Positions 1 through 64,000 of a stretch of 64,000 nt of DNA are shown here, in pieces. The notes under the pieces are model-generated. The model was not told where the DNA came from. It saw only the letters and a list, made by a program, of their open reading frames with translations, and searched no databases. The DNA comes from Crassaminicella indica (GTDB taxonomy: Bacteria > Bacillota > Clostridia > Peptostreptococcales > Thermotaleaceae). The stretch lies in the NCBI RefSeq assembly GCF_019203185.1, contig NZ_CP078093.1, positions 930,001 through 994,000 of the forward strand. Direction: 5' to 3'. How positions within the stretch are numbered: position 1 is the first letter of the stretch; each line of letters starts with the position of its first letter. A program made the position numbers and the translations under genes.

Positions 1-747
1 ATCTTCTAAAAGCCTGTTTATATCATCAAAGCCTTTTCTTTCTGCTCTTTCTTTTATAAGCTCAAAAGACCTTTTATAAGCAAGCATTACATCAATTTCA
101 TCGAAATCATTTGTCAATTCCTCTATTGTATAAGGTTTCCCTTCATATGCTAAATTTTCTCCCCATATATACCCTGTTTCCAAATACTCCTGATACAGAG
201 CAACCCCTTCCGTAAACCATAAAGGATAATTCCCTTTTGCTAAATCATCTACTAATAAATGAGTAAATTCATGAACCATCGGTCCTTCATTCATAAAAAC
301 ATCTTCTATTTTCTCAGTTTCAGGAATCCATAATCTAGGAGATAATATTTGAATAGTAGAAGCAAAATACACACCCATAGGTGGCTTTCCTTGCTTAAGA
401 GACGCATTTTTCATAAGATCATCAGGATTATCATAAACAATAACAGTTGTTTTATTCTTAGGATAGTAGTTAAAGCGATCGCAAACCTCCATGTAATGCT
501 TTTCAGAAGCCTTTGCAATAAGATCTATCATTTCTTCATCTTCCATACAATATCTTATGATAAAATGTTCTGTTTCTTTTACCTTGTAGTTCTTTGTTTT
601 ATAAAGAATTAGTTCATGCTGAAGCTCCCTAAAAAAAGGATATGCGTGAACTTTTAAAATTTCATAATTAAATATCCCTGTCATCATTATCAAAACTAAT
701 ACAAATAAAATTAATTTGCTGATTTTTCTATTTAATATTCTCTTCAT
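1..747 (-). CDS. Secreted gluzincin metalloprotease, peptidase MA-like (3' end cut by window)
   Basis: The first 249 codons are present and the C-terminus lies outside the window. The N-terminus has a basic stretch and one hydrophobic segment (about residues 10-28), a signal peptide or membrane anchor. A HEFTHLL zinc-binding motif (HExxH) is followed about 20 residues later by WFTEG, which supplies the third ligand Glu; this is the layout of the peptidase MA-like (gluzincin) group. The ATG at 747 is preceded by a strong purine-rich Shine-Dalgarno sequence (about 753-760). Substrate unknown; probably an extracellular protein or peptide hydrolase. Confidence 0.75.
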   Translation of the reverse strand, partial: MKRILNRKISKLILFVLVLIMMTGIFNYEILKVHAYPFFRELQHELILYKTKNYKVKETEHFIIRYCMEDEEMIDLIAKASEKHYMEVCDRFNYYPKNKTTVIVYDNPDDLMKNASLKQGKPPMGVYFASTIQILSPRLWIPETEKIEDVFMNEGPMVHEFTHLLVDDLAKGNYPLWFTEGVALYQEYLETGYIWGENLAYEGKPYTIEELTNDFDEIDVMLAYKRSFELIKERAERKGFDDINRLLED

Positions 748-908
748 TGGTATCCCCTCCCTTTATCAGCATATGTAAACGAGGAGACACATTGCTATTA
801 TAGCATAATATTATGTAAACTTCATTGGAAATAAAAGGAACCCTCTGATGAACACTTCATCTAGCTTTCGCATACATTAGTAATGAAAATAGATAATATG
901 GAGTGAGC

Positions 909-2255
909 ATGATGAAAATGAATATCAATAAAATCAGAGCCCAATTCGTTCATCCTATAGTCGTAGCACGCATGTCTGCTGGAACAAAAGAAACAATCAA
1001 AACTATCGTTTATAGTCAAGGAACATGTGAACATATCCATGACTTAATATTAGATGCTGGTGGAAAAATAAAGTATAGTATACCTCTCATTAACGCTGTG
1101 GTAGCAGAGCTTCCAAGCAAAGCAATAGATCATGTCGCAGCACACCATATGATTCAATTTATAAACCATGATGCTAAGGTTTTTAAATGTATGGACAATG
1201 CAGCATTAGCTGTTGCTGGTCATTTAGTACACGATATAGGCTACACTGGAAAAGGAATAGGGATTGCAATCCTTGATACAGGCATATACCCTCATGATGA
1301 TTTGGTAAAACCAATAAATAGAATCATCGCATTTAAAGATATTGTCAATAATAAATCATATCCTTATGATGATGATGGACATGGAACTCACGTTGCAGGT
1401 ATTGCTGCTGGGAATGGATATGCTAATAAAAAATATAAAGGTATTGCACCCGAAGCAAATATTATAGGCGTGAAGGTTTTAGATGAAACAGGAAGTGGAT
1501 CTACATCTGATATATTAGCAGGACTCCAATGGGTTATTGATAACAAAGATAAATACAATATTAAAATTGTCAATATGTCTTTAGGTGCTGCAGCAGAAAA
1601 GTCTTATAGAGAAGATCCTCTAGCAAAAGGTGCTGCACAAGCTGCTCGTCAAGGTCTAACAGTTATCACTGCTGCCGGAAATAGCGGTCCAAATCCTCGT
1701 AGCATTACAAGCCCCGGAATTAGTCCAGCTGTTATTACTGTTGGTGCTGTAGATGATAACCGTACTACATCTTATGAAGATGATTTTGTAGCAAACTTTT
1801 CAAGTCGTGGACCTACTATTGGTGGCGTATCTAAGCCTAATATAGTAGCTCCTGGCGTAGATATTGTTTCTTTATCTAATAAAGGTCATTCTAGTTATGT
1901 AAGTCATTCTGGTACTTCTATGGCAACACCTATGGTTTCAGGAACAGCTGCACTAATTTATCAAAAATATCCAGATATCTCTTCGTCAGAAGTTCAAGCT
2001 AAGCTTACTAATACTGCTATAAATATAGGCAGCAGTAGATATTCTGAAGGGGCTGGAATACTCAATATAAGAGGAGCATTAGATTTGGATAATGAAGAAA
2101 TTCAAAAACCTGATGAACATAATCCTTTTGAACCAGACCTATATAATAACAGAAGAAAAAGACCTTACAAAAGACCTAAAGGTGGTTTAAATCTAGGTTT
2201 TTTAAGCAACCTTTTAGATCCTAGTTTGCTACCCCTTCTTTTATTACTACTATAA
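909..2255 (+). CDS. Subtilisin-like serine protease (S8 family, AprX-like)
   Basis: A 448-residue S8 peptidase. The catalytic triad is readable: Asp123 in ILDTG, His158 in GHGTHVAG and Ser337 in SGTSMATP, with the oxyanion Asn258 in AAGNSG. The first ~100 residues look like an I9-type inhibitory propeptide, and there is no signal peptide, as in intracellular AprX of Bacillus (similar length). The C-terminus after the catalytic domain is a basic RRKRPYKRPKGG stretch followed by a run of leucines. GGAG at 900-903 points to ATG 909 or 912 rather than the upstream in-frame GTG at 903. Probably a cytoplasmic or late-released protease. Confidence 0.88.
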   Translation: MMKMNINKIRAQFVHPIVVARMSAGTKETIKTIVYSQGTCEHIHDLILDAGGKIKYSIPLINAVVAELPSKAIDHVAAHHMIQFINHDAKVFKCMDNAALAVAGHLVHDIGYTGKGIGIAILDTGIYPHDDLVKPINRIIAFKDIVNNKSYPYDDDGHGTHVAGIAAGNGYANKKYKGIAPEANIIGVKVLDETGSGSTSDILAGLQWVIDNKDKYNIKIVNMSLGAAAEKSYREDPLAKGAAQAARQGLTVITAAGNSGPNPRSITSPGISPAVITVGAVDDNRTTSYEDDFVANFSSRGPTIGGVSKPNIVAPGVDIVSLSNKGHSSYVSHSGTSMATPMVSGTAALIYQKYPDISSSEVQAKLTNTAINIGSSRYSEGAGILNIRGALDLDNEEIQKPDEHNPFEPDLYNNRRKRPYKRPKGGLNLGFLSNLLDPSLLPLLLLLL

Positions 2256-2278
2256 AATAATTTTAGCTCTTAAATGAA

Positions 2279-2305
2279 AAAACCTAGCTCAATCAGCTAG
2301 GTTTT
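2279..2305. terminator. Bidirectional intrinsic terminator
   Basis: A-run, stem CCTAGCT/AGCTAGG, small loop, T-run. It closes the convergent subtilase gene (plus) and the M23 peptidase gene (minus), whose stop codon overlaps the stem-distal T-run. Confidence 0.85.
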
Positions 2306-3695
2306 AATACCTTACATATCTTAAAGGATTTACGGGAACACCATTTTTTCTTACTTCAAAATGAAGATGTGGTCCTGTACTATTTCCTGTACTTCCTATT
2401 TTAGAAATAACTTGTCCTTTATATACTCTTTGCCCTACTTTCACAAGAATACTACTATTATGAGCATACCAAGTCTGTGTATTGGCTCCATGGTCAATAA
2501 TAACACATTTTCCATATCTGCCCTTCCAGCCAGCAAAAATAACTACTCCTCCATCTGCTGCTTTTACAGGAGTTCCTCTTGGAGCACCAATATCAATTCC
2601 TGTATGCTTTCTTCCCCATCTCCAACCAAATGGTGAAGTCAGTACCCCTCTAGTTGGATTACGTAAACTCCCCGTCCCTTTCTTTGGTGGAGGGTTTTTA
2701 GTTCCCTTTAGTACAATTTGCTTTTTAGGCTTCTTAACGATTTTCTCTTCTAAAATATTTTTATTATGTTCAACACCATTGTAACTAACAACTTCTGCTA
2801 CAATTTCTCTTTTTCCATCTTCACCTTTGACTTTGATCTTTTTATCCCCTTTATAAAGGGCACTAGTTTCTTCGAATTCTACTTCATAAGGGATTGTTTC
2901 CTCATATTTTACTTTTTCAACTGTTGCAACAGTTAAAAGAGGCTTTGGTACTACCAAGCTAATCTTTTGATTAATCTGTAATCTTTCTGGATTTACATCT
3001 GGATTCGCTTTTACTAAATCATCAACGCTTAGCTTATATTTTTTTGCAATCGTCCAAAAGCTTTCTCCTTTTTGCACTTCGTGTATCTGCTCTTCTTCTG
3101 TTCCTTGCAAAATCATTTTCAATGCATCTTCACTAGTTTTCACACTATTTACTTCTGCTTCTATTGAAGCTATTTTTACATTTTCAACAAAATATACCTT
3201 CTCCAGCTTTTTCTCTTTATCTACATAAATTTTTTTGATTTGATCCAGTACTTTTTCTGCATCTTCTTTTTTAGCTACTGCTGCAATTACTTTATTACCT
3301 GCTTTAATTCCATAAGCCTTCACTTCAAAATGTACCTTGCTCTTTATTACCTTTTCTATTTCATCTAGCTTTATCAATGCTTTATCTTCTGCTTTCGTTC
3401 TTTCGTAAACAATACTCTCATGTATATTAACGTCTTTACCATAAACCTTATGTAATCTTGCCTGCATATGCTCAAGAACATCTGTAAAATCTTTTTTGTC
3501 TCTTACAATTCCTAATACTTTTCCATCTATTTTTACAATATAGGCTGTATGATAATTATAAGCAAATATTCCTATAAACAATACTGCTGTAAGAATTAAT
3601 CCTATGTATATTTTGCCTTTTCCATTTTTATTCAATTTTTCATAGTATTTAGAAACCTTATTTCTCAAAATCTGAGAGCATTCCTCTGTTTTCAT
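2304..3695 (-). CDS. Membrane-anchored M23 peptidase with LysM and G5 domains
   Basis: A 463-residue cell wall hydrolase. A transmembrane segment lies at about 29-48. A LysM peptidoglycan-binding domain at about 204-249 starts at [13 protein letters not shown], a G5 domain covers about 255-330, and a C-terminal M23 (lysostaphin/MepM-type) endopeptidase domain covers about 360-458. The zinc ligands are visible: His364 and Asp368 in HTGIDIG, and His443/His445 in GPHLHFE. The family cleaves peptide cross-links in peptidoglycan, outside the membrane. ATG start at 3695. A single gene facing the subtilase gene across a shared terminator. Confidence 0.9.
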
Positions 3696-3879
3696 CCTTT
3701 GAGGCTCCCTTCTTCTTCCCTATGTTTCTTATCTATTTTTTCTATATGCTATCCTTATTTTCTTTTTTATACAAGTTTTATAATAAATCTACAACTATTA
3801 TATTATATCATACTTTCACGATCTAGCAACCTTCAACAAGTTTTTCCAGTTAAAGATAGTTTATGTATAATATTGGATA

Positions 3880-5397
3880 TTATTCCTTGTCATACCTAAT
3901 CCATTTTTTAAAGCTTCCTCTTAAATTTTTATTTGCAACCTTTTCACACACTTGGATAAAATCCTCTGTACTTGCATTTTTATACTTATATTTGTCGAAA
4001 TAAATCTTCATAGCTTTAAAAAAAGCCTCATCTCCTAATTGTTTTCTCAAGTTTTTTATAAACATTGCTCCTTTATAGTAAACTAAAGCTTGATATTCTT
4101 GGCTGTTTTTAAATTGGTTCAATTTTCTACAAACAGCCTGCTCTTTATTATGTTCACTATCTTTATAAGCATTGTAATATCTTACAATCAAATTTTTATA
4201 AACCTGCTCCTCCATCTTTACACCATATTTTTTTTCATAATATAAAAGAGTTGAATATTCTGTTAATGCTTCATCAAGCCACGCTTCATTTACTTGATCA
4301 TTTCCTACAATCCCATACCACCATTGATGTGCAGTTTCATGGGCAACAATATACTCTAATATTTCTTTCTTCTCTTCTGTATATAAAGTTTTATCAATAA
4401 AAACTATGTTCGGATATTCCATTCCACCAATAAAAAAATCAGATGCAGCAACAGAAAACTGTTTATAGGGATATTCTCCATAAGTCTCACTAAATATTCC
4501 TATTGCATCCTTTGCTACATCAAGAGCTAAATCTCCAAATTGATCATTAAAATAATACGAATATATTTTTATATTATTTATTTGATCATCTATTACTTTA
4601 AATTTCTCACTAGCAACCATCGAAAAATCTCTTACATTTTTCCCCTCTAGCGTCCATCTAATCTTCCCATCTATGCTCTCTTTTTTTACACATTCTCCTG
4701 TATGTGCAAGTACATATTCTTGCGGCATTAAAATTTCTACTCTATAATTTGCTACATCACTATAAAAAGGATCCCCGATGGCAAAATACGGCTCTAAATG
4801 CCATCCTTTTTTATCAAATACAGAAAGAATAGGATACCAATTTGCAATATTGATTGTATCTTCTCCATATCCAAACCTTCCACAAGAAGGAGGAATTTTT
4901 ACAGAAAAGTCTATTTTAAGATCTATTTTTTCTCCTGGCTCTAAAGGTGTATCCAAATGTACTTTCAAAATACTTTCTCCAACTCCCATAACCACATAAT
5001 TTAATGGTACATCATTCTTTTGTATAGAATGAATCTTAATATATCCTTGTTCAAAGCCCTTAGGATAAGCATATTTCATTTCACTTTTTTCAAAGGGTAC
5101 TAATTTTTCATCTTTAAATGCATTTGGATATAAATGAAAGTATAACGCATTAAAAGAAGTATTCTCATCGTTTGTATATTTTATATATTCATTTCCTGTT
5201 AAAATTCTTTCTACAGGATCAAAATCAACAGTAATTGTATAACTATTGATCTTTTTTGTTTTAGGTATTTTCTCTCCATAAAAAATAGTTATCATCGTTT
5301 CAACAACTCTTAAATTTGTACTAACAAATGACAATGTTAAAATGCCCACTACTATTGTTAATAATAATAATTTCTTCCTATAACTACTCCTAGTCAA
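3880..5397 (-). CDS. M1 family metallopeptidase (aminopeptidase N-like), membrane-anchored
   Basis: A 505-residue protein with an N-terminal hydrophobic anchor (about 8-26), a beta-rich M1 N-terminal domain and a gluzincin catalytic domain. HETAHQWW gives zinc ligands His353/His357 and catalytic Glu354; Glu376 in WLDEALTEY sits 19 residues after His357 as expected for HExxH-X18-E. GGMEYPN (about 324-330) matches the M1 GxMEN-type substrate motif with one substitution. It starts at TTG 5397 with AAGGAAGGGG six bases upstream. It is shorter than typical aminopeptidase N and lacks the large C-terminal domain. The likely role is peptide turnover on the outer membrane face. Confidence 0.85.
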   Translation of the reverse strand: MTRSSYRKKLLLLTIVVGILTLSFVSTNLRVVETMITIFYGEKIPKTKKINSYTITVDFDPVERILTGNEYIKYTNDENTSFNALYFHLYPNAFKDEKLVPFEKSEMKYAYPKGFEQGYIKIHSIQKNDVPLNYVVMGVGESILKVHLDTPLEPGEKIDLKIDFSVKIPPSCGRFGYGEDTINIANWYPILSVFDKKGWHLEPYFAIGDPFYSDVANYRVEILMPQEYVLAHTGECVKKESIDGKIRWTLEGKNVRDFSMVASEKFKVIDDQINNIKIYSYYFNDQFGDLALDVAKDAIGIFSETYGEYPYKQFSVAASDFFIGGMEYPNIVFIDKTLYTEEKKEILEYIVAHETAHQWWYGIVGNDQVNEAWLDEALTEYSTLLYYEKKYGVKMEEQVYKNLIVRYYNAYKDSEHNKEQAVCRKLNQFKNSQEYQALVYYKGAMFIKNLRKQLGDEAFFKAMKIYFDKYKYKNASTEDFIQVCEKVANKNLRGSFKKWIRYDKE

Positions 5398-5584
5398 GAT
5401 ATACCCCTTCCTTCCTTGTATTTATCTACTTATATATCTATATGTGCTGTATTTTCCAATATGTAAATAATTTCACCCTTTCCTAAACTTAACGTATTAC
5501 ATTAAAAGCTAATGAACTGTTAATAAATGGATTGTGCATAGAAAAAGAATAAGGATTGACGACTTATAATGTATTTGCCAATTA

Positions 5585-5593
5585 TGATATAAT
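5585..5593 (+). promoter_or_regulatory. Extended -10 promoter for the dnaD-dnaC-like pair
   Basis: TG-A-TATAAT forms a consensus extended -10 element. Transcription would begin near 5600, downstream of the upstream in-frame TTG at 5556 and upstream of the well-spaced TTG start at 5625, so it also decides the start codon. Confidence 0.6.
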
Positions 5594-5624
5594 GATTATG
5601 AGAATAAAAAGGGAGGCATATATA

Positions 5625-6674
5625 TTGCAATTTATTAAACAAACTGCAGATTTTGATTTAGGTGATACACCTATAGAAAATATATTTATAAATGATTTTA
5701 TGCCTATGGCTAATGGAACCTACGTGAAGGTATATCTATTAGGCTATAAATATGCAAATGATAAGGATCCATCCCTTTGTATCAATCACCAAACCATTGC
5801 AAAACACCTTAATATCCCATTATCAGATGTTTTAGATGCTTGGGATTTTTGGCAACAAAAAGGGATTATCAAAAAACATTTTGAAGATTCAGAGGATAAA
5901 ACAAAATATACAGTTGAATTTTTAAATCTAAAACAACTATATGTTTATAATAATTTTAAAGCTATAAATATTTTAGAAAACAACGAACAAGATACTACAA
6001 AACCATACTACTGTTCTCCAAATGATTTGATTGAAGCAAATAAAATTCCTGAATTTAAAGAAATGTTTCGTTACATTGACCAAATTTACAGAAGACCTCT
6101 GCTTCCTCGTGAAAAGAAAAAAATATTAGATTGGATTTATAACTATAACATAGATACAGATCTTATGGTAAGAGCTTTTATGTATTGTGTAGAACAAAAA
6201 AATACCAAAAACTTAAATTATATAGGCGCTGTCATTAGAAGCTGGTATGATAATAACATTACAAACATGGATCAATTAGATAAATACCTTGAAAAGACAG
6301 ATACACAATATGCACAATATAGAAAAATATACAAATTCTTAGGACTCACTACCAATGAAATCCCTGAACCTACTAAAAAAATAATGAACAAATGGCTTAC
6401 TGAATGGAATTTTTCTATAGATATTATATTAAAAGCCTGTGAATACGCTGTGAAAAAAAATAAAATTGATTTTAGCTATATTGATGGGATTTTGAAAAAT
6501 TGGAAAGAAAATAATATTCAATCGGTAAAAGATATAGAAAAAATGAGAAATACTGAAAAATCCACACAAGTACAAGCTAAGAAAACTCCTAACAATCGAT
6601 TCCACAATTTCGAACAACGTACAACAAAATACTCTAAAGATCAATTAGAAAAATTATTTAGAAAGAATAAATAA
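5625..6674 (+). CDS. DnaD-domain replication initiation/primosome protein
   Basis: A 349-residue protein. The N-terminal ~100 residues form a winged-helix-like domain (DLGDTPIENIFINDF, HQTIAKHLNIP). Two DnaD (DnaB_2-type) domains follow at about 149-213 and 232-297, each ending in the family signature YIxxIxxxW (YIGAVIRSW and YIDGILKNW). In Firmicutes such proteins help load the replicative helicase at oriC and during restart. TTG 5625 is chosen because AGGGAGG lies eight bases upstream and the promoter lies between it and the next upstream start. It is followed within 15 bases by the helicase loader gene, so the two are one operon. Confidence 0.87.
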   Translation: MQFIKQTADFDLGDTPIENIFINDFMPMANGTYVKVYLLGYKYANDKDPSLCINHQTIAKHLNIPLSDVLDAWDFWQQKGIIKKHFEDSEDKTKYTVEFLNLKQLYVYNNFKAINILENNEQDTTKPYYCSPNDLIEANKIPEFKEMFRYIDQIYRRPLLPREKKKILDWIYNYNIDTDLMVRAFMYCVEQKNTKNLNYIGAVIRSWYDNNITNMDQLDKYLEKTDTQYAQYRKIYKFLGLTTNEIPEPTKKIMNKWLTEWNFSIDIILKACEYAVKKNKIDFSYIDGILKNWKENNIQSVKDIEKMRNTEKSTQVQAKKTPNNRFHNFEQRTTKYSKDQLEKLFRKNK

Positions 6675-6688
6675 GGTAGGTGTCTACT

Positions 6689-7672
6689 TTGTATGACCAC
6701 TTTACAAAAGAAATACTATTAGAATATGAAAAGATACGTGATTTAGAAGCTAAAGCATTAGAAAAAAGAAAACTAGAAGTATATAAAAAAGTTCCTGAAA
6801 TCAAAGAAATTGACGAAGAGATAGGAAGATTCGGCATACTCATTTCAAAAGCAATATTAGAAAATCCCCAAAATTATGAAAAAGCTTTAGCAAATATTCA
6901 TGAAAAAATGGAACACTTAAAGCAAGAAAAAGCTATTTTACTTACAGAAAACAATATTCCTATGCATTATTTAGAAATGAATTATCAATGTCCAGCCTGC
7001 AAGGATACAGGATTTTTAGATAATCACAAAAAATGTAATTGTTTTAAGCAAAAGCTCATTAATCGTGCTTATTCTATGTCCAATATGGAAAAAATATTAG
7101 AAAAAGAAAATTTTCAAACCTTTAACATTGACCTATTTTCAGATGAACCATTTGAAAATGAAGTTTTAACTCCTAAAGAAAATATGCAAAACATATTAAC
7201 AGTCTGTGAAGGATTTGTATTCAACTTTGATACAAAATCAAATGAAAATCTTTTATTTTACGGTACAACCGGACTTGGAAAAACTTTCTTATGCAATTGT
7301 ATTGCAAAAGCATTATTAGATAAAGGAAAAATTGTAATATACCAAACAGCTTTTAAAATTTTAGAAATCCTAGAAGAATATAAATTCAATAAAAAAAGAA
7401 CCAAAGATATTGAGTCAAGCTATCAGCTTTTATTTGATAGTGATTTATTGATTATTGATGATTTAGGTACAGAACTCACAAATACTTTTACAAACACAGA
7501 GATTTTTAATATTCTCAACACAAGGCTTATTCAAGATAAAAAAATTATCATTTCTACTAATTTATCACCTGCCCAACTTGCAAATACCTATAGTGACAGA
7601 GTTTTTTCTAGAATAGTTGGTGCCTTTACAAAGCATAAATTTTACGGTCCAGATTTAAGGTGGGAAAAATAA
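6689..7672 (+). CDS. DnaC/DnaI-like helicase loader, AAA+ ATPase
   Basis: A 327-residue ATP-binding protein. An N-terminal helical region is followed by a zinc-ribbon-like cluster (CPAC at about 101-104, CNC at 116-118), then an AAA+ core with Walker A GTTGLGKT (about 192-199) and Walker B LLIIDDLGTE. The layout matches DnaI/DnaC-type loaders that place DnaB on DNA. The start is either GTG 6680 (Shine-Dalgarno too close) or TTG 6689 (AGGTG six bases upstream); I favour 6689. It is co-transcribed with the DnaD-domain gene just upstream, and the pair ends at a strong terminator. Confidence 0.88.
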   Translation: MYDHFTKEILLEYEKIRDLEAKALEKRKLEVYKKVPEIKEIDEEIGRFGILISKAILENPQNYEKALANIHEKMEHLKQEKAILLTENNIPMHYLEMNYQCPACKDTGFLDNHKKCNCFKQKLINRAYSMSNMEKILEKENFQTFNIDLFSDEPFENEVLTPKENMQNILTVCEGFVFNFDTKSNENLLFYGTTGLGKTFLCNCIAKALLDKGKIVIYQTAFKILEILEEYKFNKKRTKDIESSYQLLFDSDLLIIDDLGTELTNTFTNTEIFNILNTRLIQDKKIIISTNLSPAQLANTYSDRVFSRIVGAFTKHKFYGPDLRWEK

Positions 7673-7689
7673 CTCCTTTATAATTTTAT

Positions 7690-7734
7690 AAAGTCTGTAG
7701 AAGTATATCCATATTGCTTCTACAGACTTTATTT
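7690..7734 (+). terminator. Intrinsic terminator of the dnaD-dnaC-like operon
   Basis: Perfect 14-bp stem (7690-7703 with 7717-7730), 13-base loop, then a T-rich tract. Confidence 0.88.
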
Positions 7735-7772
7735 TATACAATATATTCCATTAAATTTTTACAAATTTTTTA

Positions 7773-7801
7773 TTGACATTTAATAAATCGTCATGTATTA
7801 T
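7773..7801 (+). promoter_or_regulatory. Promoter of the tRNA-Lys/tRNA-Thr operon
   Basis: TTGACA at 7773-7778 and TATTAT at 7796-7801, separated by exactly 17 bases. Near-consensus vegetative promoter about 25 bases before the first tRNA. Confidence 0.8.
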
Positions 7802-7825
7802 ATATAACTGTGAGTAGCAAGAAAT

Positions 7826-7901
7826 GACCCATTAGCTCAGTCGGTAGAGCACTTGACTTTTAATCAAGGTGTCCCGCGTTCGAGCCGCGGATGGGTCACC
7901 A
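7826..7901 (+). tRNA. tRNA-Lys (anticodon TTT)
   Basis: A 76-base cloverleaf. Acceptor stem GACCCAT/ATGGGTC, anticodon loop CTTTTAA with TTT at 7859-7861, T-arm GTTCGAG, discriminator A and encoded CCA. First gene of a two-tRNA transcript. Confidence 0.96.
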
Positions 7902-7905
7902 TGAT

Positions 7906-7980
7906 GCTGGTGTGGCTCAACGGTAGAGCAGCTGACTTGTAATCAGCAGGTTGGGGGTTCGATTCCCTTCGCCAGCTCCA
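7906..7980 (+). tRNA. tRNA-Thr (anticodon TGT)
   Basis: A 75-base cloverleaf. Acceptor GCTGGTG/CGCCAGC, anticodon loop CTTGTAA with TGT at 7938-7940, T-arm GTTCGAT, discriminator T and encoded CCA. Four bases after tRNA-Lys. Confidence 0.95.
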
Positions 7981-7992
7981 TTTTACCTTTAG

Positions 7993-8034
7993 AAAAAAGG
8001 GGCGTAAGATACGAGTTCTTATGCTTCTTTTTTA
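7993..8034 (+). terminator. Intrinsic terminator after tRNA-Thr(TGT)
   Basis: Stem GGGGCGTAAGA with TCTTATGCTTC (two G-T pairs), flanked by an A-run and a long T-run. Confidence 0.85.
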
Positions 8035-8103
8035 TTTTTTGAATAATATCAGAGATAAAGCAACTTTTATAAATAAAAGATTTTTCAGTTGATAAGTACA
8101 TCA

Positions 8104-8132
8104 TTGACATATAAAAAATATTTTTGTACTAT
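8104..8132 (+). promoter_or_regulatory. Promoter of the second tRNA-Thr gene
   Basis: TTGACA at 8104-8109, 17 bases, TACTAT at 8127-8132. It lies about 43 bases upstream of the tRNA, after the preceding terminator, so this tRNA has its own transcript. Confidence 0.65.
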
Positions 8133-8175
8133 AATAATATAGAAGATTATTACAATTATGTATTAAAATAACTAT

Positions 8176-8250
8176 GCTAGTGTGGCTCAATGGTAGAGCA
8201 GCTGAATCGTAATCAGCTGGTTGGGGGTTCGATTCCCTTCACTAGCTCCA
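8176..8250 (+). tRNA. tRNA-Thr (anticodon CGT)
   Basis: Almost identical to the preceding tRNA-Thr, but the acceptor stem is GCTAGTG/CACTAGC, where changes on both strands keep pairing. The anticodon loop is ATCGTAA, giving CGT and reading ACG. Base 32 is A, where the TGT isoacceptor has C. Encoded CCA present. Confidence 0.93.
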
Positions 8251-8262
8251 AAAACTAAAATA

Positions 8263-8302
8263 GGTCAGGATTAGATAAACCCTATCAATCCTGACCATAA
8301 TT
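8263..8302. terminator. Bidirectional terminator between tRNA-Thr and purA
   Basis: Perfect 10-bp stem GGTCAGGATT/AATCCTGACC with a 14-base loop. A T-run follows on the plus side and a T-rich tract on the minus side. Confidence 0.85.
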
Positions 8303-8304
8303 TT

Positions 8305-9600
<1,296 letters not shown>

Positions 9601-9660
9601 CTACCTTTGAACATTTATTTAAATCAAGTAATATTTATTATTTCCGAACATACATATTTA

Positions 9661-9689
9661 ATAGTATCAGAACACACTATTTTAGTCAA
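9661..9689 (-). promoter_or_regulatory. purA promoter
   Basis: On the minus strand TTGACT (9684-9689), 17 bases, TACTAT (9661-9666). Good spacing and position relative to purA. No purine-riboswitch-like fold was recognised in the short leader. Confidence 0.6.
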
Positions 9690-9760
9690 TAAAATACGAA
9701 TGTTAAAATCCTTTTATTTATTTTTATTCGGTGAACAGATTATCTTTTCGATCAATATAT

Positions 9761-9792
9761 AAAGGTGCCTAAAATCATTTAGACACCTTTCC
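9761..9792. terminator. Intrinsic terminator after the DUF1858 gene
   Basis: AAAGGTG-CCTAAA pairs with TTTAG-ACACCTTT around a five-base loop. Symmetrical enough to work on both strands. Confidence 0.75.
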
Positions 9793-9795
9793 CTT

Positions 9796-10005
9796 TTACT
9801 TTTCTTTGCTTTCAAGATAATCATTTAAATCTTTTAGTAAAACATCTGGATCTATTCCATGCACTACTGCTACATCTGCAATGCTTTCCATTGAAGACGC
9901 TGGGCATCCTAAACAAGTTAATCCATGCTTCATAAAGATTGGAGCTAACTCTCTATCCATTTGTAATACTTCTGCTATAATCATATCCTTTGTAATTTTA
10001 GCCAT
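9796..10005 (-). CDS. DUF1858 domain protein (small disulfide/redox-type protein)
   Basis: A 69-residue protein matching the DUF1858 family: ITKDMIIAEVLQ at the start, then HGLTCLGCPAS with a CxxC pair (Cys31 and Cys34), then a helical tail. Family members occur alone or fused to hybrid-cluster or redox proteins, and the CxxC may act in thiol redox or metal binding; the exact role is unknown. AAGGAGGAT precedes the ATG at 10005. The region just upstream carries several DnaA boxes. Confidence 0.8.
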   Translation of the reverse strand: MAKITKDMIIAEVLQMDRELAPIFMKHGLTCLGCPASSMESIADVAVVHGIDPDVLLKDLNDYLESKEK

Positions 10006-10094
10006 ATTTTTATCCTCCTTGTTAGTATTTTATAACAACCTATTTAACATTATACCATTTTTTAAAGGAAATCAAACGTTAATTTCTTATAATC

Positions 10095-10159
10095 TTCTCC
10101 ACGAATTTATCCACATATCCACAGATTTATTCCACAGATGCATATATTTTTGTGGATAA
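10095..10159. promoter_or_regulatory. Cluster of DnaA boxes outside oriC
   Basis: Two perfect boxes (TTATCCACA 10107-10115; its complement TGTGGATAA 10151-10159) plus three near matches (10095-10103, 10115-10123, 10127-10136, the last with one extra base) in 65 bp. The cluster overlaps the 3' end of the GNAT gene and the region upstream of the DUF1858 gene. Confidence 0.6.
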
Positions 10160-10759
10160 GCTGTTGATTTTGTTATAAAATTCATCTTTTGTAACCTTCA
10201 TATGCACATAACAGGTTTTCTTTTTTCCATTTGAAATAATAAATAATCTTCTTAAATGACTATATAAAGGATTATAAAATATTTCTGAATACTGATCTTC
10301 AAATTCATCTATACTTTCTTTTACAATTTTAAATCCACAGCTCTTATAACACTTTATAGCCCTTTTATTAAACTTTGCTGCTCTTAATATAAGGATTTTC
10401 ATTTTGAGGGTTTTAAAATAATAATCCAAAAATAGTGTGATTGCTTCTTTTCCATATCCTTTATTAATATGCTTTGCATTCAAAACAATACCCAATTCAC
10501 TTTCTTTCTTAATCCATTTCATATTTCGAATAGAAAGATAACCTACTACTTCCCCGTCCTTATTCTCTATAGCAAAGCTTTTTCTTTTAAATTTTTTAGT
10601 CTTAATTTTATACCATTCATCACTCTGCTCTTCGTTCATTTTGGGAAAATTATAATGAAAATACAATGGATCTTTATGGGTTGCCCAAAATTGCATTTTA
10701 TCCACATCTTCACGAACCAATTTTCTAATATTAACCTTTTCTCCCTCTAACTCCTTCAT
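10127..10759 (-). CDS. GNAT family N-acetyltransferase
   Basis: A 210-residue protein with a GNAT fold at about 5-160. The N-terminus VNIRKLVREDVDKMQFWATH is typical of the RimJ/RimL-like group. The acetyl-CoA pyrophosphate-binding loop is readable as NKGYGKEA, followed by the FNKRAIKCYKSCGFK motif. The last ~45 residues are an extension without a recognised domain. Acceptor substrate unknown. Its last codons encode the DnaA box cluster. Confidence 0.8.
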   Translation of the reverse strand: MKELEGEKVNIRKLVREDVDKMQFWATHKDPLYFHYNFPKMNEEQSDEWYKIKTKKFKRKSFAIENKDGEVVGYLSIRNMKWIKKESELGIVLNAKHINKGYGKEAITLFLDYYFKTLKMKILILRAAKFNKRAIKCYKSCGFKIVKESIDEFEDQYSEIFYNPLYSHLRRLFIISNGKKKTCYVHMKVTKDEFYNKINSLSTKIYASVE

Positions 10760-10855
10760 ATCCTACACCCCTATATAATAAACTATCTATATTATTATAA
10801 CGCATTACTCTAATGATTTTTATGCTTTTAATGATAAAAAAATGTATAAAAAAAT

Positions 10856-10881
10856 AAAAGCAGTCCATTTGAACCGCCTTT
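10856..10881 (-). terminator. Intrinsic terminator after dnaB
   Basis: On the minus strand AAAGGCGGTTC pairs with GGACTGCTTTT around AAAT and runs into T-rich sequence. Likely end of the rpsF-dnaB transcript. Confidence 0.75.
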
Positions 10882-10905
10882 ATACCTATTGTTAGCTTTT
10901 AAGCT

Positions 10906-12240
10906 TTAGCTTTCTCTATATTTATCTAAATTTGCAAATTTAGTGAATTGTCCAAGCCAAGCTAATTCTACCGTTCCTGTTGAACCATTACGTTGCTTTG
11001 CTATAATAACCTCTCCAATATTTTTCTTTTCACTATCTGGATGATAATATTCATCTCTATATAAAAACATAACTAAGTCAGCATCCTGTTCAATAGCTCC
11101 TGATTCCCTTAAGTCTGATAAAATAGGCCTATGATCTGCACGCAATTCAGGCGCACGAGATAGCTGAGATAGAGCAATTACAGGACAATCCATTTCTCTT
11201 GCAAGACCCTTTAATGAACGAGAAATATTAGAAATCTCCTGCTGCCTACTTTCTGATCTACCGTCTCCAGACATTAGCTGAAGGTAATCTATTAAAACTA
11301 AATCTAATCCCTGCTCAATTTTTAGCCTTCTGCATTTTGCTTTCATTTCCATAACACTAATCCCTGGCGTATCATCAATAAAAATTTTTGCTTGTGCCAA
11401 AGGTCCCATTGCCCTTGCTAGCTTTGGCCAATCATCTTCACTTAAAGTTCCTGTTCTAATCTTTTGTATTTCTATAAGAGATTCAGAACTTAACATACGC
11501 TGTACAAGCTGTTCCTTTGACATCTCAAGACTAAATATAGCAACAGATGCACCAGCCTTAATAGCTGCATTTTGGGCAACATTTATTGAAAAAGCTGTTT
11601 TTCCCATACTTGGTCTTGCTGCAACTAAGATCAAATCTGATTTTTGCAGTCCACTTGTCTTTCTATCTATATCTGTAAAGCCTGTTGTAAGTCCTGTTAT
11701 GCCACCTTTGTTTTTATATAGCTCATCAATTTTGTCAAAGGTTTCTAATAATACTTCTCGAATACCAGTAAATCCCTCTTGCGATTTCTTTTGAGAAATA
11801 TCAAAAATACTTTTTTCTGCCAAATCTAAAATGCTAGTTACTTCCTCTTCTGCTTGATATCCCTTTTCTAATATCTCAGAAGAAGCCTTAATAAGTCTTC
11901 TTAAAATAGATTTTTCTTCAACTATCTTAGCATAATATTTTACATTAGTAGTTGTCGGCACAGCTGAAGAAAGACTTGTTAAATAAGTAAGTCCTCCGAT
12001 CGCTTCTAAAGTTTGTCTTTGCGTTAATTCCTCTGACAACGTTATAAGGTCTACTGGCTCATCTCGACTATATAATGCTATAATCGCATCAAAAATTTCT
12101 TTATGGGCTTCCTTATAAAAATCCTCTCCACGAATAATTTCTGTTGCCATAATAATAGCTTCTTTATCAAGAATCATAGCTCCTAGTACAGACTGCTCTG
12201 CATCTATATTATGGGGTGGGACTCTTCCAAAGTGCTCCAT
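10906..12240 (-). CDS. dnaB: Replicative DNA helicase DnaB
   Basis: A 444-residue hexameric 5'-3' helicase, full family length. The N-terminal DnaG-interaction domain starts at RVPPHNIDAEQSVLGAMI. The RecA-like domain has Walker A ARPSMGKTAF, Walker B LVLIDYLQLM, and RQQEISNISRSLK with an arginine finger region near GAIEQDADLV. It is the helicase loaded by the DnaD/DnaC-like pair at 5.6-7.7 kb. ATG 12240 has AGGTG upstream. Last gene of the rpsF-ssb-rpsR-yybS-gdpP-rplI-dnaB cluster, but separated from rplI by a terminator-like hairpin. Confidence 0.97.
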   Translation of the reverse strand: MEHFGRVPPHNIDAEQSVLGAMILDKEAIIMATEIIRGEDFYKEAHKEIFDAIIALYSRDEPVDLITLSEELTQRQTLEAIGGLTYLTSLSSAVPTTTNVKYYAKIVEEKSILRRLIKASSEILEKGYQAEEEVTSILDLAEKSIFDISQKKSQEGFTGIREVLLETFDKIDELYKNKGGITGLTTGFTDIDRKTSGLQKSDLILVAARPSMGKTAFSINVAQNAAIKAGASVAIFSLEMSKEQLVQRMLSSESLIEIQKIRTGTLSEDDWPKLARAMGPLAQAKIFIDDTPGISVMEMKAKCRRLKIEQGLDLVLIDYLQLMSGDGRSESRQQEISNISRSLKGLAREMDCPVIALSQLSRAPELRADHRPILSDLRESGAIEQDADLVMFLYRDEYYHPDSEKKNIGEVIIAKQRNGSTGTVELAWLGQFTKFANLDKYRES

Positions 12241-12264
12241 GTTATCACCTTTCCTAATCTTATA

Positions 12265-12297
12265 AAGACCAGCATAGCTTTTGCTGGTCTTATATAT
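12265..12297 (-). terminator. Terminator or attenuator between rplI and dnaB
   Basis: Stem AAGACCAGCA with TGCTGGTCTT, short loop, T-containing flank. It lies just past the rplI stop, so it probably lowers read-through into dnaB. Confidence 0.7.
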
Positions 12298-12744
12298 TTA
12301 CCCTTCTAAAACCTCTACTCTCATCTTTGCTGTTACTTCTGGATAAATCTTCACTTCTACAAACCTTGCTCCTAATGTTTTTATAGGGCTATCTAACTGA
12401 ATCTTTCTTTTATCTATTTTAATTTTATGCTGCTTCATAAGCCCCTCTGCAATATCCTTTGAAGTGATAGACCCAAACAATCTTCCACCTTCTCCAGCTT
12501 TTCCTTTTAATTTAACTGTTAATGCTGAAATTTTATCTGCCAAAGCCTTTGCCTTTGCAAGCTCTTCATCCTTTTTTCTCTTTTCAGCAGCTTTTTGTTT
12601 TTTTAAAACCTTTATACTCCCAGATGTAGCTTCTTTTGCTAGTCCTCTTGGAATTAAAAAATTTCTAGCATGTCCATCACTAGCATTTACCACATCACCT
12701 TTTTTTCCTAAACCCTTTACATCTTTTAATAAAATTACCTTCAT
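12298..12744 (-). CDS. rplI: 50S ribosomal protein L9
   Basis: A 148-residue protein with the L9 signature [21 protein letters not shown]-like start, the long connecting helix rich in Lys/Ala (about 40-75) and a C-terminal RNA-binding domain. It binds 23S rRNA near the L1 stalk. The start codon overlaps the stop of the upstream gdpP-like gene by four bases, so translation is coupled. Confidence 0.97.
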
Positions 12745-14735
12745 GATTCTTCACCTTCCTCAAAATATTCTTCTATTGCTTTTTCTAACATTACTTTAAC
12801 TTCTTCTATTTTTTTTCCTTTAATTTGCGCACCTGCCACTGTCAGATGTCCGCCTCCACCAAATTTTTCCAACATTACTTGTACATTTATATCCCCTAGT
12901 GATCTTGCACTAATAATAATCTCTTCATTGCTTCTAATTCCCAAAACAAACGAGGCAGTAATCCCTCGAATGTTTAGAAGTTCATCAGCTGCTTGAGCTG
13001 CTACTAAAGAAGGATTTTCTATATCCTTTGAGCATACAGATAAAGCAATATTATTGCTAATCACCTGTGCATTTTTTACAACCTCTGCTATGGCTACAAA
13101 AGTATTTAAGTCATCTTGAAAAAGCTGTCTTACATTTGTTGTATCTGCCCCTGCACGTCTTAACCAGGAAGCTGCTTCAAAGGTACGCACACCTGTTTTA
13201 AAAGAAAAGTTTTTTGTATCTACAGTAATTCCAGCAAGTAATGCTTCTGCTTCTATCTTCTCAATACTTATCTTATCATCCATATACTGAAGAATCTCAG
13301 CAACAAGCTCACATGTAGAAGAAGCATATGGCTCTAGATATATGAGAACTGCTTGATCGATAAATTCTGCTCCTCTTCGATGGTGATCTATAAGAACAAT
13401 TCTCTCAGCATATTCTAATGCTTTTGGACATTGTGTAAATCCAGGTCTATGTGTATCTACAACTACGACCAAAGTATCTTTATTTATTTTATTTAAAAGC
13501 TCTTCGTTTGTAATAAATTTATATGCTTCATGCTCTTTTATGTAATCATATAGATTTTTTATAGCTTCATTCACATCATTTAATACAATATATGCATCCT
13601 TTTCTCTATTTCGTACAGCCCTATATACGCCTAAAGCCGCACCTAAACTATCCATATCAGGAAACTTATGTCCCATGATTACAACTTCTTTTGATTGATC
13701 TATTAATTGCCTTAATGCATGTGCAATAACCCTTGCCTTTACTTTTGTTCTTTTTTCAACTGCTTTTGTTTTTCCTCCATAGAAATTCAGCTGCTTAATT
13801 TTTTTTACAACAGCTTGATCTCCACCTCTGCCCAAAGCAAGATCCATAGCTGCTCTTGCATATTCTTCTAAATGTGCTGGATTTTTCCCATTTGCTCCAA
13901 CACCTATGCTTAAAGTAATAGGTATTTGATTGCCTACCTGAATTTCTCTTATATCATCTAAAATAGTAAATTTCTTTGCTTCTAAAAGCTCTAAATATTG
14001 ATTTTCTATAAATAAAATATATTTATCCTTTTGGTATTTCTGAATAGCAGCATTTATTCTTGAACCCCAAAGTCCTATTCGTCTGTCTATTTCAGCTATT
14101 ACCAAAGGTCTATCTGCTTCTTTTGTATTCTTTAACACATCATCATAATTGTCAACCTCTACTAAAACAACAACAGGCTTTTCCTCATTATACTTTACTT
14201 TTAGGTTTTGGAAATTTGTAACATCTATCCAATATAACATAATCATATATTTTTCATCAATTCTAGATACTTTTACTATATTATATAAAACCTTATAATG
14301 TCTATCTTTAATTGTTACTTCAATGCTCATATCTTCTTTATCTTGCAAAATATTGTTTAGTTTAAACCCTCCAATTGCATCTTCAATATTTTTTTCAAGA
14401 AGATCATTTGTACCAAGCATTTCTGAAAACATAGCATTGTACCAACTAATGCTTCCATCAAATTCAATGACTACAAGAGGGATCGGCATATCTAATACAG
14501 CATATCTTGTAACCGAATCTATATTAGAAGATAAATTTTCAATATACTTTGTCCACATTTCTTCCCTATTATGCTGTGCTTTCCAATTGTAGTAGGCAAA
14601 GTATATCAATACAATAATACCAATACTGCCTATCAATAAATTATAATAAGCAATAATCCCTACAAATAAAGTCATAATCCATAAATGTATCTTCGTATCA
14701 GGTATTAACAATTTAGTAAACCTTCTATTTCCCAT
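12741..14735 (-). CDS. gdpP: Cyclic-di-AMP phosphodiesterase GdpP-like (PAS-GGDEF-DHH)
   Basis: A 664-residue protein. Two N-terminal transmembrane segments (about 10-50), a PAS-like domain (about 80-170), a degenerate GGDEF domain (about 170-300, without a GGDEF motif), then DHH/DHHA1 phosphodiesterase domains: [23 protein letters not shown] and LIDHHRRG carry the metal ligands, and [12 protein letters not shown] is the DHHA1 signature. The family hydrolyses c-di-AMP to control osmotic and cell-wall homeostasis. AGGAG eight bases upstream supports ATG 14735 over GTG 14744. Same gene neighbourhood as in Bacillus (yybS-yybT-rplI-dnaC). Confidence 0.93.
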
Positions 14736-14746
14736 ATTTGGCACTC

Positions 14747-15718
14747 CTAAAATTCTTCCTTGTCCCTTTTTAATTTTCTAAAATTGATTATTGCATCAAT
14801 AAAGCCTAATACTGCAATGATCAAAACACCTTCTCTACTAAATAATAACAGCAAATAAATAAAAATCCTTAACACTTTTGTTATCTTAAAATGATTTAAA
14901 AAATAACTTACAACTGCAATTCCTTGTATAAAATAAATAAGCTGGAAAATTAAAAATTCATTTAATACTAATGTTTGAAAATCTACAACGTTAAGATATT
15001 TAGTTATTGCTGTAAGACCCACAATCAAAAATGTTCCCATGATAAAGCTTTTCGGCAAACTCATATATCTTAGAGGCATCAAGCCTTCAACTTTATATCC
15101 TATTCTCTTTAATATCCTTATAGCTATAACATAATTCATATATACAAAAAATGCTGACCCTACAATCATACCAGCAGGGATCGTCATAGCTATTATTTGG
15201 ATAAAAAGTTCTAGACTTTCTTTTAATTCTTTTATTTTATAAGGCTCAACACCCATGTCCTTATACATTTCCATCTGCTTTATATAAATATCCATAGCTG
15301 TTTTCATTTGTTTTATTACCTGATCTATTACATTCACATTAGACAACACATTTACAAGGCTAATAGATAAAAGCATTCCTAAAAGAGCAGCTACAGCCCC
15401 ACCTGCTAACACCTTATAAGGCGCATAGCTTTTATTCATCATATACCCCATAGCAATAGCAGGTATTCCTATAAATAAAACTAAAAATATCGTCTGCATA
15501 AGCCCTATCAAACTTGTTATGACTAATCCCCAAACAACAACTGCTAAAATCGTAAAATATATCCCTTGTCTTTTTCCTAATATTATAAAAGGTACTGGAA
15601 CTAAAAATATCACAGGTGTCAATATAGGTATATATATCAGCAAAATTGTAAAAATGCTAATTAAAGCTGCCATCAATGCTGCTTCAACCAATGCCCGTGT
15701 TTTTTTCTGTGTATTCAA
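14747..15718 (-). CDS. yybS: YybS family membrane protein (DUF2232)
   Basis: A 323-residue protein with about eight hydrophobic segments and the N-terminal pattern [17 protein letters not shown] typical of DUF2232/YybS. Function unknown. The gene is conserved next to gdpP, rplI and dnaB in Firmicutes, as here. TTG start at 15718 with AGGAG seven bases upstream. Confidence 0.85.
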
Positions 15719-15728
15719 AATATCACTC

Positions 15729-16055
15729 CTAGCTACGATTCTTATCCATATACTGCTTTAAGCTTGATAAATCTCCATGCCAATCCTCTATCTTATGTTT
15801 CTCTAAAATCCCCAATTTTATCTTATCTTCTATACGCATATCAATCCTCGTAAAAGGGATTCCTAATCTTTTTCCTAAAATATAGGTTACCATAATAATA
15901 TTGGCTAAAACATCTATCAACAAATCCTGAGATCCTTTTGCACCTTTTAATAATATTTCATATAGTGATGCAATAGTCATAAGCAATTCACTCTTTAGCC
16001 ATTCAATGGTTTTTATATTTTTAGTTATATCTATATGATGATCCCCTAAATTCAT
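15729..16055 (-). CDS. MazG-like family protein
   Basis: A 108-residue, mostly helical protein with ELLMTIASLYEILLKG and LLIDVLANIIMVTYILGKRLGI, resembling the MazG-like family of Clostridia. Canonical MazG enzymes are NTP pyrophosphohydrolases with EExxD metal motifs; a full motif is not obvious, so enzymatic activity is uncertain. It lies between rpsR and yybS in the ribosomal/replication cluster, ten bases upstream of yybS. Confidence 0.65.
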   Translation of the reverse strand: MNLGDHHIDITKNIKTIEWLKSELLMTIASLYEILLKGAKGSQDLLIDVLANIIMVTYILGKRLGIPFTRIDMRIEDKIKLGILEKHKIEDWHGDLSSLKQYMDKNRS

Positions 16056-16176
16056 AACCCTTATCCCCCTTTATATACATTATAGCAGATTAAGCCATAT
16101 TGTATAGATACCCCATTTTAAAATTTGCTGTTCTACTCTATTATAATCCCTTTCTGTAAAAAAATACAAATACTAA

Positions 16177-16207
16177 AAAAGAGAAGTGATCACTCACTTC
16201 TCTTTTG
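16177..16207 (-). terminator. Intrinsic terminator after rpsR
   Basis: AAAAGAGAAGTGA pairs with TCACTTCTCTTTT, with T-runs on both sides. It marks the end of the rpsF-ssb-rpsR transcript. Confidence 0.85.
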
Positions 16208-16208
16208 A

Positions 16209-16439
16209 TTATTCTGCTGTATATGGTAGTAATGCAACTGTTCTTGCTCTTTTAATAGCTGTAGTTAAAGCTCTTTGATGTGTTGCACAAGTACCAGTAA
16301 TTCTTCTTGGAAGTATTTTACCTCTTTCAGTAATATACTTGCCAAGCTTCTTAACGTCTTTGTAATCTATATAAGTTGCTTTGTCTGCACAAAAGCTACA
16401 TACTCTTTTTTTACGACCACGTCTCTTTGGCTTTGCCAT
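16209..16439 (-). CDS. rpsR: 30S ribosomal protein S18
   Basis: A 76-residue basic protein: [17 protein letters not shown] start, then [17 protein letters not shown] and [13 protein letters not shown] signatures. It forms a heterodimer with S6 on the 30S platform. AGGAGGG lies eight bases upstream of ATG 16439, which is therefore preferred over ATG 16445. Two CxxC-like pairs suggest the zinc-binding form of S18. Confidence 0.97.
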
Positions 16440-16456
16440 TTTCATTTCCCTCCTTT

Positions 16457-16855
16457 TTAGAATGGAATATCGTCATCATCTTCTATGGCTTGGAAACCAT
16501 CCGGATCTATTTGAGGGGGATTAAATCCACCTTGTTCATCCCTACTTTTTCTTGTATCAAGAAATTGTACTCTATTTGCTACTATATCTATAGTATAATG
16601 CATTACTCCGTCTTTTTCATAATTATTATTTTGAAGTCTTCCTTGTACTGCAACAAGACTTCCTTTTGCCAAGTAATTTGCACAATTTTCACCTTGTTTA
16701 TCCCATACAACTATTCTGAAAAAATCTGCTGTCTTTTCTTGGCCATATCCTCTATCTACTGCTATACTAAAGGTGGCAACTGCTTTTCCACTTCCTGCTG
16801 TAAATCTAAGCTCAGGATCTCTTGTCAATCTCCCGATCAATATTACTTGATTCAT
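16457..16855 (-). CDS. ssb: Single-stranded DNA-binding protein
   Basis: A 132-residue protein with an OB fold ([49 protein letters not shown]) and the acidic C-terminal tip DDDIPF that recruits replication and repair partners. Located between rpsF and rpsR as in most Firmicutes. Confidence 0.97.
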
Positions 16856-16873
16856 GAAAACACCACCTTAAAT

Positions 16874-17161
16874 TTACTTTTCTTCTAAGCTTACAGTTAG
16901 ATGTCTCATTACGTCATCAGAAATTCTGAAATTTCTGTCTAGTTCTTTTGGAACATCAATACCAGCCTTGAAGTTCATTACAACATAGTAACCTTCGTTC
17001 ATCTTGTTGATTTCGTAAGCTAACTTTCTGTTACCCCACTCTTCAATCTTTTCGATTTCTCCGTTTGCTTCAACGATTCCTTTAAACTTTGCGATTACTT
17101 CGTTTCTTTTTTCTTCTTCAAGGTTTGACTTTAATATGAACATTGTTTCATATTTTCTCAT
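16874..17161 (-). CDS. rpsF: 30S ribosomal protein S6
   Basis: A 95-residue protein with MRKYETMFILKSNL, the WGNRKLAYEINKMNEGYYVVMNF core and the VMRHL end, typical of S6. It binds S18 and 16S rRNA. First gene of the operon; AGGGAGGTGG precedes the ATG. The short leader holds a hairpin fitting the S6:S18 autoregulatory motif. Confidence 0.97.
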   Translation of the reverse strand: MRKYETMFILKSNLEEEKRNEVIAKFKGIVEANGEIEKIEEWGNRKLAYEINKMNEGYYVVMNFKAGIDVPKELDRNFRISDDVMRHLTVSLEEK

Positions 17162-17182
17162 TCTTTTCCACCTCCCTATGGA

Positions 17183-17216
17183 CTAATTCGGTCCTGTCAG
17201 ACAGGACAGAGAGTTA
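17183..17216 (-). ncRNA. Candidate S6:S18-binding leader hairpin (rpsF leader motif)
   Basis: On the minus strand a strong hairpin GTCCTG-TCTGA-CAGGAC is followed by CCG on its 3' side, flanked by a weaker outer stem (TAACTC with GAATTA). A hairpin with a CCG bulge in rpsF leaders is known to bind the S6:S18 complex, mimicking its 16S rRNA site. It lies between the mapped promoter and the start codon. Assigned from position and the CCG; not covariance-tested. Confidence 0.55.
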
Positions 17217-17233
17217 TATACTCACATCATGAT

Positions 17234-17262
17234 ATTATATCAGTTGTCGTTAAATTATGCAA
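17234..17262 (-). promoter_or_regulatory. rpsF operon promoter
   Basis: On the minus strand TTGCAT (17257-17262), 17 bases, TATAAT (17234-17239) with a TG one base upstream (extended -10). The predicted transcript starts near 17227, giving a leader of about 65 bases. Confidence 0.8.
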
Positions 17263-17287
17263 GGATAAATGGAAAAATCAATTATAT

Positions 17288-19354
17288 TTAGAATTTAAAT
17301 TTTTCGATATGTACCTGCATAGCATTTGAACGCTCTTTTAATTCTTTACTTGTATTTAAAATATCTTTTGTAGCTTCACTCACTATCTGTGTTGTAGCAG
17401 CAATTTGCTGAGTTGCAGCTGATACTTCTTCAGATACAGCTGATGCTGATTGTACTCTTTCAATAATTTTTTCTTTCTTTCCATTTATTACAGATGTAGA
17501 AGCATCAATATTTGTAACTTTAGGAATGATTTCCTCTACTTCACTAATAATATCTTTAAAAGCTGCAATAGAATCTTTTACAATCTTTTCTTGTTCAATC
17601 AATTGCGTACTTACATTCTCTGCTGTATCTACTGACATTTTTGCATCCTTTGAAATGCTATTGATAATCTCATTAATACTGCTAGAAGACTGTTTCACCT
17701 GTTCTGCCAATCCTCTTATTTCATCTGCTACAACTGCAAAGCCTTTACCAGCTTCACCTGCTCTTGCTGCTTCAATAGCTGCATTTAATGCTAAAAGATT
17801 TGTTTGTTCAGAAACACTATTAATAACCTCTGTAATTTGCGTTACTTGATTAATGTTTTCACTTAATGTAGAAACATTTTCTTTTACACTTGTTGAAGCT
17901 TGATTCATAACCTCTATAGAAGAGATTAACTTTTCTAATTGCTCATTACTTATATTTGCTTTTGAATTTATTGCATTGGTTTTATTATTTACTTCAGAAA
18001 TAAGATCAGCAACAACATCTATTTCTTTTCCAAAGTTTATTAATTCTTGGGCTATCTCTGTTAAATCTTCTGCTTGTAAATTTGTTCCTTGTGCAACATC
18101 ACTTACAGAGTTTGCAACTTCATCATATGAATGATTAATTTTTTCAGCTACCTCATTTAAGTTTTTTGCATCGTTATCAACAAGTTCAGACATATCCTTT
18201 ATTTTTATCATCATATTTTTCTGTCCCTGTATCATATTTTCAAAGCTATCAGCAAGCTTTCCAAATTCATCTGAGCTTTTATTATTTATTTTAATTGTAA
18301 AATCTCCTTTTTCAGCGCACGCCATTAAATCGATTAAATGATGGATAGGCTTTGTAATAATTTTACTGATAAAATATGCAGCTACTACAGCAATAATCAG
18401 TCCAAGTAATATCATAATCGTTTGAAAAATTAGCATTTCTTGTACCTGTGATAAGATTTCACTTTTAGGAGCTGTTGCAATAATAACAAAACCATTATTC
18501 AATTTTGAAAAGCTGGTTAATTTTTCTACCCCTTGAAATTTTGTTTCTTGAATACCTAATTGTTTTTTATCTATAACATCTTTTAATTTCGCTAAGCTAT
18601 CATCTCCTAAATCTTTTAAGCTTTTATGCTCTTTTATTGTAGGATGCACAATAACATCATATTTTGAATTTAATAAGAAGGTATATCCAGTATCATATAA
18701 TTTCATTGAAAGGATACTTTTTTCAATAATCGAAAAATCTATGTCCATTCCTACAACACCTATTAATTGATCTCCATTATATACTGGTGAAGAATATGTA
18801 ATCATATTTTTATTTAGATTTTTGTCATAATAAGGATCACTCCATACTCCATGCCCTGTGTTAATAGGTCTAAAATACCAAGCCGCATTTTTATTTGAAG
18901 GAGTTAAATCTTCAAGCGGTGTAGCCTCTCCAATATTTTTATAATCACCATTTTCATCTGTAAAATATACAGATTGATAAAGCTTGTCTGCATGAATTAA
19001 TTTTGGATTAAATGCAAAATACGCATCAATATTTCCTACTGCATTTTTTGCTGCATTATAAACTAATGGATTTACACCTTCAATAAAAGCATCCATGTAA
19101 TTTGATGTACTTAATTGCTCTTTATTATATATTCCTGCAATACTATTCCCTAGATTATCTACAGAGCTTTCAAGAGAATTCATCATTTTATCAAACTCAT
19201 TTGCTTTATTTTGCACCATTAAAAGCATTTTATCATTAGCATTACTACCAATAATCTTTCTGCATTTTACATAGCTTACCCCACTTATTACAGAAGATAC
19301 TAGCACAGTACATATGATAATCGCTAAAGCAATTTTATAAGATATTTTTTTCAC
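17288..19354 (-). CDS. Methyl-accepting chemotaxis protein with Cache-type sensor
   Basis: A 688-residue chemoreceptor. TM1 at about 8-27, an extracellular double-Cache-like domain (about 35-300, with [19 protein letters not shown]), TM2 at about 308-330, a HAMP domain, then a signalling domain with the highly conserved hairpin tip ([20 protein letters not shown], about residues 515-535). It senses an external small molecule and controls CheA. GTG start at 19354. The stop of the upstream PLP decarboxylase gene is 15 bases away, so the two are probably one operon and the ligand may be an amino acid or amine. Confidence 0.9.
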
Positions 19355-19369
19355 TCTTATAACCCCCCA

Positions 19370-21697
19370 TTATTTTATCAATAAGTCATTTATAAACTCA
19401 TCTATCATATCTGTTGAAACATGAGGCATAATATCAAGATGAGATGTTGTATCATTATTTTCATCTATTTCCTGAGGCATTCCCCACTTCTGACAAATCT
19501 CAGCTTTAGGAGCAGGTTTTAAAATAATAATATTAGAATTTTCATTTCTAAAAGCTGAAATATTAGTCTGTTTTTCTACTTCCTTTAGCTTTTGCTCTGC
19601 ATATCTACTTACATTTATAGTATTTTGTGCAAACTCATATAGTCCTTTTTCTCCTAATTCACATATTCTTTTCCAAATCACAACAGACATATATGTATTC
19701 TTAGACCCTGTAATAATCGTTCCGTATTGTTCAAAATAATTTTGAATCTCCTCCTCTGTATATATATTTTTGCTATCTCTAATAATATCTTGAAGCTTTG
19801 ATAATATTTCATTGACAATAATATCTATATTACTTTTTCTAAATATCCCTATACCGCATGGAAAAGGAGCTCCTAAAAACTTATGTCCACTAACAGCAAT
19901 AGAATCTATAGGAATATAGTTTTCATCCTCTGGTGATAATTTAAAAGGCAGTATTTCCTTGTACGTGCTCAAAAAAGGTAGAATATGTCCATGCAGTGCT
20001 CCATCACAATGAATATATACTTGTTCTTGAGACATTTCACATTCTCTTAAAACTTCTCCCACTTTTTTGATATTATCAATAGCACCTTTCATAGTTGTCC
20101 CTAAATTAATATTTATAATAGCTCCTAAGTCAGGATTTAATTTCTTATTGAACATGATTTTTTCTTTTAATGAAGTATAATCCATTTCTCCTGATACAGG
20201 ATTGTTTTCTATCTTTTCTGTTTTAATGTCAAATATTGCTGCTCCCTTTGATAAGCTATAATGAGATTCTGCAGTGAAAAATAACACAGCATTGTTTTTA
20301 AATTTTCTTTTTGCCGTAAGCAGCCCTATATAATTACCTTCTGTTCCTCCTGTTGTAACGTATCCTGTAAATTCTTTTTGTACATCTTTATGGAAAAATA
20401 TAGTCTTATAAAATTTAATAATCTCTTCATTAAATTTATCTGTATAAGAAATATCCTTTATAGAATCTTTAATATTATCTAAATTTAAGTCTGCTGAGAA
20501 AAGGCTATTGCAAGTATTATACATAATGCTTTCTTTTATCAGCATTTCGAATAACTTATTCAATTGACTATTATCCCAAAGTTGATTAATTGGATAACCC
20601 ATTGATATAGGCTTGAACATTTCTAATTTTTCCATAAATTTCTTATACCTAAGGTAATCCTCTTCTAGTAATTGATTCTTACTAAAAGCTTCAGTCAATT
20701 CTTTTTTATTTAATTTTTTTAACGTCCCTATTTTCTCTAAGCTAAACCTATTGAAAAAATAATCATCAAAGAAAAGAAAATTTCCATTTCTCGAACCAAC
20801 AACAGTACTATCTTCTGCACCTATATACTGCACTGTCGCATCATTAAAGTATTTTTGAACCTTTACACTAGTAATTAACAATCCTGTTAAATAAGAAGAT
20901 TTGATACAAGTACAGCTAATAGATACTGCATCAACATACATACGAGATTCATTTTGCTTTAGTATATTCTTCCCTTCTGAAAAAAGCTTCAGATCATCTA
21001 CAGAATGAGCCATTAAATGAATATAACAATGATTAAAATAGCTCCTTACTACTTCTATAATCTTTTTTATTTTATTTGCCTGCTCTTGTGTATATTGATT
21101 TTTTAATGAAATTGTAAAGAAAATCCCTTTATTCTTTAAATATTTATTTTTACTTTTAAAGTACTCTTCAATTTTTTCCAATTGCTCTTCTAGAATTATT
21201 TGTTCTTCAATATTTAATAAGCTTGCTGCTTCATAAACACTAAATGGAACCTTTCCACAGCTTATCAAAACTGTTTCCAATTTTTCCTTTTTAAATTTTG
21301 TCTTTGCTGCTTTAATAGAAAAAATAGCAGCTTCCTTATGTCCTAATGTAAAATAACCAAAACTATTTGTATCCTCTCCTCCATAAGTAGGCATATGTAG
21401 ATATTTAAATATCTTATTTAATAGCTTCAACTCAATTTCTCTTGTTTCTAACCCATATTTACATTGTCCATCTGGATTTCCTACATTGTTAATATGGTAG
21501 TTAAATAATTTCATCAATACTTCTTTATCTCTTTGAGGTAAAATATTTTCATCTATATCATAAAAATATTGATTATATTTTTTTAATAATTGTGAAATAA
21601 AGCACTCATAATTCTGTAAATTTTCTCCATCAAATTTATATCTTTCAGCAATTATATTTGGATCTACAAGACAAAGATAGTCGTTTGGCGTTTTCAA
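19370..21697 (-). CDS. Group II PLP-dependent decarboxylase, tandem-fold (inactive + active halves)
   Basis: A 775-residue protein, about twice the length of histidine decarboxylase-like enzymes. The C-terminal half (about 345-775) has GYP, TTGGTEGN (about 448-455), SHYS with the PLP-stacking His479, HCDGA with Asp565, SGHK with the PLP Lys606 and a C-terminal IMPHVS motif. The N-terminal half (about 65-330) repeats this layout (GYFTLGHKEAAIFS, YIH, SIS), but the His, Asp and Lys are gone. TTG 21697 is chosen because AAGGAGGG lies six bases upstream; ATG 21736 has no such site. Substrate unknown (an amino acid; histidine possible). Co-transcribed with a chemoreceptor gene. Confidence 0.85.
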   Translation of the reverse strand: MKTPNDYLCLVDPNIIAERYKFDGENLQNYECFISQLLKKYNQYFYDIDENILPQRDKEVLMKLFNYHINNVGNPDGQCKYGLETREIELKLLNKIFKYLHMPTYGGEDTNSFGYFTLGHKEAAIFSIKAAKTKFKKEKLETVLISCGKVPFSVYEAASLLNIEEQIILEEQLEKIEEYFKSKNKYLKNKGIFFTISLKNQYTQEQANKIKKIIEVVRSYFNHCYIHLMAHSVDDLKLFSEGKNILKQNESRMYVDAVSISCTCIKSSYLTGLLITSVKVQKYFNDATVQYIGAEDSTVVGSRNGNFLFFDDYFFNRFSLEKIGTLKKLNKKELTEAFSKNQLLEEDYLRYKKFMEKLEMFKPISMGYPINQLWDNSQLNKLFEMLIKESIMYNTCNSLFSADLNLDNIKDSIKDISYTDKFNEEIIKFYKTIFFHKDVQKEFTGYVTTGGTEGNYIGLLTAKRKFKNNAVLFFTAESHYSLSKGAAIFDIKTEKIENNPVSGEMDYTSLKEKIMFNKKLNPDLGAIININLGTTMKGAIDNIKKVGEVLRECEMSQEQVYIHCDGALHGHILPFLSTYKEILPFKLSPEDENYIPIDSIAVSGHKFLGAPFPCGIGIFRKSNIDIIVNEILSKLQDIIRDSKNIYTEEEIQNYFEQYGTIITGSKNTYMSVVIWKRICELGEKGLYEFAQNTINVSRYAEQKLKEVEKQTNISAFRNENSNIIILKPAPKAEICQKWGMPQEIDENNDTTSHLDIMPHVSTDMIDEFINDLLIK

Positions 21698-21860
21698 GTC
21701 TTTCCCTCCTTCATCTAAAGCTTTAAACATTTTCATCAGCTTATAAAAAAGATTTTTTCTTTTTTCAACATCATTTTACAACATTTCTTTAGATATTTTT
21801 GTCATATATTGCGATATTTTGTATTTCTGAATATTCTTTACAATTAATACTAATCAAAAA

Positions 21861-21889
21861 AGAGAATCCTTTTTAATAAAGAATTCTCT
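21861..21889 (-). terminator. Intrinsic terminator after the DUF951 gene
   Basis: AGAGAAT pairs with ATTCTCT around a loop of about 15 bases and runs into a T-run on the minus strand. It overlaps the DUF951 stop codon. Confidence 0.75.
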
Positions 21890-22083
21890 TACTTCTCTTT
21901 TCTCTCTACAATTTTTTTGATCCTCTTTTCAAGCTTTACTCTTGGAATCCATACCTGTTTATCACAACCAAGACATCTAATTCTAAAATCCATACCTGTT
22001 CTCATTATTTCAAATTGGTTGCTTCCACAAGGATGATTCTTTTTTACTTGTATAATATCTCCTAATTTTAAATCCATAGGCAT
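21889..22083 (-). CDS. DUF951 family protein
   Basis: A 64-residue protein: LKLGDIIQVKKNHPCGSNQFEIMRTG-type start and FRIRCLGCDKQVWIPR, the DUF951 pattern with a possible zinc-binding Cys set. Family function is not established; it is commonly near parB, ychF or mscS genes in Firmicutes. A longer in-frame reading to 22176 overlaps mscS and contains a hairpin; AAGGAGAG upstream of ATG 22083 supports the short form. Confidence 0.82.
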   Translation of the reverse strand: MPMDLKLGDIIQVKKNHPCGSNQFEIMRTGMDFRIRCLGCDKQVWIPRVKLEKRIKKIVERKEK

Positions 22084-22112
22084 AAAGTATTCTCTCCTTC
22101 CATACATAATTA

Positions 22113-22132
22113 CCCGAAACAGTAGTTTCGGG
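22113..22132 (-). other. Perfect 8-bp hairpin between mscS and the DUF951 gene
   Basis: CCCGAAAC/GTTTCGGG with a four-base loop, without a following T-run. It lies in the mscS-DUF951 intergenic gap and may act in mRNA processing or stability. Confidence 0.5.
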
Positions 22133-22150
22133 CAGTCTTTATAAAATATT

Positions 22151-23026
22151 TTAACTTTTTTTATTCGTGATGACAACTCTTCTTGGATAAGGAATTTCTA
22201 TTCCTTTTTCATCAAATCGTTCTTTAATTCGCTTTCTTAACTCTCTTTCTACTGCCCACTGCTCAAGCGGTACTGTTTTCGCAACAATCGATATAACTAC
22301 ATCCGATTCTCCTAAATTTGTAACCCCTAAAACAGTAGGACCTTCTATAATATCTTTATTTTCATTAGCTATTTCTTCACATAATTCCTTTAAAACATTG
22401 ATAGCTTCATCTATATTTTCTTCATATGCAATGCCTACATCTACCCAAGCCCTCATATTTCCTCTACACTTGTTTGTTACAATATCAATACTTCCATTAG
22501 GAATAATATGCAAATCCCCATTGAAATCTCGAATAATTGTAACCCTCAAAGTCATATCCTCAATAATTCCCGATTTATTTCCTATTTCTACATGATCTCC
22601 TACTTGAAATTGATCCTCTAATAAAATAAAAAATCCGGAAATCATATCTCGAACCAAATTCTGTGCCCCAAAACCAATTGCCAACCCTCCAATTCCAGCA
22701 GCTGCAATCAGAGAAGAAATATTGATTCCAACAGTTTGAAGGATTGGTGTAAAAGCAACAAAATAAATAGTATATTTAATAATACTATTTACAATCCCTT
22801 TAATAGTATTGATTCTTTTTTCTTCACCTACAATCTTAAATTTCTCTCTATTGTCAAAAAACTTATTTACAGCCATGTTGGAAAAGCGCACAGCTAAAAT
22901 CATTGCAATAAATATCAAAATAATTTTAACCAAATCTCCTGTATACATTCCTAGTTTTTCTGGATTTGTCCATATCTGAAAGGTTTCTGCTATTTTTTCT
23001 GAAAATTTATTATAAAAGCTTTCCAA
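22151..23026 (-). CDS. MscS-type mechanosensitive channel
   Basis: A 291-residue small-conductance mechanosensitive channel homologue. Three transmembrane regions (about 28-45, 72-92, 95-125) with the pore-lining glycine/alanine-rich helix AAAGIGGLAIGFGAQNLVRD. The beta domain contains FQVGDHVEIGNKSGIIEDM, and the C-terminal domain ends in IPYPRRVV. It opens under membrane tension during osmotic downshock. TTG start at 23026; a GGGGAG lies about 11 bases upstream, so the exact start is less sure. Confidence 0.92.
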   Translation of the reverse strand: MESFYNKFSEKIAETFQIWTNPEKLGMYTGDLVKIILIFIAMILAVRFSNMAVNKFFDNREKFKIVGEEKRINTIKGIVNSIIKYTIYFVAFTPILQTVGINISSLIAAAGIGGLAIGFGAQNLVRDMISGFFILLEDQFQVGDHVEIGNKSGIIEDMTLRVTIIRDFNGDLHIIPNGSIDIVTNKCRGNMRAWVDVGIAYEENIDEAINVLKELCEEIANENKDIIEGPTVLGVTNLGESDVVISIVAKTVPLEQWAVERELRKRIKERFDEKGIEIPYPRRVVITNKKS

Positions 23027-23044
23027 CCTATACTTGTCTCCCCT

Positions 23045-23305
23045 CTATACAACCTTCTTAATCAATTTATTTTTTCCTCTTTTTTTGATCTTATATACAT
23101 CTACCTTTTCTTTATCCTCCCCTAAGGCTTTCATAATCTCTGAAAATATTTCTAATGAAAATTTTATAGAAAGTCCACAGCTTGCACTAATCTCCCTCGG
23201 AGTAGGAATTGTTTCTATAGAAAATTTATTTTTTAATCTATTTTCTGTTTTAATAGCATGATGAGTAGATTCAAAAGATATTACATAAAATTCTTGTTCT
23301 AACAT
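23045..23305 (-). CDS. DUF3343 protein (putative Se/S carrier-like)
   Basis: An 86-residue protein with the DUF3343 signature TPREISASCGLSIKF, in which a conserved Cys (about residue 43) is proposed to carry sulfur or selenium. It is 12 bases downstream of yedF, the usual partner, and is probably co-transcribed. Role in selenium or sulfur trafficking is inferred from family and context. Confidence 0.82.
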   Translation of the reverse strand: MLEQEFYVISFESTHHAIKTENRLKNKFSIETIPTPREISASCGLSIKFSLEIFSEIMKALGEDKEKVDVYKIKKRGKNKLIKKVV

Positions 23306-23317
23306 AAATATTCCTCT

Positions 23318-23905
23318 CTATAATTCTAATCTGTTTTTTGCACTATGAAGGGCATCCACAATAGAATACATGTTGCTTACACTTCCTACAGCCAATTTTT
23401 CCTTTAAATGAAAATAATCAAGGCAAGTCCCACAAGAAAGAAGCTCTACTCCTTCACGTTCTAATTGTTTTAGATAATCTAAAACCTCTGATCCTTCTAC
23501 TGTTAATTTTACACCACTGTTCATGAATAATAAAGCCTTAGGATATGGAGTATATTCTGTTAATGTATAAACATAACCTTTCATTAATATTTTTCCTAAC
23601 TCATCAGAGCCTTCTCCTAAAGTATCACTTTTAAACAAAATCACTAAATCTCTTTCTTCTTCACATTGGCAATCTATTTCCTCATTCCCTTCTCCTTTAT
23701 AAATATGCACATAATAATCTTTATCTACTTTTTTTACATCCACATTATAGTTTAAGCTTTTTGCAAGCTTTGATACATTCTGCATTGCCACTTCATTATC
23801 TACAATAGTAGTAACACTTCCCTCTTTTAATCCATCTAAAACCTTCTTTGTCTCAATTACTGGCTTTGGACAGCTAAGTCCCCTTGCATCTACTTGATTA
23901 TTCAT
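23318..23905 (-). CDS. yedF: Sulfurtransferase-like selenium metabolism protein YedF
   Basis: A 195-residue two-domain protein. The N-terminal TusA-like domain has RGLSCPKPVIETKK with the conserved Cys; the C-terminal DsrE-like domain contains ILMKGYVYTLTEY, FMNSGVKLTVEGS and LLSCGTCLDYF. This architecture is the selenium-associated YedF of anaerobes. Paired with DUF3343. No selD or selA is in the window, so the selenium link rests on family knowledge. Confidence 0.88.
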   Translation of the reverse strand: MNNQVDARGLSCPKPVIETKKVLDGLKEGSVTTIVDNEVAMQNVSKLAKSLNYNVDVKKVDKDYYVHIYKGEGNEEIDCQCEEERDLVILFKSDTLGEGSDELGKILMKGYVYTLTEYTPYPKALLFMNSGVKLTVEGSEVLDYLKQLEREGVELLSCGTCLDYFHLKEKLAVGSVSNMYSIVDALHSAKNRLEL

Positions 23906-24033
23906 TTCTATTCCCCCTCTATATCTTTTCTTTTGTAAATCTAGATCAGCTCCTATTATTTATTATAATCCATAGTTCAAATATTGATCTTATAAAATTT
24001 TTCTATAAATGATAAGTTTCTCATAAATTATTT

Positions 24034-24735
24034 CTATCTATTTATCGTTCCTTGAAGTATTTCAATAATCGGATTTCGGTAATACAAAATTTTTGCCACA
24101 ACAGATTTTTCTAATCCTTCTACTAATATTCCAGAATTAGTCATCGCTGTAAAGGGTGTAATTATGGCAAGAAAAATAAGAACGATTAACAACCCCTTTG
24201 AAAATCCAAAAACTACTCCTCCAATACAATTAAACTGCTTTAGTACTGGCAATGTGGCAATGCCATCTAGTATATATGCCACAAGAAATAATATTATTTT
24301 TACAGCAAAAAAAATAATCAATATGCTGATAAAATCAATAAACATACGTGCGAGAATATCTGACAAATAGCTGTAAACTCCCTCCATTGCTTGTTGATTA
24401 TAAGCTCTCATGGTTTCACTCTTCATAAAAAAATTTTCTATTGCCTTTGGAAATTTTAAAAGCTCAAAAATATTTGTATTTCCTGTCACAGTAGAAGCTG
24501 CTACACTATGACCATAAGCTTCTTGAACTCGATCACCTATTAATGCTTGTACTTTTAAAAATATGGTAGAATTTCCCATGATATATTTTGAAACAGATGG
24601 GTAATATATTTTTGCTGCAATTCCTGCAACAATAAAACTACTCATATTAAAAAATGATAAAATCAATCCATTTTTCCATCCCTTTATCACATTGATAGCA
24701 AGGATAACAAAAATTAAAGCATCCATCCAGCCCAT
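24034..24735 (-). CDS. CvpA family membrane protein
   Basis: About 233 residues with four hydrophobic segments and the CvpA-like N-terminus MDALIFVILAINVIKGWKNGL. CvpA-family proteins (colicin V production, YshB) have poorly known roles in envelope or biofilm functions. Two adjacent ATGs (24738, 24735) follow AGGTGG; the second has the better spacing. It lies eight bases after a DUF5711-like gene. Confidence 0.82.
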   Translation of the reverse strand: MGWMDALIFVILAINVIKGWKNGLILSFFNMSSFIVAGIAAKIYYPSVSKYIMGNSTIFLKVQALIGDRVQEAYGHSVAASTVTGNTNIFELLKFPKAIENFFMKSETMRAYNQQAMEGVYSYLSDILARMFIDFISILIIFFAVKIILFLVAYILDGIATLPVLKQFNCIGGVVFGFSKGLLIVLIFLAIITPFTAMTNSGILVEGLEKSVVAKILYYRNPIIEILQGTINR

Positions 24736-24745
24736 CATACCACCT

Positions 24746-25882
24746 CTATCGTTCCTTATATTTTACCTGTATAATTTCTAATTTATCCTTTAACACCAAT
24801 ACCAATTGATTATCAGAAATAATATATACAGATTGAATATCATTGTTCACTTTCTTTTCCATAAGTTTTTTCCCTGTTTCTAAGATCATATATAAAGTAC
24901 GATCTGTAAAGGCAACAATATTATCTCCTTTGCTATCAATTCCTAATACTTCTCCTTGGATAGGGATTGGCTCCATTTTTTTTCCTTCTATATCTATAAT
25001 AGATAGATAATTTCTATTTTTTGTATCTAGAATTGACTTTTTATTATCTACAAGATACATAACTATAAAGCCTTTTTTGTTCCAAGCTATCCGATTAATA
25101 GAATCAGGTATATCCTCACTCCATAATACTCTGTCTTCTTTACTAAAAACCATCAACTGGCTATCTCCTACATTCATTAGTCGATGATCTTCACTAAAAA
25201 ACAAATTGCTTACGATTTGAGGTTCCTTATCATATTTGTGTCCTCCAAGAAGCTTTCCTTTGTTAGAATAAAGTGCAACATTTGTCTCTATTTTATTGTT
25301 ATCTATATTCAAAACAGAGATAGCAATCATATTATTATCAGATATAGCAATCCCCATAATACTTCCCTTATTTACAATGATTTTTCCTTCTTCTTTTCCA
25401 TCTATATTTAGTATATATATTTTACTTTTGCCATTTTCTTCTGTATAAAAAGCCGAGATTCCTTCCTTATTGCACACAAATTCTCTTATTGGTTTTTCTA
25501 TAGAAAAATCCCATATAACACTACCTTGAAGATTTACAGCAGTAATGCTTCCTTTTTCTCTATCACCTAAAAAAATTATATCTTCACTGCTTTTTAGAAA
25601 AGGATTCTTTATTTCTTTTTCTATGTCCCATTTTTCAATCCCTTCTAAATTAAATGCCTTCAATTTATTTTTATTATAAACAATAATATCCTTTTTCAAA
25701 GGATGCACAATCAAATTTTTATCTGTATCATAATCAATAACAGCTAATTTTTGAAAATCTAACACACTATCACAAAAAAATTTCTGTACCAGCTCTATAG
25801 CCTTTATTCCTCCTATAAATATCAAGCATATAAAAATAAGAACAAATATCTTAAATCGTAAAGGTCGTTTTTTCCTTGCCAT
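24746..25882 (-). CDS. Membrane-anchored beta-propeller-like protein (DUF5711 type)
   Basis: A 378-residue protein: a basic N-terminus and one transmembrane segment (about 10-27), then repeated beta-strand units of PQQ/WD-like character (for example GIEKWDI, GSVIWDF, RVLWSED, each near a Trp). It fits DUF5711-type extracellular propellers. No catalytic motif. Probably an operon with cvpA downstream; role unknown. Confidence 0.7.
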   Translation of the reverse strand: MARKKRPLRFKIFVLIFICLIFIGGIKAIELVQKFFCDSVLDFQKLAVIDYDTDKNLIVHPLKKDIIVYNKNKLKAFNLEGIEKWDIEKEIKNPFLKSSEDIIFLGDREKGSITAVNLQGSVIWDFSIEKPIREFVCNKEGISAFYTEENGKSKIYILNIDGKEEGKIIVNKGSIMGIAISDNNMIAISVLNIDNNKIETNVALYSNKGKLLGGHKYDKEPQIVSNLFFSEDHRLMNVGDSQLMVFSKEDRVLWSEDIPDSINRIAWNKKGFIVMYLVDNKKSILDTKNRNYLSIIDIEGKKMEPIPIQGEVLGIDSKGDNIVAFTDRTLYMILETGKKLMEKKVNNDIQSVYIISDNQLVLVLKDKLEIIQVKYKER

Positions 25883-25954
25883 TTATATTCCTCCTGCGTA
25901 AAAATACAGTCTAGTATTTTATATTCTCTGAAGCTTCTTTAAATCCTCTAATTT

Positions 25955-26992
25955 TCATTGAGTCTTACCCTTCCTAAATATGATTAGGAATATAAGTATT
26001 ATACCAATATATCCAAACATTGGATAAAGCGTATGTACAAGCCTTTTAAATCCAAACTGAGCTAATGGAATAGTCACAATACAAAATGAAATACAAGCAT
26101 ATAAATGCTTTAGCTTTAGTTTTCTCTCCATGCTCTGTATGAAAACAAATCCATTTGAAACAGCTGTTGTAAGCATAGCAAACCATAATAAAGCACCGTA
26201 AATATTCCCCATATTTTTTCCAATTGAAAATGCAATCGTCATCATTGGGATTTCAACAGCTTGAATATCTCTATATAATATTAAAGTTGGCAAAAACAAA
26301 AAAAGCAACATTATTCCTAATAAAAATCCACCCAAGCTCCCACCAGCAATAGCAATTCTTTTATTATTCAATAAAGGATACATAGAGCTTAGTACCATCA
26401 CTGCACATATACTATTATAGCTTACATAAAGAAGACATGAAGTAATCCAATTGTCCCCTATTGTATATGGAAATAAATCTACATCACAAATATTATGTAT
26501 TTTATCAGGAATAACAATAATACCTACAGCAATAATTCCTATGATTAGCAATGGTACTAAAACACTATTTATAACTGCCAAGCCCCTCATACTAAAAAGA
26601 AATGTAATAAAAGAAATCACACTCATAAAAATGATCCCTATTTCTTTTCTATATCCAAACTGTTGCTCAAATAAAGCTCCACTTCCTGCAAGCATAACAC
26701 AATATAATGAGAGTAGTAAAAAAGCTAAAAAAATTTCTATCAATTTCCCCACATAAGGACCAAAAAAAGGGACAATCCAATCATAATAAGAAATGATTTT
26801 ATCTTCATATACCTTTAATAAAATAACGATTCCAATTACTGCAAATAAAATAGCTGTTACAATAACACCATAGATTCCCCTTATCCCATACCTTGTAAAA
26901 AAGCGCATAGTTTCCTGTCCAGAAGCAAATCCAGCACCAATAAGTGTTCCTATATAAATACTAGCAATTTTAAAAGCATTTCTCTTTCCCAT
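25955..26992 (-). CDS. YkvI family integral membrane protein
   Basis: A 345-residue protein with about ten transmembrane segments. The first carries IGTLIGAGFASGQE, the APC-like unwound-helix motif typical of the YkvI/COG3949 family of putative transporters. Substrate unknown. AAAGGAGG precedes the ATG. An inverted-repeat element copy (27011-27145) sits immediately upstream of its ribosome binding site and may have altered its promoter. Confidence 0.82.
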   Translation of the reverse strand: MGKRNAFKIASIYIGTLIGAGFASGQETMRFFTRYGIRGIYGVIVTAILFAVIGIVILLKVYEDKIISYYDWIVPFFGPYVGKLIEIFLAFLLLSLYCVMLAGSGALFEQQFGYRKEIGIIFMSVISFITFLFSMRGLAVINSVLVPLLIIGIIAVGIIVIPDKIHNICDVDLFPYTIGDNWITSCLLYVSYNSICAVMVLSSMYPLLNNKRIAIAGGSLGGFLLGIMLLFLFLPTLILYRDIQAVEIPMMTIAFSIGKNMGNIYGALLWFAMLTTAVSNGFVFIQSMERKLKLKHLYACISFCIVTIPLAQFGFKRLVHTLYPMFGYIGIILIFLIIFRKGKTQ

Positions 26993-27010
26993 AAAAAAAC
27001 CTCCTTTATG

Positions 27011-27145
27011 CTATATCAACATTAAAAAAGAAATATATAAAGATAAGTGAATGACTTCGATAACTTTTGTAAAAAAACTTACTGAAATTACATAAAAAAT
27101 ACGTTAAGAATTAAACAAAGTGAGTTTTAAAGTTGTTTATCTATA
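27011..27145 (+). repeat. Inverted-repeat element, copy 1 (degenerate)
   Basis: 135 bp sharing long identical stretches with copies at 28690 and 39811, such as AAGATAAGTGAATGACTTCG. The left terminus has lost about 11 bases and the centre lacks about 16 bases found in the other copies. Non-coding. Located upstream of the YkvI gene. Confidence 0.85.
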
Positions 27146-27190
27146 ATACATTTTATGTTCATATAAACCTGTCTAATGAATAACAAAATA

Positions 27191-27204
27191 GTTAATTATT
27201 TAAC
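27191..27204. promoter_or_regulatory. Palindrome GTTAA-N4-TTAAC (distal)
   Basis: Perfect palindrome identical in arms to those at 27323 and 27390. Candidate binding site for an unknown regulator. The 450 bases between 26993 and 27443 hold this set of sites and element copy 1. Confidence 0.5.
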
Positions 27205-27322
27205 ACCAGATTAAACCTATAATTGTAAATAAATTCATATTTATTTATTAGTTGCATTTCCAACACAAAATGATTTTTTTAGACAATACTTTGTATTATT
27301 AATATTGGATACGTTTTCCTAA

Positions 27323-27340
27323 GTTAATTATTTTTTTAAC
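27323..27340. promoter_or_regulatory. Palindrome GTTAA-N8-TTAAC (upstream of promoter)
   Basis: Same arms as the two neighbours but with an eight-base spacer. It sits about 30 bases before the extended -10 element at 27368-27376. Confidence 0.5.
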
Positions 27341-27367
27341 AAAGTGGTTTATTTTTGAAAAGAAATA

Positions 27368-27376
27368 TGTTATGAT
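27368..27376 (+). promoter_or_regulatory. Extended -10 promoter of the small membrane protein gene
   Basis: TG-T-TATGAT, with poor -35 similarity. The predicted start near 27383 places the third palindrome at about +7 to +20. Confidence 0.5.
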
Positions 27377-27389
27377 ATTGTTAAACAAA

Positions 27390-27403
27390 GTTAATTTTTT
27401 AAC
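27390..27403. promoter_or_regulatory. Palindrome GTTAA-N4-TTAAC (downstream of promoter)
   Basis: Perfect palindrome nested within a wider inverted repeat (ATTGTTAA 27377-27384 with TTAACAAT 27398-27405). It could be an operator blocking transcription or a leader hairpin. Confidence 0.5.
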
Positions 27404-27443
27404 AATCAATAGTAAAATTTTTAATGGAAAGAAGATGATATAG

Positions 27444-27557
27444 ATGTTATTAAAATTGATCACAATGATAGCAGTAGTATTATTTGTGAGATATGTATCT
27501 ACAATAAACAAAATAGAAAAAGCAAGACAGCATAAAAAAAGATATAACATATATTAA
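27444..27557 (+). CDS. Small single-pass membrane protein, 37 aa
   Basis: Starts MLLKLITMIAVVLFVRYV: one hydrophobic helix (about 2-18) followed by a basic tail (KIEKARQHKKR). It is too short for a recognised family. Support comes from its own promoter with flanking palindromes and a strong terminator seven bases after the stop. The ribosome binding site is weak (GGAAAG about 12 bases upstream). It may be a membrane small protein or toxin-like peptide, or the transcript may act as an sRNA. Confidence 0.5.
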   Translation: MLLKLITMIAVVLFVRYVSTINKIEKARQHKKRYNIY

Positions 27558-27563
27558 AAGCTC

Positions 27564-27598
27564 AACGCTTCTGATTTTTTTCAGAAGCGTTTTTTTGT
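27564..27598 (+). terminator. Strong intrinsic terminator after the 37-aa gene
   Basis: AACGCTTCTGA/TCAGAAGCGTT 11-bp perfect stem, short loop, seven or more T. Confidence 0.92.
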
Positions 27599-27716
27599 AT
27601 TAGCCTCCCACAAATATAAATCTTTATATCCATTGCTTATCTTAAGCTTTTATTGTACAATTTTAAGAGATTCATATGATTTTTCATTTTAACTTAATGT
27701 ATGAAGGGAGAATATT

Positions 27717-28658
27717 ATGATACAAAAAAAGCTTCATAATACACATAAAGGATATCTCGCTGGTATATTATCAGCCATTTTTTTTGGCTGCTCTGGTTTA
27801 TTTGTAAAAAATGCACAAAGCAGTGGCTTAGATTCTATCAGCATTTTAGTTTTACAATATGTTCTTATTCTTCCAACACTGTGGGGGATCTCTTTTTGGA
27901 AATATAGACAACAAATAAAAATAGGTAAAAAAGAGCTTTTAAAGCTATTTTTCTTAGGTATGTTCATTCAAAGCTCGGTCAGTCGATGCTATTATGAATC
28001 ATTTCAATATTTGGATATATCTATTGCAACCATTTTGCTTTTTACTTATCCAATTATCATTACAATACTTTCATCTATTTTTGGAAAATCAAAATTAAAT
28101 AAAATCATTATATTATCTGTAATAATTGCTTTTTTTGGTTGTGTACTTATATTAGATTTATTTCACATGGATGCTTCCTTCCCTATGAAGGGTATCTTTT
28201 TAGGTCTTGGAGGTGCTGTATTTCTTGCAATTTCCAATATATTTCTTGAAAGCTTTGCAAATAAAATCCCTCCTTTTGTGTTATCAAGCTATACATCTAG
28301 TTTTATATGCTTAAATTTTTTAATTTTTAGTTTTCCATCAAATCTACTGAATCAAAATATCAGTAGTTCTCAATGGTTAAATATAGCTTTACTAGCTTTT
28401 TTATGTCAAATCCCACCTACAATTTTAATGGTTACAGCAATTCAGTATATTGGTGCTGTCAAAACAGCTATTATTGGAAATACTGAAATTCCTACAGCAG
28501 CAATTCTTGGATATATTTTTTATAACGAAACATTGAATTTTTTACAAATCATAGGAATTTTCTTTGTCATTGGAGGCATTATGCTAATGCAAAACAGTGA
28601 ATATGTTCAAAATAAATTAAAAGCAACTTTACTTAAACCTACTAATAACAAAACTTGA
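27717..28658 (+). CDS. EamA/DMT family transporter
   Basis: A 313-residue permease with ten transmembrane segments in two EamA repeats (about 13-150 and 160-300); GCSGLFVKNAQ and GNTEIPTAAILGY are the equivalent helix motifs of each half. DMT carriers export or import metabolites such as amino acids or nucleosides; substrate unknown. GAAGGGAG precedes the ATG. Monocistronic, with a terminator overlapping its 3' end. Confidence 0.87.
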   Translation: MIQKKLHNTHKGYLAGILSAIFFGCSGLFVKNAQSSGLDSISILVLQYVLILPTLWGISFWKYRQQIKIGKKELLKLFFLGMFIQSSVSRCYYESFQYLDISIATILLFTYPIIITILSSIFGKSKLNKIIILSVIIAFFGCVLILDLFHMDASFPMKGIFLGLGGAVFLAISNIFLESFANKIPPFVLSSYTSSFICLNFLIFSFPSNLLNQNISSSQWLNIALLAFLCQIPPTILMVTAIQYIGAVKTAIIGNTEIPTAAILGYIFYNETLNFLQIIGIFFVIGGIMLMQNSEYVQNKLKATLLKPTNNKT

Positions 28659-28688
28659 TCCAAATGAATTAAGTTTTGTTATTTTTTA
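28647..28688 (+). terminator. Intrinsic terminator after the EamA gene
   Basis: AACAAAACTT/AAGTTTTGTT stem followed by ATTTTTT. An inverted-repeat element copy begins at its end. Confidence 0.85.
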
Positions 28689-28689
28689 C

Positions 28690-28845
28690 TATAGGTAAAC
28701 AACATCAACATAAAAAAAAGAAATATATAAAGATAAGTGAATGACTTCGATAACTTTTGTAAAAAAACTTACTGAAATTTCATAAAAAATACGTTAAAAA
28801 CCTTCATTGTTTGAACGAAGTGAATTTTGAAGTTGTTTACCTATA
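28690..28845 (+). repeat. Inverted-repeat element, copy 2
   Basis: 156 bp bounded by TATAGGTAAACAAC and its exact inverse GTTGTTTACCTATA. The interior matches copy 1 and the left part of copy 3. TA at both outer edges suggests a TA target duplication. It fills most of the 306-base gap between the EamA and PlsC genes. Confidence 0.88.
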
Positions 28846-28964
28846 AAAAACTTTTATTTTATTATTCTTCTTAGCAAACGCTAATGAGATTTTTATGTGA
28901 AATTCACTTATCTAAAGCTCTTCATTTTATGGTATTATATTAACATGAAAGGAAGTGTGAAAAA

Positions 28965-29681
28965 ATGTTTCGAACAATATACATTGCTTTTTATTTTCTA
29001 GTAGATCAAATCTTTTTAATCCCTAAAGCATGGCAGATTGAAAAGCTAGAAAAACAAGGAAAAATAAAAGAAATGAACAATCTATTGCATACCATTTCAT
29101 ATTCATGGGGAAGACGCATTGTCCATGCAAGTGGTTCAAAAATAAATATATCAGGACTTGAAAATATACCAGAAGGGCCTGTTGTATTCATCAGCAATCA
29201 TCAAGGAAATTTTGATATTCCTATACTATTAGGCTTTATAGATAAACCAAAAGCTTTTATAGCAAAAATAGAGCTTTCTAAAATCCCTGTATTTAGTAAA
29301 TGGATCAGAAAAATAAAATGTATATTTATCGATAGAAATGATCCTAGACAATCTCTAAGAGCGATTAATGATGGTGTCAAAATTTTAAAGGAAGGTCATT
29401 CCATGATCATATTCCCTGAAGGAACGAGAAGCAAAGGTCCTAAAATGGCAAGATTTAAAAAAGGAAGCTTGCGACTTGCTACAAAAGCAAAGGTTCCAAT
29501 TGTTCCAATCACTATTGATGGCTCTTATAAAATAATGGAAGCTAACGGAAAACTTAATATAAAGCCAGCAGAAGTTAAAGTAACTATCTCTAAACCTATT
29601 TATACAGATAACCTTACAAAGGAAGAAGAAAGTGTTTTAAGTGATAAGGTATACGAAATTATTAAAAGTCATTTATCATAG
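28965..29681 (+). CDS. plsC: 1-acyl-sn-glycerol-3-phosphate acyltransferase (PlsC-like)
   Basis: A 238-residue membrane enzyme that acylates lysophosphatidic acid in phospholipid synthesis. The NHxxxxD catalytic motif is NHQGNFD (about 81-87), and the substrate-binding FPEGTRSKG motif lies at about 150-158. An N-terminal hydrophobic helix anchors it. AAGGAAGTG upstream of ATG 28965. Single gene with its own terminator. Confidence 0.9.
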   Translation: MFRTIYIAFYFLVDQIFLIPKAWQIEKLEKQGKIKEMNNLLHTISYSWGRRIVHASGSKINISGLENIPEGPVVFISNHQGNFDIPILLGFIDKPKAFIAKIELSKIPVFSKWIRKIKCIFIDRNDPRQSLRAINDGVKILKEGHSMIIFPEGTRSKGPKMARFKKGSLRLATKAKVPIVPITIDGSYKIMEANGKLNIKPAEVKVTISKPIYTDNLTKEEESVLSDKVYEIIKSHLS

Positions 29682-29685
29682 AAAC

Positions 29686-29724
29686 AAAAAGACAGCTCTT
29701 TTTATCATAGAGTTGTCTTTTTTT
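29686..29724 (+). terminator. Intrinsic terminator after plsC
   Basis: AAAAAGACAGCTCT pairs with AGAGTTGTCTTTTT around a short loop, ending in a T-run. Confidence 0.88.
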
Positions 29725-29793
29725 ATTATTTATTTAACTGTAAACCATTCTGGACTCACCCTTTTTAGCAAAATATTTATAAAATAATATTGA

Positions 29794-29979
29794 CAAATTT
29801 TTATTGAAACTATTGCAGGAAAAGGCTCATTTGTAGCTCATCAAAACAAAGCACTTTTAAAGGAACAGCGTTTGAAAATTATCGAAGAAAAGCTTACAGA
29901 GGTTGTAGAAGAAAGTAAAATGTTAAATATCAGCCTTGAAGAATTAAAAGAAATGCTGATTCTTTTATATGAAGAATAA
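29794..29979 (+). pseudogene. Truncated GntR/YtrA-type regulator (C-terminal part only)
   Basis: An open stretch encoding about 61 residues that matches the end of YtrA-subfamily GntR regulators: GKGSFVA just after the winged helix, then two helices including SLEELKEMLILLYEE. The DNA-binding helix-turn-helix is missing and there is no start codon; a stop lies just upstream. These regulators normally precede ABC transporter genes, and the fragment at 30022 fits that. Remnant of a degraded operon. Confidence 0.7.
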
Positions 29980-30021
29980 ATATTTAATATGAGTACTTAA
30001 TGCATATATGGAGGTTCAGTC

Positions 30022-30060
30022 ATGGAAAATATTTTATCATTAGAAAATATTAATAAATCT
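30022..30060 (+). pseudogene. 5' fragment of an ABC transporter ATPase gene
   Basis: GGAGGT at 30010-30015 and ATG 30022 begin MENILSLENINKS, the usual opening of an ABC ATPase. The reading is cut at 30061 by the end of the IS200/IS605 element. The rest of the gene is not found beyond the other end of the element (34190 on), so insertion was accompanied by loss of DNA. Confidence 0.6.
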
Positions 30061-30783
30061 AGTGAACTCTCCCTCCACTTGCTCACGCTGAAGTGGGGGC
30101 TTCTTGGTGTATTCAAGTATAGTAACAAATTTATACCAACTTACATCTGAAATACTTTGTGCTAATTTATCATTTTTCATCATATTTTTGACTGCTAAAT
30201 CCTCAAGAACTATAACTTGGTTTTCGCTTATAATTCTTTTAGATAATTTGTGAATAAAATCCAATCTTTGATTAGTTACTTTTTCATGTAATTTAGCAAC
30301 CTTTATTCTTTGTTTGTGAAAGTTATTACTGCCTTTTTGTTTTCTGCTTAATTTTCTTTGTTCTTTTACCAGTTTTTCTAATGATTTCTTTAGATATTTT
30401 GGATTTTCTATTTTTTCACCATTAGAGAATATAGCAAAATGGCTTAATCCTAGATCTATTCCAATATTTTCAGTTACTTTCTCTAAAGGCTTCACTTCTC
30501 TTTCGACACATATAGATACAAAATATTTTCCACTTGGAGTTTTTGAAACAGTAGCATTTATTATTCTACCTTCAACGTATCTATGAACTTTTGCTTTTAT
30601 CCACTTTAATTTAGGTAACTTTATTTTTCCCTTATTTATCTCAATATTGTTATTTACAAAATTACTTGTATAACTTTTATAGTTATCTCTTTTACTTTTG
30701 AATTTAGGTTTATCTGCTCTACCTTCAAAGAAATTTTTGAATGCAGTATCAAGATTTCTTAGTGACATTTGTAGTGAGGTGCT
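30040..30783 (-). pseudogene. tnpB: tnpB, 3' exon (C-terminally truncated)
   Basis: Continues tnpB after the intron: STSLQMSLRNLDTAFKNFF, then the RuvC-I Asp in IGIDLGLSHF and the RuvC-II Glu in VIVLEDLAV. Homology stops near 30109 at FVTILEY; the following residues come from the element end. The RuvC-III Asp and the zinc ribbon are missing, so the RNA-guided nuclease should be inactive. Confidence 0.8.
30072..30099 (-). repeat. Right-end subterminal hairpin of the IS element
   Basis: CCTCCACTT pairs with AAGTGGGGG (one G-T pair) around a ten-base loop, next to the cut ABC gene. Position expected of a transposase-recognised hairpin and of the 3' end of a TnpB guide (omega) RNA. Confidence 0.65.
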
Positions 30784-33434
30784 ATTCGAATAGGTAAGGA
30801 TTTGAAGTTATCTCCACCTTTTCCCCTCGACCACACCCTGCATGAGACTTTCGAACTCACAAGGCGTTCCATCTTAAACTTTTAATCTAAATTAATCAAA
30901 TTACATTCTTTACGATATTTGTTTACTTTCTTCAACTGTTTTACGTTCAATTGAAGTTTGTTCATATATCTATCAATCGTCTCTTTTAGTGTTGCATGTA
31001 TTAACTTGTGAACATCCTTGTGTATTGCTATGAGATTAGCAAATTCATCTTTTCCACCTAATTCTGTTGGCTTTATATGATGTATCTCCACTTCATTAGC
31101 ACATAAGAATTTACCTGTGACCAAGCATTTTCCTTTCTGTGATGAGTATTTAGAGAGTTTGTTATCTGCTAATTCAACCGTATTATATTCGTATATATTA
31201 TTCATAAGCCTTTGTATTTCAGTAGACACATTAGGTTTTAGTTTCTTGTATATTAATTCTCTACCTTGAGATGTATAGTTACATATATTTTGTGAAAAAT
31301 TCATCACATTTTTAGTCTGTATGTCTGCTATTGGATGGAGATATAAACCTGCTACCTTATGTGTTTTAAAGTTATTTTTATTGAACTTTTTGTATGTTTC
31401 GTTGGGTTTAATAGGAATTTCACATTTACCTATTGATTTTAGACGATTGAATAGGGTTTTGGAAATTTGATAGGCTATTTTACTAAAATCTCTGTTAATA
31501 TGCGTTGCATATTTGTAGTAGTTTTTAATCCCTATAATATATATGTTGTATTTATTGACTGTACTTGTTAAAGGATTTTTTTGTATATTTAAAATTAAAT
31601 CTCTTAATCTTGATTTAATCTTCTCCTTTTTCTTTTCCATGACGAATGTATTAGCAACATGTTTGTTTCTCTTTTTTACTACTTTAATCTTGAATCCTAG
31701 AAAATCTGAACTTTTCTTTCTAAGATTTGTTATTTGAGATTTTTCTGTTGATATATCCAGTTTCAAATTATTCTTTAAATAGTTTTTAATTGCATGAAAT
31801 ATTTTATTTGCTGTTATGTGATTTCTAGTGTAAATTTTGAAATCATCAGCGTACCTTACAATGAACATTTCTTTTAGATTACTATATTTTTTAAGTCCCA
31901 AGTATTTACTGTCTACTCTTGAATATCTGTATTTGGTTTCAAAGGTTTCCCATTGGTCACTAACCCACCAATCTAATTCATTTAACACAATATTAGACAG
32001 TAAAGGAGATAATATACCTCCTTGTGGAGTACCTTCAGTTGGTATCCCTATTCCTTCTATTGGTGCTTTTAGCATTTTACTAACTATTCTAAGAACTCTC
32101 TTATCTTTGATACCTATATCATACATCTGTTTTAATAATTTTGTATGATTTACGTTATCAAAGAAACCTTTTATATCTATATCTACTACATGATGCATCT
32201 TCCCTATATTAATTAGGTATTGATTTCTTGACATAGCATGATGAGTTGACCTATTAGGTCTAAATCCATAAGAATGTTTGTGGAATCTTGCTTCGCATAT
32301 TGATTCAAGAACTTGTTTGAACATTTGCTGTATAATTCTATCTCTCATAGTTGGTATTCCTAAAGGTCTTGTTTTACCGTTATCTTTAGGGATTTCTACC
32401 CTTCTAATCGAGTTGGGTTTGTAATTCTTTAGTGTGTCTCTTATTTCTTTCACAAATGTACCTTCATCCTTGACTTTATAATCTGCTATTGTCAATCCAT
32501 CAGTACCTTTAGTTTTACTTCCTGTGTTAGCCTTGATGTTTCTATATGCAAGAAGTATATTTTCTCTTGATGTTATGATTTCATATAATCTAAGACCGTT
32601 AGTGGCTCTTTTCTTACTTCTATCATATAACCAATCGAATGTTTCTTGCATACCGTAATATTCGCTATATCGTAATGCTGTACTCATTGATGGCGTGTTG
32701 TTCTCCTTCCATACAGAAGTCCCATCATCTTACCTGACCCTATGAGTTTCATTTAATTAGTTCAGTTTTCAAAGTTCAAGACTTGGGACTATCCCTCCGC
32801 CACTTATTATCATGGTTTCATAGGTACTGTGTCCCTACTTTCACAAAAGTAAATTCATTTCAATATCATTTGATATCTTATAGAAACCAACCCGATTAGT
32901 AGTCGTTTAGATAGTTGACTTTTGCTTACAATGTTCCGATTAACTTAGCTTTTACATATATCCTTAGATGCTTACTATGAGCCTGTTAATTTATACCTTC
33001 GTTGTTAGGTATTCCGAATTTCTTAATTGACAAACATACTTTTCGGTAATTAACCCCACTAGTTGTGGTTTAAATATTTCTATTTAATAAGAATTTAGAC
33101 TCGTACATTCGCAAGTTCGTCAGTTCATTTAAGAACATTCTCACCGTAGATATTTTCTAGCACTCCGACCTATCATACACTCAACCACCTCTGGTTCGCA
33201 TTTCGTGGTGGTAGGTTATTATCCCACATGCCTTACGGTATACTCTTAGCCGACTTTACCTAGCTTCAAACCCTTAATGTCTACTAAACATTAAACGCTT
33301 GTAGGAGTATCAAGTAATTCGTTTCAGCCTACATGAAGGCTTCATTCCAAATTTCAGTTAATCAGTTAGATTAAATGTGATTTCATTAATCCTCTCTTTT
33401 CGTGATTAATCACTTATAGAGAAACATTTCGCAC
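30784..33434 (-). mobile_element. Group II intron inserted in tnpB
   Basis: A 2651-base intron. The 5' end is GTGCG (33430-33434) and the 3' end is ...CCTATTCGAAT (AY rule). Removing it joins EEID to STSLQMSLRN in frame, giving a normal TnpB sequence. Domain V is recognisable at about 30829-30868 (CGCC... with a GAAA loop and GGTG). Domain I (32688-33434) holds a GTCAATT EBS1 candidate at 33025-33031 that pairs with the last seven exon bases. The reverse transcriptase gene lies in domain IV. Confidence 0.9.
30882..32687 (-). CDS. ltrA: Group II intron reverse transcriptase/maturase with HNH endonuclease
   Basis: A 601-residue intron-encoded protein. RT domain with GFRPNRSTHHA, DIDIKGFFDNV, the GTPQGG motif and the active-site VRYADDF; then the maturase X domain; then a C-terminal HNH endonuclease (CLVTGKFL, EIHHIKPTELGGKDEFANL, HKDVHKLIH). 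It promotes splicing and retrohoming. The reading frame and all motifs are intact, so the intron may still be active even though its host element is not. Confidence 0.95.
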   Translation of the reverse strand: MSTALRYSEYYGMQETFDWLYDRSKKRATNGLRLYEIITSRENILLAYRNIKANTGSKTKGTDGLTIADYKVKDEGTFVKEIRDTLKNYKPNSIRRVEIPKDNGKTRPLGIPTMRDRIIQQMFKQVLESICEARFHKHSYGFRPNRSTHHAMSRNQYLINIGKMHHVVDIDIKGFFDNVNHTKLLKQMYDIGIKDKRVLRIVSKMLKAPIEGIGIPTEGTPQGGILSPLLSNIVLNELDWWVSDQWETFETKYRYSRVDSKYLGLKKYSNLKEMFIVRYADDFKIYTRNHITANKIFHAIKNYLKNNLKLDISTEKSQITNLRKKSSDFLGFKIKVVKKRNKHVANTFVMEKKKEKIKSRLRDLILNIQKNPLTSTVNKYNIYIIGIKNYYKYATHINRDFSKIAYQISKTLFNRLKSIGKCEIPIKPNETYKKFNKNNFKTHKVAGLYLHPIADIQTKNVMNFSQNICNYTSQGRELIYKKLKPNVSTEIQRLMNNIYEYNTVELADNKLSKYSSQKGKCLVTGKFLCANEVEIHHIKPTELGGKDEFANLIAIHKDVHKLIHATLKETIDRYMNKLQLNVKQLKKVNKYRKECNLINLD

Positions 33435-33653
33435 GTCAATTTCTTCAAGCCATACAAATTCTTTTTTCATGCTTGGTAATTGATTTTGCTGCTGAGTATA
33501 TTTCATACATCTTTTTTCATTTTTATATACTTCATTTCTTTGATTTAAGAAATAGTTATATACAAATCTTGAACAACCGAAAGTCTTTTCAATAATTTCT
33601 ATCTGATTTTTATTTGGATATATTCTAAATTTGTATGCTTTATTGATTTTCAC
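33435..33653 (-). pseudogene. tnpB: tnpB, 5' exon
   Basis: Starts at GTG 33653 behind AAAGGTGG and encodes MKINKAYKFRIYPNKNQ, the standard N-terminus of TnpB/OrfB, then the HTH_OrfB region to WLEEID where the intron begins. With the 3' exon it forms a TnpB lacking its C-terminus. 15 bases after tnpA. Confidence 0.88.
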
Positions 33654-33668
33654 TACTTTTTACCACCT

Positions 33669-34067
33669 TTACTTTTTACCTTGACTCTGAATATATTTCT
33701 TTATTACTTCTATAGGTGAACCACCTGTTGTAAGTAAGCAGTAACTTCTTGACCAAAAATATTCTTTCCATAATTTTTTCTTTATTTGAGGAAACTCTTT
33801 TTTTATAAGTCTACTACTCGCACTTTTATAAGCATTTATAAATTTTGATAATTCACTATTTGGATGTGCTTTGAATAATACATGAACATAATTTTTGTCA
33901 TGTTCCCATTCTTGGGTAGTTATATTATAATTTGGACTTATTTTCTCAAATATATCTTTTAGTCTATTGCTTATATCATCATTTATTACTTCTCTTCTGT
34001 ATTTTATAACTAATACAAGATGATAATGCAACAAGAACACTGAATGATTATTTGTATCTAATTTCAT
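33669..34067 (-). CDS. tnpA: IS200-type Y1 transposase TnpA, HUH motif altered
   Basis: A 132-residue Y1 single-strand transposase. LLHYHLVLVIKYR and the C-terminal helix IEVIKKYIQSQ with the nucleophilic Tyr are present. The HUH metal motif reads Y-V-H (KNYVHVLF) instead of the family H-U-H (DHVHxLF): the first His is Tyr, encoded TAT, one base from CAT. Catalysis is therefore doubtful. The frame is otherwise intact. ATG 34067 chosen; GTG 34076 is also possible. Confidence 0.85.
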   Translation of the reverse strand: MKLDTNNHSVFLLHYHLVLVIKYRREVINDDISNRLKDIFEKISPNYNITTQEWEHDKNYVHVLFKAHPNSELSKFINAYKSASSRLIKKEFPQIKKKLWKEYFWSRSYCLLTTGGSPIEVIKKYIQSQGKK

Positions 34068-34150
34068 TATTATCACTCATTTCTATTATTTACTACTAAC
34101 TTTATTTTAGCACAAAAAAATAATAGAAGCAAGTTGTGTTTACGCATTCA

Positions 34151-34175
34151 TCTCCCACCTATAGAGGATGGGAGA
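34151..34175 (-). repeat. Left-end subterminal hairpin of the IS element
   Basis: TCTCCCA/TGGGAGA stem around an 11-base loop, about 85 bases upstream of tnpA. Confidence 0.65.
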
Positions 34176-34310
34176 CTTCTGCTAATCGTGTTAAAATATA
34201 TACAAATAATGATTTCTAAAAAATATCGTATTTGATTTTTTTTACCAAAAATGCTTTAATATGTTTAATCGAATTTAATATATTACTTAATTTTTCACTT
34301 TATGTTTATC

Positions 34311-34334
34311 AATAATCATTTTAAAATGATTATT
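34311..34334. promoter_or_regulatory. 24-bp perfect palindrome upstream of the DUF6612-like gene
   Basis: AATAATCATTTT and its exact reverse complement AAAATGATTATT, about 30 bases before the start codon. Its ATAATCATT half-sites resemble Fur/PerR-type operators, but the match is not exact. Confidence 0.45.
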
Positions 34335-34364
34335 CATAATAAATAATAAAATGGAGGGATATCA

Positions 34365-35393
34365 ATGAAAAACAGAAAAATCGCTTTATTCATGGTACTA
34401 ATATTTATAGTATCAATGACAATCACAGCAGTGGCTCAAGAAGATATTACAAAGGATGGTTTAACTGCATCAGAAATGCTAATCAAAGCAACAAATACCT
34501 TTAACAACCAATATACGACTTGTAAATTCAGCAATACAACCAATGTTAATACAAAGACTACAGGTTCTATGAATATCAAAAAACCAGATCCAAATGCTGA
34601 AGGTAAATTTATTGAAGAAGAACAAAAAATTGATGAAAATACAAATATGGTAATACTTCAAGAAGGAATATTTGAAAAACCAGAAAAAATATATGTAAAA
34701 ACAACTATTTCTTTAAAAGATATGCCACAAGAACAAAAACCTCAAACCTCTGAAACTTTTATGGATAAAGGAATTATGTACATTAAATCAGGAGAAAATG
34801 CAAAATGGATAAAAATAGATATTAATCCTTTAATGGCAGAAATAAAAAAGATAATAGGAAACGATAGAGCAAATGTAGGGATGACAAAAGAACAAATGGA
34901 ATTATTCGGTATGTATGCTACTTATGATGAAGATACTGTAATTGATGGCAAAGAATACTATGTAATCAATGTAAACATGGACAGTGCTGCTTTAAAAGAA
35001 GTATACAACAAGTTAATTAATAAAATGTTTGATCAACTTGGAAAAGTAATCGAACAAACTGAAAAAATTAAAACTGAAAAATCAACAACTGAAACAAATC
35101 CAGTACAAACAGAAGAAAAACCAAAAATGAATAAAGAAGTATTAATGCAACAAATGAAAGAAATGTTTTCTAAAATGAATATGAATATTACTTACAAATA
35201 CTATATCAATAAAGAAACAAAACTATATGAATTCATTGATATTACACAAACAATGGATATGACTATGGATAAATTACATACACAAACAACATCTAGTAGT
35301 AAATGTAAATATTATGATTTTAATAAAGAAGTTACTTTCCCTGTAATAAATGCTGACGATATTCAAGATATGAATCAATCACAATTAAAATAA
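34365..35393 (+). CDS. Secreted DUF6612-like (LolA/LppX-fold-type) protein
   Basis: A 342-residue protein with a signal peptide (KNRKIALFMVLIFIVSMTITAVAQ) and no lipobox Cys. The body has the beta-rich layout of DUF6612-type proteins: ASEMLIKATNTF, repeated aromatic/threonine strands, and a charged linker (about 230-250). Secreted; function unknown, perhaps lipid or hydrophobic ligand binding. ATGGAGGGAT precedes the ATG. Preceded by a perfect palindrome and followed by a terminator. Confidence 0.7.
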   Translation: MKNRKIALFMVLIFIVSMTITAVAQEDITKDGLTASEMLIKATNTFNNQYTTCKFSNTTNVNTKTTGSMNIKKPDPNAEGKFIEEEQKIDENTNMVILQEGIFEKPEKIYVKTTISLKDMPQEQKPQTSETFMDKGIMYIKSGENAKWIKIDINPLMAEIKKIIGNDRANVGMTKEQMELFGMYATYDEDTVIDGKEYYVINVNMDSAALKEVYNKLINKMFDQLGKVIEQTEKIKTEKSTTETNPVQTEEKPKMNKEVLMQQMKEMFSKMNMNITYKYYINKETKLYEFIDITQTMDMTMDKLHTQTTSSSKCKYYDFNKEVTFPVINADDIQDMNQSQLK

Positions 35394-35401
35394 TTTAGCC
35401 T

Positions 35402-35438
35402 AAAGACTAGAAAAAATTAATTTTTCTAGTCTTTTTTA
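35402..35438 (+). terminator. Intrinsic terminator after the DUF6612-like gene
   Basis: AAAGACTAGAAAAA pairs with TTTTTCTAGTCTTT, then a T-run. Confidence 0.9.
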
Positions 35439-35541
35439 TTGTATAAATAAAAATCTTTTACAATATTTCTTTCTAATGCATTTTATATACACATTTGGGA
35501 CAAACTTTTACTATATTATAATAAGGAGGTATTATGCATTC

Positions 35542-36144
35542 ATGAATACTGCTATTTCCTCACACACTCACTCAATCGATATACATTCCCCCGTAGCAAT
35601 TTATGATTTTGATAAAATATTTACAGAATATCTAACCAATTATTTTACAAGCGAATACAAAGCATTAGTCATTATGTGTATTGGTACAGATCGTGCAACA
35701 GGCGATTCTTTAGGTCCTTTGATTGGTTACAAACTAAAAAAAAGCTTAAAAAATTATAAAAACATTTTTATACATGGAACTCTAGAAAATCCTGTTCACG
35801 CAAAAAATCTTCGTGCTTCTATTGACTTTGTTTATAAGAACTATAAAAATCCCTTTGTCATTGCTATTGATGCTTGTTTGGGAAAATTTGATAGAATTGG
35901 ATATATCACAATAGGCTACGGTCCTTTAAAACCTGGAGCTGGTGTAAATAAACAACTTCCTTCTATAGGAAATATGCATATTACAGGCATTGTAAACTTA
36001 AGTGGATTTATGGAGTATATTATATTACAAAATACAAGACTAAATCTTGTAATGAAAATGGCTGATACTATTGCTGATGGCATTCAGTATAGCCTATGGA
36101 AATTTTTAAAAAGAATTACAAAGGAGCAGTATGAACTAAACTAG
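35542..36144 (+). CDS. yyaC: Spore protease YyaC
   Basis: A 200-residue protein of the YyaC family (GPR-like sporulation protease): IGTDRATGDSLGPLIGYKL, HGTLENPVHAKNL and the IDACLG core are diagnostic. Indicates an endospore former. ATG 35542 (MNTAISSH) is chosen; AAGGAGGT is 11 bases upstream. An out-of-frame ATG at 35534 with better spacing opens a three-codon reading frame whose stop overlaps the yyaC start. Confidence 0.92.
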   Translation: MNTAISSHTHSIDIHSPVAIYDFDKIFTEYLTNYFTSEYKALVIMCIGTDRATGDSLGPLIGYKLKKSLKNYKNIFIHGTLENPVHAKNLRASIDFVYKNYKNPFVIAIDACLGKFDRIGYITIGYGPLKPGAGVNKQLPSIGNMHITGIVNLSGFMEYIILQNTRLNLVMKMADTIADGIQYSLWKFLKRITKEQYELN

Positions 36145-36163
36145 ATCATCACTGCTCCTCTTT
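36122..36163 (+). terminator. Terminator overlapping the yyaC stop
   Basis: AGGAGCAGT/ACTGCTCCT nine-base perfect stem with a 20-base loop, then CTTTATTT. Confidence 0.65.
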
Positions 36164-36165
36164 AT

Positions 36166-36432
36166 TTAAAATAAAGATTCATATGTTCTTTTTTCTATAG
36201 CATAAATAATCTCATCAATACGCTTATTTTTTATATTTATCACTATCGCACCTTTATCCATATCAATGACACTATCAAAATTGCCCAAATAGCTCAATCT
36301 ACCATAATCACTATCATAAAGAATAGCATCTACATATCCGTCATAATTTTCATGTACCACTTCATATCCTCTCGCTTCTAATTCTTTGCCTATATCCTTT
36401 AGATGATCCTGTATAGCTACTATCTTTGGCAT
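36166..36432 (-). CDS. YkuS family protein (UPF0180)
   Basis: An 88-residue protein matching UPF0180/YkuS: KIVAIQDHL-type start, GYEVVH, VDAILYDSD and AIVINIKNKRIDEI. Function unknown. The Shine-Dalgarno AGGAGGTG is ideal but lies wholly in the 3' arm of a perfect 14-bp hairpin just before the ATG. Confidence 0.85.
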   Translation of the reverse strand: MPKIVAIQDHLKDIGKELEARGYEVVHENYDGYVDAILYDSDYGRLSYLGNFDSVIDMDKGAIVINIKNKRIDEIIYAIEKRTYESLF

Positions 36433-36435
36433 ACA

Positions 36436-36470
36436 AACACCTCCTAGTTGTATTATAACTAGGAGGTGTT
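36436..36470 (-). promoter_or_regulatory. Hairpin sequestering the ykuS-like ribosome binding site
   Basis: A perfect 14-bp stem (36457-36470 with 36436-36449) with a seven-base loop. In the mRNA the 3' arm contains AGGAGGTG and ends three bases before ATG 36432. The 5' arm is its exact anti-Shine-Dalgarno complement. No T-run follows, so termination is less likely than translational control. Confidence 0.65.
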
Positions 36471-36494
36471 ATATTTATACTATTTATGTTAAAT

Positions 36495-37385
36495 TTATAT
36501 AAAATTATCCTGCGGTACAAGAACTTTCAAGCATTTTGGAACCATTTCAAAGCATATATTAAAGCTTTTTCCTATAATATCTCCATCTAAATTGATAGAT
36601 AACAGTTCTTGACTTTTTATTTTTATCTGCTTTCCTCTATAAATATCTACCTCATCATAGCCCACATGTTCACCTGAAAATATTTTAGGAAATACCATCA
36701 TAAGCTTTAACTTTGAAATTTTATCAACAACACAAACTTGAAAATCTCCATCTTTTATATCTGCCATTGGAGCAATTTTCATTCCACCACCATAATATTT
36801 TCCATTTGCAACTGCTACTAGAGTAATATTTTTATGGTCCTTTGTTCCATCAATATTCATATCTACTTTTTTATACTTATAAGAAAAGATTGTCTTCAGC
36901 AATCCTCCAATATAAGCCCACGAACCTGAAATATATTTCTTAATATCTTCTGTTCCCCTCACAATTTCTGCATCTAATCCAACACTTGCAACATTTACAA
37001 AATGGCGATCATTAACTTTTCCACAATCAATATGTACTGTTTTTCCATAAATAATAATTTCTAACGCTTTCTCTAAATCCTTTGGTATCCCTACAGTTTT
37101 AACAAAATCATTTCCTGTACCAGTTGGAACTACACCAAGAGAAGCATCTGATCCTATTATTCCATTAACAACTTCATAAATTGTTCCGTCTCCACCTACT
37201 GCTACAATTTTTTTATATCCTTGTATTACTGCATTTTTTGCTATTTCTTCCGCTTCATTTTTTCGAGTAGTTAATTTGATTTTATAAGGTATATGCAAAG
37301 AGTCCATATTTTTCTTGATTTTTTCTATAATAAAATCGCATTTACCTTTCCCTGCTACCGGGTTTACAATAAATAATATATCCAT
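36495..37385 (-). CDS. Diacylglycerol/lipid kinase, DagK/YegS-type
   Basis: A 296-residue lipid kinase. VNPVAGKG at the N-terminus, VGGDGTIYEVVNGI with the catalytic GGDGT motif, GVVPTGTGNDF, and the C-terminal beta domain. Phosphorylates diacylglycerol or related lipids with ATP. ATG 37385. Preceded by a DUF4446 gene ten bases away. Confidence 0.9.
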   Translation of the reverse strand: MDILFIVNPVAGKGKCDFIIEKIKKNMDSLHIPYKIKLTTRKNEAEEIAKNAVIQGYKKIVAVGGDGTIYEVVNGIIGSDASLGVVPTGTGNDFVKTVGIPKDLEKALEIIIYGKTVHIDCGKVNDRHFVNVASVGLDAEIVRGTEDIKKYISGSWAYIGGLLKTIFSYKYKKVDMNIDGTKDHKNITLVAVANGKYYGGGMKIAPMADIKDGDFQVCVVDKISKLKLMMVFPKIFSGEHVGYDEVDIYRGKQIKIKSQELLSINLDGDIIGKSFNICFEMVPKCLKVLVPQDNFI

Positions 37386-37395
37386 TTACATCCCT

Positions 37396-37923
37396 CTATA
37401 ATGCTATTTTTGTGTATTCATCTAAAGATTTATTTTTTGCTCTGTCTAGTGCTTGTATTTCTTCTGCTGAAAGAGTATGGGATGATTTTCCTTTCTTGAT
37501 AGGTTTTCCATAAATAACATTGTTGCTTCTACTATATATACTTGTAAGTATAAAACCATTATTTTGTTCATCTAACAATGCAATAGAAAAGCTTAAGCTT
37601 CCACCCACATCATCAAAAGCATTGTATTGTACCATTCCTACCTTTTGAATACTATAAAGAAGTTTTTCTTGTATTTTTTCTACAAGCGTATCCATTTTAT
37701 TCATTCTAATATCTAAGTTATCTATTTTTTTGTAATATTCATAAATAATATCTTCTATACTTTTCCCTTCAATATTATTTGATAAGGTTTCATATTTTTT
37801 CTTCAGCTTTGATATTTTGGCACTCTGTACACATATAATAATCAATAATAACATGCTAATAACTCCACTATAAAAAACAATTATTTCTAAATTCTCTCTG
37901 ATGATCTTCAATATATGCTCCAC
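37396..37923 (-). CDS. DUF4446 family membrane protein
   Basis: A 175-residue protein with one transmembrane segment (about 12-32), a coiled-coil region, and the DUF4446 core VGMVQYNAFDDVGGSLSFSI and NGFILTSIYSR. Function unknown; often near soj/spo0J in Clostridia, as here. GTG 37923 is chosen since AAAGGGGGG lies seven bases upstream. Confidence 0.85.
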   Translation of the reverse strand: MEHILKIIRENLEIIVFYSGVISMLLLIIICVQSAKISKLKKKYETLSNNIEGKSIEDIIYEYYKKIDNLDIRMNKMDTLVEKIQEKLLYSIQKVGMVQYNAFDDVGGSLSFSIALLDEQNNGFILTSIYSRSNNVIYGKPIKKGKSSHTLSAEEIQALDRAKNKSLDEYTKIAL

Positions 37924-37985
37924 TATTTTCCCCCCTTTACAAAACATCATCCCAATATATTATCTCATGGAAGTGAAAAAAAATA

Positions 37986-38022
37986 AATAGTATGTCAGAT
38001 TTTCACACATACTATTTTTTTC
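37986..38022. terminator. Intrinsic terminator after the class V aminotransferase gene
   Basis: AATAGTATGT/ACATACTATT ten-bp stem with T-rich flanks on both strands. Confidence 0.82.
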
Positions 38023-38037
38023 TATTTGCACTTAAAC

Positions 38038-39192
38038 CTATCTATTTTTTAATTCGTCACAAATTTTCTTTAAAGCTTCTACTGCTTTTTCTACATCTTC
38101 TTTTGTATTAAAATACCCCAAGCTAAACCTTACTGTACCTTGCTCAAATGTTCCCATAGTTTTATGAGCCATAGGTGCACAATGAAGTCCTGAACGAACA
38201 GCTATATGAAATACTTTATCTAATATATAGCTTATTTCCGATGAATCTTCATCTTCAATATTGATTGATATTACCGCTGCTTGTTTTTTTGCATCAAGTG
38301 GACCATATATACGTACATTATCAATTTTTTGTAGTTCTGAAATCATATATGCTGTTAATTCTTCTTCATGCTTGCGTATTTTTTCTATTCCTTCTTTTAA
38401 AATAAATTCAATTCCTGCTCCTAAACCTACAATTCCTGGTGTATTTGGTGTACCACTTTCATATCTATCTGGAATAATCTCTGGTTGAGTAAGAAGTTCC
38501 GATTTGCTTCCTGTTCCGCCTTCTTTCATTTGCTGAAGATCCAATCCTTCTCTTATATAGAGAAAACCTGTTCCTTGAGGTCCTAAAAGTCCTTTATGTC
38601 CTGGAGCTGCAAGTAAGTCTATATTCATCTTCTCCACATCTATATTATATACACCTGCTGTCTGAGCAGCATCTACTAAATATATTATATTATTTTTCTC
38701 TGCAATTTCACCTATTTCCTCTATTGGCATTAATGTTCCAGCTACATTAGATGCATGAGTCGTAGCAATCATTTTTGTATTCTCTTTTATTGCCTTTTCT
38801 ATATCTTGAGTATCAATCATCCCTTTTTTATCACATTGAATCACTGTGTATTCAATACCTAATTTTTCAAGAGTAACAATAGGTCTAATCATAGAATTAT
38901 GCTCCATGCTTGTTGTGATAATATGGTCTCCTTGTTTTAATATTCCCTTTAATGCCAAGTTTAATGAATCTGTAGCATTACATGTGAAAATAATCTGCAT
39001 AGGATTATCTATATTAAATAATTTACAGATCAGTTCCCTTGTTTTATAAATTGCTCTACCTGCTTCTAAAGCTAATTGATGTCCAGCCCTTCCTGGATTT
39101 GCCCCATATTCTCTCATACATTTATCCATAGCTACATATACCATTTCTGGCTTAGGATAAGTTGTTGCAGCATTATCTAAATATATCACCAT
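38038..39192 (-). CDS. Cysteine desulfurase-like class V aminotransferase
   Basis: A 384-residue PLP enzyme. YLDNAATTYPKP start, TTHASNVAG, the PLP-lysine motif APGHKGLLGPQGTGFL, and RSGLHCAP with the conserved active-site Cys near residue 330. It resembles the Firmicute cysteine desulfurase-like family that is distinct from IscS/NifS; it may provide sulfur (or selenium) from cysteine. A parS-like site lies just upstream. Confidence 0.88.
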   Translation of the reverse strand: MVIYLDNAATTYPKPEMVYVAMDKCMREYGANPGRAGHQLALEAGRAIYKTRELICKLFNIDNPMQIIFTCNATDSLNLALKGILKQGDHIITTSMEHNSMIRPIVTLEKLGIEYTVIQCDKKGMIDTQDIEKAIKENTKMIATTHASNVAGTLMPIEEIGEIAEKNNIIYLVDAAQTAGVYNIDVEKMNIDLLAAPGHKGLLGPQGTGFLYIREGLDLQQMKEGGTGSKSELLTQPEIIPDRYESGTPNTPGIVGLGAGIEFILKEGIEKIRKHEEELTAYMISELQKIDNVRIYGPLDAKKQAAVISINIEDEDSSEISYILDKVFHIAVRSGLHCAPMAHKTMGTFEQGTVRFSLGYFNTKEDVEKAVEALKKICDELKNR

Positions 39193-39235
39193 TAAACACC
39201 CCCACTTTTATCTCTTTATCATTATATGCACTACA

Positions 39236-39251
39236 TGTTTCACATGAAACA
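39236..39251. promoter_or_regulatory. parS-like centromere site 1
   Basis: TGTTTCACATGAAACA matches the Firmicute parS consensus (TGTTTCACGTGAAACA) with one central change. Spo0J binding site, 2.2 kb from parB. Confidence 0.75.
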
Positions 39252-39252
39252 C

Positions 39253-39567
39253 TTATATAGACTGTGCAATAATGATAATATTTGCTACATCAAATATTTC
39301 CTTTAGCAAACCAAAATACTCTCTAATAATAATTGCTCTATGATTCTCTTTAGGTGTAATAATCATCATATCCTTTTCATGCTTTTTTATTTTTATTAAA
39401 CGATTAAAATACTTTTGAAAATCTTTGTCTCCTATTTTATCTTTTAATTTTTTGAATTCTTCTTCTATATTTGTTCCTTTCACTCGTTCTTCCATAGGGG
39501 TAAAATCTTCCATATATACTTCCTTTGGAATATCTAGTATAGATTTTATATATTGTTCTTCGTTCAT
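39253..39567 (-). CDS. Small protein resembling DnaA domain I
   Basis: 104 residues. Residues 35-103 align without gaps to the first ~70 residues of the DnaA in this window: a helix, an aromatic pair (DFQKYF versus SYNTWL), a strand pair (MMIITPKEN versus IILAVANDF), then a helix with a shared Tyr (REYF versus EARY). Domains II-IV are absent. DnaA domain I binds DnaA itself and regulators. Whether this protein does so is inference. GGAGA precedes the ATG; a parS-like site follows the gene. Confidence 0.6.
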   Translation of the reverse strand: MNEEQYIKSILDIPKEVYMEDFTPMEERVKGTNIEEEFKKLKDKIGDKDFQKYFNRLIKIKKHEKDMMIITPKENHRAIIIREYFGLLKEIFDVANIIIIAQSI

Positions 39568-39664
39568 TTTTCTCCGTTACTAAATACCTATAAAAACTTA
39601 TAAATAAGTTGATGGTTTATAAGTTTTACGCTTTGTTCCTCATTCATCGAACCTGATTTCATAA

Positions 39665-40264
39665 CTAAAAGTTATTACTCTCATTTTTATAGCTCTCCAA
39701 AGGCTTAAATTCCTGTGTAACGACACAGTACACATCAGTAGTATCTTTTAAAGTAATGAAGCTACTGATTTAACTTCATACCATTTATATTTATATTCAA
39801 GTCGCCTTCTTATAGGTAAACAGCATCAACATAAAAAAAGAAATATGTAAAGATAAGTGAATGACTTCGATAACTTTTGTAAAAAAACTTACTGAAATTA
39901 CATGAAAAATACGTTAAGAACCTTCATTGTTTGAACGAAGTGAGTTTTGAAGGTTTAGTATTTTTCATGGAATGAAGTTTTGTTTTTTCAAAAGTTATCT
40001 GGAATGAACTGTTCTTTATATTTCATTTTAAAGTTGTTTACCTATAGCTCGTTCTTGTATAGCTTTTGATAGTTTTCTATTTTTAAGCATACCACTTACA
40101 TTCAAATCCTCAATAACAATATACTCTAGCTTGATTTTTACCAAAGATGTTGTTATTTTATGAATATAATTATCTCTTAACCTTTAATTTTTCTATATAA
40201 CTTTCTCAACTTATTTTCAGTTTTTATTATATTTTAGTTTTATGGTATTTGTAACGGTCTTCAC
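39665..40264 (-). pseudogene. IS607-type tnpB relic, split by an inverted-repeat element
   Basis: On the minus strand fragments of TnpB are readable in order: VKTVTNTIKLK, a large deletion, then RDNYIHKITTSLVK, IVIEDLNVSGMLKNRKLSKAIQE, then the element copy at 39811-40046, then RRRLEYKYKWYEVKS, another deletion, and the C-terminus TQEFKPLESYKNE. It has frameshifts and stops. The element insertion separates two stretches that are contiguous in intact TnpB. Confidence 0.75.
39811..40046 (+). repeat. Inverted-repeat element, copy 3 (longest, 236 bp)
   Basis: Bounded by TATAGGTAAACA and TGTTTACCTATA. The two arms are long imperfect inverted copies of each other (both contain GATAACTTTTG and CATGAAAAATAC-like segments), so the element could fold into one large hairpin. 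Copy 2 looks like a version with the right arm partly deleted. Inserted in a dead tnpB; no gene inside. Confidence 0.88.
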
Positions 40265-40298
40265 CTCCTTCTATTTTTGTTTTAAATTAAATCTTCAA

Positions 40299-40445
40299 CT
40301 AATTATTGTTCATCTGTTCTTTTGCATAATATCTATATCCATTGGTTGACTTATAATGTGATTTCAATTTACCGTTTTTATCCCAATTTCTTAATGTTTG
40401 TTCTGATTTTCCTACTAATTTTGAGTATAATACTTCTTCAATCAA
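40299..40445 (-). pseudogene. IS607-type serine recombinase relic (MerR-like HTH part)
   Basis: A 48-codon open stretch, from TTG 40445: VLYSKLVGKSEQTLRNWDK then STNGYRYYAKEQ, the N-terminal MerR-like DNA-binding part of IS607 TnpA. The whole catalytic resolvase domain is missing. Directly upstream of the tnpB relic, so this was an IS607 element. Confidence 0.75.
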
Positions 40446-40479
40446 ATCACTCCTTGAAAAAAGGATGAACTATTGCTTG

Positions 40480-41253
40480 TTATAAGTCATACTTACTTTT
40501 TACTAAAAAATAAATGCGAAAAATCAAAGAAGCAATAATCACTCCAATCAATCCTCCATTGATTAAAGTAACAATATAGCTTCCAATATATCGCAAATTG
40601 AACCCACCTAATATCCAAAATATTCTATATGAACTGCTCACTACTGTTATAAACAAAATACATGCATAATAAAATAATTTTGTTTTTGTTGATGTATGAT
40701 AATTTTTCCCTTTGTATTGATTTCGATTCCTATAAAGATATAAAAATATAATCATAAATCCTATTAAAGTACTGCCATGCTGAAAAAACTTATACATAGG
40801 TATTTGATTATTTATAAAATAAATATATTTTCTCAACAAAGGAATCCTATTTACAAACATTCCACCATCATGCGTAAAGCCATCCCACAATACATGAGAA
40901 AACATACCAATAATCGCTGAATACACAAAAACAAAAAATCCTTTTACAGATTTTATAGACCATGAATTAACAGCTATATGATAAAACCAACCATCTATAG
41001 GTTTGGGTAAATTAAAAATAAAAGGTTTTTTTACAATATAATGAAATATATAAGCAATAATAAAGCATAAAGGAAGATTAAAATAAAAAAATCCACCTAT
41101 AGTATGTCCAATAGTTCCCATTGGTTTAAATCTTAAAAAATACTCAAAGTCAGGGGCCATGCTACCAAGAACTAAAGCAGTAAAATCAAAGTATTTTCCA
41201 AGCTTATTTTTTATAGGAATAACGATTGCTGGGTGTGAAAATGTAAAGGGCAT
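40480..41253 (-). CDS. DUF4184 family membrane protein
   Basis: A 257-residue protein with about six transmembrane segments. MPFTFSHPAIVIPI and SMAPDFEYF near the start are the DUF4184 signature, with conserved His/Asp residues like those of metal-dependent membrane hydrolases (HVLWDGFTHDGG). Function unknown. Confidence 0.82.
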   Translation of the reverse strand: MPFTFSHPAIVIPIKNKLGKYFDFTALVLGSMAPDFEYFLRFKPMGTIGHTIGGFFYFNLPLCFIIAYIFHYIVKKPFIFNLPKPIDGWFYHIAVNSWSIKSVKGFFVFVYSAIIGMFSHVLWDGFTHDGGMFVNRIPLLRKYIYFINNQIPMYKFFQHGSTLIGFMIIFLYLYRNRNQYKGKNYHTSTKTKLFYYACILFITVVSSSYRIFWILGGFNLRYIGSYIVTLINGGLIGVIIASLIFRIYFLVKSKYDL

Positions 41254-41284
41254 AAAATCGTATCCTTTCGTTAATTATTTATGT

Positions 41285-41390
41285 CAACTAATACCAAGAC
41301 ATTAAGTAGTGGCTTGTTCCTAACCAAGTAGTACCGTGGAAGGGACTGGTACCTATCGGCAAGTAACAATTCCTCCAACTTTAACAATTA
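41285..41390. other. GC-richer intergenic segment of unknown nature
   Basis: Between parB and the DUF4184 gene lies a stretch with higher GC than its surroundings and repeated short complements (GTACC/GGTAC, CTTG/CAAG). It encodes no protein that I can see. It could be a structured RNA or the remnant end of a mobile element. Confidence 0.3.
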
Positions 41391-41392
41391 AA

Positions 41393-41408
41393 AGTTTCAC
41401 GTGAAACA
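41393..41408. promoter_or_regulatory. parS-like centromere site 2
   Basis: AGTTTCACGTGAAACA, one change from the parS consensus and with a perfect central palindrome. Immediately downstream of parB. Confidence 0.85.
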
Positions 41409-42278
41409 TTAACTTCCTTGAAGCAATTCTACTAATCTTTCTAATTCCTCATCACTATAGTACTCTATTTCTATTTTACCTTTTTTCTTGCCTTTTATAA
41501 TGTTTACCTTTGTTCCTAATCTAGTTTGTAATGTATCTTCTATAAACATTAAAGTAGTGTCCTTTGTTTTTTGCTTTTTTTTCTTTTCCCCTTTATCGTT
41601 TATAAGCTTTGTAACTAAGCTTTCTGTTTCTCTAACAGATAAATTATTTGCAATAATTTTTTCACCTATTTGTTTTTGCAGATTACTATCTTCAATTCTC
41701 AATAAAGCTCTAGCATGACCACTTGATAGCAAATTATTCATCAACATCTTTCTTACTTCTTCAGAAAGCTTAAGAAGCCTTATCATATTGGCAATATAAG
41801 GTCTACTTTTCCCAATACTAGATGATATTTCCTCTTGAGTTAATTGGTAATCTTCTATTAACATCTTATATGCTAAAGCTTCTTCAATAGGATTCAAATC
41901 TTCTCTTTGTAAATTTTCAATAAGTGCAATTTCCATACGTTCCTTTTCATTCAACTCTTTTATAATACATGGTATTTCTTTAAGTCCTGCTTGTCTACAA
42001 GCTTTCCATCTTCTTTCACCTGCTACAATTTCATATCCCTCTTTAATAGTCCTTACTACAATAGGCTGAATTACACCGTAATTTTTAATAGATTTAGCTA
42101 GAGCATCAAGCTTTTCTTGATCAAAGCTTTTTCTTGGTTGATTTCTATTTGGATTAATTTCATGAATATTAATATTTTGTATATCACCTTTAATTTCTCT
42201 ATTTTTTTCTATATCAGTATTTCGTTCAGGAATAAGAGCACTAAGTCCTTTACCTAAACCACTTCTTTTTTTTACCAA
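41409..42278 (-). CDS. parB: Chromosome partitioning protein ParB/Spo0J
   Basis: A 289-residue CTP-dependent clamp that loads at parS. The N-terminal basic RSGLGKGLSALIP peptide stimulates Soj; then NQPRKSF, the CTPase motif GERRWKA, ENLQREDLNPIEEA and the HTH, and a C-terminal dimer domain. TTG start directly follows the soj stop, so translation is coupled. parS-like sites flank the gene region. Confidence 0.96.
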   Translation of the reverse strand: MVKKRSGLGKGLSALIPERNTDIEKNREIKGDIQNINIHEINPNRNQPRKSFDQEKLDALAKSIKNYGVIQPIVVRTIKEGYEIVAGERRWKACRQAGLKEIPCIIKELNEKERMEIALIENLQREDLNPIEEALAYKMLIEDYQLTQEEISSSIGKSRPYIANMIRLLKLSEEVRKMLMNNLLSSGHARALLRIEDSNLQKQIGEKIIANNLSVRETESLVTKLINDKGEKKKKQKTKDTTLMFIEDTLQTRLGTKVNIIKGKKKGKIEIEYYSDEELERLVELLQGS

Positions 42279-43064
42279 TTATATCACTTCCTCGTCAAGA
42301 TCTTCTTCTAGATATAAAAATTCTTCTGCAAATTCAGAATATGCTTCTGCTCCTTTAGATTTTGGGTCATATTCAATAATAGATAATCCATAACTAGGAG
42401 CTTCTGCTAAACGAACATTTCTAGGAATTAAAGTAGTATATACTTTTCCTCTAAAATATTTTTTCACCTCATCAACTACTTGTATAGAAAGATTTGTTCT
42501 TCCATCAAACATACTAAGTATTACCCCTTGAACCTCTAATTTAGAATTTAAGCTTTCTCGTACAAGCTCAATAGTATTCATTAATTGACTTACTCCTTCT
42601 AACGCATAGTACTCACATTGAATAGGAATAAGCACACTATCTACAGCAGTTAATGCATTAATTGTTAATAGTCCTAATGATGGTGGGCAATCTATAAAAA
42701 TATAATCATATTGATTCTTTACTTGATCTATTGCTTTTTTTAATCTTTTTTCTCTATCTCCCATTCCTGTCATTTCAATTTCAGCACCTGCTAGTTGTAC
42801 ACTTGAAGGAATAATAGACAGATTTTCTCGATGTTTTTTAATAATACATTCATTAACTTCTATATTATTTATCAGAAGATCATATGTTGTATAATCTGCA
42901 TGATCTTTGTCTATTCCAAAACCACTAGTGGTATTTCCCTGAGGGTCAATATCAACAACCAATATTTTCTTTCCTTTTGCCGCTAAACAAGCACTCAAAT
43001 TTACATTGGTAGTAGTCTTTCCTACTCCACCCTTTTGATTAAAAATTGCAATTACCTTTCCCAC
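42279..43064 (-). CDS. soj: Chromosome partitioning ATPase ParA/Soj
   Basis: A 261-residue deviant Walker ATPase. FNQKGGVGKTTTNVNL is the ParA Walker A with signature Lys; DIDPQGN and FIDCPPSLGLL complete the site. With ParB it segregates origins and regulates DnaA. GTG 43064 is chosen (GAGGTG six bases upstream) over GTG 43073. Confidence 0.96.
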   Translation of the reverse strand: MGKVIAIFNQKGGVGKTTTNVNLSACLAAKGKKILVVDIDPQGNTTSGFGIDKDHADYTTYDLLINNIEVNECIIKKHRENLSIIPSSVQLAGAEIEMTGMGDREKRLKKAIDQVKNQYDYIFIDCPPSLGLLTINALTAVDSVLIPIQCEYYALEGVSQLMNTIELVRESLNSKLEVQGVILSMFDGRTNLSIQVVDEVKKYFRGKVYTTLIPRNVRLAEAPSYGLSIIEYDPKSKGAEAYSEFAEEFLYLEEDLDEEVI

Positions 43065-43265
43065 CTGAATCACCTCACGAATTCATAATAATACTTATAA
43101 ATTTCGTTACTGTTTTTAGAATTCCTTCTCTAAATTCTTATATTTTGACACTCCACACACATGAATGCACGTACTACTCCATCTAAAATTATAGTAAGTA
43201 TAAATAAAGGTATCTGTGAATATAATTTAACATCACGGGTTTGTCTTATAGGAGGTTAAAATTTA

Positions 43266-43535
43266 ATGCTAAGAATTATTATCACTTCCTTTTGGATTGT
43301 ATTCATTGCAGAATTAGGAGATAAAACACAACTTCAAACTATGATGTTAGCCACCCAATCAAAATCCATATTAGGTGTTTTTATTGGTGCATCCTGTGCT
43401 TTAGTACTAAGCTGTCTATTAGGTGTATTTGCTGGTTCTTATATTACCAAGTTTATACCAGCTAATTATTTACAAATAGCTGCTGGTTTTATTTTTATTG
43501 TTTTTGGCATATTGACTATGTTTGGTAAAATATGA
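43266..43535 (+). CDS. TMEM165/GDT1 family cation transporter (half-size)
   Basis: An 89-residue protein with three transmembrane segments and one copy of the E-L-G-D-K-T motif (ELGDKTQLQ, residues 17-25), the metal-binding signature of Gdt1/MneA manganese or calcium exporters. Single-repeat forms work as dimers. GGAGGT lies upstream. Faces soj and noc. Confidence 0.85.
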   Translation: MLRIIITSFWIVFIAELGDKTQLQTMMLATQSKSILGVFIGASCALVLSCLLGVFAGSYITKFIPANYLQIAAGFIFIVFGILTMFGKI

Positions 43536-43570
43536 AAAAGTCGTAGGACATTTGCCCTGCGACTTTTATT
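43536..43570. terminator. Bidirectional terminator between the GDT1-like gene and noc
   Basis: AAAAGTCG/CGACTTTT outer stem with an inner GGAC/CCTG-like extension, flanked by T on both strands. Confidence 0.8.
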
Positions 43571-44369
43571 ACTGATTTTTAGGAATTTTTACAACAACTT
43601 CTATATATTCTCCTTTATCTGATTGCTTATATTCAGCCTTTAACCCGGTTTCTTTAATAGCATTATATGCATTCTTTAATGTATTTAAATAAATTTTAAA
43701 ATTAAAAGCACTTTTAATTCGTTTTTTTGTGCCTTCTTCATCACCCTTAGTAACTTCATCTAATATCTCATTAATTCTTTTTTCTGTCTTCTTTACATTC
43801 AAATCTTTATCAATAATCTCTTTTAAGACCATTAACTGCAACTTTTCATCATGTAATTTCAATAAAGCTCTTCCGTGTCTTTCAGTTAATCCGTTCTCTA
43901 TTAATAATTCCTTTACTTTACTAGGTAATTTTAAAATTCTTAATTTGTTTGCAATAGTTGATTGATTTTTTCCAACCTTTTGTGCAATTTCCTGCTGAGT
44001 AAAATTATGATCCTCCATTAAATGAAGATAACCTTCTGCTTCCTCTATAAAATTCAAATCTTCTCTTTGTAAATTTTCAATCAGTGCAAGAACAGCCGAA
44101 TCCTGATCTGTCATTTCCGTTACAATTGCAGGTATATTTTTAAGCTCAGCAAGCTTTGCAGCCCTTAATCTTCTTTCTCCGGCTACAAGTTCATAACGAT
44201 TTTCTCCAATTTTTCTAACACTTATAGGCTGTAATACCCCATATACTTTTATGGATTCACTTAATTCTTCTAAATTCCCTTTTTTAAAAACCTTTCTAGG
44301 TTGATATGGATTTGGCAAAATAGAATCAACAGGAATTTGTAGAATTTCTGTGCCTATGTCTTTTATCAT
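43569..44369 (-). CDS. noc: Nucleoid occlusion protein Noc (ParB family)
   Basis: A 266-residue ParB paralogue. It starts MIKDIGTEILQIPVDSILPNPYQPRK, has GERRLRAAKLAE and ENLQREDLNFIEEAE, and sits between soj-parB and rsmG, the usual place of noc. It binds its own sites and keeps Z-rings off the nucleoid. ATG 44369 preferred. I found no Noc-type TTCCCGGGAA sites in the window. Confidence 0.88.
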   Translation of the reverse strand: MIKDIGTEILQIPVDSILPNPYQPRKVFKKGNLEELSESIKVYGVLQPISVRKIGENRYELVAGERRLRAAKLAELKNIPAIVTEMTDQDSAVLALIENLQREDLNFIEEAEGYLHLMEDHNFTQQEIAQKVGKNQSTIANKLRILKLPSKVKELLIENGLTERHGRALLKLHDEKLQLMVLKEIIDKDLNVKKTEKRINEILDEVTKGDEEGTKKRIKSAFNFKIYLNTLKNAYNAIKETGLKAEYKQSDKGEYIEVVVKIPKNQ

Positions 44370-44489
44370 GATCACTCTTCCCCTTATACTTATAACTATT
44401 CTAAGTAATTATTCGTCAAAGAATTTAAACTTCCTTCATTTTTGCAAAATTTTCTAAGAATTTTGTTCTACAAAATATTTATCCTTTCC

Positions 44490-45209
44490 TTATAGTAAAG
44501 GTTTTTTAGTCGGAGTTCCAGCCTTTCTAGGATATTTTGTCGGTGTTTCTTTCACTTTCTCAATTACAACAATATTATGAGTAATATCACAAAACGGCAA
44601 TTTTATATCTTTCTTTTCAATAAATTTACCGCCTAATACTTCTATCGCTTTTTTTGCATCCTTCATTTCTTCATCAATGTTAGGACCCTTTTGGCAAATA
44701 AAATATCCACCTATACTTACAAATGGCAAACAATATTCACATAATACATTTAATGGTGCAACAGCTCTAGCAACAGCAATATCATAGCTTTGCCTGAAAT
44801 TTTTATTTTTCCCAAAGTCTTCTGCTCGTCCATGCTGAAAATCTACAGCTTTTAATCCTAAATTCTCACAAACCTCTTGAAGAAACTTAATCCTTTTATT
44901 TAATGAATCTAATAGCGTTAAGCTTATAGTTGGATCATAAATATTTATAGGAATACCGGGAAACCCTGCACCTGTTCCTACATCAATCACTTTAGAATTT
45001 TTCTTTATAAAGGGAAGTGTCATACAGCATAAAGAATCTAAAAAATGCTTAATCATAACTTCTCTTTCTTCTGTAATAGCTGTTAGATTCATTTTTTTAT
45101 TCCATTCAATTAATAAATCCTTATACTTTAAAAATTGATTGATTTGATCACTATTTAAATTTAACCCTAGTTCTTTTGAGCCTTCTTCAAGAAGCTCTAC
45201 ATTATTCAT
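44490..45209 (-). CDS. rsmG: 16S rRNA (guanine527-N7)-methyltransferase RsmG
   Basis: A 239-residue SAM-dependent enzyme: KMNLTAI, the SAM loop [34 protein letters not shown]. It has an unusual basic/proline tail ([16 protein letters not shown]) at the C-terminus. ATG 45209 follows AGAGGTG and overlaps the mnmG end by eight bases. Confidence 0.95.
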
Positions 45210-47097
45210 TTTTTTCACCTCTTTTTCTTCGCTGTTGCTCTAGGTAAATTAAAAGCACAGAAATATCAGCAGGTGATACTCCAGAAATTCTCGATGCCTG
45301 TCCAACAGATAAAGGCTTTATAGCATTTAACTTTTGTCTAGCTTCAAGCCTTAACCCATCAATTTGACTATAATCCATATCTGGATTTAATTTTTTCATC
45401 TCAAGCTTTTTAAACTGTTCAATCTGTTTTAACTGTTTCCCAATATATCCTTCGTATTTTATTTGTATTTCACACTGCTCTACTACTTCTAACGGAAGAT
45501 TTGGACGATTTTTATCTAATTCCTTTAAAGCTTCATATGTGATTTGAGGACGCTTTAATAAATCCTTTAAAGATACACCACTTTTTAAAGTAGATGTACC
45601 CATTTTTTCTAAAAATTCATTTGCTTGACTAGGAGTTACAGTAGTTTGCTTCAACCTTGTCATTTCTTTTTCTATCAATTCTTTTTTCTTTAAGAATTTC
45701 TCATATCTTTCCTTTGTTACTAATCCTATATTATATCCTTTTTCTGTAAGTCTCAAATCTGCATTGTCCTGTCTTAATACTAATCTATATTCTGCTCTAG
45801 ATGTCATCATTCTATAAGGTTCATTAGTTCCTTTTGTTACTAAATCATCAATAAGTACCCCTATATATGCCTCTGAACGATCTAGTGTAAAAGATTCTTT
45901 TCCTTGAATTTTAAGAGCTGCATTAATCCCTGCAATAAGCCCTTGAGCAGCAGCCTCTTCATATCCAGAGCTTCCATTAAATTGTCCTGCTGAAAATAAA
46001 TATTCAATATCCTTACATTCTAAAGTTAATTTTAATTGTAATGGATCAATACAATCATATTCGATCGCATAAGCCGGACGCATTATCTTTACATTTTCAA
46101 GACCTGGAATACTTCTATAGAATTTGACCTGTACATCTTCTGGGAGGCTTGTTGACATACCTTGTACATACATTTCATTAGTATTTAAACCTTCTGGTTC
46201 AATAAATAATTGATGTCTTTTCTTATCTGAAAATCTTGTTATCTTATCTTCAATAGAAGGACAATATCTAGGTCCTGTCCCCTCTATTTCTCCGCCATAC
46301 ATTGCAGAACGATGAATATCCTTTCGAATAATTTCATGAGTTTTTTCATTTGTATAAGTAAGCCAGCAAGAAATTTGATCCTTTTCTAATGATTCATTCA
46401 TAAATGAAAAAGGAACAACTTTTTCATCTCCTGGCTGCTCTTCCATTTTAGAAAAATCCAAAGTAGACTTATCTACCCTTGCTGGTGTACCTGTTTTGAA
46501 TCTTCTCATTTTTAATCCTATTTCTTCTAAGCTTTTTGTTAATTTTTTAGAAGAAGCTAATCCATTTGGTCCACTTTCATAGCTTGTACGTCCAATAAAT
46601 ATTTTTCCTCCTAAATAAGTTCCTGTAGCTAATATTACTGCTTTTGCAGTATATACAGAGCCTGTACTGAATACAACTCCTTTTACACGATTTTCTTCTA
46701 CTATAATTTCAATAACTTCTCCTTGCTTTATATCAAGATTTTCTTGATTTTCCAAAACTTTTTTCATTTCTATATGATAAAGCTGTTTATCAGCTTGAGC
46801 CCTTAATGAATGCACAGCAGGACCTTTTGCCGTATTGAGCATACGACTTTGTATAAAAGCCTTATCTATAATAAGTCCCATCTCTCCACCTAATGCATCG
46901 ATTTCTCTTACAAGGTGTCCTTTTCCTGTTCCTCCTATGGAAGGATTACAAGGCATCATAGCAATAGAATCTAAGTTTATGGATACAAGTAATGTACTAC
47001 AACCCATACGAGCAGATGCTAAAGCTGCTTCACATCCAGCATGCCCAGCTCCAATAACAACTACATCATAATCGCCTGCTCCAAATTTTTCTAGCAT
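45202..47097 (-). CDS. mnmG: tRNA uridine-5-carboxymethylaminomethyl synthesis enzyme MnmG
   Basis: A 631-residue FAD protein. [17 protein letters not shown] is the dinucleotide fold; [19 protein letters not shown] and the C-terminal helical domain match MnmG (GidA). With MnmE it modifies the wobble U34 of several tRNAs. Operon mnmE-mnmG-rsmG. Confidence 0.97.
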
Positions 47098-47108
47098 TCA
47101 TATCCCTC

Positions 47109-48488
47109 CTATTTTCCTAAACAAAAGTTAGCAAATATTTGATCGATTACATCTTCTCCTACTGTTTCTCCTGTAATTTCTCCTAAATATTCCAAGCAAT
47201 TTTTCACATCTACTTCTACAAAATCTAATGGTAAGCCTTGTTTTATTGCATCAATAGCATCTAATATACTCATTTTTGCTTTTTCTAATGCATCTTTATG
47301 CCTTACATTAGTAATAAAAGAAGCCTCTCCTTGCTTTACTTTACCACCATAAACTAACTCAACAATAGTTTCCTCTAATTCATCTATTCCTGTTCCTTTC
47401 AAAATAGACACTTTAATGATTTTTTTATTTGGAAGAAGCTTTTTGATTTCATCTATATCTAAAACAACAGGTAAATCAGTTTTATTCATTAAAACAATTG
47501 TTGGTCTATCTTTAAGTAGTTCTATAATTTTCCTATCTTCGTCAGTTAAAGCTTCTGAAGCATTTAATACAAAAATCACTAAATCTCCTTTGTTGAAAAA
47601 TTCTTTACTTCTCTCCACACCAATTTTTTCAACAATGTCTTCCGTTTCTCTAATACCTGCAGTATCAACAATTTTTAGAGGAATTCCTCTTATACTTACA
47701 AATTCTTCAATAATATCTCTTGTTGTTCCTGGTACTTCTGTAACAATCGCTCTAGATTCCTTAAGCAATGCATTCATTAGAGATGATTTTCCAACATTTG
47801 GTTTTCCAATAATTACTGTATGCAATCCTTCTTTGATAATTCTTCCTGTATTTGAACTTTCAAGAAGGCGCTCAATATCTTCATGAATCTTATTTGAACT
47901 TTCCATAAGCTCATTATATGTAATTTCTTCAATATCTTCATCTGGAAAATCAATGTTTACCGTAATATGTGCCATCATTTCTAAAATATTATCCCGAATA
48001 GCTTTTACCTCTTTAGATAATGAACCTTCTAATTGACCAAAGGCTACATCAAAGCTTTTATCTGTCTTTGCGCTGATCAAATCCATTACAGCTTCTGCTT
48101 GTGAAAGATCAATTCTTCCATTTAAAAACGCTCTCTTTGTAAATTCTCCTCGTTCTGCCATCCTTGCTCCATTTCTTAATACAAGTTGAAGAATCTTTCG
48201 TACAGGAACAATACCTCCATGACAGTTAATTTCTACCACATCTTCTGCAGTATATGTATATGGTGCTTTCATATATACAACTAATACCTCGTCTATTAAT
48301 TTTTTTGTATGAGGATCTACAATTTTTCCGTGGGTAAGTCTCCTCGGTTTATATTCTTTTATACTATTTCCTTTTGTAGGAACAAAAATTTTATCAAGTA
48401 TTTCTAAAGAAGCTTCTCCACTTAATCTTACAATCCCAATTCCTGCTTCTCCTGGTGCTGTTGCAATAGCTGCAATTGTATCGCTCAT
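47109..48488 (-). CDS. mnmE: tRNA modification GTPase MnmE
   Basis: A 459-residue protein: N-terminal folate-binding domain (TIAAIATAPGEAGIGIVRLSG), helical domain, embedded G domain (GKPNVGKSSL, DTAGIRET, NKTD) and the C-terminal CLGK motif with the catalytic Cys. Partner of MnmG, encoded 11 bases downstream. Confidence 0.97.
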   Translation of the reverse strand: MSDTIAAIATAPGEAGIGIVRLSGEASLEILDKIFVPTKGNSIKEYKPRRLTHGKIVDPHTKKLIDEVLVVYMKAPYTYTAEDVVEINCHGGIVPVRKILQLVLRNGARMAERGEFTKRAFLNGRIDLSQAEAVMDLISAKTDKSFDVAFGQLEGSLSKEVKAIRDNILEMMAHITVNIDFPDEDIEEITYNELMESSNKIHEDIERLLESSNTGRIIKEGLHTVIIGKPNVGKSSLMNALLKESRAIVTEVPGTTRDIIEEFVSIRGIPLKIVDTAGIRETEDIVEKIGVERSKEFFNKGDLVIFVLNASEALTDEDRKIIELLKDRPTIVLMNKTDLPVVLDIDEIKKLLPNKKIIKVSILKGTGIDELEETIVELVYGGKVKQGEASFITNVRHKDALEKAKMSILDAIDAIKQGLPLDFVEVDVKNCLEYLGEITGETVGEDVIDQIFANFCLGK

Positions 48489-48556
48489 TTTATCACCTCT
48501 TTATTATCACTTCTTTATTCTATCATTAGTATGCCAAAATATTAATAAACAATAAC

Positions 48557-48584
48557 AAAACCCAGCAATCGCTACTGGGTTTTA
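48557..48584 (-). terminator. Terminator after jag
   Basis: AAAACCCAG/CTGGGTTTT stem overlapping the jag stop codon, running into T on the minus strand. Confidence 0.82.
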
Positions 48585-49207
48585 GATAATTGTTTTACTG
48601 CAATTACAACTTTTCTAAAAGGTTCTTCACCTTCACTTCTTGTCTGAACATATGGATGATTCTGTAATGTTGAATGAATAATTCTTCTCTCATAAGGATT
48701 CATAGGTTCAAGTACTATATCCTTTCCTCTGATTTTCACTTGATTGGCTAACTTATTTGCAAGTCTTACTAAAGTCTGTTCTCTTTTTTTACGATAATTT
48801 TCTGTATCTACTATTACTCTTAAATAATTTTCCCTATCCTTATTAACAACTAGACTTACCAGGTATTGTATAGCATCTAAAGTCTGTCCTCTTCTTCCAA
48901 TCAATACACCCATATCTTTACCTAAAATTTCTATATATAAGCTGTCTTCCTTTAGTTTTGTCTTGCAGTGAGCTTCAAGCTTCATATCTTTAAATATACT
49001 ATTCAAAAATTCTACTGCTGCCTCTTCTGGATGATCCTTCACAGTAACCCTTATTTTTGCCAATCTTGTACCAATCAAACCTAGAAAACCTTTGCTCGGC
49101 TCTTCTATTACTTCGATTTCTACCTTATCCCGTGTAACTTTTAATTCTTCAAGAGCACTTTTCACAGCTTCTTCTACAGTTTTCCCTGTTTTTTCTGTGA
49201 ATTTCAT
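48572..49207 (-). CDS. jag: RNA-binding protein Jag/KhpB
   Basis: A 211-residue protein: Jag N-terminal domain (KFTEKTGKTVEEAVKSAL), a KH domain with GRRGQTLDAIQYL, and an R3H domain (NPYERRIIHSTLQ). Binds RNA and affects cell elongation/division in Firmicutes. Follows yidC by one base. Confidence 0.95.
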   Translation of the reverse strand: MKFTEKTGKTVEEAVKSALEELKVTRDKVEIEVIEEPSKGFLGLIGTRLAKIRVTVKDHPEEAAVEFLNSIFKDMKLEAHCKTKLKEDSLYIEILGKDMGVLIGRRGQTLDAIQYLVSLVVNKDRENYLRVIVDTENYRKKREQTLVRLANKLANQVKIRGKDIVLEPMNPYERRIIHSTLQNHPYVQTRSEGEEPFRKVVIAVKQLSKTQ

Positions 49208-49208
49208 A

Positions 49209-49865
49209 TTAACTTAACTCCTCCTTAGATACTATACCTTTTGATATAAAGTACTGTTGAGCCATTTGGAATATATTACTTACCACCCAATATAGCGTAA
49301 GTCCTGCTGGAAAGCCTCTTCCCCACCAAATAATCAAAAATGGCATCACTAAGTTCATCGTCTTCATGGTTTGATTTTGAACAGCTCCAGTATTTGTGGT
49401 ACTCATTGAAAAATATGTTGTAATCCCTGCTAATATAGGCAGTATGATTGGATCTGGATTGCTTAAATTTGGTATCCATAAAAAAGATTCACTGATTGCT
49501 TGAAGAAAGCTAGGCTCAGCAATATATTGTGCAGGCGTTCTCAGTACTGAAAAAAGTCCAAATATTATTGGAATTTGAATCAGTAATGGTAAACATCCAC
49601 CCATAGGATTGATTTTATGTTCTTTGTACAGTTCCATTGTTTTTATGTTAAGCTTTTCTTTATCATTTTTATATTTTTCCTGAAGTTCCTTTAGCTTCGG
49701 CTGTATCTTCGCCATTTCTTTTGTACTTTTTAATTGCTTTATAGTAAGCGGTAATAGCACTAACTTTACAATAACCGTAAATAATATAATGGATATTCCA
49801 TAGTTTCCTATTAGCTTATATAGATATAATAAAAGGTATCCCATTGGTTTAGCTAAAAAACGCAT
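49209..49865 (-). CDS. yidC: Membrane protein insertase YidC (SpoIIIJ/OxaA)
   Basis: A 218-residue insertase with five transmembrane segments and the 60KD_IMP domain (IILFTVIVKLVLLPLT, NPMGGCLPLLIQIPI). The conserved Arg-like groove residue is replaced in the usual Gram-positive pattern by Lys near KLVLLPL. No lipobox is evident at the N-terminus. Confidence 0.94.
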   Translation of the reverse strand: MRFLAKPMGYLLLYLYKLIGNYGISIILFTVIVKLVLLPLTIKQLKSTKEMAKIQPKLKELQEKYKNDKEKLNIKTMELYKEHKINPMGGCLPLLIQIPIIFGLFSVLRTPAQYIAEPSFLQAISESFLWIPNLSNPDPIILPILAGITTYFSMSTTNTGAVQNQTMKTMNLVMPFLIIWWGRGFPAGLTLYWVVSNIFQMAQQYFISKGIVSKEELS

Positions 49866-49888
49866 TAAAATTATTACCCCCTATTCGA

Positions 49889-50098
49889 TTATTTTAAAGG
49901 GTCATATCCTCCTGAGTGAAAGGGATGACATTTTAAAATTCTTTTTATACTTATAATTGTTCCTTTAATTGCTCCATATTTTTCTAAAGCTTCTAATGCA
50001 TATTGAGAACATGTTGGATAAAATCTACAAGTTTGAGGTTTTAATGGCGAAATATACCTTCTATATATCTTCACCATACCTATTAATATTTCCTTCAA
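49889..50098 (-). CDS. yidD: Membrane protein insertion efficiency factor YidD
   Basis: A 69-residue amphipathic protein: [23 protein letters not shown] and [10 protein letters not shown], the full UPF0161 signature. TTG start at 50098 with AGGTG upstream, overlapping the rnpA stop. Confidence 0.95.
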
Positions 50099-50445
50099 AT
50101 TTTTTTCACCTGTTTCAATAATTTTGATTTTTTTAAAATATGCATCATTGCCTTTTCTACATCTTTATACGCTGCGTCCTTCATATTTACTCTAGCGATA
50201 AAAATAAGATCATATCCTCTTTGAATATCTGAGCTATATAAACGAAAAGCTTCTTTCATTAATCTTCTTGCTCTATTTCTGATAACACTTTTACCAACTT
50301 TTTTACTAGCAATAAACCCTACTCGATTGTATTCTTGTTTCTTCTTTAAATAAAATAGTACCAAATATTTATTGGCTAATGAATTTCCTTTAGAATAGAT
50401 CCTTTTAAAAGCAGTATCTTCTCTTAATCGCAACGTATCTTTCAT
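50095..50445 (-). CDS. rnpA: Ribonuclease P protein component
   Basis: A 116-residue basic protein with the RnpA signature [29 protein letters not shown]. It assists the RNase P RNA in tRNA 5' maturation. ATG 50445 is chosen, with AAGGA eight bases upstream. Confidence 0.95.
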
Positions 50446-50510
50446 TTTTTTTCCTTCTTTCAAAACACCAAAATTACTTTTTATTCCTATAAAGTATACC
50501 TTTATAGAAA

Positions 50511-50531
50511 AAGGCCACTTTATGCGGCCTT
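50511..50531 (-). terminator. Terminator/attenuator between rpmH and rnpA
   Basis: AAGGCCGC pairs with GTGGCCTT, then TTTTT. It overlaps the rpmH stop and probably sets the high rpmH to rnpA transcript ratio. Confidence 0.8.
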
Positions 50532-50664
50532 ATGCAGTCAATCTTTTTCTGCCTTTTTGTCTACGTCTTTTTAAAACATTTCTTCCTGATTTTGTACTCA
50601 TTCTTTTTCTAAATCCATGCTCTTTCTTTCTTTGTCTTTTCTTTGGCTGATAAGTTCTTTTCAC
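50530..50664 (-). CDS. rpmH: 50S ribosomal protein L34
   Basis: 44 codons starting at GTG 50664: [20 protein letters not shown], then [26 protein letters not shown] lies six bases upstream. First gene of the operon leading left from oriC. Too short for many gene finders but unambiguous. Confidence 0.97.
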
Positions 50665-50689
50665 TACGAACACCTCCTTCAAACTGTAA

Positions 50690-51257
50690 CATATATATGA
50701 AAATAACCATATTTCTACCTAAAATGAGCATTTACTAAATAATTATAACTTCGTGTAGAAAATATGTCAAGAACCTTCTTGAAATGGCTTTTTGTGGATA
50801 ATTTTATCACCAAATATTTTTTGTTGTGGATAATTTTCACCATATCATTGAAATCCTATTTTTTATTTGATATGATTAAATAAACTTGTTGATATGTGGA
50901 GAAATTATCAAAATTATTCACTTTTATACACAGGCTGTGGATAATTTTGTGTATAACTTATGAATCTTTTATATATTTCCTTTTTTCTACTGTTTTTTCT
51001 TTGTGAATATTTTTTTTTGAATTTCTATTAAAATTGTGTATAATTATTTTTTGTTTTTATTCTATTTATTTTATCCATATATTATCCACAAAATTATTCA
51101 TTTCCTAGTTTATAAAATTTATTCAATAAAAAATTATCTTTTTCATAAATCATCCACAATTTTTGTGGATATTTTGTGGGTAATTGTTTTTTTTACACAA
51201 AAAATTTTTTTTTCTATACTAAAGCACTTATTTTTTATTTCGTAAGGAGGTCGTTTC
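50690..51257. other. oriC: Replication origin oriC (rpmH-dnaA part)
   Basis: A very AT-rich 590-base gap with DnaA boxes. Perfect boxes are at 50793-50801, 50825-50833, 50936-50944 (complement form) and 51082-51090. One-mismatch boxes are at 51071-51079, 51150-51158, 51164-51172 and 51175-51183. Long T/A tracts around 51000-51250 could serve as the unwinding region. Confidence 0.9.
51017..51044 (+). promoter_or_regulatory. Candidate dnaA promoter
   Basis: TTGAAT, 16 bases, TATAAT, within oriC and followed by several DnaA boxes that would allow autoregulation. Confidence 0.5.
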
Positions 51258-52598
51258 ATGAATATCCAACTGTCTGAAATATGGCAGCAAACATTAAATT
51301 TAATCAAAACAGAGCTTACGGAAGTCAGCTATAATACATGGCTTAAGCCTATAGAACCTTTAACTATAAATGGAAAAACTATTATTTTGGCTGTTGCAAA
51401 TGACTTTTCAAAAGGAATATTAGAAGCAAGATATGCAACACTCATTATGAATGCAATAAAACACATCACTTCTGATGAATATAATTTAGTTTTTACAGTT
51501 CCAGGCAGTGAAGCATATTTAAAAGCTTCTAAAGTTCAACCAAACAACCACAATAATAAAAATTCCTTTGATATGCTAAATTTAAATCCTAAATATGTTT
51601 TTGATACTTTTGTAATTGGCAATAGCAATCGTTTTGCCCATGCAGCATCTCTTGCTGTTGCAGAAGCACCTGCAAAAGCATATAATCCTCTATTCATATA
51701 TGGAGGAGTAGGACTTGGAAAAACCCATTTAATGCATGCAATCGGCCATTTTATACTGGGACAAAACCCAAATGCTAGAGTTGTTTATGTTTCTTCAGAA
51801 AAATTTACAAATGAATTAATCAACTCTATAAAAGATGATAAAAATGAAGAATTTCGTAATAAATACAGAAATGTTGATGTTTTACTAGTAGATGATATCC
51901 AATTTATCGCTGGTAAAGAAAGAACTCAAGAAGAGTTCTTTCATACCTTTAATGCACTTCATGAAGCAAATAAACAAATTATCATCTCTAGTGATAGACC
52001 TCCAAAAGAGATTCCAACCCTAGAAGATCGATTACGTTCTAGATTTGAATGGGGACTTATTACAGATATTCAACCTCCTGATCTTGAAACAAGAATTGCC
52101 ATTCTTCGCAAAAAAGCTGAAATTGAAGGTATCGATGTTCCTAACGAGGTTATGCACTATATCGCTAAAAAAATTCAATCAAATATTCGAGAATTAGAAG
52201 GAGCTTTGATAAGAATTGTCGCTTATTCTTCTCTTACAAATAAAGAGGTTACAATAGAGCTTGCAAGTGAAGCACTAAAGGATATTATTGCATCAACTAA
52301 GCCAAAACAGATAACTGTATCTCTTATTAAAGAAGTAATAGCTGAAAATTTTAATATAAAATTAGATGATTTTAATTCAAAGAAAAGAACAAGATCTATT
52401 GCTTATCCAAGACAAATTGCTATGTATTTATCTAGAGAATTAACAGATCTATCACTTCCTAAAATTGGAGATGAATTCGGAGGAAGAGATCATACTACTG
52501 TTATACACGCACATGAGAAGATTTCAAAGGATATTGCAGCTAACCCAGATTTTAAAATGAAAATTGATGCAATTATTAAGGATATAAAGGGAAAATAA
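51258..52598 (+). CDS. dnaA: Chromosomal replication initiator DnaA
   Basis: A 446-residue AAA+ initiator. Domain I starts [20 protein letters not shown]; a short linker; AAA+ with Walker [16 protein letters not shown], Walker [10 protein letters not shown]; and domain IV with the DnaA-box binding signature [15 protein letters not shown]. Unwinds oriC. AAGGAGG precedes the ATG. Confidence 0.98.
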
Positions 52599-52670
52599 TT
52601 CACAATAGCTTGTTATTATTATCTTAATAAAATGTTAATAATAATGATTTTATCAATGCATCTATGAATA

Positions 52671-52752
52671 TGTGGATAAATACACTCTAGATATTCACAT
52701 TTTATTATTTCTTATAATCATTGATTTTGCACACATACAACACTTATCCACA
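52671..52752. promoter_or_regulatory. DnaA boxes in the dnaA-dnaN gap
   Basis: Perfect boxes at 52671-52679 (complement form) and 52744-52752 in AT-rich DNA. Second box cluster of a bipartite origin. Confidence 0.8.
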
Positions 52753-52822
52753 AATTCACAGCGCCTACTACTATTACTACTATAAATTTAATTATTTATA
52801 TATGTTTTTACAAAAAAGGAGG

Positions 52823-52831
52823 TTATCCACA
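52823..52831 (+). promoter_or_regulatory. DnaA box between Shine-Dalgarno and start of dnaN
   Basis: A perfect TTATCCACA follows AGGAGG directly and ends one base before the dnaN ATG at 52833. Confidence 0.75.
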
Positions 52832-52832
52832 A

Positions 52833-53936
52833 ATGAAGATCATTTGTAACCAACGAAAGTTATCCTCAAGCATAAATACAGTTCAAAAAGCAGTAACATC
52901 TAAAACAACTTTGCCTATATTGAAAGGTATTTTAATAGAAACCTGTGGGCAACAATTAAAACTAGTTGGTACAGATTTAGAAATAGGAATAGAAAATTAT
53001 ATAGATGCAGAAATTTTATCTCCAGGAGCAATTGTTTTATCTTCTAAAATATTAGGGGATATTATTAGAAAATTGCCTGATGCAGATGTTGAAATAGAAG
53101 TAGATGAAAATAACAATACAATTATTAGATGTGAAAATTCTGAGTTTACATTAATAGGACAAGATGCTGTTGAATATCCAGAACTACCAACAGTTGAAGA
53201 AGAGCATGCATATAAGCTTCCTCAAGATCTTTTAAAAAATATGATAAAGCAAACAGTATTTGCTACATCTTTAGATGAAACTCGTCCAATTCTTTCTGGT
53301 GTTTTAATGGAGCTACAAGAAGAATCTATTAATATGGTTGCTTTAGATGGGTATCGATTAGCTTTAAGAAGGGCAAATATAAAAAATACTGTCAAACAAA
53401 AATCTGTTATTCCATCAAAAACATTAAATGAGATAAATAGAATCTTAACAGAAGAGGAAAACACAGATGTTGAAATCTTTTTTACTGATAAACATGTTCT
53501 ATTTAATATGAAACAAACAAGAGTTATATCAAGATTATTAGAAGGAGAATTCATAAATTATAATCAAATTATTCCAAAAGAATATAAATCAAGAGCAAAG
53601 GTAAAAACAAAAAAATTGTTAGATAGTATAGAACGTGCATCTTTATTAGCTAAAGAAGGAAAAAACAATTTAGTCAAATTTTCAGTAAAAGATGAATTTA
53701 TGCATATTACATCTAATGCAGAAATAGGAAAAGTCTTTGAATCTGTTTCGATAGAATTAGAAGGAGAAGATATTGATATTGGTTTTAACTCAAAATATTT
53801 TTTAGATGCTTTAAAGATTATTGACAGCGAAGAAGTTTATTTAGAATTTACAACAAGTGTTAGTCCATGTATTGTAAAACCAGCAGATCATAGCAATTAT
53901 ACTTATCTGATTTTACCAGTTAGATTAGTAGGATAA
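52833..53936 (+). CDS. dnaN: DNA polymerase III beta sliding clamp
   Basis: A 367-residue clamp with three repeated folds (MKIICNQRKLSSSINTVQKA; DETRPILSGVLME; and the C-terminal SNYTYLILPVRL). Tethers polymerase and other partners to DNA. Full family length; second gene after dnaA. Confidence 0.97.
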   Translation: MKIICNQRKLSSSINTVQKAVTSKTTLPILKGILIETCGQQLKLVGTDLEIGIENYIDAEILSPGAIVLSSKILGDIIRKLPDADVEIEVDENNNTIIRCENSEFTLIGQDAVEYPELPTVEEEHAYKLPQDLLKNMIKQTVFATSLDETRPILSGVLMELQEESINMVALDGYRLALRRANIKNTVKQKSVIPSKTLNEINRILTEEENTDVEIFFTDKHVLFNMKQTRVISRLLEGEFINYNQIIPKEYKSRAKVKTKKLLDSIERASLLAKEGKNNLVKFSVKDEFMHITSNAEIGKVFESVSIELEGEDIDIGFNSKYFLDALKIIDSEEVYLEFTTSVSPCIVKPADHSNYTYLILPVRLVG

Positions 53937-53942
53937 AAAGGG

Positions 53943-53977
53943 AAGGAGTTCTCAAATATGAGGAGAACTCCTTTTAT
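53943..53977 (+). terminator. Terminator after dnaN
   Basis: AAGGAGTTCTC pairs with GAGAACTCCTT around a nine-base loop, then TTT. Confidence 0.8.
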
Positions 53978-54078
53978 AGATGTTAGGCAATAAAAAAATT
54001 AAAAAAGGATATGAAAAGTATATAAATGAGTAGAATATAGATAAATATTAAATTTTAATAAAAAGGAGCGAATTGTGT

Positions 54079-54288
54079 ATGGTGCAATTAAAAATAGAAG
54101 GTGAATATATACAGCTAGATAAGGCTCTTAAGCTTGCAGATTTAGTACAAACAGGTGGTCATGCAAAAATAGTTATACAAGAAGGCTTGGTGAAGGTAAA
54201 TGAAGCTGTAGAATTTAGACGGGGAAGAAAATTAAGAGATGGAGATGTGGTAGAATTAGAGGGAGAAAGATTTGTAATAAAAAGTTAA
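54079..54288 (+). CDS. yaaA: S4-domain RNA-binding protein YaaA/RlbA
   Basis: A 69-residue S4-like protein: IQLDKALKLADLVQTGGHAK, VKVNEAVEFRRGRKLRDGDVVEL. Conserved between dnaN and recF in Firmicutes; implicated in ribosome assembly. ATG 54079 or TTG 54073; AGGAG fits either. Confidence 0.92.
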   Translation: MVQLKIEGEYIQLDKALKLADLVQTGGHAKIVIQEGLVKVNEAVEFRRGRKLRDGDVVELEGERFVIKS

Positions 54289-54335
54289 AGAAATATTTTT
54301 AATGAATTAAGCTAAAAGCGCAAGGGGTGCGGCAG

Positions 54336-55448
54336 GTGTATTTAAAAAGTTTAAAATTAATAAACTTTAGAAATTATAATCAACTCGCATTAGAATTTCA
54401 TCCTAAAATCAATGTGTTTGTAGGAGAGAATGCTCAAGGAAAAACAAATATACTAGAAGCTATATATTTAACTAGTACAGCTAAATCTTTTAGAACAAGT
54501 AAAGATCGAGAGTTAATTAAATTTGATAAGGATAGAGCATATATCAAAGTAGAAGGAAAAAAAAGATATACAGATACAACTGTAGAATTAAAGTTGGAGG
54601 AAGGTAAAAAAAAGCAAATTAAGTTAAATGGTATGACTTTAAGTAAAAATTCAGAGCTTCTCAATAATGTTTATGTAGTAGTATTCTCACCTGAAGATTT
54701 AAAGCTTATTAAAGAAGGGCCAAGTGAGCGAAGAAAGTTTATAGACAATGAAATAGCTCAGATGAAACCAAGTTATTTTCACCATCTGAATAGGTACAAT
54801 AAGGTTTTGATGCAGAGAAACAATCTCATAAAAAAAATATATCACAATAAAAAACTTATGGATACGCTTGATATATGGAATGAAAAGCTTATAGAATTAG
54901 GAACCAAATTGATGATGGAAAGAGAAAGATTTGTTACAAGAATAAATTTACTAAGCAGATTGATTCATAGAAAAATTACAGAAAACAAAGAAAATCTTGA
55001 AGTAAGGTATATGAGTAGTATTGAGCTAAAAAATGATTTTAAGGATACTCTGGAAAGCTTTAGGAAAACTTTACAAGAAGCTTTAGATGTAGATTTACAA
55101 AGAGGAACTACAACTTTTGGACCCCATAGAGATGACTTAGGTGTTTTTGTAAATGGGATTGATATACGAAGCTTTGGTTCGCAAGGACAGCAGAGAACTT
55201 GTGCTTTATCCTTAAAGCTTGCAGAAATAGAACTAATAAAAGGGGAAACGGCTGAGTATCCTATTTTGCTTTTAGATGATGTTATGTCTGAATTAGACAT
55301 AAAAAGACAAACCTTTTTAATAAAGGCTTTAAAAGATGTTCAAATATTTATTACAACAACGGAAATGAATCATTTAAATGAGCTTAATGTAAATAAAGAA
55401 TATATTTTTCATGTTAAGAATGCGGTCGTTTATAATGAATCCATGTAA
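54336..55448 (+). CDS. recF: DNA replication and repair protein RecF
   Basis: A 370-residue SMC-like ATPase: LKLINFRNYNQL, Walker A GENAQGKTNILEAIY, signature SFGSQGQQRTCALSLKLAE and Walker B PILLLDDVMSELD. Loads RecA at gaps with RecO/RecR. GTG 54336 is chosen because AAGGGG lies seven bases upstream and the protein then starts like other RecF. Confidence 0.96.
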   Translation: MYLKSLKLINFRNYNQLALEFHPKINVFVGENAQGKTNILEAIYLTSTAKSFRTSKDRELIKFDKDRAYIKVEGKKRYTDTTVELKLEEGKKKQIKLNGMTLSKNSELLNNVYVVVFSPEDLKLIKEGPSERRKFIDNEIAQMKPSYFHHLNRYNKVLMQRNNLIKKIYHNKKLMDTLDIWNEKLIELGTKLMMERERFVTRINLLSRLIHRKITENKENLEVRYMSSIELKNDFKDTLESFRKTLQEALDVDLQRGTTTFGPHRDDLGVFVNGIDIRSFGSQGQQRTCALSLKLAEIELIKGETAEYPILLLDDVMSELDIKRQTFLIKALKDVQIFITTTEMNHLNELNVNKEYIFHVKNAVVYNESM

Positions 55449-55515
55449 ATTTTCTTTTATATCCTTCAATAAAAGGTTATAATATAGAGTGGAGTAATTT
55501 TAAGGAGAGATTTTT

Positions 55516-55833
55516 ATGTTCCTTCATTTAGCTAAGGATGTAGTAGTGCCTGTTAAAAATGTCATATGTATTATAGATGCTGATTCTATTAAAAATTCAA
55601 AGGATAGCAAAGCGTTTTTTAAAATTTCAGAGGAGGAAGGCTTTGTAAAAAAGATATCTGATGAAAAAATAAAGTCTTATATAATCACTGAGGAAGTTGA
55701 AAAAAAGGATAAAGGTTCACGAAAAATTATTAAGACGGTGATTTATTATTCACCTATATCGTCTACAACTCTTCAAAAGAGAGCAAATTTTTTAGAGGAT
55801 ATTCATAGTTCGGATGAAGTTTATGTAAAATAA
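55516..55833 (+). CDS. remB: Extracellular matrix regulator RemB (YaaB, DUF370)
   Basis: A 105-residue protein: FLHLAKDVVVPVKNVICIID, then SYIITE and YYSPISSTTLQKR, the DUF370 features of YaaB/RemB. In Bacillus RemA/B regulate matrix genes. Same place between recF and gyrB. Confidence 0.92.
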   Translation: MFLHLAKDVVVPVKNVICIIDADSIKNSKDSKAFFKISEEEGFVKKISDEKIKSYIITEEVEKKDKGSRKIIKTVIYYSPISSTTLQKRANFLEDIHSSDEVYVK

Positions 55834-55858
55834 GGAAAGCAGTTAAAGATATAGGTAG

Positions 55859-57823
<1,965 letters not shown>

Positions 57824-57838
57824 TAAGGGGGGAAAGCA

Positions 57839-60274
57839 ATGATAGAAGATAAAAGTAAAATTATTCAAGTTGATATAGAAGAAAAGATGAAAAAATCTTA
57901 TATAGATTATGCAATGAGTGTAATTGTTGGCCGTGCTTTACCTGATGTAAGAGATGGTTTAAAGCCTGTTCATAGAAGAATTCTTTATGCTATGAATGAA
58001 TTAGGCTTAACGCCAGAAAAACCCCATAGAAAGTCAGCACGTATCGTTGGGGATGTTTTGGGTAAGTACCATCCTCATGGAGATAGCTCTGTTTATGATG
58101 CTATGGTAAGAATGGCACAAGATTTTTCTACTAGATATTTATTAGTCAATGGTCATGGAAACTTCGGTTCTATCGATGGAGATGGTGCTGCTGCCATGCG
58201 TTATACAGAAGCAAAGCTTACAAAGTTGTCTGTAGAGATGCTACGAGATATAGGAAAGGAAACAGTAGATTTTTCACCAAACTTTGATGAAACCTTAAAG
58301 GAGCCAACTGTACTACCAAGTAGATTTCCAAATTTATTGGTAAATGGTTCAAATGGTATTGCAGTAGGTATGGCTACATCTATTCCACCACATAATTTAG
58401 GTGAAGTTATTGATGCAACAGTAAAATTGATAGATGATAGAGATGCAACTGTAGAAGACCTTATTAAAATTGTAAAGGGGCCAGATTTTCCTACAGGTGC
58501 TATTATCATGGGAAAAGAATCGATAAAAGAGGCTTATAGGACAGGACAAGGAAGAGTTGTTGTTAGAGCAAAGGCTGAGATAGAACAAACAGCAAAAGGA
58601 AAAAATCAAATTATTGTAACAGAAATTCCATATCAGGTAAATAAAGCAAGATTAATAGAAAAAATAGCTGATTTAGTAAGAGATAAGAAGATCGAAGGAA
58701 TTTCTGATTTAAGAGATGAGAGTGATAGAAAGGGTATGCGTATCGTTATAGAGCTAAAGAGAGATGCCAACCCAAATGTAGTATTAAATAAGCTTTATAA
58801 GCATACACAGCTTCAAGATACATTTAGTATTATTATGATTGCTCTTGTAAATGGACAGCCTAAAATACTAAATTTATATGAGCTTATTTATTATTATTTA
58901 GAGCATCAAAAGGATGTAGTTACAAGAAGAACACAATATGATCTAGCTAAGACAGAAGATCGTGCACATATATTAGAAGGATTAAAAATTGCACTTGATC
59001 ATATAGATGCTGTGATAAAATTAATTAGAGGTTCTAAAAATGTAGCAGAAGCTAAAGAGGGATTGTTGAATACATTCAATCTGTCAGAAAGACAGGCTCA
59101 AGCAATTCTTGATATGAGACTTCAAAAGCTTACAGGCTTAGAAAGAGAAAAGATTGAAGAAGAATATGAAGAATTAATCAAGCTTATTAATCATTATAAA
59201 GAAGTATTAGCTAATGAAAGACTTCTTTTGAATATCGTAAAGGAAGAAATATTAGAAATAAAAGAGTCATATAATGATGCTAGAAGAACAGTTATTACAG
59301 CTGCAGCAGATGAGATTGATATAGAAGATCTAATAGATGAAGAAGAGGTTGCAATTACTCTAACACATCTAGGATATATAAAGAGACTTCCTGCAGATAC
59401 TTACAAAAGCCAAAGAAGAGGCGGAAAAGGAATTGCTGGACTTACTACGAGAGAAGAAGATTTTGTAGAACATTTGTTTATTACTTCAACTCACAACTAT
59501 ATCTTATTCTTTACTAATAGGGGAAGAGTTTACCGATTAAAGGCTTATGAAATTCCAGAAGCTAAAAGACAGGCAAAAGGAACAGCTATTGTAAATCTGC
59601 TTCAATTGCTACCAAAGGAGAAAGTAACAGCTGTGATTCCTGTTAAGGAATTTGAACAAAGCAAATTTTTAGTAGCAGCTACTCAAAAAGGTATTATAAA
59701 AAAGACAGATTTATCACAATTTGATACTTCTAGAAAATCAGGTTTAATTGCTATTAATTTAAGAGAAGATGATGAATTAATCAGTGTAAAGCTTACAGAT
59801 GGAGATAAAGAAGTCATTATTGTAACAAAAGAAGGTAAATCTATCAGATTTAAAGAAGCTGATGTTAGAGATATGGGTAGAGCTGCAATGGGTGTAAAAG
59901 CAATTAATTTAGATGATAATGATTATGTTGTTGCTATGGAATTGGTAGAGGAAGATAGTGATTTACTAGTTGTTAGTGAATATGGATTTGGAAAGAGAAC
60001 TTCCCTTGAAAATTATAATACTCAATCTAGAGGAGGAAAAGGGTTAATTACCTACAATTCAAAAGAAAAAACAGGTAAACTAGTAGGAGCTAAGGTTGTA
60101 AAGGACCATGATGAAATAATGCTCATTAATATAAATGGTGTCATTATTAGACTCGAAGTAAAAGAAATACCTAGAATGGGTAGAAATACACAAGGGGTAA
60201 CATTAATGAGAGTAGACCATGATAGCAATATTGTTTCGATTGCTAAGGTTGTTCAAGATGTTGAGGAAGAATAA
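57839..60274 (+). CDS. gyrA: DNA gyrase subunit A
   Basis: An 811-residue subunit. Catalytic Tyr in [12 protein letters not shown]; the QRDR region [17 protein letters not shown] has Ser where many quinolone-sensitive enzymes do; the C-terminal beta-pinwheel carries the GyrA box QRRGGKG. Cleaves and rejoins DNA with GyrB. Confidence 0.98.
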
Positions 60275-60284
60275 AAAATAATTG

Positions 60285-60320
60285 ATACGCAAAGGTAAAT
60301 TTACTTTTGCGTATTTTTTA
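60285..60320 (+). terminator. Terminator after gyrA
   Basis: ATACGCAAA/TTTGCGTAT stem with an internal complementary loop and a T-run. Confidence 0.88.
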
Positions 60321-60388
60321 AGTGTTGTTTAAAGAAAAAAATATGGGGTAATATTAAACTAGGAAAATAAACAGAAAGGGGTATTTTT

Positions 60389-60709
60389 GTGTCTATTCAA
60401 ATTGATAAAAAATATCATCAAGAAGAAAATTTATGGGTTTTAGCTATTAATGGAGAGCTTGATATTTATACAGCAAATGAGTTAAAGGAAACTCTCATGA
60501 AAATGCTAGATGAACATAAAGAAAATATAAAAATAGATTGTACAGATTTAGGATATATAGACAGTACAGGTTTAGGTGTTTTAATAGGAGCTTTGAAAAG
60601 ACTAAAAAAATATGATAAAAATATTGTGATAGCTAATCCTAAACCTAATGTTTTAAAATTGTTTAGGATAACTGGCTTAAATAAAATATTTATTATAGAA
60701 GGTGAATAA
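60389..60709 (+). CDS. Anti-sigma factor antagonist (STAS domain, RsbV/SpoIIAA-like)
   Basis: A 106-residue STAS protein. DSTGLGVLIGALKR carries the phosphorylatable Ser. When dephosphorylated it captures the anti-sigma kinase. GTG start behind AAGGGG. First gene of an antagonist/anti-sigma/sigma operon like rsbV-rsbW-sigB or spoIIA. Confidence 0.92.
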   Translation: MSIQIDKKYHQEENLWVLAINGELDIYTANELKETLMKMLDEHKENIKIDCTDLGYIDSTGLGVLIGALKRLKKYDKNIVIANPKPNVLKLFRITGLNKIFIIEGE

Positions 60710-60752
60710 AATAATGATTACAATGAATAATTTAGAAAAGGTGGAGAAAAAA

Positions 60753-61166
60753 ATGAGTGATCATTTTTCAATATCAGTTCCAAGCAAGCCAGAATATGTG
60801 AACGTTATACGTTTAACGGCATCAGCTATTGCGAGTAGGATGGGCTTTAATATAGAGCAAATTGAGGATATAAAGGTTGCTATAGCAGAAGCTTGCACTA
60901 ATGCAATTGAACATGGTTTATGTTATAATAATAGTAATTTTCAGATAAATTTTTTGGTAGATGATGAAAAATTAGCTATTGATGTAATTGATCAAGGACA
61001 TGGATTTGAAAGCAGTGAAGTAAAAGAACCTGATTTAGAAAATCCGAAAGAAGGAGGATTAGGGATATTTATCATTAAAACTTTAATGGACGAAGTAGAA
61101 ATCTTATCAGATTTAGGTAAAGGTACAACGATGAGAATGATAAAATATTTAGGGGATGATACTTGA
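60753..61166 (+). CDS. Anti-sigma factor serine kinase (RsbW/SpoIIAB-like)
   Basis: A 137-residue HATPase: MSDHFSISVPSKPEYVNVIRLT start, AIAEACTNAIEHG (N box), VIDQGHGFE (G1) and GGLGIFIIKTLMDEV (G2). Binds the sigma factor or phosphorylates the antagonist. ATG 60753 is chosen (GGTGGAG seven bases upstream). Its stop overlaps the sigma gene start. Confidence 0.92.
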   Translation: MSDHFSISVPSKPEYVNVIRLTASAIASRMGFNIEQIEDIKVAIAEACTNAIEHGLCYNNSNFQINFLVDDEKLAIDVIDQGHGFESSEVKEPDLENPKEGGLGIFIIKTLMDEVEILSDLGKGTTMRMIKYLGDDT

Positions 61167-61963
61167 TGGATAATATAGAAAAGATTACAGTGAATTGCGA
61201 TACCAATTCCCTAAGTAAATTAGATGGAAAAGAATTGTTTAAATTATACAAAGAAACTAATGATAAAGAAATCCGAGACGAGTTGGTAAATCGATACTTG
61301 TATATAGCGGAAATTTTATCAAAAAAATTTGTAAACAAAGGGATTGATTACGAAGATATTTATCAAATTGCATCTCTTGGTCTTATTCTTGCTATTGAGC
61401 GTTTTGATTTAAGCAAAGGATTTGAATTTTCAAGCTTTGCAACCCCTACTATTATAGGAGAAATAAAGAAGTATTTCAGAGATAAAGGTTGGAGCATAAG
61501 AGTACCCAGGAGGATACAAGAATTATCAAGGAAGATAAATAATGCAAAAATAGTATTGACGCAAAAGCTTCAAAGAACTCCTAAGGTAACAGATATTGCA
61601 GATTATTTAGGATGTACTGAAGAACAGGTTTTAGAGGCGATGGATGCAAGTCATCTCTATACACTTAAATCTTTAGATATAAGCTATGACACAAGTGGAG
61701 ATGATAAGGATTTGCAGCTTAAAGATTTAATTGGAGAAGATGATAAATCCTTTGATCAATTAGAAAATAGTGACTTTTTAAGAAAAAATATAGAGAAATT
61801 AAATCAAGTAGAGACTAAAATATTAAAGCTTCGATTTTTCGATAATAAAACTCAATCACAGGTAGCTAAAGTATTAAATGTATCTCAAATGACTGTATCT
61901 AGGATGGAAAAGAAGATTATTGATAAATTTAGAAAAGAATTAAATAAAATGGAAATATCATAA
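61166..61963 (+). CDS. Sigma-70 family factor, SigB/SigF/SigG type
   Basis: A 265-residue sigma factor. Region 2: YEDIYQIASLGLILAIERFDLSKGFEFSSFATPTIIGEIKKYFRDKGW; region 3: VPRRIQELSRKI; region 4: TQSQVAKVLNVSQMTVSRMEKKI. The RsbW partner favours a general-stress type, but a sporulation spoIIA set cannot be excluded. Confidence 0.9.
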   Translation: MDNIEKITVNCDTNSLSKLDGKELFKLYKETNDKEIRDELVNRYLYIAEILSKKFVNKGIDYEDIYQIASLGLILAIERFDLSKGFEFSSFATPTIIGEIKKYFRDKGWSIRVPRRIQELSRKINNAKIVLTQKLQRTPKVTDIADYLGCTEEQVLEAMDASHLYTLKSLDISYDTSGDDKDLQLKDLIGEDDKSFDQLENSDFLRKNIEKLNQVETKILKLRFFDNKTQSQVAKVLNVSQMTVSRMEKKIIDKFRKELNKMEIS

Positions 61964-61976
61964 GGGGGCAGAAAAA

Positions 61977-62396
61977 GTGTTTGAATGGAAGGATATATAT
62001 AAAGTTGATATAGCTGAGATTGATAAGCAGCACAGAAAGCTTTTGGAAATTGGAGGAAAACTTGCTGATTTATTAAAGCTAAAGGATGATATTGATCATT
62101 ATGATGAAATTGTAGAGATTTTAACAGAATTAAGAGAATATACAGAATATCATTTTGCTCATGAAGAAAAGCTGTTAGAAAAGTATGGATACGATAATCA
62201 AAGTCTTAGATTACATAAAAGGCAGCACAAGTCATTTGTAAATAAAATTATTCAGATAGAAAATCAAGATATTGATGAAAAACAAACAGGTATCAAGCTT
62301 ACTATGTTGGAATTTATTGCTAGTTGGATAGAAAATCATATCTTAAAGACAGATCATGAGTATAAAGATTTTTTTCATGAAAATGGTGTATATTAA
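61977..62396 (+). CDS. Bacteriohemerythrin
   Basis: A 139-residue four-helix O2-binding protein. The di-iron ligands are in order: IDKQHRKL, YHFAHEEKLL, LHKRQHKSF and ENHILKTDHEY. It may sense or store oxygen or help O2 protection in an anaerobe. GTG start behind AGGGGG. 13 bases after the sigma gene, probably same operon. Confidence 0.93.
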   Translation: MFEWKDIYKVDIAEIDKQHRKLLEIGGKLADLLKLKDDIDHYDEIVEILTELREYTEYHFAHEEKLLEKYGYDNQSLRLHKRQHKSFVNKIIQIENQDIDEKQTGIKLTMLEFIASWIENHILKTDHEYKDFFHENGVY

Positions 62397-62406
62397 AAAA
62401 TGATAG

Positions 62407-62441
62407 CCTATGTCTAAAATTTTAGATATAGGTTTATTTTA
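62407..62441 (+). terminator. Terminator after the hemerythrin gene
   Basis: A near-perfect 13-bp inverted repeat (CCTATGTCTAAAA with TTTTAGATATAGG), then T-rich sequence. Confidence 0.75.
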
Positions 62442-62555
62442 TATTTAACAATAAAAATAAATTAAGCTGAGTATTCTCGGCTTTTTATGTTTATATAGAT
62501 TAAAATTTGCAAATACTTTCTATAAAGAAGATATAGAAAGTAGGTTAAAAATTTG

Positions 62556-63524
62556 ATGAAGGCAGTAGAAAGTTTAAAAATTCGAGAATTACCAGGGATG
62601 AATATAGTAGAAGAGGAATTATATAATTTATTCAAAGATAGCTATGAAAATACATATAATATTTGTAAAAGATTGCTTAGCTCAGGAGGAAAGAGAATCC
62701 GCCCTGCTCTTGTTCTTTGTACTGCAGGGTGTTTTGGAGGGGTTACCAAAGAAGCTATTAAGGTTTCTACAGCTTGTGAATGTATTCATATGGCATCTTT
62801 GGTTCATGATGATATTATTGATGCATCTATTATGAGGAGGAGTAATCCTACTATAAATGCACAAAAAGGGAATACTACTGCTGTATTAATAGGAGATTAT
62901 TTGTTTGCTAAAGCTTTTGAAATCCTTTCAAGAAATAGACTTGTAAGAAGTATGGAAGTAATTGTAGATGCTATTAGCAAAATGTGTGATGGAGAAATTT
63001 TTCAAAGAGAAAATCTATTTAATTTAGATCAAACACGTGAAGATTATTACTGTCGTATATATCAAAAGACAGGGGTTTTAATTGCTGCATGTACTCAAGT
63101 AGGAGCTATTACAGCAGGAGCAGATGAAGAACAAATAAGAGCTTTTAAAGTTTATGGAGAAAATTTAGGCTATGCTTATCAAATTATAGATGATATTTTA
63201 GATTTTATAGGAGATGAAAAAATATTAGGCAAGCCAGTGGGAAGTGATTTAAGAGAAGGGAATATCACTCTGCCTATATTAAAATTAATAAAGAATGAGA
63301 AACATAAGGAATGGATGAAGAAAATATTGAAAAAAGGAAGGATTACAGAAAGTTATAATGAGATATTAAGACTTTTAAAGGATAGCGATGCTTTAGATGA
63401 AGCCTTTTGTGAAGCAGAATATTGTGCAGAAAAAGCTCAGGAATCATTAGAGAGCATAGAGGATTCTGTTTATAAGGATATGCTTTTAAATATTGCTGAT
63501 CAGATATTGGTAAGAAAGTATTAA
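62556..63524 (+). CDS. Polyprenyl diphosphate synthase (heptaprenyl-type large subunit)
   Basis: A 322-residue trans-prenyltransferase. Two Asp-rich motifs: LVHDDIID and IIDDILDF, plus GGKRIRPAL. It makes long-chain prenyl diphosphates for quinones or lipids. Start ATG 62556, next to TTG 62553. Confidence 0.92.
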   Translation: MKAVESLKIRELPGMNIVEEELYNLFKDSYENTYNICKRLLSSGGKRIRPALVLCTAGCFGGVTKEAIKVSTACECIHMASLVHDDIIDASIMRRSNPTINAQKGNTTAVLIGDYLFAKAFEILSRNRLVRSMEVIVDAISKMCDGEIFQRENLFNLDQTREDYYCRIYQKTGVLIAACTQVGAITAGADEEQIRAFKVYGENLGYAYQIIDDILDFIGDEKILGKPVGSDLREGNITLPILKLIKNEKHKEWMKKILKKGRITESYNEILRLLKDSDALDEAFCEAEYCAEKAQESLESIEDSVYKDMLLNIADQILVRKY

Positions 63525-63525
63525 T

Positions 63526-63551
63526 CCCTTGTTTGAAGCAAGGGGTTTTTA
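63526..63551 (+). terminator. Terminator after the prenyl synthase gene
   Basis: CCCTTG/CAAGGG stem, seven-base loop, T-run. Confidence 0.85.
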
Positions 63552-63662
63552 ATGTATAATTAAATTAAGTTAAAGTTTATAATATTAAAGCTATATGATA
63601 TTATAAAAAATATAGGAAATATATTACGAAAGCTAGTATGGTTTAACTAAAGGGGTGATTAT

Positions 63663-64000
63663 CTGAAAAAATGTATAAGATATTTTTTTATGATATTGTT
63701 AATAAGCACATTAATAATAAATTTAGCAGGCTGTAAAGTAACTCTAAAGGCAGGAATTATAAATAATGAAGATAAGATAGAAACAAATGAAAATGAACAG
63801 GTAGAAATAGTAAAAGAAAAGCTAGATGCTTTATGCAGTAAATTAATAGATGCAGATGAAGAAAATATTAATAAAGCTTTAAAAGAGTTTCAAGAAAATA
63901 CATTAAAAGATGTAGAAAATGTATATTTTGCAAAAGAGGATTCAAAAAAGCTTTATATATATCCTAATTTAGGATTACCAGAGGACTATGATCCTACAAA
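63663..64000 (+). CDS. Lipoprotein with Cache-like sensor domain (3' end cut), apparent CTG start
   Basis: 112 codons visible. The signal peptide is KKCIRYFFMILLISTLIINLAGC with a lipobox LAGC (Cys about residue 24), then a helical stretch and YPNLGLPEDYDPTK, typical of Cache/PDC sensor domains. The only start that keeps the basic signal peptide and lies 5-7 bases after AAAGGGG is CTG 63663; ATG 63690 would cut the signal peptide. Confidence 0.65.
   Translation, partial: MKKCIRYFFMILLISTLIINLAGCKVTLKAGIINNEDKIETNENEQVEIVKEKLDALCSKLIDADEENINKALKEFQENTLKDVENVYFAKEDSKKLYIYPNLGLPEDYDPT

Follow-up and report, generated by a model that had tools for sequence, protein, structure and literature searches.

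A group II PLP decarboxylase of one dead and one live unit in a single chain, a candidate intrachain pseudo-dimer, encoded beside a chemoreceptor gene

Group II PLP decarboxylases, which include the human enzymes for histamine, dopamine, serotonin and GABA, are symmetric dimers with two shared active sites. In the usual members, which are homodimers, each site combines the cis lysine, aspartate and histidine of one subunit with the arm, tyrosine and serine of its partner. How such a site would be made up when two unequal units are joined in one polypeptide is the question raised by a gene of Crassaminicella indica, located in the window analyzed here (a stretch of 64,000 nucleotides). An earlier note on this DNA described its product as an in-line dimer in which a dead copy is joined to a live one. 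Elsewhere in the window, positions 30882-32687 (minus strand) encode a reverse transcriptase/maturase of the group II intron type whose C-terminal end is HNH-like, as judged by eye.

Two homologous units in one chain

The coordinates assigned to the gene in that note, 19370-21697 on the minus strand, are right, and the end at 21697 is a TTG start codon preceded by GGAGGG. The open reading frame as called automatically begins with an ATG at 21736 and would specify 788 amino acids, but this ATG has no ribosome-binding site before it. Because the TTG at 21697 follows GGAGGG, and because the orthologue in a second genome (contig L014) has a GTG start codon at the equivalent residue, we consider the protein to be 775 amino acids long and number it as in the earlier note. 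The features of the gene are as follows.

19370-21697, minus strand: putative fused pseudo-dimeric group II PLP decarboxylase, TTG start, 775 amino acids; length and start agree with those of the orthologue
21704-21709, minus strand: ribosome-binding site GGAGGG, 5' of the TTG start
20738-21697, minus strand: dead copy at the N-terminus, residues 1 to about 320, with the profile match at 57-306
20681-20779, minus strand: linker, residues 307-339, in the position that a C-terminal domain of the dead copy would occupy
19373-20680, minus strand: C-terminal live copy, complete, residues about 340-775

The two halves of the chain are homologous to each other. Their Smith-Waterman score is 94, compared with 42 ± 6.6 (maximum 72) for shuffled sequences, and BLASTP aligns them at 5e-6. 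The N half alone matches NCBIfam NF002748 (histidine decarboxylase) at 8.4e-19, and in the PDB phmmer aligns residues 44-334 of it (788-amino-acid numbering) with a plant serine decarboxylase at 1.3e-5. Pattern scans found single-copy relatives that were used as alignment rows, and a family profile made from 17 independent single-copy relatives (plasmid, viral-contig and genomic) recognizes two domains in the fusion, at residues 57-306 (positions 44-282 of the 381 in the model) and 340-773 (positions 9-376). Against this profile the N half alone scores 70.1 bits, versus 6.9 bits at most for 2,000 fully shuffled N halves and 9.1 bits at most for 2,000 shuffled in windows of ten. The profile search of the N half proposed in the earlier note thus yields a clear group II decarboxylase match. 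The C half matches PF00282 with 65 bits, above the cut-off of 27; the N half alone gives no match to PF00282, though it matches NF002748 and the family profile. The whole protein exceeds the NF002748 cut-off of 305 bits with a score of 314 only through the summing of both units, the live unit alone reaching 252, and the name histidine decarboxylase can therefore not be given to the fusion with confidence.

The ungapped similarity reported earlier between residues 114-137 and 445-468 is real, but it comprises 10 identities in 24 positions rather than 11, and a 24-mer match as good is present in 15 of 300 shuffles (5%). Since this segment is weak alone, the two-copy claim rests on the comparisons of whole halves. 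The block pairs YIH/YIHCDGA, SIS/AVSGHKF and VGSRN/ITGSKN, cited in the same note, stand in register in the family alignment. Thus there are two homologous units, as proposed, but the N-terminal one is not full length. Homology in this unit extends to about residue 306-320, with the following copy beginning near 340; after GSRNG (residues 301-305), about 35 residues lead to that copy, where the relatives have about 100 more. The dead copy therefore lacks the C-terminal small domain (about 100 amino acids).

An AlphaFold2 model of the N half, based on eight aligned rows, has a mean pLDDT of 59, with values of 74-88 across most of residues 120-260 and about 80 in the large domain. Foldseek returns serine, alanine and histidine decarboxylases as the best PDB chains for this model (E 2.9e-13 to 1e-10), the best of all being AtSerDC (E 2.9e-13), and VIA-align superposes it on 8jg7_C with a Z score of 18.9 and an rmsd of 4.5 over 254 residues. 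The dead unit is thus predicted to fold like the serine and histidine decarboxylases. Because the alignment included relatives of the same fold, the model and the homology claim are in part linked. A full-chain AlphaFold2 model from a two-sequence alignment reached a pLDDT of 33 and was not used. An unrelated N-terminal domain is ruled out by the family-profile match and the fold match of the N half, and neither of the two outcomes that the earlier note named as refuting its reading came about. The fused chain consists of two homologous group II PLP-decarboxylase units, of which the C-terminal one is complete and the N-terminal one is dead.

Division of the active-site residues between the units

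The AtSerDC and CsAlaDC structures place the active site between the subunits, with PLP held by Lys, a stacking His, Asp, Ala, Thr and a Gly-Thr loop of one subunit together with Ser352* of the other (PMC11407765). The other subunit also provides a loop tyrosine, Tyr341* in AtSerDC, and its replacement by Phe leaves only abortive decarboxylation (PMC11407765). The corresponding segments of the fusion are located as follows.

21431-21502, minus strand: residues 66-89 (NYHINNVGNPDGQCKYGLETREIE), the N-terminal arm kept by the dead copy, from the family alignment
20780-20839, minus strand: residues 287-306 of the dead copy, with the retained end of the catalytic loop and GSRNG, from the alignment to AtSerDC
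20333-20350, minus strand: GGTEGN phosphate loop of the live copy, residues 450-455
19997-20011, minus strand: HCDGA of the live copy, residues 563-567, with Asp565 for the PLP pyridine nitrogen
19877-19891, minus strand: SGHKF of the live copy, residues 603-607, with Lys606 as the predicted Schiff-base lysine
19748-19819, minus strand: catalytic-loop insertion of the live copy, about 21 amino acids long, residues about 627-650

The cis and trans residues are divided unequally between the two units. Among positions conserved in at least 80% of the 17 relatives, and counting as kept only those kept in both species, the N unit retains 9 of 11 trans-segment positions and 5 of 40 others (up to the loop), and the C unit retains 36 of the 40 other (cis) positions and 3 of the 11 trans positions. 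With segment borders drawn by hand from published structures, this split has Fisher p values of 2.9e-5 for the N unit and 9.8e-5 for the C unit; at 70% conservation the values are 1.4e-6 and 0.008. The loss of catalytic residues from the N copy, reported earlier for this sequence, is borne out in both species. None of the cis PLP-site residues (Thr, His, Thr, Asp, Ala and His-Lys) is found in the N half, in which GTEG has become HKEA, the stacking His Pro151, GTT SLK or SLP, Asp Met229 and GHK CTC; no PLP lysine, aspartate, stacking histidine or phosphate loop is left, and the C-terminal domain is gone as well. The live unit has a complete cis PLP site in both species: Thr452, His479, Thr535, Asp565, Ala567, His605 and Lys606.

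What the dead unit has kept is the trans side. In AADC the segment equivalent to NNxGD lines the active site of the partner subunit, and the placement of the NNxG arm in trans comes from this knowledge of AADC, not from a structure; we take the arm of the dead copy (residues 66-89, motif NNxG..Y..E) to be the counterpart of this segment, which in related enzymes lines the active site across the dimer. At the loop, YLASRDATIMGS of AtSerDC (Tyr341 to Ser352) aligns with YIGAEDSTVVGS of the N half (Tyr291 to Ser302), so that Tyr291 corresponds to Tyr341* and Ser302 to Ser352*, with a spacing of 11 in both. In the live unit the arm (NNxG..E) is lost or unalignable, and the catalytic loop carries the insertion; the partner site of this loop is the dead one. 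The decay of the mirror-image site is not total, because the live unit still has Tyr654 and Ser665 at the trans positions. The insertion is common to both species but variable in sequence (60% identity in the block). The substrate-pocket residue that decides between serine and alanine in the plant enzymes, Tyr111 in AtSerDC, corresponds to Ile370 here and to Glu (GYPE) in several of the plasmid-borne histidine decarboxylases aligned.

We consider it probable, from this distribution of motifs, that the chain is an intrachain pseudo-dimer of a dead and a live unit with one composite active site. The C-terminal unit would give all of the cis residues (Thr452 to Lys606), and the dead N-terminal unit would give the trans residues, namely the Asn70/Asn71/Gly73 arm, Tyr291 as proton donor and Ser302 as ligand of the PLP phosphate. 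The mirror-image site would have been dismantled on both sides, the cis residues and C-terminal domain having gone from the dead unit and the arm from the live unit, whose loop carries an insertion, and each chain would be left with a single active site. A search of this genome turned up no further NF002748-type gene, and the dead unit thus has no other partner of its type. The symmetric form of two equal units with complete cis sites, which is the usual quaternary form of group II decarboxylases and not the sequence criterion of the family, does not apply to this chain, in which the units are unequal and one has no cis site. The best-supported function is that of a putative amino-acid decarboxylase with a single composite site in each chain; we infer the intrachain pairing, the catalytic competence and an amine as the product. 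The pseudo-dimer idea of the earlier note is supported, and the reciprocal loss of cis and trans motifs gives it a definite mechanism.

The N unit could instead be a regulatory or ligand-binding pseudoenzyme outside the active site, with the live units of two chains pairing as a C:C homodimer. Dead allosteric paralogues are known in decarboxylases, such as the trypanosome AdoMetDC prozyme (PMC5201418), and Tyr654 and Ser665 could still serve such a pair. However, a C:C pair would have to do with an arm that is lost or unalignable and a loop enlarged by about 21 residues, and arm and loop are exactly the segments best preserved in the dead unit. We therefore regard this arrangement as unlikely, and prefer the pairing of the two units within one chain.

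The nearest sequence and fold relatives of both halves are the bacterial-type histidine and plant serine/alanine decarboxylases (7eru/7erv, 8jg7 and 8jij). They have the same cis and trans active-site motifs as the fusion, but are single-unit homodimers with two active sites, whereas the fusion has two units, one of them dead and lacking the C-terminal domain. The glycine-cleavage P-protein (GcvP) is a fusion of GcvPA and GcvPB, in which dead and live fold-type-I PLP copies make one active site. As in the present fusion, a dead and a live copy of this fold are joined in one chain; unlike it, GcvP belongs to another family with another reaction, its chain dimerizes again, and it is widespread. 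By sequence the fusion does not fall within GcvP, the best GcvPA match having an E-value of 0.05, far below the cut-off. Trypanosome AdoMetDC is a pyruvoyl enzyme with a fold unrelated to that of the PLP decarboxylases. It resembles the fusion in that a dead paralogue, the prozyme, supports a live decarboxylase, but the two are separate chains and activation occurs by relief of autoinhibition (PMC5201418). The earlier statement that no description of such an arrangement was known stands insofar as no fused dead/live group II decarboxylase, whether called pseudo-dimer or tandem, appeared in the open-access literature searched, which does not establish absence; it was too broad because the fused P-protein is itself a dead/live fold-type-I pair. 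By this analogy the dead/live PLP principle is already known from the P-protein, and the fused group II decarboxylase pair is what appears to be new.

Selection, distribution and origin of the fusion

The sole other full-length copy found lies in a second genus (contig L014 of genome G011, positions 6022-8349); it is 79% identical and has the same length, so that the search for relatives of equal length proposed earlier has one positive result. The two orthologues give dN/dS values of 0.20 (N half), 0.18 (C half) and 0.61 (linker), and both halves are under purifying selection. These values bear on the idea that the N unit is a functionless, decaying remnant of a tandem duplication followed by read-through fusion. 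Such a remnant might be expected from its long branch (about 5.4 changes per site) and from its lack of any cis catalytic residue and of the C-terminal domain. However, the N half retains 77% amino-acid identity between genera with a dN/dS near that of the live half, the linker evolves much faster than it does, its trans motifs are selectively retained, and the length of 775 amino acids is identical in both species. Decay without function is thus very improbable, and a decayed pseudogene is rejected on dN/dS.

No further full-length fusion came up among 148 relatives, 394 genomes of the order and 398 of the phylum, nor among 299 of the phylum searched with the N half (these sets overlap). The genome contigs searched contained the one orthologue only, the plasmid records searched contained single-copy relatives only, and neither the fusion nor a single-copy histidine decarboxylase retrieved a relative from the viral contigs scanned. 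Single-copy histidine/serine-type decarboxylase genes are present on five IMG/VR viral contigs (L052 and L055-L058, most of them 100-142 kb), with identical proteins in L057 and L058; they may be auxiliary metabolic genes of viruses, or host DNA that was misbinned.

The two genes of the cassette formed with the adjacent chemoreceptor gene have dS values of 0.52 and 0.51, compared with 0.99 for purA and 1.60 for dnaA in the same genome pair. The neighbors also differ, being DUF951-like/mscS and rpsF here, and FprA-like and coaBC-like genes in L014 (names by eye). The low dS and the differing neighbors suggest that the two-gene unit has moved horizontally, in a comparison of few genes with a strong A+T bias. 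The L014 record (JADPRS010000003.1) is labeled 'Lutibacter sp. B2', a Bacteroidota name, yet belongs to the same family as the Clostridia-like genome of the window, and is probably a mislabeled or mixed assembly.

The tree is silent on internal duplication versus fusion with a paralogue, because the branch of the dead unit is too long. In another family of the order, two adjacent, overlapping and apparently intact decarboxylase genes occur (L004, 298-1908 and 1880-3367; G102:C6), unfused and with the lysine region kept in both. A fusion could arise from an unfused tandem pair of this kind.

The chemoreceptor gene and the meaning of the pair

The decarboxylase gene lies directly upstream of a chemoreceptor gene in both genomes, with a gap of 15 bp here and 18 bp in L014.

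17288-19354, minus strand: methyl-accepting chemotaxis protein with a dCache_1 sensor, the conserved partner gene
21860-21890, minus strand: terminator-like hairpin ending the upstream gene

With the hairpin standing between them and the upstream gene, the decarboxylase and chemoreceptor genes probably start their own transcription unit. The 79% identical orthologue of the chemoreceptor is found only in the genome with the fusion, and the next best among 20 relatives is 35% identical. So tight an operon with a co-transferred chemoreceptor could mean that the whole fusion is inactive as a decarboxylase and acts as a sensor or scaffold with its neighbor; however, the cis active-site residues of the live unit are all intact in both species, and we give this idea very little credence compared with that of an active enzyme with one composite site.

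The closest solved sensor to the chemoreceptor by sequence is 9hvj, 7psg being only a weak match. The former is a uracil/acetate receptor, and the core aromatics and Asp of amine sensors are represented by McpX Tyr139, Trp161, Tyr177 and Asp208 (PMC12415202). In the alignment to 9hvj, the chemoreceptor resembles dCache_1UR and dCache_1AM in having all four pocket residues common to the uracil and amine groups (Tyr130, Trp159, Tyr175 and Asp204), but differs from dCache_1UR in that just one of the four uracil-specific positions (Ala114, Leu147, Asp177 and Asn179) is kept, namely Asn179. The Arg116 position is occupied by Ala, the residue placed there in an engineered shift to amine. The position that we take to be that of the Arg of amino-acid sensors (PctA Arg126) is Ala157. 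The full motif of dCache_1AM includes the PctD Arg103-Asp133 pair and Met215/Ser217 (PMC10104139). The pocket residues favor an amine-like ligand, and the chemoreceptor probably senses an amine or a related small molecule tied to the reaction, a reading that we hold less firmly than that of the fusion itself. Histidine decarboxylase genes have been reported beside an antiporter gene in gut bacteria (PMC8465708); no antiporter lies beside the decarboxylase at this locus. We put forward only tentatively, as one possibility, a mobile two-gene module in which the single-site decarboxylase makes an amine and the co-transcribed dCache chemoreceptor detects the same amine.

With cis and trans parts sorted onto different units, the fusion would constitute a natural separation-of-function experiment, in which either side of one active site could be mutated without touching the other. 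The reciprocal loss of motifs also points to a route from a homodimer to an asymmetric fused enzyme, and a chemoreceptor that travels with a decarboxylase may offer a route to the product of that decarboxylase. If the two genes do form such a module, the cell could navigate relative to the product of its own decarboxylation or that of its neighbors.

Follow-up and report, generated by a model that had tools for sequence, protein, structure and literature searches.

Within the window, i.e., the whole 64,000-nt stretch of Crassaminicella indica DNA that was analyzed, the minus strand carries a gene assigned to the UPF0180 (YkuS-like) family (Pfam E-value of 1.6e-11, 44.7 bits against the curated cut-off of 25.4), preceded at a distance of 62 nt by a gene encoding a dagK/YegS-like lipid kinase on the same strand. 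UPF0180 is a family of uncharacterised proteins and the host is a spore-forming bacterium, whose genome falls into one genus with two Marinisporobacter MAGs (Thermotaleaceae, Clostridia); the PDB sequence search returned a single, non-significant match (E-value of 0.045). The scan for terminator-like sites indicated none on the minus strand between the two genes, and the dagK-like gene is the likely source of read-through RNA. The UPF0180 (ykuS) gene is convergent with a yyaC-type (DUF1256) gene, and the sporulation gene table in PMC3416734 places both ykuS and yyaC of B. subtilis under sigma-F. The features of the locus are summarized in Table 1.

Table 1. Genes, hairpin and predicted promoter elements at the UPF0180 locus (positions within the window).
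Feature	Positions	Strand	Basis
UPF0180 (YkuS-like) gene, 88 aa, ATG at 36432	36166..36432	-	Pfam PF03698 and ORF
dagK/YegS-like lipid kinase gene, upstream, co-directional	36495..37385	-	Pfam PF00781 and PF19279
Shine-Dalgarno (SD) sequence AGGAGGTG, inside the 3' arm of the hairpin	36438..36445	-	sequence
Hairpin 3' arm AACTAGGAGGTGTT	36436..36449	-	fold and inverted repeat
Hairpin loop ATAATAC, holding most of the -10 element	36450..36456	-	fold
Hairpin 5' arm AACACCTCCTAGTT, within the -35/-10 spacer	36457..36470	-	fold and inverted repeat; kept in 16/16 family genomes
Predicted -10 element TATAATA	36451..36457	-	motif, conserved in relatives; sigma factor inferred
Predicted -35 element GTATA, 18 nt from the -10 element	36476..36480	-	motif
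Predicted transcription start region, 5-8 nt past the -10 element, leader of 11-14 nt	36443..36446	-	inferred from promoter geometry

The region preceding the UPF0180 start codon is a perfect inverted repeat (36436-36470), which in RNA of the minus (coding) strand is predicted to fold into a 14-bp stem with a 7-nt loop, and in this fold all of the SD sequence AGGAGGTG is paired. This confirmed the initial annotation, which had described the ribosome binding site of a ykuS-like gene as locked in a 14-bp hairpin, except that the SD lies five (TTTGT) and not three bases before the ATG; the strand of the feature is the minus one. The palindrome occurs as a single copy in the 2.76-Mb genome, its centroid energy is -21.4 kcal/mol, and equally good folds were obtained in 2 of 200 dinucleotide shuffles of the 101-nt stretch. 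The predicted cost of opening the SD is 14.6 kcal/mol at 37 °C in the read-through transcript and 15.6 kcal/mol in the standard comparison window. The latter value was set against those of 163 ORFs with a GGAGG or AGGAG SD, collected from 464 kb of the same genome (the window and 20 evenly spaced stretches), for which the median cost was 1.8 kcal/mol and 20/163 reached at least 5 kcal/mol. The gene from the window had the strongest SD mask of all 163, and the second strongest (12.9 kcal/mol) belonged to the other UPF0180 gene.

The same region appears to accommodate a promoter. A candidate GTATA-N18-TATAATA promoter was found with its -35 element at 36480-36476 and its -10 element at 36457-36451; therefore, the spacer is filled by the 5' arm of the hairpin and the -10 element is essentially the loop, a point missed by the initial annotation. 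Transcription starting 5-8 nt past the -10 element would begin at the SD (36446-36443), and the resulting RNA would have a probability of 0.60-0.95 of keeping the SD open, compared with about 5e-11 at 37 °C predicted for RNA entering from upstream. In B. subtilis, the sigma-G consensus is GNATR-N18-CATNNTA. We take the promoter from the window to fit it. The sigma-F and sigma-G promoters of C. difficile overlap (PMC7438776). The scan for sigma-70 promoters on the minus strand (36100-36600) found none, presumably because the promoter is of another type, which would be the forespore sigma-G (or sigma-F) one. Since the genes of SASPs of the family, taken as a yardstick for sigma-G, did not exhibit the promoter motif of the UPF0180 gene under the scoring used here, the assignment to sigma-G is not secured.

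Orthologues of the gene are present in 16/16 genomes of the family Thermotaleaceae, and in every one of them the hairpin, the SD and the promoter share a common register. The aligned block is free of gaps in all 16 genomes and reads GTATA (15 genomes) or GAATA (one), 18 nt, (C/T/A)ATAATA, and then CTAGGAGGTG. Seven pairs of the stem core are retained in 16/16 orthologues and two further ones in 15/16. The arms hardly vary, which is why the orthologues considered alone revealed no significant covariation (382/2000 in the arm permutation); the changes are mostly one-sided exchanges between G-C and G-U pairs, as in column 27, where C or T of the left arm faces G. It should be added that the pattern CYTYCT..ATAATA..AGGAGG, when scanned for in the 16 genomes, also produced chance matches inside other genes.

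A wider comparison was based on UPF0180 genes found in 73/297 genomes sampled from the order and in 73/291 sampled from the class (E-value threshold of 1e-8). Among the matches listed, 129 loci of the order set and 81 of the 88 taken from the class set were scored, and six order loci without a score, seven of the 88 class loci without an SD-bearing start, and eight duplicates were left out of the counts. Many paralogous loci carry SD hairpins with varied arms (GTAC/GTAC, GTAGG/CCTAC, TTGG/CCAA) and with loops of 7 to about 40 nt, inside which the -10 element is found; in the class sample, the best promoter was located in the loop for 33 of the 40 loci with a mask of at least 5 kcal/mol. In a count anchored on the nearest NATAHTA, the distance from GHATR to the downstream -10 element was exactly 18 nt in 47/54 hairpin loci, while any other spacing between 8 and 35 nt occurred 0-5 times. 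The covariation of both arms, proposed as a check in the initial annotation and lacking a signal among the orthologues, did emerge among the paralogues. The pairing energy of own arms at 61 UPF0180 loci was -13.65 kcal/mol versus -10.26 kcal/mol for swapped ones, and at 23 dereplicated loci -13.33 versus -9.78 kcal/mol, with 0/2000 permutations reaching the observed value in both cases (a wrong -10 element was chosen for loci L051 and L117, both of which were kept in these counts). This suggests, at the level of compared sequences, that the pairing is maintained by selection across the paralogues, on which the orthologue group alone is uninformative.

The presence of the hairpin was associated with the orientation of the neighbouring gene. 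Of 119 UPF0180 loci that follow a co-directional gene at no more than 150 nt, 90 had a mask of at least 5 kcal/mol, compared with 10 of the 49 loci with a divergent neighbour (Fisher test, 6e-11, with relatedness ignored and with neighbours and starts called by ORF heuristics). When the order and class sets were pooled, the same tendency was visible in the high-scoring subfamily (27/39 co-directional versus 6/33 divergent loci) and in the low-scoring one (63/80 versus 4/16); when a single subfamily was tested within the order or the class set alone, some of the Fisher tests were not significant. Of the remaining co-directional genes sampled from the own genome, 7/79 reached 5 kcal/mol. Divergent loci such as L090 and L094 are devoid of the hairpin that their subfamily otherwise carries. 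There are exceptions in both directions, i.e., 29/119 co-directional loci without a strong mask and 10/49 divergent loci with one; moreover, L058, L169 and L175 possess a terminator as well as the hairpin. The upstream genes examined included those of dagK/YegS, DUF4446, LacI-type, GGDEF, and ABC-class ATPase proteins.

Taken together, these data indicate that the element is probably an insulator with a promoter in its loop, which silences read-through messages. RNA polymerase entering from dagK would transcribe both arms, the RNA would fold with the SD buried, and no UPF0180 protein would be made from that message, whereas a transcript from the gene's own promoter would begin near the SD, within the 3' arm, lack the 5' arm and remain open to ribosomes. 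The production of UPF0180 would thus be tied to its own promoter, presumably in the forespore. The arrangement expected of such an insulator is found in the window: the upstream gene is co-directional with no intervening terminator, the SD is predicted to pair with the upstream arm in read-through RNA, and, as far as its motif is concerned, the promoter sits where a transcript made from it would not include the 5' arm. The hairpin, the promoter motif, their conservation, the covariation among paralogues, and the association with co-directional neighbours are properties of the sequences; from them we infer the sigma factor, the start site, the read-through, the translation block, and its timing. 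A transcript starting within the loop and therefore devoid of the 5' arm had been named in the initial annotation as the case that would speak against a locked ribosome binding site, and this is near what the conserved promoter predicts. In its own message, the hairpin would not be a lock to be opened; it would rather act as a filter against other messages.

Among the other explanations, the one that survives best, though we regard it as unlikely, is that the hairpin and a U tract in the spacer between the SD and the start codon form an intrinsic terminator of the upstream operon, which ends dagK transcription, the masking of the SD being secondary. At least five T residues within 7 nt after the SD were found in 56/114 hairpin-bearing UPF0180 loci, compared with 13/96 loci without a hairpin and 34/163 genes of the own genome, and several loci, L269, L277 and L280 among them, resemble ordinary terminators. 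Hence, in many relatives, transcription from upstream may come to an end at the stem, which would add to the block. In the window, however, the tract TGTTTGTAT is weak and no stem followed by a U tract of the intrinsic-terminator kind was recognized on the minus strand; in addition, 8/16 orthologues have no U-rich tract by the T-count measure and still keep the stem, and each of them has its pairing centred on the SD. Termination at the hairpin in some relatives would be compatible with the insulator reading.

It is very improbable that the structure is a switchable one acting in the gene's own transcript, i.e., a thermometer, a ligand switch or a helicase target, as its stability and conservation might imply and as the initial annotation assumed when it proposed that the block on translation is relieved by temperature, a ligand, ribosomes from upstream, or an RNA helicase. 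The block itself is plausible for RNA entering from upstream, but these routes of opening were not supported. The predicted probability of an open SD in the read-through RNA does not exceed 4e-6 up to 75 °C, which does not fit an RNA thermometer, and the Rfam search of 36000-37000 gave no match at threshold to a riboswitch or another cis-regulator, only four sub-threshold matches of a chance type. Since a ribosome terminating on dagK would halt some 25 nt short of the stem (36495 versus 36470), it is unlikely that coupling opens the hairpin. A conserved promoter lies inside the structure, and the main transcript should therefore lack one arm.

Slightly less credible still is a DNA dyad surrounding the -10 element and recognized by a transcription factor. 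The palindrome is near-perfect, has CTAG half-sites and is almost invariant among the orthologues, but the paralogues keep complementarity with other arm sequences and with loops of 7 to about 40 nt, and the C/T exchange in column 27 preserves a G-U pair in RNA while breaking the symmetry of DNA. That the hairpin is a by-product of a strong SD, which fixes one arm, combined with chance or compositional symmetry is practically negligible in the light of the first two ranks held by UPF0180 genes among 163, the conservation in 16/16 genomes, and the arm permutation test. The operator dyad and chance were thus both rejected, on arm diversity, ranks, conservation, and permutations.

An insulator with the promoter in its loop would have precedents. 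In bacteriophage T4, long early transcripts of gene e (also of soc and 49) fold and hide the SD, and late promoters adjoin the ribosome binding sites, so that transcripts without the 5' strand are well translated (PMC3014915). The likeness to the window consists in an SD hidden in long RNA and an own-promoter RNA lacking the 5' strand; the differences are that T4 uses a phage late promoter and not a sporulation one, and that its block was measured (approximately 100-fold), whereas that of the window is predicted. A further difference is that the -10 element forms the loop of the hairpin from the window. In the case of sigG (spoIIIG) of B. subtilis, a hairpin of at least 20 bp was proposed to block translation of the spoIIGA-sigE read-through, while transcripts initiated at the forespore promoter of sigG itself cannot adopt it (PMC5942855); as proposed there, read-through is blocked and own-promoter RNA is unable to fold, which resembles the window. 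The sigG case concerns another gene and a long hairpin, whereas the element described here is compact (35 nt), centred on the -10 element, recurrent throughout an entire protein family, and associated with the orientation of the neighbouring gene. With these two precedents, the mechanism is known in kind. In leaders of IS200-type transposase genes, an SD-masking hairpin limits translation from outside transcription; the SD-masking hairpin is shared with the window, while IS200 is a mobile element, and the candidate promoter in the loop is a feature described here for UPF0180 loci.

With the terms searched in open-access literature, we found no paper on a promoter-in-loop architecture for UPF0180/ykuS, nor a description of the compact form, its family-wide spread, or its association with neighbour orientation. 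What seems to be a locked ribosome binding site may be a logic gate, in which the promoter of origin decides whether a message is translated. Throughout the class Clostridia, such a gate appears to be conserved, and different paralogues build it differently. It would offer a sequence-based route to genes that need silence outside the compartment of their own promoter, and a natural comparison set for the evolution of insulation between operons.

Whether this is a general grammar of forespore genes in Clostridia, with selection building such insulation at every forespore gene located behind an expressed one, is a tentative idea that we consider rather doubtful. In such a grammar, the -35/-10 spacer would serve as the anti-SD, the -10 element as the loop and the transcript start as the SD arm; the element would often double as a terminator of the upstream operon, and it would be gained and lost as neighbours rearrange. 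In the 464-kb sample, a strong promoter of this type precedes 7/163 SD genes, three of which are masked by at least 5 kcal/mol (20/163 overall), including one gene from outside UPF0180, L194:6823.

Several other hairpins and promoters were observed. The gene L194:6823 (plus strand, own genome) encodes an 80-aa zinc-ribbon-like protein near the second UPF0180 gene and has GAATT-N18-TATAATA in an SD-masking hairpin (7.9 kcal/mol). At L269, L277, L280, L104 and other loci, the SD-masking hairpin with the promoter in its loop is followed by a U run in the SD-start spacer and is terminator-like. In two family genomes (L069 and L074; a similar match occurs in a third), TATAAT lies inside an SD-masking hairpin, CCTCCTTTTATAATA...AAAAGGAGG, of a gene whose product, a membrane-anchored protein of some 410 aa, looks HtrA-like by eye and has no Pfam match in its 120 N-terminal residues. 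A 68-aa gene (G000:C1:1964095, L317) with a SASP gene some 2 kb away has the hairpin CCTCCTAAGT...AATTAGGAGG over its SD. Among the SASP loci L287-L315, GGTTAAATTAATA(G)TAC-like upstream DNA is common to many of those examined, and the leader hairpin ACAACATC...GATGTTGT is present in a number of them. An IS200-type tnpA gene (PF01797) of the own genome (L197:14653, minus strand) has an SD-masking leader hairpin that ranks fifth of 163, and another one (PF01797) is located in the window at 33414-34076 (minus strand), followed by a short ORF resembling, by eye, a tnpB fragment. Finally, upstream of position 35542 (plus strand) of the window, in front of the DUF1256 (yyaC) gene, there is GCATT...GGGACAAACT, which recurs in relatives and which we take to be sigma-F-like by consensus; it lies within the initial codons of the longest yyaC ORF, which makes 35542 the probable true start.
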